Below are positions 1 through 51,471 of a DNA stretch of 51,471 nt, one piece after another. Numbering within the stretch: the first letter of the stretch is position 1; each line of letters opens with the position of its first letter. The DNA comes from Planctomycetia bacterium (GTDB lineage Bacteria; Planctomycetota; Planctomycetia; Pirellulales; PNKZ01). Position numbers and translations under genes: made by a program. The notes beneath the pieces are model-generated. The model saw only the letters and a program-made list of their open reading frames with translations, did no database searches and had not been told where the DNA came from. The stretch is taken from the NCBI GenBank assembly GCA_021413845.1, contig JAIOPP010000129.1, positions 1 through 51,471 on the forward strand, written 5' to 3'.

Positions 1-1880
1 CGTTTGTCGACAGCAACCAAGAGGGGCGTTTTCCCTGCGGCCCGTGCTGCGGCGAGTCGTTCACGGAGCGGCCCGACATCGAAACCTCGATCCTCCATCA
101 GCTTCTCGTTGCCGATGATAATCTCGCTCGTCGCCGTATGCGCGACGATTCCTCGCCCGGCGATCGTCGACAGCCGATCGGCTGCCGGAATCGCGAGGCC
201 TCGTTCCTCGGCCGCTTCCACCACGGCGCGGGCCAAGGGGTGCGAGCTCAGCCTTTGTGCGGCGGCAGCCACGCTGAGGATTTCTCGTTCGTCGGTGCTT
301 GCGTTCGCGACGACGAGATCGATCACGCGCGGCTTACCCTCGGTGAGCGTTCCCGTCTTATCGAAGACGACATGCGTGAGACTCGCCGCGACTTCGAGTG
401 CCGAAGCTTCTTTGATTAAGATGCCGGCTTCCGCACCTCGGCCGGCTGCCGCGACGATCGCCGTCGGCACGGCCAAGCCGAGCGCACAAGGACACGCCAC
501 GACCAGCACCGAGATCGCGGCCGACAAGCCGGTACGCCAGTCGCCCGCTAGGAGCCAGGCGATCGCCGTAACAGTTGCGACTAAGAGCACGCCGGGCACG
601 AACACGCGCACGATCCGATCGGCAAGACGCTGGATCTGCGGCTTCGTTTCTTGCGCGTGGCGCACGAGTTCAATCGTCTTGGCGAGGGTCGTTTGTTCGG
701 CGCGGCGCGTCGCTCGAACGGTGAGCGAACCGGCGCCGTTGATGGTGCCGGCGAAAACTTCATCGCCGGGGTTCTTCTCGCTCGGCAACGATTCCCCGGT
801 CAGCCAAGCCTGATCGACCGCGGTCGTGCCGGTGAGCACGAGCCCATCGAGCGGAATTTGAGCGCCGGGCCGAATGAGCAAGGTCGTCCCGATCTCGACG
901 TCCTCGACGCGAACGGTTCGCAACCGAGCGCCGTCGACGAGCGTCGCTTCTAGCGGAGCGAGCTCGAGCAGGTGGCGAATCGCGGAGCCGGTGCGATGCT
1001 TCGCTTTCGCTTCGAGCCATTTGCCGAGCGTGACGAAGACGAGGATCATCGCTCCATCCATGAAGTACATCGAATGCCGATGCGTTGCGAAGTCGAACAC
1101 GCCGGCCGTGAACGCCGCTCCGACTCCGAGCGTGATCAGCGTGTCCATATCGGCCGAGCGTTGCCAGGTTCGTCGCCAAGCTCCGAGAAAGTACGGAGCG
1201 CCGAGCACGAGGAGCGTCGTCGTGGCTGCAAGCAGCATCGTCCAGCGCGCGAGAGCGCCGTGCGGTTCACCTGTGAGGTGCAAGATCACGAGCGGCAGCA
1301 ACAGCGCGAGGCCTGTGAAAAAACGGATCTTCCAACCGGTCGCTTGGCGTCGTTGGCGAGCGGCGCGCTCGTCGGCCGATTGAGGATCGTCGAGCGGGGT
1401 TGCGCGGTAGCCGGCCCCGGCCACAGCCGATTCGAGTTGCGCGAGCGATGTGCGCGCGGCATCGAATCGGACGGTTGCTTCGTGGAGCACCATATTGACA
1501 TCGGCCGACGCCACGCCCGCGACTTCCATCAACGACCGCTCGACCCGCCCGACGCACGCGGCGCAGTGCATCCCTTCGATCGCGAAACGAACGCGCTGCG
1601 TGCGCGCGGGAGCGGCGCGAGGTCGATTTTCGCTCGCCGGCCGGGCGTCGTCTCTGGTCGCCCGCTCGTCGTCGGGCACACGATAGCCGGCCGCCGCGAC
1701 GGCTTCGGCCAGCGCCGGCCGATTCGTCGAGTTAGCGTCGAATTCCACCACGGCGGCGTGCTCGCTCAAAAGCACGTCGGCGCTGGCGACTCCGGGCACC
1801 CCGCGCAAGGCTTCGCCGACGTGGTCGGCACAACGCCGGCACGTCATCCCGGCGATCGGTATTTTGATCCGTGAATTCAT
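1..1880 (-). CDS. copA: Heavy-metal (copper-type) P1B ATPase, 3'-truncated by the window edge
   Basis: ATP-driven transporter expected to export Cu(I) across the inner membrane. About 626 residues are in the window, and the C-terminal part (rest of the ATP-binding domain and last helices) lies beyond position 1. Two N-terminal HMA metal-binding domains are visible, with GMTCRRC at residues 11-17 and GMHCAAC at 103-109, joined by an Ala/Arg/Asp-rich linker. Then come hydrophobic helices, the actuator motif TGES, the intramembrane metal site CPC (ACPCALGL) and the phosphorylation motif DKTGT. CPC together with two CxxC HMA domains is the usual copper/silver pattern; specificity is inferred, not shown. 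The ATG at 1880 places the first HMA motif at the normal distance from the N-terminus. No copper chaperone or CueR-like regulator is adjacent. A heavy-metal RND pump lies about 33 kb away. The family assignment is sure, the exact metal less so. Confidence 0.95.
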   Translation of the reverse strand, partial: MNSRIKIPIAGMTCRRCADHVGEALRGVPGVASADVLLSEHAAVVEFDANSTNRPALAEAVAAAGYRVPDDERATRDDARPASENRPRAAPARTQRVRFAIEGMHCAACVGRVERSLMEVAGVASADVNMVLHEATVRFDAARTSLAQLESAVAGAGYRATPLDDPQSADERAARQRRQATGWKIRFFTGLALLLPLVILHLTGEPHGALARWTMLLAATTTLLVLGAPYFLGAWRRTWQRSADMDTLITLGVGAAFTAGVFDFATHRHSMYFMDGAMILVFVTLGKWLEAKAKHRTGSAIRHLLELAPLEATLVDGARLRTVRVEDVEIGTTLLIRPGAQIPLDGLVLTGTTAVDQAWLTGESLPSEKNPGDEVFAGTINGAGSLTVRATRRAEQTTLAKTIELVRHAQETKPQIQRLADRIVRVFVPGVLLVATVTAIAWLLAGDWRTGLSAAISVLVVACPCALGLAVPTAIVAAAGRGAEAGILIKEASALEVAASLTHVVFDKTGTLTEGKPRVIDLVVANASTDEREILSVAAAAQRLSSHPLARAVVEAAEERGLAIPAADRLSTIAGRGIVAHTATSEIIIGNEKLMEDRGFDVGPLRERLAAARAAGKTPLLVAVDK

Positions 1881-2100
1881 GCTCGCATTGTATGCGCGGG
1901 AGGCAAGCAGCGGCTTAAAGAAGCGAATTTCATCCGGATCGAGAAGCGGGACATCGGTCGTCGTATTCACGGATACCGCATGTTACGATGGAGGTAGCGG
2001 GAGGCGCAGATCCGTTCGAAGGAGCGAAACAGAGCCTTTTTCGCCGATAGGAATAACGCCTTGTCGGCAAGTTATCGGGTCGTAGAAGTCGAGAGTTCGC

Positions 2101-2763
2101 ATGCCCCCCTCGCACAGTCGCCGCCGTCGCCGTTCGTCGAGCTCGCATTCGAGTTCGAGATCGAGATCGCGCTCGTCTCGCGCGGCGGCTCCGGCGATCG
2201 ATACGGCTAGTCTGTGGCTGGTCGTCTCGGGCTTTTATTGGCTGATGCTCGTGATGGCGATGCATCTTCCCGGCGATACGATCCCGCGCGAACTTCGGCC
2301 CGAGCCCGGCACCGACGGCACCGTGCATAGCATCGCCTACGCCGGTTTCGCGTTCTTGCTTTGCCGGACGTTCGACGCTTGGCACCGTCGCAAATATCCG
2401 ACGGTGAATCCTCCGCTGCTGTTCTACGTCTTCATCTTTATCTCTTGCATCACGTACGCCTATATCGATGAAGAGACGCAGCCGTTAACCGGTCGTTCGG
2501 CGGACCCGGCCGATTGGCAAGCCGACGTGTTCGGTGCCGCGTTCGGTTGCTGCTGCGATCTGTTTCTCACCATCTTCCTCGGCCGTACTCCGCAGGGCTT
2601 GAAGAAGCGGCGCAGGCGTCGACATCGCCACCGGCATCGAACTCGAAGCGAAAGCGGCGAGCATCGCCATCGCCGACGTCGGCGGAGTAATTCGCGTCCG
2701 TCGGAGTTGCCCGAGGTGCGCCCGGAAGAACCCAACGAAGGGCTCGACCCGGGCCTCGCATAA
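2101..2763 (+). CDS. VanZ-like membrane protein with Arg/Ser-rich N-terminus and His/Arg-rich C-terminus
   Basis: 220 residues. The core (about residues 35-165) has hydrophobic segments starting SLWLVVSGFYWLML and FLLCRTFDAWH, then LLFYVFIFISCITYAYIDE followed by ETQPLTGRSADPADWQADV. The Asp/Glu-Gln-Gly-Arg-Asp run followed by a last helix is typical of VanZ-like proteins; VanZ itself confers low-level teicoplanin resistance, but most relatives have no known role. Unusual here are the ends: residues 5-27 are almost only Arg and Ser (SSRSRSRSS), and the C-terminal 55 residues contain KKRRRRRHRHRHR and further Arg-rich runs. The first helix starts near residue 36, so a start much further downstream would delete it; the ATG at 2101 is therefore kept, although a start inside the Arg/Ser run cannot be excluded. 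It stands alone between the ATPase and the dnaG promoter. Function unknown. Confidence 0.8.
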   Translation: MPPSHSRRRRRSSSSHSSSRSRSRSSRAAAPAIDTASLWLVVSGFYWLMLVMAMHLPGDTIPRELRPEPGTDGTVHSIAYAGFAFLLCRTFDAWHRRKYPTVNPPLLFYVFIFISCITYAYIDEETQPLTGRSADPADWQADVFGAAFGCCCDLFLTIFLGRTPQGLKKRRRRRHRHRHRTRSESGEHRHRRRRRSNSRPSELPEVRPEEPNEGLDPGLA

Positions 2764-2836
2764 TCGCGCGTCGAGAGAATTGATTTCTCCGGAAATCGGC
2801 CGTCATTCCTCGCATTGCCGGCGGTTTATTCCGTTA

Positions 2837-2865
2837 TTGACCCGCTTTCCAGCCGTTTCTATAAT
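2837..2865 (+). promoter_or_regulatory. Sigma-70 promoter P1 upstream of dnaG-rpoD
   Basis: TTGACC (2837-2842), a 17-bp spacer and a perfect TATAAT (2860-2865), about 147 bp before the dnaG start. This is the best match to a housekeeping promoter in the window and fits autoregulation of the dnaG-rpoD unit by RpoD. Prediction from sequence only. Confidence 0.7.
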
Positions 2866-2926
2866 CCCGCCCTTCACGGGCCGGATCGATCGTTTTTTTC
2901 GGTCGAAACGCTCGCAGAAGCGGATC

Positions 2927-2955
2927 GTCGACTGCTCTCAGCGTCGTGCTACAAT
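2927..2955 (+). promoter_or_regulatory. Possible second promoter P2 upstream of dnaG
   Basis: TACAAT at 2950-2955 with a weak -35 (GTCGAC, 2927-2932) at 17 bp. The -10 is good and the -35 poor, so this is only a possible secondary start closer to dnaG. Confidence 0.3.
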
Positions 2956-3011
2956 GGCGGCGTAATGACAGTCTTCGGATCGCGTGAAGTCGTGGGAAGG
3001 GGGAGGGGCAC

Positions 3012-4922
3012 GTGTCGTTCGATTGGGCCGACGCCAAACTTCGGGTCCGTCAGGCGGTCGACATCGTCGAGCTAGTCGGCGACTATCTCCCGTTGCGCCG
3101 TGAAGGGCGCGGCTACAAGGCGCTCTGCCCTTGGCACGACGACACGAAGCCGAGCTTACAGGTCAACGCCGAACGGCAATCGTTTAAGTGTTGGGTCTGC
3201 GACATCGGCGGCGACATCTTCAGCTTTATCATGAAGATGGAAGGGATCGACTTCCCGGAAGCGGTTCAGCTTCTCGCCGACAAGGCCGGCATTAAGCTCG
3301 AGCCGAAACGTTCGCCCGACGGCTCCCTGGCACCGGTCGACGATAAACGCGAGCTCCTGCAAGCCCTGGCTTGGGCCGAGCAGCGTTTTCAGGCCTATCT
3401 CTTGAACGATCCCGAGGCGGAGCCTGCGCGGCGCTATCTCGCCGAGCGCGGCATTACCGACGAATCGATCCATCACTTCCATTGCGGCTACTCGCCGAAT
3501 CGTTGGGACTGGCTCGTGCAAGAAGCTCGCAAGACGGCGTTCTCGGCACGCACGCTCATCGGCGCCGGCCTCATCGGCGAACGAACCAACGGCCCCGGCC
3601 ACTACGACCGATTTCGCGGTCGCGTATTGTTCTCGATTCGCGATCCGCAGGGTCGGCCCGTCGGTTTCGGCGGCCGCGTGTTGCCGGGTATTTCCGACGA
3701 TAGCCCCGCGAAATACGTCAATTCTCCGGAAACGGCCCTGTTCCAAAAGAGCAGCCTCCTCTACGCGCTCGACCACGCGAAAGAAGCGATTACGCGGACG
3801 CGCACGGCCGTCGTGATGGAGGGCTACACCGACGTCGTCATTGCGCATCAGTGTGGGTTCAAGAACGCCGTGGCCGTGCTCGGCACGGCATTAGGCGAAC
3901 GGCATGTGAAGCTGTTGAAGCGCTTTGCCGATCGGATCGTGCTCGTGCTCGACGGCGACGAGGCGGGGCGCAAGCGAACGGATGAGATCTTGGAATTGTT
4001 CGTCGCCGAGCAAGTCGACTTGCGCGTGCTGACGTTGCCGGATGAACTCGACCCGGCCGATTTCTTGTTGCAGCACGGCTCCGCTGCGATGGAGTCGCTC
4101 ATGGGGGACGCGATCGATGCGCTCGATCATAAGTTTTACTCCGTCACGGCCGGACTCGGATCGCAGCCGAGCACGCATCAGATCAGCCAAGCCCTGGAAA
4201 GCATACTCGGCGTGTTGGCGAAAGCGCCTCGTTTGGCCGATAGCCCCGACTCGGCCGCAAAGATGCGCGAAGACCAAACGCTGGTGCGGCTATCACAGCT
4301 TTCCGGCATTTCCGAAGAACGGATTCGGCAGCGCCTCGCGGCGATGCGCCGCACGGCAACGAAGCCGCGTGCCTACGAATCGCGCTCGAATAGCGATAAA
4401 CCTGCCGTACCTGAAGTGGAATCGCCGTTCACCCCGGTGCCCGACGAGCAGCTTTTCGATTCGCCGAAATATGCCCAAGCCGAGCGGTGGTTGCTGGAGA
4501 TCGCGGTGCATGCGCCGGAGCATATCGCCGAGTTGAAGACGTTGGTCGCGGTGGAAGAGTTGCGTCATCCGGCGCATCGCGTGATTCTCGCAGCGGCATT
4601 CCGGATCAGCGAAGAAGGGATTTTGCCCGACTTCGATCGGCTGATGTTGGAGTTCGACGATGCGCGGGCGAAGAACTTTTTAATCGATCTCGATGAAGGC
4701 AGAAGAATTAAGGCGCGTGCCGCTACTTCGCAAGAGCTATCGGAGCTAGTGCGAGTATTGCAAGATCAGTCGCTCGCTTTTCGACGACCGCGCAGAACTG
4801 CGATTGCCGAATCGGGCTCTAAAGATTCAATTGAGAGAGAGGAAGAATTAGTCGCTCGGCTCAAAGCATTGCACGAGCGTGAGCGCAGCCGCCAAGGCAT
4901 TTCCGCACCCATGGATGGGTAG
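3012..4922 (+). CDS. dnaG: DNA primase DnaG
   Basis: Synthesises RNA primers for replication at the fork with the replicative helicase. 636 residues, normal for bacterial primases. The CHC2 zinc finger is complete: C39, H42, C60, C63 (CPWH ... CWVC). The RNA polymerase/TOPRIM core follows, with VVMEGYTDVV (conserved Glu) and VLVLDGDEAG (conserved DxD-type acidic pair). The C-terminal third (about residue 430 on) is divergent, as expected for the helicase-binding domain. Start is GTG at 3012, preceded closely by a long purine-rich GGGAGGGG run that can act as Shine-Dalgarno. It is followed by rpoD after 110 bp on the same strand, the core of the macromolecular synthesis operon, but without rpsU in front. 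Transcription probably starts at the TTGACC/TATAAT promoter at 2837-2865. Confidence 0.98.
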   Translation: MSFDWADAKLRVRQAVDIVELVGDYLPLRREGRGYKALCPWHDDTKPSLQVNAERQSFKCWVCDIGGDIFSFIMKMEGIDFPEAVQLLADKAGIKLEPKRSPDGSLAPVDDKRELLQALAWAEQRFQAYLLNDPEAEPARRYLAERGITDESIHHFHCGYSPNRWDWLVQEARKTAFSARTLIGAGLIGERTNGPGHYDRFRGRVLFSIRDPQGRPVGFGGRVLPGISDDSPAKYVNSPETALFQKSSLLYALDHAKEAITRTRTAVVMEGYTDVVIAHQCGFKNAVAVLGTALGERHVKLLKRFADRIVLVLDGDEAGRKRTDEILELFVAEQVDLRVLTLPDELDPADFLLQHGSAAMESLMGDAIDALDHKFYSVTAGLGSQPSTHQISQALESILGVLAKAPRLADSPDSAAKMREDQTLVRLSQLSGISEERIRQRLAAMRRTATKPRAYESRSNSDKPAVPEVESPFTPVPDEQLFDSPKYAQAERWLLEIAVHAPEHIAELKTLVAVEELRHPAHRVILAAAFRISEEGILPDFDRLMLEFDDARAKNFLIDLDEGRRIKARAATSQELSELVRVLQDQSLAFRRPRRTAIAESGSKDSIEREEELVARLKALHERERSRQGISAPMDG

Positions 4923-4968
4923 GATGTTCGGACGCGGCGGTCACTGCAGGCCGGCCCAAATCGCACGC

Positions 4969-4996
4969 TTGATTCGGCCGTTTCGGTGACCATAAT
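4969..4996 (+). promoter_or_regulatory. Possible internal promoter for rpoD
   Basis: TTGATT (4969-4974), 16-bp spacer, CATAAT (4991-4996), in the dnaG-rpoD gap, 37 bp before the GTG start chosen for rpoD. A separate promoter for the sigma gene inside this operon is known in other bacteria; here it is inferred only from the motif match. Confidence 0.45.
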
Positions 4997-5032
4997 CGAT
5001 TGTCTAAGAACCACGAACGGGAGGGATATCGC

Positions 5033-6697
5033 GTGGACTATTCGGACAAAGATCTACAGGTTTTGATTTCGACGGGCAAAGCGCAAGGCTACCTCACCTA
5101 CGATCAGGTGAACGACTACTTGCCCGACGAAGCGGTCAACCCCGAGAAGCTCGACAACCTGCTCATCGCGCTCGATGAAATGGGGATCGAGCTCGTCACG
5201 GAAGCTCCGGCAGCGAAAGGGAGCGTCGACGTCGCCGCCGTCGAGCCGGAAGAAGAACTCGGCCCCACACGCAGCATTGCGCAAAAGAAGGGCCTCGGCG
5301 ATTCGCCTCGTTGGAGCGACGACCCGATTCGCCTATATCTCGCTCAAATGGCGGAAATTCCGCTGCTGACGCGCGAGCAGGAAATTTCTCTTGCCAAGAA
5401 GATCGAAGTCACGCGGAAGCGCTTTCGCCGCAGTTTGCTCAGCTCGCATTTCGCGCTGCATAGCACCGTGGAAACGCTGAAAAAGGTGCGCGACGGATCG
5501 TTGCCGTTCGATCGCACGATTAAAGTCTCGCTGACCGAGCAATTGACCAAAGAACAGATTCTGCAGCGGATGCCGCACAATCTTTCGACGCTCGAACGCT
5601 TGCTCAAGGAAAATCGAACCGACTTCAAACGCTGCCTCAGCCGCGGCACGTCGTTCGAAGATCGGAAGCGTTATCGACGACAATTGCTTTCGCGCCGGCG
5701 CAAATCGCTGACGCTCGTCGAAGAGCTCAGCTTGCGCACGCGGCGCGTGCAGCCGATGATTCGTCAACTGGAAACCATGCTTACGCGCATGGACTCGCTC
5801 AAGCTAAAGATCGGTCAACTCGACGGCAACACGGCTGCGAAAGACGATCGCGCGAATCTTCGCAAAGAGCTGCGCGATCTCATGCTCTCGACGTTGGAAG
5901 CTCCGAAGACGTTGCGCATCAAGCTCGCTCGTATTCGCGTGCAGTTCCGCGAATACGAAGCGGCGAAGCGGCAACTCTCCGGCGGCAACCTCCGGCTCGT
6001 CGTCTCGATCGCCAAAAAGTATCGCAACCGGGGCTTGAGCTTCTTGGACTTGATCCAAGAAGGCAATACCGGCTTGATGCGGGCCGTCGATAAATACGAA
6101 TATCGTCGCGGCTACAAGTTCTCGACGTACGCCACTTGGTGGATTCGCCAAGCCATTACGCGGGCCATCGCCGATCAGGCGCGCACGATTCGCATTCCCG
6201 TGCATATGATCGACGTGTTGTCGAAGCTTCGCAACGTGTCGAAGCAATTGCAACAAGAACTCGGCCGCGAACCGACGACCGAAGAAACGGCGATCGCCGC
6301 AGACTTGAGCATCGAAGAAACGAAGCGCGTGATGAGCATCGGGCGTCAGCCGGTAAGCCTCGATCGGCCGATCGGTGAAAGCGAAGATGCCGCTTTCGGC
6401 GAGTTCATCCAAGACGACAACACGCTGAGCCCGATCACGAGCGCTTCGCAAGTGATGCTCCGCGATAAGATCGAAGGACTGCTGAAGACCCTCACGTATC
6501 GCGAACGGGAAATCATTCGCCTGCGATACGGTCTCGGCGACGGCTACACCTACACCTTGGAAGAGGTCGGCCGCATCTTCAAGGTCACGCGCGAGCGGGT
6601 TCGCCAGATCGAAGCCAAAGCGGTTCGGAAGCTGCAGCATCCGGTTCACAGCCAACAACTCGAAGGCTTCCTCTCGGGCCTCGCTTTAACGTCGTAA
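5033..6697 (+). CDS. rpoD: Primary RNA polymerase sigma factor RpoD (sigma-70)
   Basis: Housekeeping sigma factor, 554 residues from the GTG at 5033. That start is chosen because a GGGAGG sits just before it at good spacing and the protein then begins directly with region 1.1 ([16 protein letters not shown]); a longer in-frame reading from TTG at 5000 adds 11 residues and lacks such a site. Region 1.2 ([11 protein letters not shown]), region 2 ([47 protein letters not shown]), region 3, and region 4 with helix-turn-helix [18 protein letters not shown] are all intact. Between regions 1.2 and 2.1 lies an insertion of roughly 200 residues, very basic and helical (many Arg/Lys, [12 protein letters not shown]), not like the acidic Escherichia coli non-conserved region. 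It follows dnaG and ends at a strong terminator. Confidence 0.97.
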
Positions 6698-6735
6698 GCG
6701 AAGATTTTCGCCGAATCGACGAGTTCAGGCAATTT

Positions 6736-6768
6736 AACGCCGCCGGTCGCACGACCGGCGGCGTTTTT
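6736..6768 (+). terminator. Rho-independent terminator after rpoD
   Basis: Perfect 14-bp inverted repeat (arms 6736-6749 and 6752-6765, GC-rich) running directly into a T tract (TTTTT). It starts 38 bp after the rpoD stop and closes the dnaG-rpoD unit. Confidence 0.93.
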
Positions 6769-6828
6769 GTTATACTCAACGGTCCCGAACGCCCGGACAT
6801 TTATTCACGCGCGGAGCGACCGTTCAGC

Positions 6829-7566
6829 ATGAGTTACGCCGTCGTCTTGCGAGAACTACATCGCATCCATATCCAACTGGGAGATTTGCGCGAGCGGATC
6901 GAAAAAGGTCCCCGGCAAGTGAAGGCCCATGAGCTCAACGTGGCGCGAAGCGAAGCTGAAGCGACGCGGCTCAAGAACGAGCAAAAGGCGCTGAAGATGG
7001 CGTCGGATGCCAAGAATTTGCAGCTCAAGTCCGGTGATTCGAAAATGCTGGACTTGAAGACGAAGCTGAATCAGTCGAAAAGCAACCGCGAATATCAAGC
7101 TTTGAAAGATCAGATCGCCGCGGATCAAATGTCGGGCAGCGTGCTGCAAGACGAAATCCTCGAGCTCGAACAAAAGATCGAAGATTCGAAGAAGGTCGTC
7201 GCGGCGGCCGAAGCGGTGCTTGTGAAAGCTAAGGAAGAAGTCAATCGCGTACAGCAAAAAGTGCGCGACGAACAAGGTTCGCTCGAAGCCGATTTTAAGC
7301 GACTCGAAGCCCAATTGATCGAGTCGGAAAAGGGCCTGCCCGACGACTTGCGCGAAACCTACACGCGTAAAGTCCGCGACATGGGTGCCGATTGCATGGC
7401 CGTGGTCGATGGAGAGCATTGCGGCGGCTGTTATCAGAATCTCACTCCGAACACGATGAGCACGCTGATGATGGACAAGATCGTCCAATGTCAGGTTTGC
7501 GGACGGATGCTCTACTTTGCGGAAGATCGCTCGATCGGTCAGGATCGCAAGCGCGGCAAGAAGTAG
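6829..7566 (+). CDS. C4-type zinc-ribbon, coiled-coil protein (CT398/CdsZ-like family)
   Basis: 245 residues. The first ~190 form a long helical hairpin rich in Glu, Lys, Gln and Leu, consistent with coiled coil. The C-terminus has a zinc ribbon with two CxxC knuckles, CGGC and CQVC, separated by about 30 residues (QNLTPNTMSTLMMDKI between them). This architecture is that of the widespread zf-RING_7/C4 zinc-ribbon family, which includes Chlamydia CT398 (CdsZ) and Helicobacter HP0958; those members act in secretion or flagellar assembly and bind RpoN, but the role in planctomycetes is not known. It lies alone between the rpoD terminator and its own terminator before greA. The ATG at 6829 gives the normal N-terminus. 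Family assignment good, function not assigned. Confidence 0.85.
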   Translation: MSYAVVLRELHRIHIQLGDLRERIEKGPRQVKAHELNVARSEAEATRLKNEQKALKMASDAKNLQLKSGDSKMLDLKTKLNQSKSNREYQALKDQIAADQMSGSVLQDEILELEQKIEDSKKVVAAAEAVLVKAKEEVNRVQQKVRDEQGSLEADFKRLEAQLIESEKGLPDDLRETYTRKVRDMGADCMAVVDGEHCGGCYQNLTPNTMSTLMMDKIVQCQVCGRMLYFAEDRSIGQDRKRGKK

Positions 7567-7668
7567 CGGTTGTCCCGAGCGCCGCGCGATGGCAGGTCGA
7601 AGCGTGCGGGCTTCACGGCGGTTCCGGCTCTTTACAGTCCGATTCGTTCCAGTCACAATAAGACGGTT

Positions 7669-7703
7669 GCGGCCTCATCCATTCGGACGAGGTCGTTTTT
7701 TTT
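7669..7703 (+). terminator. Probable intrinsic terminator between the zinc-ribbon gene and greA
   Basis: Hairpin with arms GCGGCCTCATCC and GGACGAGGTCGT (one internal mismatch and one G-T pair, 3-nt loop ATT or slightly larger) followed by eight consecutive T (7696-7703). It sits about 100 bp after the zinc-ribbon stop and just before greA. Confidence 0.7.
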
Positions 7704-7725
7704 GACGGTTGTCGAGGTCGCTACT

Positions 7726-8205
7726 ATGTCCGAATACATTCCGATGAGCCGCTCCGGTTACGACAAGCTCATGGCCGAACTGAAGCAGTACGAAGACGTC
7801 GACATGCCGAAGATCGCCAAGAACATCGCCGAAGCGCGCGCCGAAGGAGATCTCAAAGAGAACGCCGAATACCACGGCGCCCGCGAGAGCCAAGGAATGT
7901 TGCAAGCCAAGATCAACATGCTGCGCGACAAGCTGAGCCGAGCGCAGATCATCGACACCGCGGCCTTGCCGAAAGATGAAGTCCGCTTCGGTGCGACCGT
8001 CGTCGTGAAGGATCTCGAATTCGGCGACGAAGAGACGTTCATTCTCGTCGGCGCCGGCGACGAGAACTACGACGAAGGAAAGATCTTGATTACGAGCCCG
8101 TTGGCTCAAGGCTTGGTCGGGAAGAAGGTTGGGCAAAAGGTCCAGATCGAAGTCCCCGCCGGGACCATGAAGTTCAAGATTCTCGAAATTCGCATCGAAG
8201 ACTAA
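7726..8205 (+). CDS. greA: Transcript cleavage factor GreA
   Basis: Rescues backtracked RNA polymerase by stimulating cleavage of the nascent RNA. 159 residues, close to the standard GreA length (about 158). The N-terminal coiled coil carries the family signature around [18 protein letters not shown], including the two acidic residues at the tip (D and E in GDLKENAEY) that coordinate the catalytic magnesium. The C-terminal FKBP-like domain ends in [14 protein letters not shown] and [13 protein letters not shown]. The open frame extends upstream to 7570, but the ATG at 7726 ([15 protein letters not shown]) matches the family N-terminus and lies downstream of a terminator-like hairpin. It is tail-to-tail with the YggS-type gene, with only 9 bp between the stops. 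Confidence 0.97.
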
Positions 8206-8214
8206 CGGCCGAAA

Positions 8215-8940
8215 TCAACTCGCATCGCCGGTCGCGATTCCCTCGAACAGCGCGGAGCCGACCCGGACCATCGTCGCCCCTTCGGCGATCGCCGCTTCGA
8301 AGTCGCCGCTCATTCCCATCGAGAGCTCGTCGAAAGCGAATCGGCCCGACCATTGCGAGCGGAGCTTGTTTCGCAGTTCTCGCAGTTCGGCGAACTGCCG
8401 TCGCTCGCCATCGGCGTCGGCATTTAAACCGGCCATCGTCATCAAGCCTCGCACGGCGACATGCGGCAACTTCGCGAACCTGTCTAAGAGCGGCTCGAGT
8501 TGTTTCGGAGCGAAGCCGTGCTTCGCGACGTCGCCCGATACGTTGACTTCGAGTAATACGGAAGTCGTGTCGAGCTCGAGCGCCGCGGCTTCGCGCTCGA
8601 TTTCAGCGAGCAATCGTTCGGAATCGCCGGCGTGAATGAGATGCGCGAGCGGCAGCGTGCGGCGAACTTTGTTCCGTTGCAACTGGCCGATGAGATGCCA
8701 ACGGACGCCGAGCCCGTCGAGCGCTGCGGCTTTATCCCAAAGTTTCTGCGGTCGGGCTTCGCCGAGGTCGAGACATCCCGCCTCGATCAGGTATTTCGTC
8801 GCGGCGAGGTCGACATACTTCGTCACCGCGACCAAGCGAACCTCCGCGGGCAACCGGCCCGCGCCGATCGAGGCGGCGGCGATGCGCTCGCGCACCGAGG
8901 CCAGGTTCGCTACGATTCGTTCGGCGTGGGCGTCGGACAT
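8215..8940 (-). CDS. YggS/PLPBP family pyridoxal phosphate-binding protein
   Basis: 241 residues, the usual size. Single-domain alanine-racemase-like TIM barrel that binds PLP without known enzymatic activity and maintains vitamin B6 and amino-acid homeostasis. The PLP lysine is K41 in LVAVTKYV. Other family blocks are WHLIGQLQRNK (normally WHFIGHLQSNK), VNVSGDVAKHGF and LSMGMSGDFEAAI, then GATMVRVGSALFEG at the C-terminus. The frame stays open to 9783 on this strand, but the ATG at 8940 (MSDAHAERIVANL) fits the family, and the upstream part is antisense-phase shadow of the next gene. Followed tail-to-tail by greA; the gene behind it (8988-10226) is on the same strand, 47 bp away, so the two may be cotranscribed. 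Confidence 0.95.
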   Translation of the reverse strand: MSDAHAERIVANLASVRERIAAASIGAGRLPAEVRLVAVTKYVDLAATKYLIEAGCLDLGEARPQKLWDKAAALDGLGVRWHLIGQLQRNKVRRTLPLAHLIHAGDSERLLAEIEREAAALELDTTSVLLEVNVSGDVAKHGFAPKQLEPLLDRFAKLPHVAVRGLMTMAGLNADADGERRQFAELRELRNKLRSQWSGRFAFDELSMGMSGDFEAAIAEGATMVRVGSALFEGIATGDAS

Positions 8941-8987
8941 GAGCGATCGTGCGAGAAGCGGTGCGAAAAGGGACTGCGCAAGCGATC

Positions 8988-10226
8988 TTAGTCGTCGATC
9001 TCGATGAGCGGTTCGCTCTCGCCGGCGGTGGTGAATCGCGAGAGCAAGAAGTTGGTTTGCAGGTTGATCCCGAGCAGCGTTCGGTTTGCGCGCCGTTCGG
9101 AGAGGGAGCGGTAGACGAGCCAATGTTCTTTGCCGAGTTGCCAACGATAGCCGCAAGCTTCGTACGGCGGCACCAGCCTCAGGTTCTCGCCGACGGTCAG
9201 CCGCCGCCAGGTGCAATCGCGCTTCGAACGCTTGCGGTCGAAGACCAAGCAGATCGGCACATACAGAGCTTCCGCCCCTACGGCTTGTTGCCGCAAGACG
9301 ACGTTTCCATGATCGAAGTTCAAGTCGCCGAGGCAACTTTCCGTCCGCCATTCTTTGAGCGCGAGAGGCAGCAACAGCAGTTTTCGTTTGCCGATCTGAA
9401 GCGTCGCTTCGCGCGTTTCCGTTGCGGGCGTGAAAGCACCCGCCTTGACCAACGGCAGCGCCAACTCGCACGCCAAGTTCGTCACCGTCGGCGAGATGAC
9501 GGCATCGGCCATGAACAGCAAGCCGTCGCGGCGCGTGAGGATGATTTGCCGTTGGACTCGAACGTCGCCGGCGAGCGCAATTTCGAGCTCGAGATAATCG
9601 ACGTCGACATTCGACTCCCAACAGACTTCTTCCCAAGGGCCGACCGGATCGCAAGCGGAGCCGCCGACGCGGACGCGCGGAGGGATCCGGCCGTCTAAAA
9701 TCGCCTTGTTGCCCGACAGCATTTCGATGCGCATCGCCGGCGTCGACCAATCGATCGCGACTTGCACTCCCTGCTCGGTCCAATCGGTGCGCAAGACGCT
9801 GAGTTGGTCGGCCTCGCTGTGGTAGGAAGCGGCCGGCTTCGGAAAGCCTCGCTTCTCTGTCGTCGGTCGGCCATCGCGGCGCAAGGTTCGTTTCACCAGC
9901 TTGCGAATCGACGCGGCGTTTTCCGGATCGGTCGTTTCCATATCGAGCGCGGCGCTGCGCATCGCTGCGCTCCGGTTCCGCGCATCGAGTTTCGGAGCGG
10001 TGCCGTCGTAGAAACAGGGGAGTCGATCGGGCCGCGTCAGATACGCTTCGCGGACGATATCGGCCGGAAGGGCCGCGATCGGCTCTGGGGAAGATTCACT
10101 CTGCGGCGGCGACTCCGCTTGCGGAACGACCGGTGGTGTCGGCTTTTGTTCAGCGGCCGAGGTTTCAGGTTGGCCGTTCTCGAAAGATTCGGAACGATTG
10201 CGTCGCGTAGGGCTTGTTGTCGACAT
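8988..10226 (-). CDS. Conserved-looking protein of unknown function
   Basis: 412 residues, not recognised. Residues 1-60 are low complexity (Pro, Glu, Ser, Gln; e.g. PPQSESSPEPIA). The rest looks like a globular, beta-rich domain with many alternating hydrophobic stretches: VDVDYLELEIALAGDVRVQRQ, cut here as LELEIALAGDV and RVQRQIILTRRDGLLFMADAV, and later KRKLLLLPLALKEWR. There is no signal peptide, transmembrane helix or obvious catalytic motif. The strand-rich part faintly recalls the C-terminal beta-sandwich of heparinase II/III-like proteins, but this is too weak to name. It lies 47 bp upstream of the YggS-type gene on the same strand and is divergent from the YdjY-domain gene. The length, frame and composition support a real gene. 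Confidence 0.7.
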   Translation of the reverse strand: MSTTSPTRRNRSESFENGQPETSAAEQKPTPPVVPQAESPPQSESSPEPIAALPADIVREAYLTRPDRLPCFYDGTAPKLDARNRSAAMRSAALDMETTDPENAASIRKLVKRTLRRDGRPTTEKRGFPKPAASYHSEADQLSVLRTDWTEQGVQVAIDWSTPAMRIEMLSGNKAILDGRIPPRVRVGGSACDPVGPWEEVCWESNVDVDYLELEIALAGDVRVQRQIILTRRDGLLFMADAVISPTVTNLACELALPLVKAGAFTPATETREATLQIGKRKLLLLPLALKEWRTESCLGDLNFDHGNVVLRQQAVGAEALYVPICLVFDRKRSKRDCTWRRLTVGENLRLVPPYEACGYRWQLGKEHWLVYRSLSERRANRTLLGINLQTNFLLSRFTTAGESEPLIEIDD

Positions 10227-10404
10227 ATTGGCTCAGCGGTGGGCCGAATGGTTTCGCAGCGGCGAAGATTTCGGAATTGGCGGCAATGTTGGAAATGCGA
10301 TACGATGACCGCAACCCAGCAATACTTAACGGCGAGCGGCAGGTGCCGCGTCGTGCTAGCTGAATATACCGCTTTGCCGACCAGATAGCCAAGGAGCCCG
10401 CGCG

Positions 10405-11499
10405 ATGGAGCGTCTCATTTCTCGCTTAGCCGTGTTATCGCAAACGGCGGTTTTCGTCGGCACGTTAGGGCTGACGACGGTCGTGTCGATGCTCCGCGCG
10501 GCCGATCCCGCGCCGGCCGAATCGAACAACGCCGAAGCGACCCCGAGCGCCGACCAAGAGCCGCCGCTGCCGGGGCTCAAGCGGCTCTCTCCGGCTGCGC
10601 AGGTCTGGATCGATCTGCCGAATAAGCAGCTTGTGTTGCGAGGCGAAATCGTGCTTCGTCGCGGTCCACTGGAGCTGTTGGCTTGCTTGAAGAATACGAA
10701 GGAACACGAGGCCGTGGTCTCGGTCGAGACGAAGGCCTACGTCGTGCATGCCGGGCTGCTGGCTTGCGGCGCGACGGTCGGGAACCCGGCGAAGTTCGTT
10801 CCGGAGTTCACTCCGGCGCGTGGCACCGAGGTCGAAGTGCTCGTCGAATGGACCGACGCCGCCGGCAAGAAGCAACGTAAAGACGCACGAGAATGGGTGA
10901 AGAACGCCAAGACGGGCGAAGCGTTGAAATATCCTTGGGTCTTCGGCGGCAGCGGCTTTTGGGTCGATCCGCAAGACAACAAGCGCCACTATCAGGCGGA
11001 AGATGGCGACCTGATTTGCATCTCGAACTTTCCGAGCGCGATGCTCGACGTGCCGGTCGAAAGCTCGGCGGCGAACTCCTCGCTCTTGTTCGAGGCGTTT
11101 ACCGACAACATTCCGCCCGAGAAGACGAAGGTGCTGATCTTCCTCAAACCGAAGCTCGACAAAAAGCCGGCAGCAGGCGAAAAGCCGGCCGACGCGAAGC
11201 CGAGCACACCGGTAGGTGCGACGACGAAGTCTGCGGCGGAGAAAGCGGTCGTTGCGAGCCCTGTTACTCCGGTGGCCGCACCCGTCACGGCAAAGACGAC
11301 TGCCGCTCCGATCTTCGCGGCAGAATCGCCGGTCGTCGTCTCAACGCCGACACCGCCCTCGGCTGATGTTACTCCGATGGAATCCGGCAATGCTCCAGCA
11401 CCTTCTCAGGCGTCGCCACATAGCTCACATAAAACGGTCCAAACTCCGCGTAACGTGCGCTGGCTTCGTCGAAACGCATCGTATAGACGATCTCTTTAA
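10405..11499 (+). CDS. Exported YdjY-domain protein with 3' end antisense to hemQ
   Basis: 364 residues. N-terminal signal-like segment (residues 8-33, ending at SMLRAADP), then a globular domain from about residue 60 to 250 with QVWIDLPNKQLVLRGEI, RGPLELLACLKNTKEHEAV and YPWVFGGSGFWVDP, the pattern of the YdjY domain common in planctomycetes; the biochemical role is unknown. From about residue 250 it becomes an Ala/Pro/Thr/Lys-rich tail. No stop occurs before 11499, so the last ~44 codons (11369-11499) are read antisense to the 3' end of hemQ. This tail (ending NVRWLRRNASYRRSL) looks like antisense translation rather than selected protein. The gene is thus either extended by loss of an earlier stop or a true convergent overlap. 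Divergent from the gene at 8988-10226. Confidence 0.82.
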   Translation: MERLISRLAVLSQTAVFVGTLGLTTVVSMLRAADPAPAESNNAEATPSADQEPPLPGLKRLSPAAQVWIDLPNKQLVLRGEIVLRRGPLELLACLKNTKEHEAVVSVETKAYVVHAGLLACGATVGNPAKFVPEFTPARGTEVEVLVEWTDAAGKKQRKDAREWVKNAKTGEALKYPWVFGGSGFWVDPQDNKRHYQAEDGDLICISNFPSAMLDVPVESSAANSSLLFEAFTDNIPPEKTKVLIFLKPKLDKKPAAGEKPADAKPSTPVGATTKSAAEKAVVASPVTPVAAPVTAKTTAAPIFAAESPVVVSTPTPPSADVTPMESGNAPAPSQASPHSSHKTVQTPRNVRWLRRNASYRRSL

Positions 11500-12265
11500 G
11501 GAACGCCGGGTTGCGGGCCCAGAGCGTGACGCCCCACTCCCAATCGTCGAGTCCGACGGAGGCGGTAATGAGCTGCGTGACCTTGCCGCCGAACTTCATG
11601 CCGCTCCGGCCATGTTCGGCCATCAGGCGATTCCGTTCGTCGAAGTGGAGCAAAAACCAGTTCTCCGGCGTCTTCCGCTTCTTGTTCATCGGGTAGAAGC
11701 AGGTGTTCGGCCACGCAGGAAAGTCGGGCGTGAGCCGTTGCTTGCGCATCATCACTTCGCGGTTCTCATACGCTTTCAGCTTCGCGGCATAAGCCGGACC
11801 GGTCGGGTCTTCCCCTTCGTCGATGAGCCGGCGACCGTATTGCTCGACGGTCGGCACGTATTCCGAAACTTCCGTGATCGACACGTAGGAGTACGTCGCT
11901 TCCAGTGCGGCTCCCAAAGGAGACGCCAGCAACTTCTGATGCACGGAGTCGACTTTCAACGGGCATGGGTCCAAGATCATCAAGCCGAAGTCGGCACGAT
12001 GGCCGCCGGCGATCGACGTTTGTAGCCGAATCGGTTGATCGGCAGCCGCGGGATTGAGCACCTCGGCAAACGCTTTGCGACCTTCGGCGAGTTCCGCCGC
12101 CGTAAAGCCCTTGAGCGCTGCGCGGTTGAAACGGTAATACGAGTGCGTGCAGTGCCAAGCATCGGGCGGGGTGAGCGAAACCTCGGTGCTCGGCGCTGCG
12201 GCGCCGGGACGAGTGCCATGACCGGAAGCGGCAGGAGTGTGACCCGACGGGGGACCGTAAGACAT
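11369..12265 (-). CDS. hemQ: Coproheme decarboxylase HemQ (chlorite dismutase family)
   Basis: Last enzyme of the coproporphyrin-dependent heme pathway: converts iron-coproporphyrin III to heme b with peroxide. 298 residues including an Ala/Gly/Pro-rich, flexible N-terminal ~35 residues. Family signatures are clear: HSYYRFNRAALKGF at the start, SYVSITEVSEY, the hallmark YPMNKKR with the catalytic tyrosine, LMAEHGRSGMKFGGKV containing the proximal-histidine segment, and SVGLDDWEWGVTLWA followed by MRFDEASARYAEFGPFYV. Together these are diagnostic of HemQ rather than a true chlorite dismutase, which has an Arg on the distal side and no YPMxKKR. The 3' end overlaps the YdjY-domain gene by 131 bp on the opposite strand. 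Probable promoter at 12332-12360. Confidence 0.95.
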   Translation of the reverse strand: MSYGPPSGHTPAASGHGTRPGAAAPSTEVSLTPPDAWHCTHSYYRFNRAALKGFTAAELAEGRKAFAEVLNPAAADQPIRLQTSIAGGHRADFGLMILDPCPLKVDSVHQKLLASPLGAALEATYSYVSITEVSEYVPTVEQYGRRLIDEGEDPTGPAYAAKLKAYENREVMMRKQRLTPDFPAWPNTCFYPMNKKRKTPENWFLLHFDERNRLMAEHGRSGMKFGGKVTQLITASVGLDDWEWGVTLWARNPAFLKEIVYTMRFDEASARYAEFGPFYVSYVATPEKVLEHCRIPSE

Positions 12266-12331
12266 TGCGGCAAATCCTCAAAACAAAACGAACCGGGGAA
12301 TGCGACGTTCACGAACTTCTCACGCACGGGC

Positions 12332-12360
12332 ATTATCATACCAATCCGCGAGCGCGTGAA
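12332..12360 (-). promoter_or_regulatory. Probable hemQ promoter
   Basis: On the minus strand: TTCACG (12360-12355), 17-bp spacer, GATAAT (12337-12332), about 67 bp before the hemQ ATG. The spacing is right and the -10 has five of six consensus bases. Sequence prediction only. Confidence 0.5.
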
Positions 12361-12512
12361 CGAGTGGGCCATGTAGCGAGTGAATCGTGCGCCGAAACGC
12401 CATGCAGAGGAGCCGTGTAGCGAGAAATTGTTGCTCGCGGTTCGGCGGTTGGTTAGAGTGCGTAGCCGCCTGCCGCTCGCCGTCGCCCCGCCTAGTTTTC
12501 CTGAGGTTTCGC

Positions 12513-13652
12513 ATGTCCGAGATATCCCGTCGCACATTGCTCGAACGTGGAGCCGCGCTGGCGCTGTCGGCAAGTTTGGCTACGCCGTGGCAGGTCGAGG
12601 GAGCGGAGCCCACGACTGCCGCCAAGCCCGATACGGCAAAGCCTGAGACCGCCGCCAAGCCTGTTGCGCCGAAGGTCGATCCTTACCTCGACGCCGTCTT
12701 CGTCGAGGGAGCGCCGCCGCAGCCGGCTGCGGATTCGTTTACGGTCGTCGTGCTGCCCGACACGCAGCACTACAGCGAAAAATTTCCGGAGCAGTATTAC
12801 GCTCAGACGGAGTGGATCGCGGCGAATGCGAAAGAGCGCCGGATCGCGGCCGTGTTTCATCTCGGCGACATCACGAACAAGAGCACGCCTACCGAATGGA
12901 AAGTCGCGCAGCAGGCGATGCGCAAGCTCGATGGAATCGTGCCGTATTTCCTGACGCTCGGCAACCACGACTACAGCGAGATGGGAGCCTGCGCCGATCG
13001 GACGACGCTCTACAACGAATACTTCCCGGCCTCGCTGTTTCGGGCCACGAAGAATTTCGGCGGCAGCTACGATCGAGAACCGGAGCGGATGGAGAACAGC
13101 TACCAACTGTTCTCAGCAGGAGGCCGAGATTTTCTGGTGCTCTCGTTGGAGTTCGGTCCTCGCAACGATGTGGTTCGCTGGGCGAATGAAGTCGCCGCGG
13201 CGAATAAGGACAAATCGATCGTGCTGTTGACGCACGCGTATATGTACTACGACGAGACTCGTTACGACTGGGCGAAGTGCGGGAAAGACCAGAAGTGGAA
13301 CCCGCACGATTATAAAGTCGCCGCGGCGACGGCCGACGACGTGAACGACGGCGAGCAACTGTGGCAAAAGCTCGTTTCGAAGCATGAGAACTTCGTGCTC
13401 ACGCTCAACGGCCATGTGCTGAACGACGGCCTTGCGCGGATCGTCTCGAAGACGCCTGGCGGACGCGAGGTGCCGCAGGTGCTCGTCAACTTCCAGATGA
13501 AGCCGCACGGCGGAGATGGCTGGCTTCGGCTTCTGGAATTCAAGGCCGACGGCAAAACCGTCGACGTGCGCGATTATTCACCGACGCTCAACCGGCAAAA
13601 CGAATCGAAGCAAAATCGCTTCCTGATGGAGTTGGCGTCGCCGTTGGTGTAA
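12513..13652 (+). CDS. Exported calcineurin-like metallophosphoesterase
   Basis: 379 residues from the ATG at 12513, chosen because GAGG precedes it at 6-7 bp and it gives a proper export signal; the frame is open upstream to 12387. The N-terminus SRRTLLERGAALALSASLA is a twin-arginine-type signal (SRRTLL), so export via Tat is likely. The metallophosphoesterase motifs occur in order: VLPDTQHYS (motif I, DTQ variant), FHLGDITNKS (motif II), LGNHDYSEM (motif III), LLTHAYMYYD and LNGHVLNDG (histidine motifs IV/V). The substrate cannot be deduced. An Ala/Lys/Pro/Thr-rich stretch links the signal to the domain. Divergent from hemQ; the next gene (13662) is convergent with a 9-bp gap. Confidence 0.9.
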   Translation: MSEISRRTLLERGAALALSASLATPWQVEGAEPTTAAKPDTAKPETAAKPVAPKVDPYLDAVFVEGAPPQPAADSFTVVVLPDTQHYSEKFPEQYYAQTEWIAANAKERRIAAVFHLGDITNKSTPTEWKVAQQAMRKLDGIVPYFLTLGNHDYSEMGACADRTTLYNEYFPASLFRATKNFGGSYDREPERMENSYQLFSAGGRDFLVLSLEFGPRNDVVRWANEVAAANKDKSIVLLTHAYMYYDETRYDWAKCGKDQKWNPHDYKVAAATADDVNDGEQLWQKLVSKHENFVLTLNGHVLNDGLARIVSKTPGGREVPQVLVNFQMKPHGGDGWLRLLEFKADGKTVDVRDYSPTLNRQNESKQNRFLMELASPLV

Positions 13653-13661
13653 GTCGGGAAA

Positions 13662-14204
13662 TCAGCCGGCCGCTTCGATGAAGTCGGTCGTGAGATGCCG
13701 GAACACTTCGCGCGTCAGCTGGATCGGCACCGGCCGGCGCGATTGATCGGGCTGCTTCTCGTAGCGGCCGAGGCTCAGCTTCCCGCCGCCGCAGACTTGG
13801 AGCTCGTAATAAGTGCGGCTGCCGTCGTCGGCACGTCGCGGCGGCGACGACCGCATTTGCACCGTGCAGGTATCGGCATCGGTCTCGATCGTCCGAATCG
13901 GTTCGAGCAAGTATGTCAATCGGCCGGCGAGCGCTTCGGCGATCCGCTTCACTTGCGCAAGCGGAGCGGTCTTCCAGCGCTCGTTGCACACTTCGAGTCG
14001 CTCGAACGCGCAGGCGAGCTTTTCGGCGGCGAGTAGCTCGCAACCGATGCGCGCGGTGCCTGCCGTTTCGTCGATCGTCGTCGGAAAACTCCCGACCTGG
14101 GCCGCACGTTCGACGGCCGCTTCGATGCGGTCGTTGATTTGCGAAGTGGTCACGATGAACGGCGTCGTGGGAGACGTCGTGAATGAATTTGTCCCTAAGT
14201 TCAT
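13662..14204 (-). CDS. Hypothetical protein, no recognised family
   Basis: 180 residues from ATG at 14204, which has a GAGAAG-type site about 10 bp upstream; GTG at 14213 would add three residues. No signal peptide or membrane segment. The N-terminus is Thr/Ser-rich, the middle helical (INDRIEAAVERAAQV and AEKLACAFERLEVCNERWK), and the C-terminus strand-rich with YYELQVCGGGKLSLGRYEK and RRPVPIQLTREVFRHL. Cysteines are few and not arranged as a metal site. The balanced composition and the tight 9-bp spacing to the metallophosphoesterase stop support a real gene. It lies upstream of nothing on its strand except the spoVR gene 141 bp behind it. Function unknown. Confidence 0.7.
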   Translation of the reverse strand: MNLGTNSFTTSPTTPFIVTTSQINDRIEAAVERAAQVGSFPTTIDETAGTARIGCELLAAEKLACAFERLEVCNERWKTAPLAQVKRIAEALAGRLTYLLEPIRTIETDADTCTVQMRSSPPRRADDGSRTYYELQVCGGGKLSLGRYEKQPDQSRRPVPIQLTREVFRHLTTDFIEAAG

Positions 14205-14345
14205 AGCCGTCACTCTTCTCGAAACGCCGGATGAGCCATGGGCTGCCGGCTTATTGCCACGCCTACTTCGTAAAACGACGCTCGCGCGCTCTTCCTCGAA
14301 TCCCTCTCACTGCATCCGGCATGCCGGATCGGTTCGCATCTTTCG

Positions 14346-15872
14346 TTAAGCCTCGCATGCCCGCTGCGTATGTTGCGTGCCATCGTACGACAGCACGACC
14401 TTCGCATTGTCCAACGTGGTTTCGATATGGACCGGTCGGGCCCACAATCGACAAAGGTTCGTCAACGTATCACGGGCATAGTTCATTTGCAGATCGACGC
14501 CGTTATGCAAGTGTTCGAGGTAGAGCTCCCCGCGGTTCTTGTAGTTGCCGTCGACTATCTGAATAATCGGCCGGCCGGCGTTCGTTAGATTAAAAAGCAA
14601 TCTTTCTTTAATCAGCGGGAACTCGCGGCTCTCGATCTCGTATTGATCGCTCCCTTGGTTGAAACCGAAGCTAAAGAGCCGATGTCGGCGGCAAAAGTCG
14701 AGCGTCAGGAAGCTGTCGATGAACGTGAGGTCGTTGTAGACCCGACGAACCTCGAAGATTTTCTGACGGCCTAAGCCTGCCTTCGTGTCCCAGCGGCGTT
14801 TGGCGTCGAGATCGTCGCAGTCGTCGTATTCCTTGCCGAATTGGCCCCGATTCCATCGTTCTTCGATGTCGCGATAGAGTTCGACGCCGATCTTGTAGGG
14901 ATTGAATCGCCCGCCGGCAGTCGACAGCGTCCCCGCGTTATGATCGCAGTAGCAGATCAAGTCGCTCGGTGCCATGCCGTGGCGCGTCATGATCGTGCTG
15001 TGCCAATAGCTGGCCCAACCTTCGTTCATGATCTTGGTTTGGGCCTGCGGCGCGAAGTAGTAGGCTTCGTCTCGGATGATCCCGAGCACATCGGCCTGCC
15101 ACGCCTTGAGCGGTGCGTTTTCCATGACGAACGACATGACGTCGCGCGCGGGCTGAGTCGGGAAGCGTCGGCCCGCTTGGTCGTGTTTGGCGAGGCGAGC
15201 TTCCGCCTCCGCGGCCAGCGCATGCTTTGGGTTGATGTACGAATCCATGTAGTCTTTCGACTTCAGCTTGCCGGACGCCGGCGCTTCGTCGTCTTCGTCG
15301 TATTGCCCGAGCGGTTGCCGCACGGGTTCCGGTTTGTCGTCGTGGCGCTTGATGTGCGGCGCGTGAATGTCGATGAGGTCTTCGATGCTGAGGCAGGCGT
15401 CGATGAACGTTTCGACCGTGTCGACGCCGTAGCGATCCATGTGTCGGCGGATGCGATTGCCGTTGTTCGCCGTTTGATCCATCATCTTGCGATTCGTATG
15501 CGCGAACCACAGATTGTTCTTGAAGAAGTCGCAATGGCCGTAGACATGCGCCATGACCATCTTCTGATCGGTGATCTCGTTCGACGTCATCAAGTAGGCG
15601 TAGCAGGGATCGTTGTTGATGACGAGCTCGTAGATTTTCTGGAGCCCGTAGTGGTAGCCCTTGGAGAGCTGCTCGTATTCCATGCCCCATCGCCAGTGAG
15701 GATAGCGCGTCGGGAAACCTCCATAGGCGGCGACGGCGTTGAGCTGATCGCAGTCGACGAGCTCGAAGATCGTGGGGAAGAAGTCGAGGCCGTAGCTGCG
15801 CGCATGCCCTTCCATTTGGCGCTGAATCTCGGCCAAATGAGGCGGAAACGGGATTTCTCTGACTTGCGACAT
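14346..15872 (-). CDS. spoVR: SpoVR family protein
   Basis: 508 residues from ATG at 15872 (MSQVREIPFPPHLAEIQ), which fits the family N-terminus; the frame continues to 15935 without a plausible start. Blocks typical of SpoVR are present: GLDFFPTIFELVDCDQLN, MAHVYGHCDFFKNN, WMRDEA-like IIRDEAYYFAPQ, MNEGWASYWHSTIMTRH and NPYKIGVELYRDIEERW. SpoVR was named for a Bacillus spore-cortex phenotype but is widespread in non-spore formers, nearly always beside PrkA and a DUF444 protein, as here. The conserved His/Glu residues (HVYGHCDFF, NEGWASYWH) resemble a metal site, though no activity is established. It is the third gene of the cassette prkA - DUF444 - spoVR, 77 bp after DUF444; the gap contains heptamer repeats. 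Confidence 0.96.
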   Translation of the reverse strand: MSQVREIPFPPHLAEIQRQMEGHARSYGLDFFPTIFELVDCDQLNAVAAYGGFPTRYPHWRWGMEYEQLSKGYHYGLQKIYELVINNDPCYAYLMTSNEITDQKMVMAHVYGHCDFFKNNLWFAHTNRKMMDQTANNGNRIRRHMDRYGVDTVETFIDACLSIEDLIDIHAPHIKRHDDKPEPVRQPLGQYDEDDEAPASGKLKSKDYMDSYINPKHALAAEAEARLAKHDQAGRRFPTQPARDVMSFVMENAPLKAWQADVLGIIRDEAYYFAPQAQTKIMNEGWASYWHSTIMTRHGMAPSDLICYCDHNAGTLSTAGGRFNPYKIGVELYRDIEERWNRGQFGKEYDDCDDLDAKRRWDTKAGLGRQKIFEVRRVYNDLTFIDSFLTLDFCRRHRLFSFGFNQGSDQYEIESREFPLIKERLLFNLTNAGRPIIQIVDGNYKNRGELYLEHLHNGVDLQMNYARDTLTNLCRLWARPVHIETTLDNAKVVLSYDGTQHTQRACEA

Positions 15873-15923
15873 GATTAGTTGCTCTCGCAAAGTGCTTCCT
15901 TGCGCCGCGTATCTCTCTTGCTG

Positions 15924-15952
15924 TCCACCGACCACTGACCACCGACCACTTA
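15924..15952 (-). repeat. Heptamer tandem repeat after the DUF444 stop codon
   Basis: Read on the minus strand, the stop codon TAA is followed at once by about four tandem units of GTGGTCR (GTGGTCG, GTGGTCA, GTGGTCG, then degenerate GTGGACA). Related tandem heptamers occur after stop codons at four other loci in the window. The repeat includes the last bases of the DUF444 gene. Confidence 0.8.
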
Positions 15953-17059
15953 CTTCCCCTTCCCGAGAAATTGCTTAATCGAATCGTAAATCGCTTCTTT
16001 GTTTTTGATTTCCGAGAAGACGAGGTTGTCGAACTTCTCGCCGAGCGCGCCACGCAACGTGCGCAAATACTCGCCGCTGCCGTAAGGGCTTTCGACTTGT
16101 CCGTAACAGAAGAGATTGACCTTCGGCAGAATATGCTCGCGCAGCATCGCGAGGCTCTGCTGGTTGTCTTCGCCCCAATTGTCGCCGTCGGAGAATTGGA
16201 AGACGTAGACGTTCCACTCGCTGGGGTTGAACGACGTCGTTAACAGCTCGATGACCGATTTGTATGCCGCGCTGATCCGCGTGCCGCCGCTTTCGCGCGT
16301 GTGGTAAAACGTATGCTCGTCGACGATCTGCGCCGCGGCATCGTGGATGATGTAGCGCCGTTCTAGGCCTGGATAATGGCTCCGCAGCCAGGTGTCGATC
16401 CAGAACGACTCCGTGCGCACGATCGACTTCTGGTCGTCGGTCATCGAGCCGGATACGTCCATCACGTAAATCGCGACGGCGTTGGCGTCGGGCAACGGAT
16501 GCGTCGACCACGATCGGTAGCGCTTGTCTTCTCGGATCGGCACGATCATCGGGCTTACGGCATCGTACGTCTTCGACGAAATTTGCCGTTTCAACGCCTG
16601 CATGTAGGTGCGACGGAAGTGGCGTAGCGATTCCGGGCCGGTTGAGCGAATGCTCGAGTAGCGGACCTTCTCGGTCGTGATGTTGTCTTTTCCCTTGGGT
16701 TCGATCCGCGGTAATTGCAACTCGTTGCCGAGGATCTCCGCGAGCTCTTCGAGCGAGACCTCGACTTCGACGATGTGCCCGCCCGGATCTCCGCCGGCCT
16801 TGCCGCTGCCCGGCTGCTCGTCTTCGCCTTTGCCGACCGGCGTTCCCTTTTCTCCGGCACCTTGGCCGACGCCGCCGGAGCCGTTCTTGCCGTAGCGAAA
16901 GTGGGGCACGTCGAGTTGCGGAATCGGGATGCTGACCAGGTCGCCTCCTTTGCGGCCGATCATTTCGCCGTGCGTGACGTACTTTTTTAGGTTGTCACGA
17001 ATCTTTCCTTTCACGATCTGTCGGAATCGCGAAAGGTCGTTGTCGATTTTCATCGTCAT
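15950..17059 (-). CDS. DUF444 family protein (YeaH/YhbH), von Willebrand A-like domain
   Basis: 369 residues. DUF444 protein, partner of PrkA. The N-terminus ([20 protein letters not shown]) and the Gly/Pro-rich linker (about residues 58-95, [17 protein letters not shown]) are typical. A VWA-like fold follows with the MIDAS-type motif DVSGSM (in [15 protein letters not shown]), a threonine loop region around GGTRISAAY and the acidic segment [18 protein letters not shown] sits 7 bp before the ATG at 17059; a second ATG two codons later is also possible. In Escherichia coli the yeaH-yeaG pair responds to nitrogen and stationary-phase stress; how it acts is not known. Located 222 bp after prkA on the same strand and 77 bp before spoVR. 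Confidence 0.95.
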
Positions 17060-17281
17060 GTGTGCGTGCCCTCATTCGATCCAGCGGACGCCGAACTCGC
17101 TGCCGGGCGACCGGCCATGGTCGCTCTCGTTATCGCGGCTCGATTCGACGTCGAAGCATCGGGCCCTTTCATCTCTTGCCGGAACGATCGCGCAAGCAAT
17201 CCTAGTCTCGATCGATCGTCCGGCTTGTGATTCCTCTAGTTTCTATACGGTTCGCATGTCTCAGCAGGTCGTCGTTGCGGT

Positions 17282-19333
<2,052 letters not shown>

Positions 19334-19338
19334 GGCAT

Positions 19339-19352
19339 TCCTCCTTGGAGGA
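19339..19352 (-). promoter_or_regulatory. Palindromic ribosome-binding site of prkA
   Basis: Minus-strand TCCTCCAAGGAGGA: perfect 6-bp arms with AA between, and the right arm is the Shine-Dalgarno AAGGAGG located 5-6 bp before the prkA ATG. In RNA the site could pair with itself and be hidden from the ribosome. It also contains an AGGA core of the type bound by CsrA; any such control is speculation. Confidence 0.45.
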
Positions 19353-19886
19353 GAAAGTGTGATTTCAACTTGTCCACGAACCTGTTCAGACTTCCGAAAC
19401 AAGACTCCGCAACGGGAAACCGGCCGCAAAAAAGCACGGATACTCCATGGCTTTTCGCGCTATGCGCAGAACGATCCCCTGGGCAAGATCCAAAGCGTCT
19501 TAGGTCGTAAAAACGACGATTCCGGGTCGGATCCGCTCAGAGTGAGCAAACTTGGAAAAGAACACCCGGAACTGGGCTAGGCGGGCCGAAAACTCGCAGG
19601 TCGTGCTTCTTGCACTCGCCGTAGGCGGGCTTCATGCCCGGCACCTGTCCCTGTTTTCAGTATCGGCAGACACATAAATTGCGGCAAGAGCGAAGTTGCG
19701 CGAAGTCTGCTAAAGAGCGCGCTTCGGATCAGGCTTCGTGATGCGAAGTGCCGTTGGCGCAATCGTTTGGGCACGATGAAAAAGAAATGACGAACAAGTT
19801 ACGAATTTCCAACTGACACAGCCGGAAATAAGACACTTGGCCGGCGACATAACCATCGCGGGTTAACCGTGAAATGTTTCACAGGC

Positions 19887-19990
19887 GGGGAAGTGGTCAG
19901 TGGTCGGTGTTCAGTGGTCAGTTGAAGATAAGCCCCCGTCATAGACATCCGAAAACTGACCACCGACCACTGATCACCGACCACTTCCCC
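19887..19990. repeat. 104-bp stem-loop built from heptamer repeats
   Basis: Two 37-bp arms, 19887-19923 and 19954-19990, are imperfect inverted repeats made of GTGGTCR heptamers (GTGGTCA, GTGGTCG, GTGTTCA, GTGGTCA on one arm; the complement on the other), with a 30-bp loop. It begins 3 bp after the stop codon of the response regulator on the minus strand, so it could serve as a bulky 3'-end structure for that mRNA. Confidence 0.8.
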
Positions 19991-19993
19991 TCG

Positions 19994-20395
19994 CTATTTC
20001 CCTTTGCCGATGAGCTTCTCGACGCTCTCCAGCAAGCGGTCCATTGCGAACGGTTTGCGGATGTAATCGTCGACGCCGAGCATTTCCGCATAGGCTTTGT
20101 GCCGCGAGCCTTCGTTGGCCGTGATCATAATGATCTTCATCGGCACGGGCCGTGTGCGGCGGAGTTTTTCCAGCACCAAGAAGCCGCTGCGCTTCGGCAT
20201 CATCATGTCGAGGATCATCAAGTCGGGGTCTTCGCGCTCGGCCATCGCAAGCCCTTGGTTGCCGTCGCGAGCAACGAGAATCGTATAGCCTTTCGCTTCG
20301 AGCAGCATGCGGAGCGAGTCGATGATTTCGTAATCGTCGTCGACTAGGAGCACGCGCTTCGTAGCGGCGATCGGAGGACTCGGATCGGTGGTCAT
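19994..20395 (-). CDS. Stand-alone response regulator receiver protein
   Basis: 133 residues, a single CheY-like receiver domain. Acidic pocket D19-D21 (VLLVDDDYE), phospho-acceptor D63 in LMILDMMMPKRSG, conserved T92 in IIMITANEG and K114 in DYIRKPF. There is no output domain, so it acts by protein contact or as a phosphorelay intermediate. The frame is open far upstream (to 21190) only because it overlaps glgC; ATG at 20395 is chosen for its AGGA site 8 bp upstream and because the receiver domain starts soon after. No sensor kinase is adjacent. glgC lies 83 bp upstream on the same strand, so joint transcription is possible. A heptamer stem-loop follows the stop codon. Confidence 0.93.
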   Translation of the reverse strand: MTTDPSPPIAATKRVLLVDDDYEIIDSLRMLLEAKGYTILVARDGNQGLAMAEREDPDLMILDMMMPKRSGFLVLEKLRRTRPVPMKIIMITANEGSRHKAYAEMLGVDDYIRKPFAMDRLLESVEKLIGKGK

Positions 20396-20478
20396 GGCGA
20401 AGTTCCTGACTCGGGCAACAAACTGATCGGGTGAACGAAAGAGACCAACACTCGCTATTTCGGCGTTTCCAACGGCGA

Positions 20479-21768
20479 CTACATCAACCGCCAACCATCG
20501 GCCATCGTTGCTTCTTTGACGACGCAAATGATGCCGTCGCAAATGGCCGCGGTGCCGTCGTCGGCACGGTCGCGAAGTTCGCGATCGTTGACGATATGCA
20601 CGTTGCGGCCGATACGGCAATTCTTGTCGATGATGGCCCGCTCGATGATCGTCCCTTCGCCGATTCCCATCGGCGGCACACCGCGCGCATGATCGGCCGC
20701 AATCTGGTCGGGCTCTTGGAAGAAGTCGTGACCCATCACGATCGTATTGCGGATTCGGACGTTCTTGCCGATGCGGCAACGAAGCCCGATGACGCTGTTC
20801 TCGATCACAGCCCCTTCGTCGATGTGGCACCCGTCGGCGATGAGGCTTTGACGAATCGTCGCCCCTTCGATGCGCGTCGGCGCGAGCGAGCGCGAGCGGG
20901 TGAAGATCGGCGAATCGCCCGACATCAGATCGAACGAAGGACTGTTCTGTGCGAGCGCCAGATTGGCCTCGAAGAACGATTGGATCGTGCCGATGTCTTC
21001 CCAGTAGCCGTCGAAAAGGTGGACGGAGACTTTGCGCGTTCGAATCGAGGCCGGAAAGATTTCCTTGCCGAAGTCGGCGTAATTGGTTTTCGTCAGCACA
21101 TCGACGAGCACGTCGCGATTGAACACGTAGATGCCCATGCTGGCGAGCAGGTCGCGCCCTTTGCTCGGGATGCCGCGGGCGTCGATCCAAGCCGGATCGG
21201 TGCGGAATGCTTGCGCCTCTTCGTCGGTCTTCGGCTTCTCTAAGAAACCGAGAACGCGGCCGTTGTCGTCGAGCCGCATCACGCCGAAGCCCGAGGCTTG
21301 CTTCCGATCGACCGGCAGAGCGGCGATCGTCACGTCGGCCTTAAGCCGCTTATGCGTCTCGAGCATCTCGTTGTAGTTCATGTGATAAAGCTGATCGCCC
21401 GACAGAATCAGCACGTAGTCGATGCCGGGCTGCTGCAGGTATCGCAAGTGTTGCCGCACGGCGTCGGCGGTCCCTTGGTACCAGATCTCTTTTTCGTTGG
21501 TCTGCTGCGCCGCCAAGATTTCGACGAAGCCGTCGCTGAAGGCGTCGAAGTTGTACGTGCGGCGAATATGGCGGTGCAAACTGACGGAGTTGAACTGCGT
21601 GAGGACGTAGATCCGGTTCATCCCGCTGTTGATGCAGTTCGATAGCGGAATGTCGATCAGACGATACTTTCCGGCCAACGGCACGGCGGGCTTCGAGCGA
21701 AACTTCGTCAGCGGCAAGAGCCGGGTTCCGCGTCCGCCGCCGAGCACGAGAGCAATCGTCTTATTCAT
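20479..21768 (-). CDS. glgC: Glucose-1-phosphate adenylyltransferase (ADP-glucose pyrophosphorylase)
   Basis: Makes ADP-glucose from glucose-1-phosphate and ATP, the committed step of bacterial glycogen synthesis. 429 residues, normal length. N-terminal nucleotidyltransferase domain: signature ALVLGGGRGTRLLPLTK, KPAVPLAGKYRLIDIPLSN, the catalytic-site block LILSGDQLYHMNY, SGFGVMRLDDNGRV, and FLEKPK. Then YWEDIGTIQSFFEANLAL. The C-terminal left-handed beta-helix has hexapeptide repeats (IENSVIGLRCRIGKNVRI, IIDKNCRIGRNVHIVND). The overall type resembles the cyanobacterial/plant-like GlgC (the RCRIG and DKNCRIG blocks). It is likely regulated allosterically; no riboswitch or operator was seen. 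Precedes the response regulator on the same strand; no other glycogen gene is in the window. Confidence 0.97.
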   Translation of the reverse strand: MNKTIALVLGGGRGTRLLPLTKFRSKPAVPLAGKYRLIDIPLSNCINSGMNRIYVLTQFNSVSLHRHIRRTYNFDAFSDGFVEILAAQQTNEKEIWYQGTADAVRQHLRYLQQPGIDYVLILSGDQLYHMNYNEMLETHKRLKADVTIAALPVDRKQASGFGVMRLDDNGRVLGFLEKPKTDEEAQAFRTDPAWIDARGIPSKGRDLLASMGIYVFNRDVLVDVLTKTNYADFGKEIFPASIRTRKVSVHLFDGYWEDIGTIQSFFEANLALAQNSPSFDLMSGDSPIFTRSRSLAPTRIEGATIRQSLIADGCHIDEGAVIENSVIGLRCRIGKNVRIRNTIVMGHDFFQEPDQIAADHARGVPPMGIGEGTIIERAIIDKNCRIGRNVHIVNDRELRDRADDGTAAICDGIICVVKEATMADGWRLM

Positions 21769-21912
21769 AGCCGTTCCTACCGCCGAATGACCGATTTCCG
21801 AACTTCGCCGGCCGCCGAAAACCGAGACCTGCGCGAATAACTATCGTAAGGTTTCGCCTTGCGCTAAGCTAGGGCCGAGAAACGAGGCGGGAAGCTTCAC
21901 GCTCCCTGCGAA

Positions 21913-22779
21913 TTACGCTTTGAGCAGCGGAAAAAATCGTCCCGCGATCGGCGAGCCCGCGGCCACGCTCGGCACGCCCTTAAGCAGCGGCTCGTCGGAA
22001 GCGGAACGAACGCCGTCGCGAATCGCGTTGATGACGACCGCTCTGCGCGGCCGATCAGTCCGATTCTCTTGCGAGCCGTGAATGAGGAGCGGATGGTGGA
22101 ACGCACATTCTCCCTTCTTCAACTCGATGGCGACCGGCTTGAACTGCGCCATCTGCTCGTCGCAAAGCACCTTGCGAATGGCATCCATCTTGCCGGCCAA
22201 GCCGGTGATCGGCAGCAAGTTCCATGTGTGGCTTTTCGGAATGTATTGCAGGCAGCCGTTCTCCGAGGTCGCATCGTCGAGACCGATCCAACAAGTGAGA
22301 TGGGCCATCGGCACGGTGCGCGTCCAATACGAATAGTCTTGATGCCAAGCCACGACGCCGCCGTCGAGCGCCGGCTTGCAGAAGAGTTGGTCGTGCCAGA
22401 AGCGAACCGCACCGTCGAGCAATTGCGAAGCGGCCATCGTGAACCGCGGGTTCCATAAGATATCGTGAAAGCCCGGCCTAATCCGCCACGCACCGAGCGC
22501 GTGAAACAGCACCTTGCTCGGATCGGCCGACTCGTTCGTATGGTATTCGTAAAAGAGCTCGTTGCCGTCGAGCGTCGGGTCGAACAAATCGGTCAACTCC
22601 TTGCGAAGCTGCTCGACCTGCTCGTCGTCGAGCATGCGCACGCCCGCCAAGTAGCCGTTCTCATGAAACGACGCGACCTGCTCGTCGGTGAGCCGATAGC
22701 GGTCCCATTCGGCCGCGCTTTGGGGGATCGAAAACAAATCGCCGACGAGTTCATGACGAAGCGAAAGATCGGCAGCCAT
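21913..22779 (-). CDS. Phytanoyl-CoA dioxygenase (PhyH) family protein
   Basis: 288 residues from ATG 22779 ([12 protein letters not shown]); the frame extends to 22908 but those residues are not family-like. Fe(II)/2-oxoglutarate-dependent oxygenase fold. The iron-binding facial triad is HxD in WHQDYSYW plus the distal His in [11 protein letters not shown], and the 2-oxoglutarate-binding Arg follows in [12 protein letters not shown]. The N-terminal segment [17 protein letters not shown] is the typical PhyH opening. Planctomycete genomes carry many such genes, and their substrates are mostly unknown; the name reflects fold, not phytanate oxidation. It lies between glgC (144 bp) and a small HExxH membrane protein on the same strand. 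Confidence 0.93.
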
Positions 22780-22942
22780 CGGGCCAAGGCTCCAAAGCAG
22801 GGCGTGATCGATGCGAACGAGCGAAGAAACGATTCTGCCGCCGAACGCCGAACGAGGCAAGTGCCTGCAATGACACACTGGTATCGTCCGAACGACGATG
22901 TTCGGCAAGTCGTGACGTAGGAAGTCCGCGGTTCATTCTATT

Positions 22943-23341
22943 CTACGGCGCCTCGCCATAGGCTTCGCGCTCGAAGGGGTTGTCGCGATAGGGGTCGAGT
23001 CCGCGCAAGTAGGCGACGAGGCTCGCCAATAGATAAGCGGGGAGAAAGAAGGGGCCCCAGCGTTCGTATTGGCGCACGTGTACCCGTTCGTGGGCGCGGC
23101 TATAGTTGAGGCAGTAGGCGTCGCAGCCCCAGACTACGTGGCCGAGCGTCATCGCCGCTCCGGAGCCGACCCAAGGGAGCCCGCGTCGGAGTAACTTGGT
23201 GACGATCCCTCCTTCGATCTCGCAGACTCCCCTCACCCAGCGAACCGTGCCCCCTTGCAGCAACACGATCGGCGCAGGGAGCAGGCCGAGCAGAGTCGTG
23301 GGGAGGGCCCAGAGATAGAGTAGGGGTTGAATCCAGCGCAT
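22943..23341 (-). CDS. Small membrane protein with HExxH motif (possible minimal metallopeptidase)
   Basis: 132 residues from ATG 23341, which has GAGGAAACG directly upstream; the frame reaches 23410 without a better site. Two N-terminal hydrophobic stretches (WIQPLLYLWALPTTLLGLL and APIVLLQ), a glycine-rich strand region, then HERVH (H84, E85, H88) in SRAHERVHVRQYERWGP, a further helix (FFLPAYLLASLVAYL) and a C-terminal NPFEREAYGE. HExxH followed by a conserved NPFExEA is consistent with a zinc site whose third ligand is a Glu near residue 124 or 126. The family is not named here; similar short HExxH membrane proteins exist in many bacteria without known function. It stands alone between the PhyH gene and the divergent thioredoxin-fold gene. 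Confidence 0.72.
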   Translation of the reverse strand: MRWIQPLLYLWALPTTLLGLLPAPIVLLQGGTVRWVRGVCEIEGGIVTKLLRRGLPWVGSGAAMTLGHVVWGCDAYCLNYSRAHERVHVRQYERWGPFFLPAYLLASLVAYLRGLDPYRDNPFEREAYGEAP

Positions 23342-23506
23342 CGTTTCCTCGGCCGTGGGAGCGCGGATCAAACCTTGTGGTTCGCGAGCATCGACATTCC
23401 GCCTGGGCACTCACTAGGAGAAAAGCTTTCGACAAGCCCTGCGGCTTAATCTAGCATAGAGAGCGCTTGCCGCTGATCGTCTTTTATGAGCCAAGGTCGA
23501 AGTGAC

Positions 23507-24691
23507 ATGAATCGTCTGCTAATCGCGGTTTTCCTCGGCACGTCATGCTGTTCGCTCGGTCTCGCCGCCGAGGGGCCGACGTTGGTGCAGCGGATGACCC
23601 TCAGCGAGCGGGTCTCGAAGATTAATGCCGAGTTCGCCGATGCGATGAAGCAAACCGGTCGAGATGCGGCGTTGCAAACCATGATCGTCGGCAAGCGGAA
23701 CGAAGCCCTCGCGCGGCTGGCGCTCGCGGCCGAAGCCGGCAAGTCGACCGAGCACGATGAGCTGACGAAGATCTATTTTATTCTCGACCGCTTCGAAGAC
23801 TGCGTCCGTCAGGCTCGGCTCGCGATAAAATCGCGAGCCGATGATTATGCTTCGCAGCAAAAGCTCGTCCTCTCGCTCGGGCACTTGGAAAAAACAGAGG
23901 ACGCGATCGCGGAATTGAAAGCGATGATCAATCGCGACGTTGCGCCGGAAAAGCTGAATCAGTATCTCAGCAACACCTCGTTCACCGTCGCCGCCTACGT
24001 TTTACTGCTCACCAACAATCATAAGTATGCCGAGGCCGAAGGAGTGCTTTCCGCTTGGGATGCCAAGCTCGGCAAGCTCACGCTCGCAAGCGAACCGCTC
24101 AAGCCCGCCGGAGACAACGCGAAAAAAGGGCTCGCATCCTTACGCGCGCGCATGGAGTTGGCGAAGAAGCGCGACGCGCTGCTCGGCGGGCCTTACTTCC
24201 CGATCGTCGAAGCGACTTGGCTCAACGGCTCTCCTTTAACGCCGGAAGAGCTGCGCGGCAAAGTCGTGTTGCTCGACTTCTGGGCCGTCTGGTGCGGACC
24301 GTGCCTCGCCACATTTCCGCACCTGCGCGAGTGGCACGACAAATACGCCGACAAAGGGCTCGTCATCATCGGCAGCACGACGCGCTACGGCTACGATTGG
24401 AATCCGGAGACCCATCGCATCAAGCGTGTCGAGAACTTGCCGCCGGCCGAGGAAGATGTCGCCACCGCGGCTTTCGCCAAGTGGCATGAGCTGAAACATC
24501 GGATCGCCGTCATGCCCGACCGCGACCTGTCGACGAAGTACGCCGTGTCGGGCATTCCGCAGGCAGTGCTCATCGACCGGCAAGGAATCGTTCGGTTGAT
24601 CTTCGTCGGCAGCAACGAAGAGAGCGCGAAGTTGCTCGAAAAAGGAATTCGCGACGCCCTCGGGCTCAAAGACGAAGCGGCGACGCAGTAG
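23507..24691 (+). CDS. Exported thioredoxin-fold (redoxin/TlpA-like) protein with helical N-terminal domain
   Basis: 394 residues from ATG 23507 (MNRLLIAVFLGTSCCSLGLA), giving a signal peptide; an ATG at 23486 would place seven polar residues before it. Residues 30-230 are helical and TPR-like (YFILDRFEDCVRQARLAIKS, ASQQKLVLSLGHLEKTEDAI). The C-terminal ~150 residues are a thioredoxin fold with the redox motif WCGPC in LLDFWAVWCGPCLATFPH, and the cis-proline region SGIPQAVLIDRQGIV. This is the TlpA/ResA-like arrangement, so a role in thiol-disulfide exchange outside the cytoplasm, perhaps for cytochrome c maturation, is inferred. Its stop codon lies 26 bp inside the 3' end of csrA on the other strand. 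Divergent from the HExxH gene. Confidence 0.9.
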   Translation: MNRLLIAVFLGTSCCSLGLAAEGPTLVQRMTLSERVSKINAEFADAMKQTGRDAALQTMIVGKRNEALARLALAAEAGKSTEHDELTKIYFILDRFEDCVRQARLAIKSRADDYASQQKLVLSLGHLEKTEDAIAELKAMINRDVAPEKLNQYLSNTSFTVAAYVLLLTNNHKYAEAEGVLSAWDAKLGKLTLASEPLKPAGDNAKKGLASLRARMELAKKRDALLGGPYFPIVEATWLNGSPLTPEELRGKVVLLDFWAVWCGPCLATFPHLREWHDKYADKGLVIIGSTTRYGYDWNPETHRIKRVENLPPAEEDVATAAFAKWHELKHRIAVMPDRDLSTKYAVSGIPQAVLIDRQGIVRLIFVGSNEESAKLLEKGIRDALGLKDEAATQ

Positions 24692-24890
24692 CGGCCTCGC
24701 TCGTTGGGTCGGCGACCGAGAGGGGGGCCGGCGTGGAAGGCCGGTCTAGCAACTCTTCGCGCAGAATGACGACGTCCGGTGCGGCCTCGATGCCGAGCCT
24801 CACCTTGCCCGGCCCGATCTGGACGAGCGTGACGACGATGTCGTCCCCGATGCGGATACTTTCCCCGACGCGACGTGTGAGTACGAGCAT
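24666..24890 (-). CDS. csrA: Carbon storage regulator CsrA with short C-terminal tail
   Basis: RNA-binding dimer that recognises ANGGA in hairpin loops near ribosome-binding sites and represses or stabilises mRNAs. 74 residues; the first ~50 are canonical (MLVLTRRVGESIRIGDDI, GKVRLGIEAA, VILREELL with the RNA-contact arginine). Residues 51-74 form a Pro/Ala/Ser/Thr-rich tail, longer than in the 61-residue Escherichia coli protein. The ATG at 24890 has a strong GGAGG about 5 bp upstream; the frame is open to 24968. Promoter-like TTGCGA-17-TATGCT is at 24936-24964. Its 3' end overlaps the thioredoxin-fold gene by 26 bp tail-to-tail. In planctomycetes csrA is often close to flagellar genes, but none are here. 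Confidence 0.95.
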   Translation of the reverse strand: MLVLTRRVGESIRIGDDIVVTLVQIGPGKVRLGIEAAPDVVILREELLDRPSTPAPLSVADPTSEAATASPLRL

Positions 24891-24935
24891 GGCAGCCTCC
24901 GTGTTGCCTGTTCTCCGACGACCTGAACGGTCGCA

Positions 24936-24964
24936 AGCATAGCAATGCCGGCGAGCGGTCGCAA
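24936..24964 (-). promoter_or_regulatory. Probable csrA promoter
   Basis: Minus strand TTGCGA (24964-24959), 17-bp spacer, TATGCT (24941-24936), 45 bp before the csrA ATG. Four of six consensus matches at -35 and -10 with ideal spacing. Confidence 0.55.
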
Positions 24965-25049
24965 GCAAAAAGGAAGGCTGTCGCGGCTGCTTCTATAAGC
25001 TCATACCCTATCGCAACTTATCGCACCAACGCCGGCGGGTTCGCGACTC

Positions 25050-26231
25050 CTACAGCGCCGCTTGATATACCTCCGAAGCCGCCGCCACGGAAGCTCCGCG
25101 ATCGAATTTGTATCCTTGCTCAGCGAGCAATTGTTCCAGCGCCCCGAGGAACGAATAAACGCTTGCCGGCCGCGAGCCATGTCCCATGAGGCCGACGCGC
25201 CAGACCTTCCCCTTAAACGCTCCGAGCCCGCCGCCGATCTCGATGCCGAAGCGGTTCAACAGCGCTCCGCGGACCTTCATGTCGTCGATGCCCGCCGGAA
25301 TATGCACGGCGTTGAGCATCGGCAATTGATGCCCCTCGGCCGAGGCGTAGCCGATGCCGATCGCACCGAGTCCGGCCTTGAGCGCCTGGTGATTCAGCAG
25401 GTGCCGCGCGAAGGCCGCGTCTTGGCCTTCTTCCAGCACGATCCGCAGGGCTTCGTAGAGCCCATAGGTCATGTTGATCGGGCCGGTGTGATGGTAGACC
25501 CGCTCTTGGCCCCAATACTTGGCGAGCATCGAGACGTCGAGGTACCAACTTTGCACCTTCGTCTTCCGATTCATAATCACATCCAGCGCGCGTGGGCTGA
25601 ACGAAGCGGGAGACAAGCCCGGCGGGCAGCTCAAGCACTTCTGCGAGCCGCTGTAGATGGCGTCGATCTCCCACTTGTCGACTTCGACCGGCACGCCGCC
25701 GAGCGCCGTCACGGCATCCACCAGAAGCAGCGCGCCTGCATCGTGAACGAGTTTCGAGATCTCTTCGATCGGTTGCCAAGCGCCGGTCGAGGTTTCGGCC
25801 ATGACGATGCCGACGACCTTCGGCTTGGCCTTCGCGAGCGCTTCCTTGAGGTGGCTCGGCTCGAAGATCTCGCCCCACGGCCGATCGACCCGCGTCACGG
25901 CGGCCCCCGCGCGGCTCGCGACATCGACCATTCGTTCGCCGAACACGCCGTTGACGCAGACGATCATCGAATCGCCCGGCTCGATCAAGTTGACGACCGT
26001 GCTTTCCATGCCCGCCGAGCCGGTCGCCGAGATCGCCATGGTCATCGGGTTCGTCGTGCGAAAGAGCGTGCGCAACATCTGTTGCATGTCGCTCATCAGC
26101 GTCAGGTAATAGGGGTCCAAGTGCCCGACGGTGTTCGCGCCCAAGGCTCGCAGCACGCGCGGATGGATTTCGCTAGGGCCGGGACCGAGCAACAAACGAA
26201 CCGGAGGATTGAGCGGCGGAGGGAGCGACAT
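25050..26231 (-). CDS. PLP aminotransferase, alanine-glyoxylate / serine-pyruvate type (class V)
   Basis: 393 residues. Fold type I, class V aminotransferase of the AGT/SGT family, which transfers amino groups from alanine or serine to glyoxylate or pyruvate. Opening LLLGPGPSEIHPRVLRALG is typical, as are TGSAGMESTVVNLIEPGD (cofactor-phosphate loop), LLVDAVTALGGVPVEVD (Asp contacting the PLP ring nitrogen), and the PLP lysine in IYSGSQKCLSCPPGL. C-terminal KVWRVGLMGHGSRPASV is a family block. The physiological donor-acceptor pair is not shown by sequence; photorespiration-like glyoxylate detoxification or serine metabolism is likely. It follows the isochorismatase-family gene on the same strand after 59 bp containing heptamer repeats. 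Confidence 0.94.
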   Translation of the reverse strand: MSLPPPLNPPVRLLLGPGPSEIHPRVLRALGANTVGHLDPYYLTLMSDMQQMLRTLFRTTNPMTMAISATGSAGMESTVVNLIEPGDSMIVCVNGVFGERMVDVASRAGAAVTRVDRPWGEIFEPSHLKEALAKAKPKVVGIVMAETSTGAWQPIEEISKLVHDAGALLLVDAVTALGGVPVEVDKWEIDAIYSGSQKCLSCPPGLSPASFSPRALDVIMNRKTKVQSWYLDVSMLAKYWGQERVYHHTGPINMTYGLYEALRIVLEEGQDAAFARHLLNHQALKAGLGAIGIGYASAEGHQLPMLNAVHIPAGIDDMKVRGALLNRFGIEIGGGLGAFKGKVWRVGLMGHGSRPASVYSFLGALEQLLAEQGYKFDRGASVAAASEVYQAAL

Positions 26232-26266
26232 AGAAATGCTAAGTGCTAAGTGATAAATGATAAGTG
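26232..26266 (-). repeat. AT-rich heptamer tandem repeat between the isochorismatase and aminotransferase genes
   Basis: Read on the minus strand: CACTTAT, CATTTAT, CACTTAG, CACTTAG, CATTTCT, directly abutting the aminotransferase ATG. Period seven like the GTGGTCR arrays elsewhere, but with a different, AT-rich unit. It occupies the position where a ribosome-binding site would be expected. Confidence 0.8.
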
Positions 26267-26290
26267 AAGAGGAGGCGACCGGGGAAATCG

Positions 26291-26914
26291 TTAGAAGCCG
26301 ATCGGCTGCGGCGGCTTGGGGCCTTTTTCTTTGACTAGCTTGCTGATCGCTTTAAACTCCGGCGTGCCGGAGCGTTCGCACCATTCGAAGAGGGCCGCTT
26401 CCGTGGTGGTGAGCGTCGCGCCGGAGGAGTCGAGTCGGCGCAAGGCCGTCTCGCGATCGAGGTCGAAGCGCGAGCCGACGGCATCGACGGCGATGAACAC
26501 GCGGAAGCCGTGCGTCATCAGATCGAAAGCCGTTTGCTGCACGCAGACATGCGCTTCGATGCCGACGAGCAAAACCTTGTGAATGCCCCGCTCGATCCAC
26601 TCTCGAAACAGCGCGCCGCACTCGCCGCAACTGAATGCCGTCTTGCTCGGGATCGACGAAAACTTCTCGGCCAGCTCCGGAACGGTCGGGCCGAGCCCTT
26701 GCGGATATTGCTCGGTTGCGGCCTTGGCGACTTGCAAGATGTCGGCCCCATCGATCAGGCGACGGATGTTCCAAATGATGCGGGCATGATCCGGCACCAG
26801 CGTGATGAGCTTCCCCTGCACGTCGACCACGAGCAAGCCGGTATCGTCGGCCGACATCAGTTCGGGGCTGCGTGATAAGGGGCGATTTTGCGATGCTTCG
26901 GAGGGGGCGTTCAT
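26291..26914 (-). CDS. Isochorismatase-family cysteine hydrolase
   Basis: 207 residues. Alpha/beta hydrolase-like isochorismatase superfamily with the D-K-C triad: Asp in GLLVVDVQGKL, Lys in IPSKTAFSC and Cys in GIEAHVCVQQTAFDL. The C-terminal extension (GTPEFKAISKLVKEK) is common in the YcaC-like subgroup; those enzymes act on amides or unknown compounds, and true isochorismatase activity is not implied. The ATG at 26914 lacks a good Shine-Dalgarno; an internal ATG at 26857 (MSADDTGLL) would start right at the conserved domain, so the first 19 residues are uncertain. Probably cotranscribed with the aminotransferase downstream. Upstream is a repeat element. Confidence 0.92.
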   Translation of the reverse strand: MNAPSEASQNRPLSRSPELMSADDTGLLVVDVQGKLITLVPDHARIIWNIRRLIDGADILQVAKAATEQYPQGLGPTVPELAEKFSSIPSKTAFSCGECGALFREWIERGIHKVLLVGIEAHVCVQQTAFDLMTHGFRVFIAVDAVGSRFDLDRETALRRLDSSGATLTTTEAALFEWCERSGTPEFKAISKLVKEKGPKPPQPIGF

Positions 26915-26954
26915 GGAGGGTTAGCATAACGAATCCGAAGACGGCAAACCAGCA

Positions 26955-27133
26955 GCCAAAGTAGTAGGCACGTTCCACGTGCCGTAACCACTTGCGCATT
27001 CGGAGCGAGAAGTACGATTGCAAAACGTTCGATGCTCCTTCAATAGCCCCTGATGCATATCTGAGGCGCGACCGCGTTGATCGTTCGCAGCCGTTCGTGG
27101 CGGACGGCACGTGGAACGTGCCTGCTATTTTGG
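26955..27133. repeat. Inverted-repeat-bounded intergenic element, copy 1
   Basis: Left end 26955-26991 and right end 27096-27133 are inverted repeats of about 37 bp (nearly identical apart from a few bases). Each end contains the 17-bp hairpin GGCACGTTCCACGTGCC (26967-26983 and, inverted, 27106-27122). The interior ~100 bp holds a copy of a second palindromic repeat. A second copy is at 48846-49014. Size and structure resemble a MITE or a paired REP element; there is no transposase. Confidence 0.82.
27039..27071. repeat. GATGCATATC palindrome family, copy A (degenerate)
   Basis: TTCAATAGCC then CCTGATGCATATCTGAGG and GCGCGA. Shares TTCAATAGCC, GATGCATATC and the trailing CGCGA with the copy at 29248-29282. 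Its stem has lost perfect pairing. Nested within the larger inverted-repeat element. Confidence 0.65.
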
Positions 27134-27792
27134 CCGGCGCAGGGCACGGCCGTATTCGCATCGCTTGCGACTTAGAAAACATTCGTGCGTCGTCGCCCGG
27201 GTTCGGTCGGGCATCTTGTCGAACGTACTCTGCGCAAAGCATTGCAACCCGGCCGGGCTGCTCGGAGTTAGCTCGCGAGCAACCGGTTGGCCCGAGCGAC
27301 GACGCACCGGACGACACCCCTGCCGAGCGAAGTCCTCTCCCCGGTTTGCAACCCCGAGAAGAGCTTCGGGCGATTCGATCCGCGGTTTACCTCTTCGTCG
27401 GAAGAAGCAGCCCATCGCGCACCTCGCCTGAGCGCGCGACGACCGAGGATCGCGAAGCACGGAGCGTTCGGTTAAGTAAACGCTGCGCACTCCGCAGGCC
27501 GGAAGGAGACGCCGAGTTGTTTTCAAGCAACGCGGTCGACCGGCGTCGCGACGGACCGACAATCAAGTCGATTCGGTTCGAGCCCGGGCGGCGACAAGCG
27601 GCGCGGCCCCGGCACGAACGTCCCATCGCGATTCGTCGTCGCCTCGTTTCGCATGCATGCAACCGGCGACGTGTCGAAACCTATCAAGGTCGGAGTCGTG
27701 CCCCCTTCACACGGAGCTCAACATCGCACTTCGCCGGCTGAAATTCAACGCGAAGATTTAGGCCAAGGAAACGCAGCTTCCGAGCGCTCGCC
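27134..27792. other. Gene-free stretch, about 660 bp
   Basis: GC-rich DNA without a credible gene. Open frames of 145-249 codons on both strands have Arg/Cys/Ser-rich, repetitive, unrecognisable translations and no ribosome-binding sites. No tRNA, RNase P, tmRNA or riboswitch signature was found. Many short GC palindromes are present. It may be decayed genes or an unrecognised RNA. Confidence 0.5.
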
Positions 27793-28173
27793 TCAGATAT
27801 CCGTGGGGTCGCCGAACGTTTCGTTCAGCTCGATGGCGGCTTTGACGAGCCGCTTCACGGTCTTCGGGGCGACGTCGTCGTCTTCCTGCAGCACGAGCGT
27901 CGCCATTTCGTACTTGCCTCCCGGCTTCAAGCGTTCTTCGATCTCTTGCAAGCGCTTCCCTCGCCAGAATCCGAGCAACACGCGTTGCTCTTCGGCACGG
28001 ATCAGCAGCACGGGGCCATGGGAGAGATAAACCAGATGGCCCCACTTAATCGTTTCCGTCAACTTGGCCGAGGCCATGACGCTTGCCCTCAGCTTCTCAA
28101 CCATGACGCGCCGCCAACCGTCGAGAGCGGCGACATAGGCATCGGGGTTCGCGGACGGAACGGACTTCTTCAT
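27793..28173 (-). CDS. DUF1801 domain protein
   Basis: 126 residues, a complete DUF1801 (YdhG-like) domain: WRRVMVEKLRASVMASAKL, then ETIKWGHLVYLSHGPVLLI, where the WG-x-P/V-x-Y block is the family mark, VLLGFWRGKRLQEI and the C-terminal LVKAAIELNETFGDP. The proteins have a small alpha/beta fold related to frataxin-like proteins and their function is unknown; they are frequent in accessory regions. No clear Shine-Dalgarno before the ATG at 28173. It is the first gene of a three-gene, same-strand group (27793, 28204, 28747) between repeat elements. Confidence 0.87.
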   Translation of the reverse strand: MKKSVPSANPDAYVAALDGWRRVMVEKLRASVMASAKLTETIKWGHLVYLSHGPVLLIRAEEQRVLLGFWRGKRLQEIEERLKPGGKYEMATLVLQEDDDVAPKTVKRLVKAAIELNETFGDPTDI

Positions 28174-28203
28174 CGCTGCACACGTAGGTCGAGATGATTC
28201 GAG

Positions 28204-28704
28204 CTAGGGAATAACACGAATGCACGTATGCTCGATTCGATCGATAAGCTTCATCTCGCCGACAAGAATGAAGTAGTACATTGCCGTGTGGTGTTGCTGA
28301 AAGCCGGGTGGGGCAGGGGCGTGTTTTTGTAAATTCATGATTCCTCGAACCTGTACCAGTCGCCCCTCAGTCTCCTCAGCAGGAAGCAATTTGCCGACGA
28401 TAAAAACACGTTCGCCATCGAGGATGACATAGGGACGTAACGGTTTAACTAAGCCTCCCCAAGCAATGCCCTGTGCTTCCACTTGTCGGGAAACGCAATC
28501 TCGCCAAGACACGGACTCCATGCTGCCGGTGCCGGACATCTTGGATGCATACAGGTGCTGATCAGTACGGCCGTTCTCCGTCTGCTCGCCTTTTGCTGCC
28601 GAACAAACCAAAGCCAATGACAGGAACGCGGCAACGACGCATACTTGCTCCAGCTTCAGACTCGTTCGAGTCGGATTTTCCGGCGACATGATGGCTGCAC
28701 ACAT
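28204..28704 (-). CDS. Hypothetical exported protein
   Basis: 166 residues. Hydrophobic segment at residues 19-36 (VCVVAAFLSLALVCSAAKG) makes a signal peptide after a charged N-terminus. The mature part is Glu/Gln-rich at first, then a compact domain with WRDCVSRQVEAQGIAWGG, PYVILDGERVFIVGKLLP and a His-rich stretch (FQQHHTAMYYFILVGEMK). Start ATG 28704; an internal ATG at 28689 is equally possible and neither has a good Shine-Dalgarno. Base composition by eye is clearly less GC-rich than most of the window, as for the next gene, which suggests a different history. No family recognised. Confidence 0.65.
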   Translation of the reverse strand: MCAAIMSPENPTRTSLKLEQVCVVAAFLSLALVCSAAKGEQTENGRTDQHLYASKMSGTGSMESVSWRDCVSRQVEAQGIAWGGLVKPLRPYVILDGERVFIVGKLLPAEETEGRLVQVRGIMNLQKHAPAPPGFQQHHTAMYYFILVGEMKLIDRIEHTCIRVIP

Positions 28705-28746
28705 AGATGCCTACCAAATCTCAGGCAAGGCTTAATTGCCAACGAA

Positions 28747-29196
28747 TCAAGGAAGCTGAACCATCCCTGCGGTATCGACGAGAAAACGAGTTTCGTTCGA
28801 CCAGACTCCCATATATCCCTTATGTCGAAGAAAATGCTCGTCGACTTCCATCGAGTCTTGCGACGATTTTATGATAGCGCCGGGCTCATCGTAAATGATA
28901 AGTCGAATGCCGTCCGCCACAGTGATCAATCGAGGCATTTCTCCGTAAACCCATTGCATGTGATTCCCTGGATCATCGACGATACGCATCTTGTGGCCGA
29001 ACCGGAATTCAAATCGAGTCGAAACATAGGGAACACCGTCGGGCTTGCCCCCGATGTAATGAATGCCGGGAAGGCCGAACTGAACAATAAAATATGAGAC
29101 GAGAACTGGCGCGAAAGCAACGCCAAAGCACAATAACGCGCCGCCTCGGCTTCGCGCAGTCGTCGCGCTCGCTTCGCCGGATGATGAATCGTCCAT
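28747..29196 (-). CDS. Hypothetical protein with one N-terminal membrane anchor
   Basis: 149 residues. Short Ser/Ala/Thr-rich cytoplasmic start, a transmembrane segment at about residues 19-39 (GALLCFGVAFAPVLVSYFIV), then an extracytoplasmic domain with FEFRFGHKMRIVDDPGNH, RLITVADGIRLIIYDEPG and VDEHFLRHKGYMGVWS. No family recognised. It lies 42 bp upstream of the exported protein gene on the same strand, and the two share lower GC content, so they probably form a pair. Between repeat copies on either side. Confidence 0.62.
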   Translation of the reverse strand: MDDSSSGEASATTARSRGGALLCFGVAFAPVLVSYFIVQFGLPGIHYIGGKPDGVPYVSTRFEFRFGHKMRIVDDPGNHMQWVYGEMPRLITVADGIRLIIYDEPGAIIKSSQDSMEVDEHFLRHKGYMGVWSNETRFLVDTAGMVQLP

Positions 29197-29247
29197 GGTT
29201 CACGCGTATTGCAGACGAACTATTCCACTCGCGCTCGATCGCCTCCG

Positions 29248-29282
29248 TTCAATAGCCCGGGATGCATATCCCGGGGCCGCGA
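29248..29282. repeat. GATGCATATC palindrome family, copy B (perfect)
   Basis: Core CCCGGGATGCATATCCCGGG is a perfect hairpin (8-bp arms, GCAT centre), preceded by TTCAATAG and followed by GCCGCGA. Compare copy A at 27039-27071 and copy C at 48812-48843. Confidence 0.8.
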
Positions 29283-29316
29283 AGCCCAAGCCCCTCGCAG
29301 CAACTCTCCCCGCCGA

Positions 29317-30837
29317 TCACGCCAAGATCGGCTTCACCACTTCCCCGTGCACGTCCGTCAGGCGGAAGTAGCGGCCTTGGAATTTATAGGTGAGCCGCGT
29401 GTGGTCGAGGCCTAAGAGGTGCAGCACCGTGGCTTGGAAGTCGTGGACGTGGACATTGATTTCCACGGCGTTGAAGCCGAACTCGTCGGAGGCGCCGTAG
29501 CTGATGCCCGGCTTGATGCCGCCGCCGGCCATCCAAGCGGTGAACGCATAGGGGTGATGATCGCGGCCCCATTGCTTCGTCTCTTCGATCTTCCCTTGCA
29601 GAAACGGCGTCCGTCCGAACTCGCCGCCGTAGATGACGAGCGTGTCGTCGAGCAAGCCGCGCTGCTTCAAGTCTTTCACGAGCGCCGCCGAGGGAGCGTC
29701 GACGTCGGTGCATTGGATCTTGAGCTGCGTGGTGAGATTGCGATGCTGGTCCCAGCCGGCGTGCATCAATTGCACGAAGCGCACACCCCGCTCCGCGAGC
29801 CGGCGCGCCATCAGGCAGTTGTAAGCATACGAGCCTTGCTTCAAGACGTCGGGCCCATACATATCGAGGATGTGTTGCGGCTCGTCGGAGAAGTCGGTGA
29901 GCTCCGGCACGCTCGCCTGCATCCGATACGCCATCTCGTACTGCGCGATCCGGGTCGCGATTTCCGGATCGCCGTATTCGCGAAGTTGCAGCTGGTTCAT
30001 CTCGGCGAGGCCATCGAGCATCTTCCGCCGCACGCTTCGGCTCATCCCCTCGGGATTCGAGAGATAGAGGACCGGATCGCCGTTGCCGCGGAACTTCACT
30101 CCTTGAAACTTCGTCGGTAGGAAACCGGCTCCCCAATAGAAGTCGTAAAATATCTGCCCGCACGAAGCTTCCTTATCGCGCGAGGTCATCACGCAAAACG
30201 AAGGTAAGTCTTGCGTGTCGCTACCGAGGCCGTAGGTGAGCCAAGAGCCCATGCTCGGCCGGCCGGCTTGCTCGCTGCCGGTGAGGAAGAAGGTAATCGC
30301 CGGGGCATGGTTCACGGCCGTCGTGTGAAGCGACTTCACGAAGCAGAGGTCGTCGGCGATCTCGGCCGTGCGCGGCAGGAAGTCGGAAACCCAAGCTCCC
30401 GAACGGCCGTGTTGCGCAAACTTCGTGATCTCCGCGAGGCAGGGGCGCGCGGTCTGTCCGCCGGTCATCGTGCTGAAGCGCCGGCCGCCGACGATGTCGT
30501 CGGGAATCTGCTTGCCGTGTTGCTTGCGGAGCGTCGGCTTGTAGTCGAACGTGTCGACGTGCGTCGGCGCGCCGTTTTGAAACAGATAGATTACGCGCTT
30601 CGCTCGGGCCGCATGATGCGGCAGGCCGGCGAGACCGCCGAAGCGCGCCGGCAAGGCCGAGCTTGTCGCGGCGTCGGCAGCGAAGCCGTTCGACGAGAGG
30701 CCGTCGCCGGCCAGGAGCGAGCCGAGGGCTGCGGTGCCGAGCCCGAGTGCGGAGCGACCGAAGAATTGCCGGCGCGTGACGTCGGCTTCGGCCGTGCGGA
30801 GCGGTTCTGCGGGAGATGGCATGTCGGAGGGGATCAT
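29317..30837 (-). CDS. DUF1501 domain protein, Tat-exported
   Basis: 506 residues. DUF1501 proteins are alkaline-phosphatase/sulfatase-like in fold and very abundant in planctomycetes; their substrates are not known. N-terminal Tat signal TRRQFFGRSALGLGTAALG; then RAKRVIYLFQNGAPTHVDTF, the typical opening, SLHTTAVNHAPAITFFLTGS, and near the C-terminus LVIYGGEFGRTPF and GRDHHPYAFTAWMAGGG, which are family blocks. The start ATG overlaps the stop of the upstream DUF1549/DUF1553 gene as ATGA (30834-30837), so the two are translationally coupled, as usual for this pair. Probably acts outside the cytoplasm with its partner. Confidence 0.96.
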   Translation of the reverse strand: MIPSDMPSPAEPLRTAEADVTRRQFFGRSALGLGTAALGSLLAGDGLSSNGFAADAATSSALPARFGGLAGLPHHAARAKRVIYLFQNGAPTHVDTFDYKPTLRKQHGKQIPDDIVGGRRFSTMTGGQTARPCLAEITKFAQHGRSGAWVSDFLPRTAEIADDLCFVKSLHTTAVNHAPAITFFLTGSEQAGRPSMGSWLTYGLGSDTQDLPSFCVMTSRDKEASCGQIFYDFYWGAGFLPTKFQGVKFRGNGDPVLYLSNPEGMSRSVRRKMLDGLAEMNQLQLREYGDPEIATRIAQYEMAYRMQASVPELTDFSDEPQHILDMYGPDVLKQGSYAYNCLMARRLAERGVRFVQLMHAGWDQHRNLTTQLKIQCTDVDAPSAALVKDLKQRGLLDDTLVIYGGEFGRTPFLQGKIEETKQWGRDHHPYAFTAWMAGGGIKPGISYGASDEFGFNAVEINVHVHDFQATVLHLLGLDHTRLTYKFQGRYFRLTDVHGEVVKPILA

Positions 30838-33380
30838 TGTTTGGTGAGCGTTTCGTCGAGGTTGAAGAGCATGGCGCAGAGCGTCGCGAACGCCGCATGT
30901 TCGATCGGATCGAGCTTCGCGTCGCGCGGCGACTCGCCGACCTTCAGCAGCTTCTCGGCGGCGGTCGGGTCGGCCGCGAATTCGGCCCGCAATTGCGCGA
31001 GCGACTTCGAGAGGATCCGGAGTTCATCCGGCGTCGGGCTGCGCAAAGTCGTGCGCCGAAACGCCGCGGCGAGGCGCTCGTTCGGCGCGATCGCCGAGTC
31101 TTTTAGCGTCTGCTCGGCCAGCGCGCGCGCCGCTTCGACGTAGGCCGGATCGTTGAGCGTCGTGAGTGCGTGGAGCGGTGTGTTCGTCCGTAAGGTTTTC
31201 ACGGTGCAGGTCTGCCGCGCGGCGACATCGAAGAACGACGTCGGGCCGACGATCCGCCGCCAGAAGATATACAAGCTCCGGCGATACAAGGCATCTCCCT
31301 TGTCTTGCACATACGATTTCTTCCCGAACGTGGCTTCTTCCCAGATGCCGGCAGGTTGATAAGGCTTCACCGACGGGCCACCTAGCTTTTCGACGAGCAA
31401 GCCGGCCGACGCTAAGGCTTGATCGCGCAGCATCCACGACGGCATCCGAAACCGCGGCCCGCGCGCCAGCAACCGGTTCTCGGGATCGCGCTCTAAGATC
31501 GCCGGCGAAACTTTCGACTCTTGCCGATACGCGGCGCTGGTAACGATGAGGCGATGCAGATGCTTCACGTCCCAAGGAGATTTACCGTTCGGGCCGTCCA
31601 TAAACTCCACGGCCAGCCAATCGAGCAGTTCCGGATGCGACGGCTTTTCGCCTTGTACGCCGAAGTCGTCGACCGTCTTCACGAGACCGGTTCCGAAGAA
31701 CGTTTGCCAGATGCGATTGACCGTGACGCGAGCCGTGAGCGGGTGCTTGCGATCGACGAGCCAACGGGCCAAGCTCAGCCGATTGCGCGGCGCGTCGGCC
31801 GGCAAAGGCGGCAGCACGGCCGGAGTTCCCGCCGCGACCTTTGCGCCGGGCTTGTCGTAGGCCCCCTTGTCGAGCATGAACGTCTCGCGCGGAGTCGGCA
31901 ACTCGTCCATCACCATCACGCGCGGGATGCGCGTCAGAAGTTGATCGCGTTCGTCGACCGCACTCTTTTGGCTCGCCAAGAGTTTGCCGTAAGCCGGCTC
32001 TTTGTCTTTGTAGAAGGCCGCCATCTCGCGCAAGGCGTCGGCCCCGCGCTTCGCCGGCTCGAGGTTCAGCGCCGTGAGGATGTTGCCGGAGAGTGCCGCA
32101 GCTTTGGTGGATTTACCGGCGGGGAGTTTCGCCTCGCGCGGGAAGAGGGTCGTTTCGAGCGTTGCGACTTCTTCCGCGATCTTCGTTACTTTGGCGGCAG
32201 CCGCGGCGGCCGTTTCCAGATCCGTCGGACTAGCGAAATCGACGATGGGCGTAATCTGTCCGCTCCGTCCGCCGCCGCTCGCGCTTCCCGTTTCCGAAGT
32301 GGTGTTGAAGTAGGCGTATAGCGCGTAGTATTCGCGGTTCGTGATCGGGTCGAACTTGTGGTCGTGGCAGCGGGCGCAGCCGACCGTGAGCCCGAGCCAC
32401 ACGGTGCTGACGGTCTCCGCGCGGTCCATCACGTTTTCGACGCGCGTCTCTTCGGCGATGCGGCCCCCTTCGCCGTTGAACATGTGGTTGCGATTGAAAC
32501 CGGTCGCGACCTTTTGCTCGAGCGTGGCGTTGGGAAGCAAATCGCCGGCCAGTTGCTCGACGGTAAACTTGTCGTAAGGCATGTTGTCGTTCAACGCCTT
32601 GACGACCCAATCGCGCCAGGGCCACATCGTGCGCTCGGGATCTCCCTGATAGCCGTTGGTGTCGGCATAGCGCGCGGCATCGAGCCATTCCCAAGCCCAG
32701 CGTTCGCCGTAGCGCGGCGAGGCCAGCAGCCGATCGACGACTCGTTCGTAGGCGTCGGGAGAGTTGTCGAGTAGGAAAGCGTTGACCTCGGCCGGAGTCG
32801 GCGGGAGACCGACGAGATCGAGATAGACGCGCCGCAGCAATGTTGCTTTCGCTGCTTCGGAAGAAGGGCGCAGCTTCTCCTTTTCCAGACGAGCCAGAAG
32901 GAAGCGATCTATCGGCGTGCGCGGCCAGCCCGCGAGCGGCGACTTCGCATCGGCGGCCGGCAACGGCGGCCTTTGCGGCGCCTCGAACGCCCAATGTTTT
33001 CCCCACGGCGCCCCTTCGTCGATCCAGCGCTGGATCAGCGCGATCTGAGCGGCGTCGACCTTGCGATTCGATTTCGGCGGCGGCATCTGCTCGTCGGGAT
33101 CGTGCGACGTGAGCCGCTGCATGATCTTGCTCGCAGCGCTCTTGCCGGGCACGAACGCTGCACTGGCGATCGCGGCGGCGCGGTCGTCGAGCCGGAGATC
33201 GGCTTCGCGATGCTTCGGATCGGGCCCATGACAATGGAAGCAGTTGTCGCTCAGGATCGGCAGAATATCGCGACTAAAATGGACCGGCTCCGGGACCGAC
33301 GGAGCAGCGGCGAAGAGCGCCGATTGTGATCCGGCGCAAGCAGCGACTAGAGACGCGACGAAGAGAACGATACGAAGCAC
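30834..33380 (-). CDS. PSCyt1 / DUF1549 / DUF1553 protein (planctomycete cytochrome C-like)
   Basis: 848 residues. Signal peptide with a lipobox-like LVAAC at residues 11-15. PSCyt1 domain with heme-binding CFHCH (in [19 protein letters not shown]), the distal MPPP around EQMPPPKSN as possible methionine ligand, DUF1549 ([47 protein letters not shown]), and DUF1553 near the C-terminus ([40 protein letters not shown]). A Gly/Ser-rich linker (SASGGGRSG) separates parts. Members are thought to function in an electron-transfer-linked periplasmic degradation process, but none is characterised. Coupled by ATGA to the DUF1501 gene. Confidence 0.95.
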
Positions 33381-33575
33381 GAAAACACTCCGGCGGGCGA
33401 AACGGAGAGGGGATTCGAGGCGGGCGGGTAGGGCAGGGGGTGCGGACCAGGAAGACGCTCTAGTTTACACGCCCCAAGCGATTACCGCCAAATGATTCCC
33501 CCTCCGTCGGCGGTTATGCCGCTTCCCGCTCTCTGCTTCTGTTCGGGGCGAAGAGCTTAATGGTCGCTAACCGGC

Positions 33576-34412
33576 TTACCGTTTCCGCAAGATGAACACC
33601 GCGTCCGAGAGTTCGTTGTCGAACTTAACCGGGTGGTCGATGTCGTAGCAGAAATCGTAGACCTCGCAGAGCTCGAACTCCGGCACCGCGGCGAGCAGCT
33701 TGCGGAATTGCGTGGCCGTGTAGAGCCGCAACGGAAACTCCGTCGCGAGGCGCAGTTCCTTAGCGGGCGAACGGACGAGCATCGACACGCGCAGCTTTTC
33801 GATCCGCGTTCGGCGACTACTTTCGACGACGCGCAACGTATAGGTGACTTTCGTTTTCCCGCGCACCGCGGTCCAGCGCTCGATGCATTCGAGCGAGGCG
33901 TCGTCGGGCAGAAGGTGGAAGCCGAGGACGTAAAGGCCCCCTTTGCGTAGCGCGCGGTGAGCGCTGCGCAAGTGCGCCAGGGCGGCTTCTTCGGTCGTCA
34001 GATGGCGGAAGGTGTTAAACGTGTTGAAGATCGCATCGACTTGCTTCGGGACGCGAAACTCCGTCATGTCGCCGGCGAATGCGGTTGCCGAAAGCTTGCC
34101 GCGCGCGATTCGCTGCTTGAGATATGCGAGCATCTTTTCGTTGTTGTCGAAACCCGCGGTGTGGAACCCACGTCGCGCAAGTTCGACGACGAGCCTGCCG
34201 CCGCCGCAGCCCGGCTCGAGCATCGTCCGCACAGGGCCGAGCGCATGCTTCGCGCACGCCGCGGCGATGAAGTCGGCCTCGCCCGGCGTATCGTCGGCGA
34301 AGGCGAGGTCGTAGTACTCCGGATAGTCGTACCAATTCGCCGGCTCCGGCTTGCTTCGTTTCGAAGAAGTTACGGAAGCTGATTTCTTGCGCGTGGTCTT
34401 AGGCGTAGGCAT
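33576..34412 (-). CDS. SAM-dependent class I methyltransferase
   Basis: 278 residues. After a Lys/Ser/Thr-rich N-terminus comes DYPEYYDLAFADDTPGEAD, the SAM-binding glycine motif LEPGCGGGRLVVELARRG, the acidic strand end AGFDNNEKML, the adenine-binding motif FAGDMTEF and motif IV in VDAIFNTFNTFRHL. The C-terminal half carries strand-rich sequence typical of small-molecule methyltransferases. Substrate unknown. Independent gene, 195 bp beyond the DUF1549 gene start and facing away from the RND operon. Confidence 0.88.
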   Translation of the reverse strand: MPTPKTTRKKSASVTSSKRSKPEPANWYDYPEYYDLAFADDTPGEADFIAAACAKHALGPVRTMLEPGCGGGRLVVELARRGFHTAGFDNNEKMLAYLKQRIARGKLSATAFAGDMTEFRVPKQVDAIFNTFNTFRHLTTEEAALAHLRSAHRALRKGGLYVLGFHLLPDDASLECIERWTAVRGKTKVTYTLRVVESSRRTRIEKLRVSMLVRSPAKELRLATEFPLRLYTATQFRKLLAAVPEFELCEVYDFCYDIDHPVKFDNELSDAVFILRKR

Positions 34413-34749
34413 AGAGGCTTAGGTTCGCAGGGGATGAATCGTCGAGAGGCCGGCGTTGTTCGGAGTTGAAGTCGGTGTGGTCTTGGCATCCGTAAAATTA
34501 GCCAAGCCGATTTTAGAAAAAAACGAGAGTGCCGATCGTCGGTCGCATGTTAAACGAAACTTAATCTTTCTGGTCTGAAAAATGCGTAATGTTTCTGCGC
34601 CGCGAAAATGAGCGCGTGCATAGTTCGAGGGGGTTTCTTCGGAGCCTCGGGATTTTCCAGCAGATTTAAGTTGTTTCTAAAAAGCGAGAGCCGGTCATCC
34701 GCTCACAATCGCTTCGTTTGTCGTTCGCCAGATCGCCCAGGAGATAGGC
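34413..34749. other. 337-bp gene-free, relatively AT-rich intergenic region
   Basis: Lies between the divergent methyltransferase and RND adaptor genes, so should hold promoters for both. A-rich runs (GAAAAAAACGAG region near 34515-34530) and lower GC than the surroundings are seen, but no convincing -35/-10 pair, operator palindrome or metal-regulator site was found. Confidence 0.5.
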
Positions 34750-36177
34750 ATGATTGCCCGAGTTTTAGACGTATGTAAGCGATATCGCCAGAGATTTGCC
34801 TACTGTTTGATAACCGCCGTCTTGTTCACGATTTTAGAGTTCGGCCACTCCACACATTGGAGCTTTGGGTTGGGAGCGCTGTCGGCCAACGCAGCGACGC
34901 CCGAAGTCGGGACGATGCAGTTGCCGATCCCGACGAAACATGCCGCCCCACCTAAGAAGTCCAGTGCCACAGAGAAGCCGAGCACAACGGAGAAGCCCGG
35001 CACCACGGAGAAATCTCCTCCCGCGGTCGAAGCGAAAGACGGCATCCGGCTCAGCGACGACATCGCCACGCGGAGCGGTATCTCCGTCGAGACGGTCGGC
35101 TTGCATCCCGTGCGACAAACGCTCACCGTCAACGGCGTGACCGATTACGACCAAGATCGCCTCGCGCAGCTTTCGGTGCGCGTGCCCGGGCATGTCTGGC
35201 GCGTCGAGAAGCGCGAAGGGGAAGAGATCAAGAAGGGGGAGTGCCTCGCAATCGTCGATTCCGTCGAAGTCGGGGAAGCGAAGACGAACTTCCTACAAGC
35301 CAGCGTGATGCTCGACTTGAAGGCCAGCAACCTCGAACGACTCAAACGCATCACGAACGAAGTGGCCGAGCGAACGCTCCGAGTTGCCGAAGCCGAAGAG
35401 CGGGAAGCTCGGCTCACGCTCTTAAGCGCTCAACAAAAGCTGATCAACCTCGGCTTACCGATCAAGACCGAAGATTGTCGCCGGGTGACCGATGAAGAGC
35501 TTGCTTCGCGTATTCGCGTGCTCGGGCTCCCGCCATCGATCGTTGCCGGGCTCGACCCGCAATCGACGACGGCGAACCTCATTCCGCTTACCGCACCGTT
35601 CGACGGCGTCGTGATTCGCCGTTCCGCCACGATCGGCGAAGTCGTCACGCCGAGCACTTCGCAATTCGTCGTCGCCGATGTGAATCGGATGTGGATTCTG
35701 CTGGATGTCCGCAAGGGGCATGCAGGCATGGTTCGCACGGGTCAGCAATTCGAGTTCCTCGCCGATGGCTCGACGGCACCCGTCGTCGGGCACATCGACT
35801 TCGTAAACACCGAACTCGATGAAGAGACTCGCACCTTGCGCGTTCGCGCCTCGGTGGAGAATCCGATCGTCGATTCCGATTCGACCTCTCCCGGCCGAAG
35901 ACTCATGAAGGCCCACACGTTCGGCACCGGCAGCATCGTGATTCGTGAAACACCGAAAGCCGTGGTCGTCCCTTCGGCTGCCGTGCAGTTCGAGGGGCGT
36001 CAGAGCTTCGTGTTCGTGCAAGTTTCGGGAACTTTCTATCGTCGCGACGTTCAGGTTGGCTTCGCGGAAGAGGGTCGCACCGAAATCACAGAAGGGCTCG
36101 CTGCCGGCGATGTGATCGCAGTCGGCGGCAGCCATGTCTTGAAAGCGGAATGGATGACCGTGGCGGCCCAGCAATAA
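34750..36177 (+). CDS. RND efflux periplasmic adaptor (membrane fusion protein), HME type
   Basis: 475 residues. Couples the RND pump behind it to an outer-membrane channel. N-terminal signal/anchor (about residues 18-35, FAYCLITAVLFTILEF), a repetitive spacer with units of TTEKPG/TTEKPS, then the beta-barrel/lipoyl/hairpin order: VPGHVWRVEKREGEEIKKGE (lipoyl), a coiled hairpin with Glu/Arg-rich AEAEEREARLTLLSAQQ, GVVIRRSATIGEVV, WILLDVRKGHAGMVRTGQ and a C-terminal GDVIAVGGSHVLK. This is CusB/CzcB-like. No His/Met-rich metal-binding N-terminus is present, so metal choice is not readable. 104 bp upstream of the pump gene, same strand. A TolC-type partner was not found in the window. Confidence 0.93.
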   Translation: MIARVLDVCKRYRQRFAYCLITAVLFTILEFGHSTHWSFGLGALSANAATPEVGTMQLPIPTKHAAPPKKSSATEKPSTTEKPGTTEKSPPAVEAKDGIRLSDDIATRSGISVETVGLHPVRQTLTVNGVTDYDQDRLAQLSVRVPGHVWRVEKREGEEIKKGECLAIVDSVEVGEAKTNFLQASVMLDLKASNLERLKRITNEVAERTLRVAEAEEREARLTLLSAQQKLINLGLPIKTEDCRRVTDEELASRIRVLGLPPSIVAGLDPQSTTANLIPLTAPFDGVVIRRSATIGEVVTPSTSQFVVADVNRMWILLDVRKGHAGMVRTGQQFEFLADGSTAPVVGHIDFVNTELDEETRTLRVRASVENPIVDSDSTSPGRRLMKAHTFGTGSIVIRETPKAVVVPSAAVQFEGRQSFVFVQVSGTFYRRDVQVGFAEEGRTEITEGLAAGDVIAVGGSHVLKAEWMTVAAQQ

Positions 36178-36281
36178 ACCGTATCGCCATTTCCAAGTCA
36201 TCGCGTTTGCACCTACCGAGCCTCTGCTCGATCGGCGCTGGCGTTCCTCGCATCCCACCCACCCTTGATTGAAGCTTCGTA

Positions 36282-39200
36282 ATGCTCGAACGTATTATTT
36301 CTTGGTCCCTCTCGCATCGCGCCGCGGTGTTGTTCGGCGCGTTGGTGGTCGGCATCGCCGGAGTCATGTCGCTCCGGAATCTCAACATCGATGCGTTTCC
36401 AGACACCACGCCGGTGCAGATCCAAGTCAATTCGCAAGCTCCGGGCATGGTGCCGGAAGAGATCGAACGGCAGATCACGCGTCCCGTCGAACTTGCCATG
36501 AGCGGTATGCCTGGCGTGGCCGAAGTTCGTTCGATTTCCATGTTCGGCTTGTCTCAGGTGCTCGTCACGTTCGTCGACGGCACCGATATCTATTTCGCGC
36601 GGCAGTTGATCAACGAAAAGCTCGGCGCCGTCGAGATTCCCGTCGGCATCGACCGTCCGCAGATGGGGCCCGTCTCGACCGGCCTCGGCGAAGTGTTTCA
36701 CTACATCTTGCTCGGCCGCGGTCGCGATCTTACCGAGCTGCGCACGATGCACGATTGGGAAGTGAAGCCGCAACTCCGGCCCGTTTCGGGGGTCGCGGAA
36801 GTGAACTCTTGGGGTGGGCTCGAGAAGCAGTACCAAGTGCGGATCAATCCGACCTTGCTGTTGAAGTATTCGCTCTCGTTCGAAGAAGTGATGCAAGCGG
36901 TGCGCGACAACAACCTCAACGTCGGCGGCGGCAGCATCGATCTGGCCGGCGACAATCTCTTAGTCCACGGCGTCGGCCGGACGATCGGCACCGAGCAGAT
37001 CGGCAACATCGTCGTCGCGGCGAAGTCCGGCGTGCCGATCCGCGTGCGCGACGTCGCCGACGTCACGATCGGCCATGAGATTCGTCGCGGAGCGGTTTCC
37101 GCCTCGCTGCGCGATCCCAACGATCGGCTGAAAATCAGCCAGGGCGAGGTCGTGCTCGGCCTCGGCTTCATGCTGATGGGACGCAACAGTTACGAAGTCA
37201 CCGCGGCGATGCGCGATAAGTTCGACGAGATCAAGACGACCTTGCCCGACGATGGAACCGTCAAGGCGATCTCCTTATACGACCGAACGGAACTCGTCGA
37301 TCGCGTCATCTCGACCGTGAAGAACAACCTGCTCGAAGGAGCGGTGCTGGTCATCCTCATCTTGTACATCTTCTTGGGAAACCTGCGGGCGGGCCTGATC
37401 TGCGCCGTCGCGATTCCGCTGTCGATGCTCTTCGGCTTTTGCGGCATGTGGTATTTCGGCATCGCCGGTTCGTTGTTGAGCCTCGGTGCGATCGATTTCG
37501 GCGTCGTGGTCGATAGCTCCGTGGTCGTCGTCGAGAGCATCGTTGCGAAGCTCGGCCACTCCGGCGTGTTGTACGGTTGGCGCCGGCGCGAAGCGATTCG
37601 CGAGGCCGCGGTCGCGGTGCGGACGCCGGCTTGCTTCGGCCAGCTCATCATCATGATCGTCTACTTGCCGATCCTTTCGCTCGAAGGAGTCGAGGGGAAG
37701 ATGTTTCGGCCCATGGCCCTGACGGTCATCTTCGTCCTCATCGGTTCGCTGATCTGCTCGCTCACGCTGACGCCGGTCCTCTCCAGTTTGATTCTGCCGA
37801 AGAAGTGCGAAGAGAAAGATGTGCTCTTCGTCGCCTGGACCAAGCGCGGCTATGCCTGGTTCTTAGATCACGTGCTTCCGCAACGCATCCTCACGGCGGT
37901 CTTCGCCTTCTCGGTGCTCGCGGTCGGGGCGTGGCTCGTGGCCGGAATGGGGAGCGAATTCGTCCCACGGTTGTCGGAAGGGGCGATCGTCGTCGGCATC
38001 ACGCGACCGCCGGGAACTTCGCTCGACGAAGGAGTGCGCATGAATCGCATGATGGAACGGATCATCATGGAACGCTTTCCCGACGAAGTCTCCGTCTGCT
38101 GGAGCCGACTCGGATCGCCGGAAGTGCCGACGGACGCCAGCACGATCGAGTCGACCGATCTGTTTATCACGCTGGAAGCTCCGGAAAAATGGAAGCGTGC
38201 GAAAACGCAAGCCGATCTCGTCGTCGAGATGGAAAAAGAATTGAAGGATCTGCCGGGTCAAATCATTTGGTTCACCCAGCCGATCGAGCAGCGCATCAAT
38301 GAAATGGTCTCGGGCGTGCGTGCCGACGTTGCGCTGAAGCTCTTCGGCGACGACTTCCTCGAGCTCGTCGCCACGGCGAAGGCCTTGGAAAAAACGTTGC
38401 GGAGCATCCCGGGGGCCGCCGACCTTTCGACGGAACAACTCCTCGGCCAACCGGTCTTGCAGATCTCGATCAAGCAAGACCAAATCGCCCGCTACGGCAT
38501 CCACGCCCGGGCGGTGTTGGATATTGTCGAATCGATCGGCACGAAGACGCTGGGCAACGTCGTCGAAGGGCAGCTCCGTTTTCCGCTCGTAGTCCGCCTG
38601 CCGGAAGCGATGCGCGCCGACAAGAAGGCGATCTGCTCGATCATGGTCTCGGCGCCGAACGGCGAACGGGTCTCGCTCGGTCAGCTTTGCACGGTCGAAG
38701 AAGTGAACGGCCCGCGCATGGTCTCGCGCGAGTGGGGCGAACGGCGCATCACGATCCAATGCAACGTCCGCGGACGCGATGTCGGCAGCTTCGTCGCCGA
38801 AGCGCAGAAGCGGATCGGCGCCGATGTGCAGTTGCCGAAAGATTATCGTATCGAATGGGGCGGGCAGTTCGAGAACATGCAACGGGCCCAAGCTCGACTG
38901 GCGCTCGTCGTGCCGATCGCGCTGTTGTTGATTATCGGGCTGCTCTTCTTAAGCTTCCGTAACAAATTCGACACGATGGCGGCGTTCGCCGGCGTGCCGT
39001 TCGCCGCCGTCGGCGGGATCGTCGGGCTGGTGTGGCGCGAGATGCCGCTGTCGATCTCCGCGGCGGTCGGCTTCATTACGCTGTCGGGCATTTCCGTATT
39101 GAACAGCATGGTGCTCATCTCGAAGTTCCGCGAGTTGCATCGCGCCGGCGGCTCGACGGCCGAGGCCGTCATGCATTCCGGCATCGAAACGCTTCGGACG

Positions 39201-39425
39201 ATCATCATGGCTACGCTCGTGGCCGGCGTCGGGTTCGTGCCGATGGCGACCGGCACCGGTGCCGGTGCCGAAGTGCAACGCCCGTTGGCGACCGTCGTGA
39301 TCGCCGGTGTAATCGCGGGCACGATCTTCACGCTCGTCGTCTTGCCGGTCGCTTATGCGTGGTTTATCCCGCGCAAGGTCGGCGGCGATCCTTCCCACGG
39401 CGGCGTCGCGCACGCCGCACATTAG
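36282..39425 (+). CDS. Heavy-metal efflux RND transporter (CusA/CzcA family)
   Basis: 1047 residues, full length. Proton-driven inner-membrane pump that exports divalent or monovalent metal ions through a trimeric complex. The N-terminal helix (IISWSLSHRAAVLFGALVV), porter domain opening DAFPDTTPVQIQVNSQAPGM, and the TM4 proton-relay motif AIDFGVVVDSSVVVVESI with the two Asp and one Glu typical of CzcA/CusA are present. LSMLFGFCGMWYFGIAGSLL and the C-terminal TM cluster (GVGFVPMATGTGAGAEVQRPL) match. HME-RND identity is sure; specificity between Cu/Ag and Zn/Co/Cd is not. A hairpin directly at its stop codon may mark the 3' end. Confidence 0.95.
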   Translation: MLERIISWSLSHRAAVLFGALVVGIAGVMSLRNLNIDAFPDTTPVQIQVNSQAPGMVPEEIERQITRPVELAMSGMPGVAEVRSISMFGLSQVLVTFVDGTDIYFARQLINEKLGAVEIPVGIDRPQMGPVSTGLGEVFHYILLGRGRDLTELRTMHDWEVKPQLRPVSGVAEVNSWGGLEKQYQVRINPTLLLKYSLSFEEVMQAVRDNNLNVGGGSIDLAGDNLLVHGVGRTIGTEQIGNIVVAAKSGVPIRVRDVADVTIGHEIRRGAVSASLRDPNDRLKISQGEVVLGLGFMLMGRNSYEVTAAMRDKFDEIKTTLPDDGTVKAISLYDRTELVDRVISTVKNNLLEGAVLVILILYIFLGNLRAGLICAVAIPLSMLFGFCGMWYFGIAGSLLSLGAIDFGVVVDSSVVVVESIVAKLGHSGVLYGWRRREAIREAAVAVRTPACFGQLIIMIVYLPILSLEGVEGKMFRPMALTVIFVLIGSLICSLTLTPVLSSLILPKKCEEKDVLFVAWTKRGYAWFLDHVLPQRILTAVFAFSVLAVGAWLVAGMGSEFVPRLSEGAIVVGITRPPGTSLDEGVRMNRMMERIIMERFPDEVSVCWSRLGSPEVPTDASTIESTDLFITLEAPEKWKRAKTQADLVVEMEKELKDLPGQIIWFTQPIEQRINEMVSGVRADVALKLFGDDFLELVATAKALEKTLRSIPGAADLSTEQLLGQPVLQISIKQDQIARYGIHARAVLDIVESIGTKTLGNVVEGQLRFPLVVRLPEAMRADKKAICSIMVSAPNGERVSLGQLCTVEEVNGPRMVSREWGERRITIQCNVRGRDVGSFVAEAQKRIGADVQLPKDYRIEWGGQFENMQRAQARLALVVPIALLLIIGLLFLSFRNKFDTMAAFAGVPFAAVGGIVGLVWREMPLSISAAVGFITLSGISVLNSMVLISKFRELHRAGGSTAEAVMHSGIETLRTIIMATLVAGVGFVPMATGTGAGAEVQRPLATVVIAGVIAGTIFTLVVLPVAYAWFIPRKVGGDPSHGGVAHAAH

Positions 39426-39442
39426 GCCGATATTATCGGCCT
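39424..39442 (+). terminator. Hairpin at the stop codon of the RND pump gene
   Basis: Perfect inverted repeat AGGCCGAT-ATT-ATCGGCCT, starting in the TAG stop codon. No T tract follows, so termination is only possible; it could also be a 3'-end stabiliser. Confidence 0.4.
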
Positions 39443-39580
39443 GCGGCAGCCGCTAGCCTGCGCGCGCCGCAAAGCTTATCTTCTACCTGCGGTACCGCAT
39501 GGTTTTCGGCTCGGCAGGCTTTCTGCTGAGAGCACCTTCGTCTTCATTCCGTCAGTCCTTAGCGTCAGGATTCTTCGCAC

Positions 39581-40693
39581 ATGAGTAAGCGCGTCAATGT
39601 GGCGATCGTCGGCCTCGGCTTCGGTGCCGAGTTTATTCCGATCTACAAAGAGCATCCGCAAGCCAACGTCTACGCCATCTGCCAACGCAACGCCGAAAAG
39701 ATGAACAAGGTCGGCGACGCCCTCGGCATCGAAAAACGCTACACCGACTACGCCGCGCTGTTGAAGGATCCGGCGATCGATTTCGTGCATATCAACTCCC
39801 CGATTCCCGACCACGGCGCGATGTCGATCGCCGCGCTCAAGGCCGGCAAGCATGTGATGTGTACCGTGCCGATGGCGACCACGGTCGACGAATGCCGGCA
39901 GATCGTCGAACTGGTGAAGTCGACCGGCCTGCGCTACATGATGGCCGAAACGGTCGTCTACTCGCGCGAGTTTCTCTTCATCAAAGATCTGTATAAGAAG
40001 GGAGAGCTCGGCACGATCCAGCACCTTGCCGCGTCGCACCCGCAAGACATGGATGGCTGGCCCGACTACTGGGAACGGATGATTCCGATGCACTACGCGA
40101 CGCACGTCGTGAGCCCTTGCCTCGGCTTGCTCGACGGCCGCGCGGAGTATGTCAGTTGCTTCGGCTCGGGCTTGGTGCGCGACGACATCGCGAAGAAGTC
40201 GGGCAATAAGTTCGCCGTCGAATCGTGCCACATTAAGGTAAAAGATTCCGACGTCACGGCCCATATTTGGCGATTCCTGTACGACGTGGCGCGGCAGTAT
40301 CGCGAAAGCTTCGACGTGTACGGCACGAAGCAGAGCTTCGAGTGGACTCTGGTCGAAGGGGAGCCGCATGTCTTGCACACGGCCAAGAAGCCGGAGCCGG
40401 AGATCGCGTCGAAGGTCGAAGTGCCCGACTTCGCGCACCTGCTGCCGGAACCGATCCGCAAGTTCACCCGCTCGATCCAAGACGCCGATCACTTGTCGTT
40501 CATCCAAGGAGGGGGCCACGGCGGCTCGCATCCTCACATGGTGAACGAGATGGTTAGCGCGCTGCTGCAAAACCGCGACCCTTGGCCGAATGCCGTAACG
40601 AGCGCGAACTGGACCTGCGTCGGCATCTGCGCGCATGAGTCGGCAATGAAGGGGGGCGAGATCGTGCGTCTGCCGGAGTTTACCCTCGGGTAA
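39581..40693 (+). CDS. Gfo/Idh/MocA family NAD(P)-dependent oxidoreductase
   Basis: 370 residues. Rossmann domain first: VNVAIVGLGFGAEFIP (GxGxGA-type motif), DYAALLKDPAIDFVHINSP, and HVMCTVPMATTVDE, where the family EKP lysine motif appears altered to CTVP. The C-terminal alpha/beta domain has MHYATHVVSPCLGLLDG with the conserved histidine. Acts on sugars, inositols or related alcohols; substrate not known. No export signal, unlike many planctomycete members. 67 bp upstream of the PVC heme protein, same strand, so joint transcription is likely; a degradative pathway for a carbohydrate is a reasonable inference. Confidence 0.93.
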   Translation: MSKRVNVAIVGLGFGAEFIPIYKEHPQANVYAICQRNAEKMNKVGDALGIEKRYTDYAALLKDPAIDFVHINSPIPDHGAMSIAALKAGKHVMCTVPMATTVDECRQIVELVKSTGLRYMMAETVVYSREFLFIKDLYKKGELGTIQHLAASHPQDMDGWPDYWERMIPMHYATHVVSPCLGLLDGRAEYVSCFGSGLVRDDIAKKSGNKFAVESCHIKVKDSDVTAHIWRFLYDVARQYRESFDVYGTKQSFEWTLVEGEPHVLHTAKKPEPEIASKVEVPDFAHLLPEPIRKFTRSIQDADHLSFIQGGGHGGSHPHMVNEMVSALLQNRDPWPNAVTSANWTCVGICAHESAMKGGEIVRLPEFTLG

Positions 40694-40759
40694 ATCACGG
40701 CTTGCGACACGACCCTTCGTCGGGCTTCGCTTTTTTCGTGCGACCGTTCGTGGAGTGAA

Positions 40760-43700
40760 ATGATGAATCGACTTCGCGTCGTCGGCCTCGGTATGCTCGG
40801 CGCGATCTTCGTCGCCGCTTGCGCTTCCGGATTTGCGCAAGAGAAGCCTTCGACCGGCTATCGGCCGGCGATCACGGCGAAGCCAGCCGATCTGAAACCG
40901 TTCGAGTATGTCGACGCGCGGGTTCCCTTCTATCCGGCCGGCGGGCCGCGCAAGGGGGACGGCGAGTGGAGCAAGATGCAGAAGCCGCTCGATGCCGCGG
41001 AGTCGCTCAAGCATTTGCGGGTGCCGGATGATTTCGAGGTGCGGTTGTTCGCCGCCGAGCCGGAGATCGGCAAGCCGCTGGCGATGGCGTGGGACGAGCG
41101 CGGCCGGCTCTGGCTCTGCGAAACGCTCGACTACCCGAACGAGCTCGCGCCGGCCGGCAAAGGGCGCGATCGCATTCGGATCTGTGAAGATACCGACGGC
41201 GACGGTCGAGCCGACCGGTTCACGATCTTCGCCGAAGCGCTGAGCATCCCGACGTCGCTCGCGTTCTGTCGCGGCGGCGTGATCGTACAGAACGCGACCG
41301 AGACGTTGTATCTGAAAGACAACGACGGCGACGATCGTGCCGATGAGCGGCGCTTGCTTATCTCCGGCTGGGGAGCCGGCGACACGCACGGGGGCGTGAG
41401 CAACTTCCGCTACGCGCTCGACAACACCTACTGGGGGATGCAAGGCTACAACACCAGCACGCCGAAAGCCGGCGAACGCGAGTTCGGCACGTTTCGCATG
41501 GGCTTCTTCCGCTTCAAGCTCGACGCCAAGCCGAAGCCGGAAATTGCCGACGTCGAGTTCATTCGCTCGACGAATAACAACACTTGGGGGCTCGGCTTCA
41601 GCGAAGAAGGGCATGTGTTCGGCAGCACGGCCAACGGCACCCCGAGCGTTCACATGCCGATCGCGAATCGCTACTACGAACGGGTGCGCGGCTGGTCGGC
41701 GTCGACGTTGAGCTCGATCGCGGAAGACAACCACATCGACCCGATCACCGATCGCGTGCGCCAAGTCGATCAACACGGCGGCTTCACCGCGGCGGCCGGA
41801 CATGCGCTTTACACGGCCCGCAACTATCCGAAAGAGTATTGGAACCGGACGGCGTTCGTTTGCGAGCCGACGGGGCATCTCGTCGCGACGTTCACCCTGA
41901 CGCCCGACGGCACGACGTTCCGCTCGCGCAACGCCTGGAACCTCGCGGCGAGCGACGACGAATGGACCGCGCCGATCATGGCCGAGGTCGGGCCCGACGG
42001 CAACGTGTGGCTGCTCGATTGGTACAACTACATCGTGCAACACAACCCGACGCCGGTCGGCTTCGAAAACGGCAAGGGGAACGCCTACGAAACGGAACTC
42101 CGCGACAAACGCCACGGCCGGATCTACCGCTTAGTGCCGAAAGGTTGGAAAGAAGCGAAGTCGAAGACGCTCCAGGGTGCAACACCGGAACAACTCGTCG
42201 CCACGCTTCGTGACACGAATATGTTTTGGCGGTTGCACGCGCAGCGGTTGCTGGTCGAACGGGGGAAGAAAGACGTTGTGCCGGCGCTGGCCGAGCTTAT
42301 CAATGATCAGTCGGTCGATGAGGTCGGCTTGAACGTCGGCGTGATTCACGCCTTATGGACGCTGCACGGGCTTCGGGCAATCGGTAGCGAAGAGCAGGCG
42401 ACCATCGATGCTCTCGCATTGGGATTGAGGCATCATTCCGCGAGTGTTCGACGAAATGTAATTCAGGTACTTCCCCGAACGAACTCCGGACTGCAACTCC
42501 TCGATCGCGCTAACATCCATAAAGATGACGATCTTCAGATAAAAGTAGCGGTCTTGCTGGCAATCAGCGAAACACCACCGTCGCAGACCGGCGTGCAACT
42601 CTTATGTACGGTGGTTAGGCGTTTGAAGAGGCATCGCGTCGCCGACGATCGCTTACTCATCGATGCGACGATCTGTGCCGCAGCACAACTCGATTTTGCT
42701 TTTCTTAACCAAGCGCGGACCATTGGGTTTTTGAAAAGCCCCGAAACGAACTACGTTCGAGAACCTGTTCTGCGCGCAGCCGAGCATTTCGCGCGCGGAT
42801 TCCCCAAAGATTCGATATTCGAGCTCTTCAAACAAATCGAACAGGTAGACCCCTCGCTTTCCGGTCCGATGGTCGAAGGGCTTTCGCTCGGTTGGCCCCA
42901 AGATCGTTCGATGACCTGGACAGCGGAAGACGAGCGAGCGATCGTGCGGCTCTTGGGGTCGCTTCCCATGGAATCGCAGGGACTTTTGATTTCTTTGGCT
43001 GAGCGTATGGGGAGTGCTGCCATCGTGGATTACGGTCGCATGTATACTCAAGGTATACTCGCCGAACTCACCGGGATGAATCTTTCCGACGAACGAAAAC
43101 TCGCAACGGTAGTTCAAGCCGTGGCATTCCGCAAACGGGACGATGCGGTCGTTGCGGCGTTGTTGAAACAGATTACGCCCCGTACGTCTCCGACCTTGGC
43201 GGTCGGTATACTCGCAGCGCTGCGCAAGAGCGAAGTCGGATCGCTCGGTAAACTAGTCGTTTCAAAGCTGCCGATGCTCGCTCCTTCGACCCGGCCTGCG
43301 GCTATTGCGCTGTTGCTGTCGCGGGTTGAGTGGACGTGGGCGCTGTTCGATGCGCTCGACGCGGGCGCCGTGCAAGCCGGTGAGCTTGCGCTCGATCAGA
43401 AAATGGCGCTCACTTCGCATCCCTCGTTCGATGTGCGGCAGCGGGCTCGGGCCGTGTTCGCGCGAAGCGGTGGCTTGCCGAATCCCGATCGGCAGAAGGT
43501 GTTGGAGGAGTTGCAACCGCTTACCGAAAAGTCCGGCGATGCCGCGGCCGGCAAGCTTGTGTTTACGAAGAACTGCGCGAAGTGCCATCAACATTCGGGC
43601 GAAGGAACCAAGATCGGGCCCGATCTTACCGGCATGGCCGTGCATCCGAAGCGGGAGCTGCTCGCGCATCTGATCGACCCGAATCGTAGCGTCGAGGGAA

Positions 43701-44509
43701 ACTTCCGCGTCTATACGGTCGTCACCGACGACGGGCGCGTGCTCACCGGATTGTTGGCTTCCGAAACGAAGACGTCGGTCGAGTTGATCGACGCGGAAGG
43801 GAAGCGGCTGCAACTCCAGCGCGAGGCGATCGAAGAATTGACGGCCTCGCCGAAATCGTTGATGCCCGAGGGGTTCGAGAAGCAGGTGACGCGCGACGAT
43901 ATCGTGAACTTGTTGGAGTTTCTCACGACGCGCGGCAAGTTCTTTCCGCTCGATCTGCGCAAGGGGGCGACCGCGGTCAGTACGCGCGGGATGTTCGTCG
44001 ACCCCGACGCGACGGCCGAGCGATTGATCTTCCCGGATTGGTCGCCGAAGACGTTTTCCGGCGTGCCGTTCACGCTCGTCGACCCGCAAGGGACTCGGAC
44101 GGCGAACGTCGTGATGTTGTACGGTCCGCAAGGTTACTTGCCGCCGAAGATGCCGAACTCGGTGAAGCTCGCTTGCAATGCGCCGGCGAAAGCGATTCAC
44201 CTCTTGAGCGGCGTCAGCGGTTGGGGCTATCCCGCCGGCGACGACGAAAGCGTGTCGATGATCGTGCGGCTCCATTATGACGACGGCAAAACGGAAGATC
44301 ATCCGCTGCTGAACGGCGTCCACTTCGCCGACTACATTCGCCGCGTCGACGTGCCGAAATCGCAATTCGCGTTCGATCTCGCCGGCCGGCAGATTCGCTA
44401 TTTGGCGATCGTTCCGCAGCGGCCGGATGTGATTCGCGAAGTCGAGTTCTTGAAAGGGCCCGACCGCTCGGCACCGGTCGTGATGGCGGCGACCGTGGAA
44501 GCTCGATAG
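40760..44509 (+). CDS. PVC-type membrane-bound dehydrogenase with HEAT-like region and C-terminal cytochrome c domain
   Basis: 1249 residues. N-terminus MMNRLRVVGLGMLGAIFVAAC fits a lipoprotein signal (lipobox VAAC). Then an NHL/GDH-like beta-propeller: VPDDFEVRLFAAEPEIGKPL, AWDERGRLWLCETLDYPNEL, EDTDGDGRADRFT, and NTWGLGFSEEGHVFGSTANG. Residues ~470-930 are a helical HEAT-like array, PSVRRN-like ASVRRNVIQVLPRT. Heme c motif CAKCH in FTKNCAKCHQHSGEG, followed by IGPDLTGMAVHPKRELLAHL and PNRSVEGNFRVYTVVT. This layout is the planctomycete 'membrane-bound dehydrogenase' group, presumed to pass electrons from sugar oxidation to cytochromes. The HEAT part (about 42.2-43.2 kb) is visibly less GC-rich than its flanks. 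Confidence 0.95.
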   Translation: MMNRLRVVGLGMLGAIFVAACASGFAQEKPSTGYRPAITAKPADLKPFEYVDARVPFYPAGGPRKGDGEWSKMQKPLDAAESLKHLRVPDDFEVRLFAAEPEIGKPLAMAWDERGRLWLCETLDYPNELAPAGKGRDRIRICEDTDGDGRADRFTIFAEALSIPTSLAFCRGGVIVQNATETLYLKDNDGDDRADERRLLISGWGAGDTHGGVSNFRYALDNTYWGMQGYNTSTPKAGEREFGTFRMGFFRFKLDAKPKPEIADVEFIRSTNNNTWGLGFSEEGHVFGSTANGTPSVHMPIANRYYERVRGWSASTLSSIAEDNHIDPITDRVRQVDQHGGFTAAAGHALYTARNYPKEYWNRTAFVCEPTGHLVATFTLTPDGTTFRSRNAWNLAASDDEWTAPIMAEVGPDGNVWLLDWYNYIVQHNPTPVGFENGKGNAYETELRDKRHGRIYRLVPKGWKEAKSKTLQGATPEQLVATLRDTNMFWRLHAQRLLVERGKKDVVPALAELINDQSVDEVGLNVGVIHALWTLHGLRAIGSEEQATIDALALGLRHHSASVRRNVIQVLPRTNSGLQLLDRANIHKDDDLQIKVAVLLAISETPPSQTGVQLLCTVVRRLKRHRVADDRLLIDATICAAAQLDFAFLNQARTIGFLKSPETNYVREPVLRAAEHFARGFPKDSIFELFKQIEQVDPSLSGPMVEGLSLGWPQDRSMTWTAEDERAIVRLLGSLPMESQGLLISLAERMGSAAIVDYGRMYTQGILAELTGMNLSDERKLATVVQAVAFRKRDDAVVAALLKQITPRTSPTLAVGILAALRKSEVGSLGKLVVSKLPMLAPSTRPAAIALLLSRVEWTWALFDALDAGAVQAGELALDQKMALTSHPSFDVRQRARAVFARSGGLPNPDRQKVLEELQPLTEKSGDAAAGKLVFTKNCAKCHQHSGEGTKIGPDLTGMAVHPKRELLAHLIDPNRSVEGNFRVYTVVTDDGRVLTGLLASETKTSVELIDAEGKRLQLQREAIEELTASPKSLMPEGFEKQVTRDDIVNLLEFLTTRGKFFPLDLRKGATAVSTRGMFVDPDATAERLIFPDWSPKTFSGVPFTLVDPQGTRTANVVMLYGPQGYLPPKMPNSVKLACNAPAKAIHLLSGVSGWGYPAGDDESVSMIVRLHYDDGKTEDHPLLNGVHFADYIRRVDVPKSQFAFDLAGRQIRYLAIVPQRPDVIREVEFLKGPDRSAPVVMAATVEAR

Positions 44510-44530
44510 AGAGATGGCAACGAAGCGAAG

Positions 44531-46684
44531 TTAGATGATTCGGATCATGTCGACGAAGAGCAGTCGCCAAACGGCGAGCCCGACGCAGGCAAAGCCGAGC
44601 GGCAAGGCGAGGCCGCGGAGCTTGGCCGAATAGTCGGGCTTCCACCAAGTTTGGCGCTCGAAGTAGTGCAGGGCCAAGTAAACGCCCGACGCTCCGAGCA
44701 CGAGGTTGCCGAGCAATCCGTGGTAGAAGTAGCCGCGAAACAAACCGTAAGCGGCGACGATCAGCAGCACGCCGCCGATGAGCGTTTGATTGCGGGCATG
44801 CAGATTGTCGCGAACTTTCGCCAGCTGCGGCACCGTAGCGACGGGGGCGAACTCGGCTTTCACCAGCACGGCCAACGCGGCGAGCAAGAAGAGCGTCATG
44901 GCGATGAGCCGGCCGAGGAAGCCGGAACCGCCGGACCCTGCCGATGTATGCATCGAGGTCTCGGCGAGCTCTTCCGGTGGGGAGACGACGGCCACCGGCC
45001 CGCAATACAAGCCGACGACGGTCACGATCGGCGCTTCGACCGGAACCTTGGCTTCTCCGCTCAGCGAGCCTTGCAGATCGCCGCTGAATTTCACTTCACG
45101 CTGTTCGCGTCGTTGTAAGGTCGCGACGCCGCTATCGACCCGGGCGATCACGTCGTACGGCGTCTCTTCGGGAAGGCTGTCGAGCCCGGTCTTCTTCTTC
45201 ATATCGTCCACGGCCGCGCGCACGGCCGGAGCGTACTTGCCCGCGACCGGTTTGCCGTTGATTTCGGTGATGTAGTCGAAGCCCCCTTCGATGCCGTAGC
45301 CCCAGCCGGCTTCGTTGCGGTTGGAGCGCAACCGAATGAGCTTGCCGATAAACGCCGGGGCTTTCGTCGGATCGAACTTCTCGTCGGCCTTAATATCTTT
45401 AATGAGCGTCGGCCAGTTCACCGCGGCTTCCTTGGTCATCGTCGCGAGGGCATCGCCGTGAGCGACCGCTACCGACGCCATCGACTGGTCGAACGCTGCG
45501 ATCGGCTGCTGCGCGCGGGCCTGAAACGCCGCGAGCTGCGGGTGGCCGGCGAGCGAGAGGCGCAGATCGTCTTGGCCGAACGATTCGAGGCGATCGCGCG
45601 AGCGCTGCGAGAGCTTCGTCGCGGCGGCTTCGGCGAGGATCACGTCGGCGAAGCCCCCGAGCTTTTGATAAGCGGCGGCGCGCTGTGCGCCGATCGAGGC
45701 GACGAACTCCTTGAGGGGCGAGGTTTGCAGATAGGGCTTGGCTTCCGTATTGGTTTCCAAGTTGGCGAAGAATTGGTTAGCACGCGAAAGCAGCTCGACG
45801 GTCTTCGGGGCGCCGAGCCGCGAGTTCGCCGCACTCGACTGCGTCACCAAATCGGCGAACTTCGGCGGGGTGGTTTCCGCTTCCCAACCGGCGATCTCGT
45901 CGATGCCGATCTCCCAGTTGCGCTTCAAGCGATCGGCGATCTCGACGACCATCGCGGTGCCGTACAGGGCGTCGACCTGGGCCTTCATCTTGTTCATGCG
46001 CGTGGCGAGCTCTGCCACGGCCGAGCTGCCGACGGGGACTTCCTTCGCGAGCCCTTGGAATTCGTCGAGCCGGCGCTGAAACGATTGCGCGGCCCCATCG
46101 CGTGAGTTGGGGGAGTCGCTCTTCAGATCGGTGAGCCATTCGGGGAACTTCGCTTCCGTGCTTTCGACCCCGCGCTTCATCACGGCGATGGTTTCCTCTT
46201 GCATCTTCTGCGTGTTCACGGCGCGGAAGGTCGAGAGCTTGGTTCGGTATTCGGTCGTCTTCTCGGGGCCGAGCGCGGCCGTGGTCTTCGGGTCTTTCAG
46301 GAGCGCTTCGAGGTCGTCGAGCTCTTTGTTGATGCCGGTCTGACGGAGCCCGAGCTGGCCCTGGGCTTGCTCGAAGCGTTTGTCGAGCTCGCGGCCGAGG
46401 TTCTTTTTGAATTCGTCGGCGGCCGCCGTTTGCATGCCGGTGCGGAGCGCGGCGATCTCTTTCAAGATCGGATCTTTCTTGGCCTGGTCGACGCCGGTAA
46501 GCTCCGCTTCGGAGAGGCGGAGCGTGATGTCGATCTTGTCGGCCGTCTCTTTGTCGGCGACTTGTTGCTTGGCTTGGGCCAGATACTTCTGCGCGCCGGC
46601 TTCATCGGCCGAAGTCGTCGTCGGCGCGAAGAGCGACAGCGAGAGAGTGAGCACAACGGCAAGGCGGAAGCAGGTGCGGCGCAT
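44531..46684 (-). CDS. Large secreted/membrane protein, coiled-coil middle and C-terminal membrane domain, unknown
   Basis: 717 residues from ATG 46684 (MRRTCFRLAVVLTLSLSLFA), a typical signal peptide; the frame continues to 46756. Residues 30-400 are helical and rich in Lys, Glu, Gln, Leu (QKYLAQAKQQVADKETADKI, ELDKRFEQAQGQLGLRQ). A more globular part follows (WGYGIEGGFDYITEINGK, YDVIARVDSGVATLQRRE). The last ~140 residues hold four hydrophobic helices (LIAMTLFLLAALAVLVKAEF, TLIGGVLLIVAAYGLF, LLGNLVLGASGVYLALHYF, LALPLGFACVGLAVWRLLF). So a large domain outside the cytoplasm is tethered by a C-terminal membrane bundle. No enzyme motif is recognised. Tail-to-tail with the PVC dehydrogenase (21-bp gap). 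Confidence 0.78.
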   Translation of the reverse strand: MRRTCFRLAVVLTLSLSLFAPTTTSADEAGAQKYLAQAKQQVADKETADKIDITLRLSEAELTGVDQAKKDPILKEIAALRTGMQTAAADEFKKNLGRELDKRFEQAQGQLGLRQTGINKELDDLEALLKDPKTTAALGPEKTTEYRTKLSTFRAVNTQKMQEETIAVMKRGVESTEAKFPEWLTDLKSDSPNSRDGAAQSFQRRLDEFQGLAKEVPVGSSAVAELATRMNKMKAQVDALYGTAMVVEIADRLKRNWEIGIDEIAGWEAETTPPKFADLVTQSSAANSRLGAPKTVELLSRANQFFANLETNTEAKPYLQTSPLKEFVASIGAQRAAAYQKLGGFADVILAEAAATKLSQRSRDRLESFGQDDLRLSLAGHPQLAAFQARAQQPIAAFDQSMASVAVAHGDALATMTKEAAVNWPTLIKDIKADEKFDPTKAPAFIGKLIRLRSNRNEAGWGYGIEGGFDYITEINGKPVAGKYAPAVRAAVDDMKKKTGLDSLPEETPYDVIARVDSGVATLQRREQREVKFSGDLQGSLSGEAKVPVEAPIVTVVGLYCGPVAVVSPPEELAETSMHTSAGSGGSGFLGRLIAMTLFLLAALAVLVKAEFAPVATVPQLAKVRDNLHARNQTLIGGVLLIVAAYGLFRGYFYHGLLGNLVLGASGVYLALHYFERQTWWKPDYSAKLRGLALPLGFACVGLAVWRLLFVDMIRII

Positions 46685-46851
46685 GACGAAAATCCCTTGA
46701 AGCCGTACACGAAAGTCGAAGCGAGAAATCAGAGACGTGCGTGCGGCGATGCGCACGTGCCGATGCTACCTTGCGAGGGGGAGACCGTCAATTCTCGCGA
46801 TCCGGCGCTCGGCCCGCCGACAAGCATCGTCGCTGTGCTTAGTCGACCGGA

Positions 46852-47346
46852 TTAGTTGTCTTCTTCTTGCAGGTCCGCTTCGCCGATCATCGGGAAGCCG
46901 GACTTGCTGAGAATTTCTTGGCCCATCTCGATGTTGTCGACCATCACCGCGACCGAAGGTCGGCCATGCGGACGGACCAGCAGCGGGTACGCTTGAATGA
47001 GGTTCACTTCCCCTTGCAGCAAGGCCGTGCAGATGCGCAACAGCGCTTGGGAATCATCGGGAAGCTCGACGCCGATCACATCGGTCTCGATGATCGCGAG
47101 CCCTGCGCGCTCGAGAATTTCGCGCCCTTGCTCCGGATGGCTCAGCAGAAAACGTACGAAAGCACACTCGGCCGCGTCGGCGATCGACAGCGCGACGATG
47201 CGGACGCGCGTGCCCTCGAAGCGACGAATCACTTGCAGCAAACTGCCGACGCGGTTCTCCAGCAGAACGGTAAACTGCCGAATCGCCGGATAATTTCGGC
47301 CGCGCATGGTATCGAACCCGACGCCGGTCCCTTCGCCGATGCTCAT
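46852..47346 (-). CDS. Protein with two ACT domains
   Basis: 164 residues. Two ACT (amino-acid-binding regulatory) domains without a catalytic part: first from FTVLLENRVGSLLQVIRRF through IVALSIADAAECAFVRFLLS, second from TDVIGVELPDDSQALLRICT through NLIQAYPLLVRPHGRPSVAV. The pattern resembles the regulatory subunit of acetolactate synthase or free-standing ACT proteins, but length and arrangement are those of stand-alone double-ACT proteins common in this phylum; ligand unknown. It lies 167 bp upstream of the signal-peptide protein on the same strand and is divergent from the thioesterase-methyltransferase pair. Confidence 0.85.
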   Translation of the reverse strand: MSIGEGTGVGFDTMRGRNYPAIRQFTVLLENRVGSLLQVIRRFEGTRVRIVALSIADAAECAFVRFLLSHPEQGREILERAGLAIIETDVIGVELPDDSQALLRICTALLQGEVNLIQAYPLLVRPHGRPSVAVMVDNIEMGQEILSKSGFPMIGEADLQEEDN

Positions 47347-47519
47347 GACGGTTCCTATGGTTGCGTCGTAACGCTCAATCGCCTTTTAAGCTAGCGTTCG
47401 GGCCGGAAACCGTCAACGCGTGGGAGAAAGTCGTGGTTTCCGAAGTTCAGGGTTCGTGGGGGGGCCGCACGACGATTCGTCGCAGTCGGCGGCGCTGGTC
47501 GGGGTGTGTGTTCGGCCGA

Positions 47520-47549
47520 TTGTCGGGCGGCGGTGCGGCGTCGTAGAAT
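47520..47549 (+). promoter_or_regulatory. Possible promoter of the thioesterase-methyltransferase pair
   Basis: TTGTCG (47520-47525), 18-bp spacer, TAGAAT (47544-47549), about 84 bp before the thioesterase ATG. Moderate match in the right position; prediction only. Confidence 0.4.
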
Positions 47550-47632
47550 CGTCCCTCTACTCGCACAGCTCGGCCTCCGCGTGTCTTCGCCTGCTCAACT
47601 CCACCTATTTAATTCGTTGCCGCGATTCGCTT

Positions 47633-48037
47633 ATGCTCCGTGAACTCGATCTGGAAATTCGCGTCCGCTACCAAGAGACCGACGCGATGGGGGTGTTGCA
47701 CCACGCCAATTACTTCACCTTCTTCGAAATGGGCCGCACCGAACTCCTGCGCACCACAGGTCGCACGTATCGCGAGATCGAAGCGGCGGGGACGTTCATG
47801 GTGATCGTGAAGATCGGTTGTAGCTATAAGCGGCCGGCTCGGTACGACGACGTCTTGCGGTTGCGCACCGTGACGACGCGGGTCGGTGCGGCGAAGATCG
47901 AGCACGAATACCAACTGTTTCGCGGCGAGGAATTGCTGGCCGAAGGATATAGCACGCTCGCCTGCGTCGACGGCGCGGGCAAGGTGCAGCGGGTGCCCGA
48001 GTGGTTGCATTTCGATCAAGAAGAGGCGTCGTCATGA
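47633..48037 (+). CDS. Acyl-CoA thioesterase, YbgC/4HBT hot-dog family
   Basis: 134 residues from ATG 47633 (MLRELDLEIRVRYQETDAMG), the usual N-terminus of the family; the frame opens at 47420 but the preceding residues are not family-like. Hot-dog-fold hydrolase of acyl-CoA or aromatic-CoA. The catalytic block is YQETDAMGVLHHANYFTFFE with Asp in TDAMG and HHANY; then YKRPARYDDVLRLRT and HEYQLFRGEELLAEGYSTL. The stop codon overlaps the methyltransferase ATG as ATGA (48034-48037), so the two are translationally coupled. Unlike Escherichia coli ybgC it is not beside tol genes. Confidence 0.94.
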   Translation: MLRELDLEIRVRYQETDAMGVLHHANYFTFFEMGRTELLRTTGRTYREIEAAGTFMVIVKIGCSYKRPARYDDVLRLRTVTTRVGAAKIEHEYQLFRGEELLAEGYSTLACVDGAGKVQRVPEWLHFDQEEASS

Positions 48038-48765
48038 CGACGAATCGGGCCGCTTTGCGAAACGCGGCCGGCGAAGAATTCTCCACGGAAACATTGGCCG
48101 GGTTGCGTGCACGGTTCGATGTCGTCGTGCAAGAGATCACGGTCGCGGGCCGAACTTGGAAGCTCGCGCGACCGCGCTCGGCCGATGCGCTGATCGACGA
48201 AGAAGCCTTTCAACGCGACGGACGCATTCCGTATTGGGCCGATGTGTGGACGTCGTCGCAGACGCTTGCCGAGGAGCTGGCGAAACGGGTCGGCGGAGAC
48301 GGCCCGAGCGATGAGCCGCGCAGCGGCCGGCTGTTGGAGCTAGGGTGCGGCATCGGGTTCTCGTCGCTCGTAGCGGCGGGCTTGGGATACGACGTCACGG
48401 CGACCGATTACTATCCCGAGGCGCTCGAGTTCGTGGCGGCCAATGCCGAGCTGAACGGGCTTGCCAACATCACGACGCGGCATCTCGATTGGCGTGCGCC
48501 GGCCGACGATCTCGGCCTGTTCGACGTCGTCGCCGCGGCCGACGTGCTGTATGAACGACCGAACGTGCCGCTTGTCGCGGCGCTGTTCGCGAAGTATATG
48601 CGGCCCGACGGAGTCGGCTATTGTTCCGACCCGGAGCGGCGCGTGGCTTCGAGCTTCGCCGACGAGTGCCGCCGGCTCGGCCTCACCGTGAACTGCTTCA
48701 TCCGCGCCACGCGAGAAGCGGACGGAGCGGCGAAGGATATCGATTGGTATGTGGTGAAGAGATAG
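48034..48765 (+). CDS. Class I SAM-dependent methyltransferase (METTL/Methyltransf_16-like)
   Basis: 243 residues from ATG 48034, overlapping the thioesterase stop by 4 bp (ATGA). Motifs: PYWADVWTSSQTLAEELA, a family block where W and S position the substrate; SAM-binding LLELGCGIGFSSLVAAGLG; acidic end of strand 2 in VTATDYYPEALEF; and motif IV in LFDVVAAADVLYERPNVPL. These point to the nicotinamide/lysine-methyltransferase-like group (Methyltransf_16/23), often acting on proteins; substrate unknown. Its stop is followed at once by a heptamer repeat and two palindromic repeat elements. Confidence 0.9.
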   Translation: MTTNRAALRNAAGEEFSTETLAGLRARFDVVVQEITVAGRTWKLARPRSADALIDEEAFQRDGRIPYWADVWTSSQTLAEELAKRVGGDGPSDEPRSGRLLELGCGIGFSSLVAAGLGYDVTATDYYPEALEFVAANAELNGLANITTRHLDWRAPADDLGLFDVVAAADVLYERPNVPLVAALFAKYMRPDGVGYCSDPERRVASSFADECRRLGLTVNCFIRATREADGAAKDIDWYVVKR

Positions 48766-48768
48766 GGG

Positions 48769-48786
48769 GCAGTGGTCAGTGGTCAG
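48769..48786 (+). repeat. Heptamer tandem repeat after the methyltransferase stop
   Basis: GTGGTCA repeated (GCAGTGGTCAGTGGTCAG), beginning 4 bp past the TAG stop codon on the coding strand. Same heptamer as at 15924-15952 and 19887-19990. Confidence 0.75.
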
Positions 48787-48811
48787 GTAGGGAGGCTTCG
48801 CGATTCGCGGG

Positions 48812-48843
48812 TTCGATAGCCGCGGATGGATATCCGCGGTCGC
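48812..48843. repeat. GATGCATATC palindrome family, copy C
   Basis: TTCGATAG then CCGCGGATGGATATCCGCGG, a perfect hairpin (8-bp arms, GGAT centre), then TCGC. Versus copy B the stem changed from CCCGGG/CCCGGG to CCGCGG/CCGCGG on both sides, i.e. with compensation. Ends 2 bp before the larger element copy 2. Confidence 0.78.
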
Positions 48844-48845
48844 CT

Positions 48846-49014
48846 GGAAAGTAGTAGGCACGTTCCACGTGCCGTAACCACAGGCGACTTCGGACAGCGC
48901 GACACGACTCCATCGCCGAATGGTGCATGGGGCGGACGGTACAAGTGGCAAGCTGTGCATGTCGCCGAACGACGCATGTGGCGGACGGCACGTGGAACGT
49001 GCCTGCTACTTGGG
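48846..49014. repeat. Inverted-repeat-bounded intergenic element, copy 2
   Basis: Left end GAAAGTAGTAGGCACG... from 48847 and right end to about 49013 are inverted repeats, each with the 17-bp hairpin GGCACGTTCCACGTGCC (48857-48873; inverted at 48987-49003). Matches copy 1 (26955-27133) at both ends, while the interiors differ. Just inside the right end, 48911-48957 and 48962-49008 are an imperfect tandem duplication of the right-end sequence (CGCCGAAYGRYGCATG and GGCGGACGG shared). No coding frame. Confidence 0.82.
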
Positions 49015-49019
49015 TTCGC

Positions 49020-49844
49020 CTATTGGCGTAGTCCCGCGGCGCGCATCAAATCCGCCGTCGCTTGATACGCTTCTTCGACCCATTCGACGATCTTGTCCGG
49101 CTCCGGCGAGTATTCGAGTTCGATCGAGATCGTGCCGTCGATTTCGAGGTCTTTGATTTCGCGTAGGTACGGCTCGAACGGCACCACGCCTCGGCCCGGC
49201 GGAAGGTCGCCGTGCTTGAGACCGTCGCAATCGGAGATATGCACGTGGCCTGCGCGGCCCCGCAGGCGACGCAGCTCGCGCGGTTGCACGCCGGAGAGGA
49301 CGAGATGCGAGATGTCGATGTTGGCCTTCACGGCCGGCGAGGCAACGTCGTCGAGCAGGCGGTCGATCGTGTCGAGGTCTTTCACCAGCGAAAGCTCGAA
49401 CGGCTCAAGCTCGACGACGATTTCGACATTCCGTTCGGCAGCGTAGGCGCCGAGCTCGCGACAGGCTTGCACGGCCCAACGCCACTGCTCGGCCGGCGGA
49501 ATCACTTCGCGATTCCAAATGTATTCGCCGATGACGAGCAGAATGTTCTTCGCGCGGTATTCGGCGGCGAGATCGAGATAGCGCTTCACGCGCGCGAGAT
49601 GGAACCTGCGCACGCTCGGGTTCAAGTCGATCAAGCCGACGGCGACGCAACAGAGCGACACGATCGGCAACTCGAGTCTGGCGCATTCCGCGGCAATGCT
49701 CAGCCGCTCGGCATCGGGCATGTCGAGCGGATCGACGAACAAGTCGACCGTGTCGAAACCGATCTCCTTCGTTTTGCGTAAGCCGAAGGAAGTCGGTTGC
49801 CCGGCTTGAACCCAAGCGGAATTAATCAGGCCGAGGTGCATCAT
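49020..49844 (-). CDS. Sugar phosphate isomerase/epimerase-like TIM-barrel protein (AP endonuclease 2 family)
   Basis: 274 residues. Xylose-isomerase-like TIM barrel: LGLINSAWVQAGQPTSFG, VDLFVDPLDMPDAERL, NILLVIGEYIWNRE, VEIVVELEPFELSLV with a metal-binding Glu, ANIDISHLVLSGVQP (Asp-His pair), GHVHISDCDGLKHGDLPPGRG, and the last Glu in TISIELEYSPEPD. The metal-binding set E-D-H-H-E looks complete, so it is likely an active epimerase/isomerase; substrate unknown. Such genes are frequent in planctomycetes, often near Gfo/Idh/MocA genes (one is about 9 kb away). Its 3' end abuts repeat element copy 2. Confidence 0.92.
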   Translation of the reverse strand: MMHLGLINSAWVQAGQPTSFGLRKTKEIGFDTVDLFVDPLDMPDAERLSIAAECARLELPIVSLCCVAVGLIDLNPSVRRFHLARVKRYLDLAAEYRAKNILLVIGEYIWNREVIPPAEQWRWAVQACRELGAYAAERNVEIVVELEPFELSLVKDLDTIDRLLDDVASPAVKANIDISHLVLSGVQPRELRRLRGRAGHVHISDCDGLKHGDLPPGRGVVPFEPYLREIKDLEIDGTISIELEYSPEPDKIVEWVEEAYQATADLMRAAGLRQ

Positions 49845-49943
49845 GGCGAATGGGGATTAGAGGTCTGAGTGATCAAAGTGCAACGTTCATTGATACGGTT
49901 CAAGCAGCATCGGAAATATCGGATATGCAATCGGCATTTTCAA

Positions 49944-49976
49944 CCGACCTCTGACCCCCGACCCCCGACCCCTCCG
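49944..49976 (-). repeat. Heptamer tandem repeat after the SDR stop codon
   Basis: On the minus strand: GGGGTCG, GGGGTCG, GGGGTCA, GAGGTCG directly behind the TGA stop of the SDR gene (with CGGA between). Period seven, unit RGGGTCR, related to the GTGGTCR arrays. Confidence 0.75.
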
Positions 49977-50660
49977 TCATCCCGGCACACTAAGCGACTG
50001 CCCATTATGCTTCGCTGCGAGGCTCAAGATAAACGGCACGGCGCGATCGGCCCAGCGGTCGGGCCCTGGATACGAGCCGGCTTCACGGCCGAAGCAAGTG
50101 CGCAGCATGTCGGTATCGATCACGCCGGGGTTCAGCGGCACGGCGGCCATCCCTTTCGGCAATTCATGCGCGAGCGCCAGCGTCAGTCCTTCGATGGCGT
50201 ATTTCGTGGCGCAATAGGGAGCGACGTCGGCCGAAGTCGAGCGCCCCCACCCGGAGCTGAAGTTGACGATGATGCCCCGTCGCCGATGCACCATCGGCGG
50301 GACGAAATGCCGAATGACGTTTGCCGTGCCGAGGATATTCACATCGACGAGCTTGCGGAGTTCCGCCGCGGGAACGTTCCAGAGGGGAGCGGGCTGATTC
50401 ATCACCGCCGCATTGTTGATGACCAGGTCGAACGGCCGTGCTTCGGCTTCGACTGCCGTGGCCCAAGCGGCGACCGCGGCATCGTCGACGACGTCGACGA
50501 CATCGAATCGGTGCGGCGGCCCGAACTTCGCTTTCAACGGGGCGATTCCGGCTTCGGTCGTCGCGCAGCCGATGGTCTCATGCCCTTGAGCGGCAAAGCG
50601 ACCGACCATGGCCCGGCCGAGCCCGCGCGACACCCCGGTGACTAGAATTCGTAGCTTCAT
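49977..50660 (-). CDS. Short-chain dehydrogenase/reductase (SDR)
   Basis: 227 residues from ATG 50660, which has GGAGACG 4-5 bp upstream; six more residues would be added from 50678. Classical SDR: cofactor motif TGVSRGLGRAM (TGxxxGxG) at residues 8-18, NNAAVMNQ, the catalytic Ser in NFSSGWGRS and YCATKYA (Tyr/Lys), and the C-terminal NPGVIDTDML. NAD(P)H-dependent oxidation or reduction of an alcohol or keto group; substrate unknown. Same strand as the sugar isomerase/epimerase gene 132 bp downstream, so they may be cotranscribed. Confidence 0.93.
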   Translation of the reverse strand: MKLRILVTGVSRGLGRAMVGRFAAQGHETIGCATTEAGIAPLKAKFGPPHRFDVVDVVDDAAVAAWATAVEAEARPFDLVINNAAVMNQPAPLWNVPAAELRKLVDVNILGTANVIRHFVPPMVHRRRGIIVNFSSGWGRSTSADVAPYCATKYAIEGLTLALAHELPKGMAAVPLNPGVIDTDMLRTCFGREAGSYPGPDRWADRAVPFILSLAAKHNGQSLSVPG

Positions 50661-50759
50661 GTTCGTCTCCTTGCGCATCGGTTATAAACCAAGCAAGCCG
50701 GCCTCGCTATCGAAGGGGCCGACGCCTCGCAGCGAGGTTTTGTTTTCGCAGGAGCATCG

Positions 50760-51044
50760 ATGTCGCACGAATTGCCGTTGTCGTCCCCGCCGCCGACGTT
50801 TAGCTGCCATGTCTACGTCGGGCCCGCCGCCGATGCCGTGGGGATCGTGCGGGCTCGCATTGCTACACTCCCCGCGATCGTCGGCGAAGGCTCGACCGAG
50901 CGAACCGCGCTCGCCGCCGTCGTCGCGGCGTTTAAGAAGTACGCCGCCGCTGCCGTGGCCGCGGGAACGCCGATCCCGTGGTTGCCGACGCCGGAAGCTC
51001 GCCGCGAAGGAGAAGCGGAGCGCTGGCTCGCGGTTCATTTGTGA
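50760..51044 (+). CDS. Small HicB-like protein
   Basis: 94 residues. After a Pro/Ser-rich start, the sequence CHVYVGPAADAVGIVRARIATLP, abbreviated by its key part RARIATLPAIVGEGSTERTA, then ALAAVVAAFKKYAAAAVAAG and TPIPW resembles the antitoxin HicB/DUF1902-like alpha/beta fold (LPG-x-GEG-T-EA ... a helix ... GxxIP). No HicA-like toxin is next to it, so it would be an orphan and may have another role. It overlaps nothing. Weak identification, real gene likely. Confidence 0.55.
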   Translation: MSHELPLSSPPPTFSCHVYVGPAADAVGIVRARIATLPAIVGEGSTERTALAAVVAAFKKYAAAAVAAGTPIPWLPTPEARREGEAERWLAVHL

Positions 51045-51214
51045 GTGCAGTTAGCCGCATGCTCGGTGGGCAATTTCAGCGGAAATGCCTTTTCTCCCGA
51101 ACGTGCCATCGGCTATCATAAGTCTTACTCCCGCCCGACGTTGCCGCGGCCCGAACGGTCGTCGCGGCGAGGTCGATTTCCTGCCCCACGCCACCCCGGA
51201 CGAGATGGCGAACG

Positions 51215-51471
51215 ATGCCTGTCCGCCCCGCACGCGCGCCTCGGCGCCGGCAACTCCTGATCGCTCTCGTACTCCTCGCGACTTTCTCGGTTGCGCTGCC
51301 GGTTCGCGCTGCGTCGGAACTCGATCGAGAAGGGCTCAAGCACTTCGAGGCGAAGATCCGGCCGGTGCTCGTCGAGAAGTGCTACTCGTGCCACTCGGCA
51401 GGGGCGAAGGCGCTGCGCGGCGGCTTGCTGCTCGATACCAAAGAGGGGCTCATCCTCGGCGGCGACTCCGG
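51215..51471 (+). CDS. PSCyt1-domain protein (planctomycete cytochrome C), 5' end only
   Basis: 85 residues in the window, open at the right edge. Signal peptide after an Arg-rich start: RRRQLLIALVLLATFSVALP. The PSCyt1 domain follows at once with FEAKIRPVLVEKCYSCHS, heme c motif CYSCH, and ALRGGLLLDTKEGLILGGDS, a family block. Expected to continue into DUF1549 and DUF1553 and to be followed by a DUF1501 gene, as at 29.3-33.4 kb; this is inference. ATG at 51215 is the first in-frame start; 170 bp after the HicB-like gene. Confidence 0.88.
   Translation, partial: MPVRPARAPRRRQLLIALVLLATFSVALPVRAASELDREGLKHFEAKIRPVLVEKCYSCHSAGAKALRGGLLLDTKEGLILGGDS

Follow-up and report, generated by a model that had tools for sequence, protein, structure and literature searches.

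A REPIN family with a linked RAYT gene in a Planctomycetia genome, joined at many copies to a predicted structured RNA

The REPINs or BIMEs of Pseudomonas fluorescens and Escherichia coli are inverted doublets of GTAG-tagged hairpins with stereotyped spacing, which fold as single-stranded DNA into one long hairpin, have expanded in a species-specific manner and are accompanied by a RAYT gene that lies elsewhere in the genome between copies of the same REP. The elements described here, from a member of the Planctomycetia, share all of these properties. They differ in their stem, GGCACGT with loop TCC, and in being mostly longer units (the REP-to-REP spacings given for P. fluorescens are 71 and 110 bp; PMC3116915), and 39 of 88 copies among the matches listed lie beside a predicted structured core of 550-630 bp or a piece of one. 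The REPtron, a TnpA-REP gene together with its flanking REPs, is the second point of likeness: both have the HUH-Y1 fold with NHVH, WQ and Tyr motifs, a gene flanked on either side by REP pairs, and a separate RAYT for each REP type (A and B in this genome).

Within the same superphylum, PVC, GTAG REPs have been reported in Rhodopirellula baltica, a planctomycete, and in O. terrae (PMC3733652), and these share with the present family the tag and a short loop, a likeness of description rather than of consensus sequences. The annotated elements were first put forward as a possible undescribed planctomycete repeat family, a claim that the R. baltica report qualifies for GTAG REPs in general, and that agrees with the near-confinement of the exact end to this genome (see below). 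The family with its cognate RAYT is a new family of a known kind, compared with the R. baltica GTAG REPs by description only, and offers a clean RAYT-REP pairing in a phylum in which REPs have been little studied.

The DNA analysed, hereafter the window, is a stretch of 51,471 nt that forms the whole of contig C129 in a 7.08-Mb draft genome of 167 contigs. It carries two copies of the element (Table 1), whose coordinates run from AAA-GTAG through three bases past the inverted tag. The hairpin GGCACGTTCCACGTGCC stands at either end of both copies, inverted to each other. Between the copies, the left ends are 91% identical over 47 nt and the right ends 95% identical over 37 nt, which bears out the shared, inverted, hairpin-bearing ends of the first-pass annotation; the two ends of one copy are nevertheless not alike, the left reading GTAGTAGG..CCGTAACCAC and the right GTAGCAGG (ATAGCAGG in copy 1)..CCGTCCGCCAC. 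Conservation is not confined to the 17-bp hairpin, as roughly 37 nt are conserved, including the GTAG tag and an inner GTAACCAC/GTCCGCCAC. Folded as single-stranded DNA, each copy forms one long hairpin that beats 200 of 200 shuffles (z = -7.0 and -7.3 for copies 1 and 2).

Table 1. Positions of the repeat elements, the core repeat and the two RAYT genes; positions without a contig name refer to the window
Feature	Position	Strand	Remarks
REPIN copy 1 (AAA-GTAG ... CTAT-TTT)	26958..27131		right tag degenerate (CTAT)
Copy 1 left REP: GTAG tag, TA, stem GGCACGT / loop TCC / ACGTGCC	26961..26983	+	parsed likewise at RAYT-A
Copy 1 right REP, inverted, ATAG instead of GTAG	27106..27128	-	
Composite unit at copy 1: REPIN + core, 809 bp	26958..27766		no right-hand REPIN, unlike most young copies
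Core repeat adjoining copy 1, ~630 bp, apparently non-coding	27137..27766	-	predicted structured RNA fold
REPIN copy 2	48848..49012		site without element in three congeners
Copy 2 left REP (GTAG + hairpin)	48851..48873	+	
Copy 2 right REP, inverted	48987..49009	-	
RAYT-A	C67:63956-64552		between two type A elements
RAYT-B (locus L058)	C167:20720-21304		66% identical paralogue of RAYT-A, among type B GGCACGCTCCGCGTGCC ends

The interiors had been said to differ, and between copies 1 and 2 they do. Copy 1 nevertheless falls in a common length class of the family (outer 20-mers 159-164 apart), and we read its interior as holding an internal palindrome that recurs in other copies, whereas the interior of copy 2 can be read as a short-class element whose right half is repeated in tandem in decayed form. 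REPs inside other palindromes have been reported (PMC3733652). Both copies are intergenic, as annotated. An isochorismatase-family gene on the minus strand (26291-26914) has copy 1 about 43 bp upstream of its ATG, and copy 2 lies between a methyltransferase gene ending at 48765 and a convergent xylose-isomerase-like gene ending at 49020, 7 bp from the latter.

Searching the 7.08-Mb genome with the 20-nt end pattern TAGGCACGTTCCACGTGCCG (two mismatches or fewer) gave 197 matches (100 + 97), and the same pattern read backwards as a control gave none, so the end pattern is not due to chance and the genome holds far more than the two copies first seen. The ends collected from the fetched loci numbered at least 195 with full context, plus one that was cut, and were assigned to type A (176) or to a sister type B (18), with one tie. 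Among the matches listed, 176 of 195 ends are paired head to head with another end at a distance of 60-250 bp, the orientation described as the commonest dimer in most GTAG families of PMC3733652. At least 88 distinct inverted pairs were resolved, of which 79 are AA, 7 mixed and 2 BB among the matches listed; one of the seven A-B hybrids (L010) hangs on a tie. Spacing is conserved in that the pairs cluster in set length classes near 101, 160 and 175, the outer 20-mers being 100-103 apart in 25 and 159-164 apart in 24 of the 88 listed pairs, and unit size across the family is about 95-225 bp.

The usual end is YAAA-GTAG-YA-GGCACGT-TCC-ACGTGCC; among 174 ends, 157 carry the tag GTAG and 11 carry GTTG. 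Outside GTAG come three A's (75-90%) and a C or T at -4 (80%), and conservation is gone from -5; the element boundary is at the YAAA/GTAG junction, with conservation fading 4-5 nt beyond GTAG. Alignment for target-site duplications, the check that the first-pass annotation had proposed, found no flanking direct repeats (k = 2-8) above permutation in 87 elements, the nearest setting (3 nt, offset 1) giving 7 observed against 4.1 expected (p 0.06). Absence of such duplications is expected from a Y1 enzyme and not from most DDE elements. We regard it as confirmed that copies 1 and 2 belong to a REPIN family of about 90 elements built of inverted GTAG-tagged REP pairs.

A search of the genome with the Pfam Y1_Tnp profile found six loci. 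RAYT-A scores 25.8 bits against this profile, above the cut-off of 23, and its gene stands between two elements with the same hairpin, so that the hairpin-sharing RAYT/Y1 transposase which the annotation had proposed to look for is present in the genome. Each RAYT has its own REP type, A ends occurring at RAYT-A and B ends at RAYT-B. Against the NCBIfam model REP_Tyr_transpos (NF047646) RAYT-A reaches E = 1.2e-17 and 64.2 bits, below the curated cut-off of 80, which is the threshold of one model and not a biological feature; all 20 aligned relatives of RAYT-A match the model at E <= 0.001, and the NHVH (HUH), WQ, Tyr and Asn residues are invariant in 20 of 20 aligned RAYT sequences. The AlphaFold2 model of RAYT-A (pLDDT 90.8) has as its best PDB match by Foldseek 4er8, the E. 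coli RAYT with bound REP hairpin (E = 2.8e-6), although the TM scores are only 0.42/0.50, the rmsd is 9.6 and aligned identity, at only 15%, sets the protein apart from E. coli TnpA-REP. Compared by motif only with Table 1 of PMC6006769, NHVH, WQ and YIAENP appear nearest to subclass 2.4 or 2.7 and not to class 3, the class given there for Planctomycetes. Many copies, stereotyped pair spacing, missing target-site duplications and a RAYT/Y1 gene between the same hairpins together uphold the annotation's suggestion of a paired REP unit or non-autonomous element.

For comparison we used 296 genomes of the order, this one included. Relatives of RAYT-A (E <= 1e-20) were found in 63 of the 296, its own genome among them. 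The exact end (one mismatch or fewer) occurs 182 times in its own genome and once each in two others, and is absent from the other 293 sampled genomes, which include three congeners. In the three congeners the methyltransferase and isomerase genes still neighbour each other at the site of copy 2, and the element is absent; the contig of congener G042 begins there inside the methyltransferase gene. The congeneric spacers have diverged and hide the exact breakpoint, so these empty sites are not placed to the base. In congener G012 (L205) a different hairpin-like pair, GGGGTTTATCCCGGCG ... CGGGGATAAACCCCG, occupies the spacer between the two genes and is perhaps a repeat of that congener's own.

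The association of tagged hairpins with RAYT genes extends beyond this genome. We scanned 110 RAYT loci: two from this genome, 29 from the order and 79 of 80 from a genome collection, the 80 being the best of at least 382 relatives; L268, a match at a contig end, was excluded from an initial 111. Two or more GT[AG]G-tagged perfect hairpins lay within 700 nt of the RAYT at 51 of 110 loci, against 0 of 2200 shuffled sets in which dinucleotides were preserved only approximately. Tagged hairpins flanked the gene on both sides at 38 loci and did not at the other 72. The 59 loci that failed the hairpin filter include this genome's RAYT-B, whose tags are mostly GTTG/GTCG, and some of the others may likewise have other REP types. 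The loop TCC occurs in 114 of 210 hairpins at RAYT loci, with varying stems. Among the 36 loci with a parsed ORF and at least two hairpins, RAYT similarity and REP similarity are correlated (rho 0.39, 0 of 2000 permutations). This correlation, together with a common TCC loop on differing stems, indicates that a RAYT and its REP change in step, the stem being free to vary and the tag and loop mostly constant.

The family, its pair geometry and boundaries, the missing target-site duplications, the absence of the element from the orthologous site in congeners, the linked transposase and the RAYT-REP correlation are the observations from which we conclude, with high confidence, that the copies are non-autonomous REPINs whose enzyme is most likely RAYT-A, encoded elsewhere in the genome and flanked by the same element as a REPtron. 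We infer that RAYT-A probably binds, cuts and moves the REPINs in trans. Following the precedent of TnpA-REP and of IS200/IS605, RAYT-A would recognise GTAG plus hairpin on exposed single-stranded DNA, either the lagging strand or a melted duplex, cut at the tag and excise the hairpin doublet as single-stranded DNA, and the excised REPIN would be inserted elsewhere without target duplication. Terminal inverted repeats of about 30 nt around variable interiors are also what a classical DDE MITE would present, a reading that we reject as hardly credible given that no target-site duplication rises above permutation in the 87 elements, that every end is itself a GTAG-tagged hairpin and that the linked gene, lying between the same ends, encodes a Y1 enzyme. 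Slightly less remote, and still very improbable, is that the copies are host regulatory hairpins (terminators, mRNA stability elements, gyrase or IHF sites) and not mobile DNA. Their intergenic positions near gene ends or a gene start and their strong folds would fit such roles, which REPs elsewhere are described as acquiring (PMC6006769, PMC3733652), but the ends are absent from three congeners although the genes at copy 2 and their order are kept, and the species-specific expansion comes with a linked transposase.

Beyond what the first-pass annotation recorded, a much longer repeat has copy 1 as its left edge. The core region next to copy 1 matches 36 places in this genome, counting its own, and 16 of these matches are near full length; a core query against the three congeners found no core, the neighbouring gene alone being matched in one of the three. 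Two groups of core copies can be told apart, an old one (71-79% identical), to which the core at copy 1 belongs, and a young one of ten copies (85-93% identical). Among the young copies, eight are flanked by REP ends to the left and right (one is cut by a contig end), and one core copy, at L220, has no REPIN nearby. The 39 of 88 listed REPIN pairs noted above have a core segment within 160 bp. Junctions recur: on the left, seven of the ten young copies share one type of REPIN/core junction and two share another, and on the right there are two types, common to four and five copies. Relative to a reference point 3 nt beyond each outer tag, pairwise homology ends within 4 nt in 47 of 78 comparisons on the left and 12 of 45 on the right, crosses the tags in 6 of 78 and 1 of 45, and stops short of them in 25 of 78 and 32 of 45, as REPIN interiors vary. 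These sequence patterns suggest that REPIN-core-REPIN was amplified as a unit bounded by the REP tags, which RAYT may have moved. The literature searched, with incomplete coverage, held no description of such a composite. Seven intervals of about 580-675 bp between elements were considered as candidate RAYT genes; five proved to be the core, one RAYT-A (L041) and one something else (L042). Contigs C64, C92, C95, C124, C139, C33, C48 and C59 begin or end inside the core repeat or within about 30 bp of it, so the assembly is probably interrupted by these repeats, and the true copy numbers may be higher than counted.

A coding core was rejected as unlikely, with substitution rates of 0.115, 0.121 and 0.117 by codon position among the young copies, many frame-breaking indels and no common open frame. 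A known RNA family as the core was also rejected, none matching inside it: Rfam 15 at gathering cut-off gave 0 matches over the 51,471-nt window, and in L225:1200-2400 four sub-threshold Rfam matches all fell within the REPIN part and outside the core. The core alignment folds at -163 kcal/mol on the minus strand against -120 on the plus strand. Double changes occur in 36 of 162 minus-strand pairs (86 cells), compared with 11-16 pairs (14-20 cells) when the structure is slid, and for the plus-strand structure the count is 25 of 116, compared with 14.5 after shuffling and 4-8 after sliding; the structures derive from the same 16 copies as were scored, which favours these covariation counts. In a strand-neutral fold, changes of the G-U type number 44 for the minus strand against 15 for the plus, a suggestive excess in favour of an RNA read from the minus strand of the core, which is not a test of independent events because the cells are related copies. 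Among four single-copy folds one is better on the plus strand (L221, z -3.9 plus and -3.3 minus). A T-run follows the closing hairpin GTGCGTCGTCGC/GCGACGACGCAC of the core. We predict that the core is a structured RNA on the minus strand with RNA-like covariation.

Complementary CTTGT/ACAAG stretches also occur in CCGCTTGT and ACAAGATGCC, both in this genome's core and in aligned copies from genome G061, and their pairing would form a possible pseudoknot.

Large structured bacterial RNAs such as GOLLD, ROOL, OLE and HEARO are non-coding, hundreds of nucleotides long and have many paired regions. The core resembles them in its length of hundreds of nucleotides, its apparently non-coding nature and its many predicted paired regions, and differs in having no Rfam match, in being multicopy within one genome and in being joined to REPINs.

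When the 295 other genomes were searched for the core at DNA level, with the best two candidates per genome scored, the matches were of 29-35 nt alone, in three genomes; a covariance model was needed. This model, of 190 positions and built from part of the core, was run against all 296 genomes with strict filters and the best eight candidates per genome, and matched at least six times in G061 (best E 2.6e-8) and at least once in G051 (1.5e-4), which represent other genera of the family. Matches of the complementary strand to this model (27.9 bits in the window) were left out of this count; that strand also scores because the closing hairpin is nearly symmetric. What the core of this genome shares with the matches in G061 and G051 comes down mainly to its closing hairpin plus some short motifs. 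Five of six G061 copies align mutually over about 350-660 nt, L341 (24.3 bits) has no BLAST alignment with the other G061 copies, and the single G051 match aligns poorly outside the closing hairpin. A fold of the mixed alignment, with weak and wrong-strand rows included, kept only 12 pairs, 9 of them with double changes. Beside the G061 copies there were no GT[AGT]G-tagged hairpin pairs, one lone tagged hairpin lying inside L330, and G061 (75% complete) and G051 gave no RAYT match at E <= 1e-20. On account of these matches without flanking tagged pairs or a RAYT match, the core is probably older than its link to REPINs, as judged from sequence, and it may spread by its own means.

Two readings of the composite have to be weighed. 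That RAYT-A mobilises REPIN-core-REPIN units of about 0.8-1.0 kb, with a structured-RNA core, supplements and does not replace the REPIN/RAYT-A explanation, and we are evenly divided on it. The 16 near-full core copies, the frequency of core segments beside listed REPIN pairs, the REP ends and common junctions of most young copies and the homology ending near the outer tags all speak for it; the comparisons that stop short of the tags, more frequent on the right, speak against it, as do the core without a REPIN at L220 and the model matches in G061, which gave no RAYT match at E <= 1e-20 and is 75% complete. The copies in G061 without tagged pairs beside them, the match in G051 and the L220 copy would be accommodated if the core were a mobile or amplified structured-RNA element in its own right, at whose edges REPINs hitchhike or insert preferentially. 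This we hold to be a serious but somewhat doubtful reading, since most young copies in this genome share REPIN/core junctions in place of independent ones, and an inspection confined to the ORFs of two loci gave neither a protein nor a terminal repeat for an autonomous mechanism. A history that draws on both, in which an older multicopy RNA family of about 600 nt was captured between REPINs and then amplified, RAYT moving a cargo several-fold the length of a REPIN, is tentative and falls somewhat short of an even prospect.

The composite with its predicted structured core is the part that lifts the finding above an ordinary REPIN family. If RAYTs do mobilise REPIN-flanked cargo, then enzymes supposed to be domesticated would act as composite-element transposases do, on a cargo that would itself be a new structured RNA present in many copies.

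Elsewhere in the window, another inverted repeat, made of GACCACTGACC units, lies at 19887-19990, with related copies at 15921-15951 and 19942-19986.
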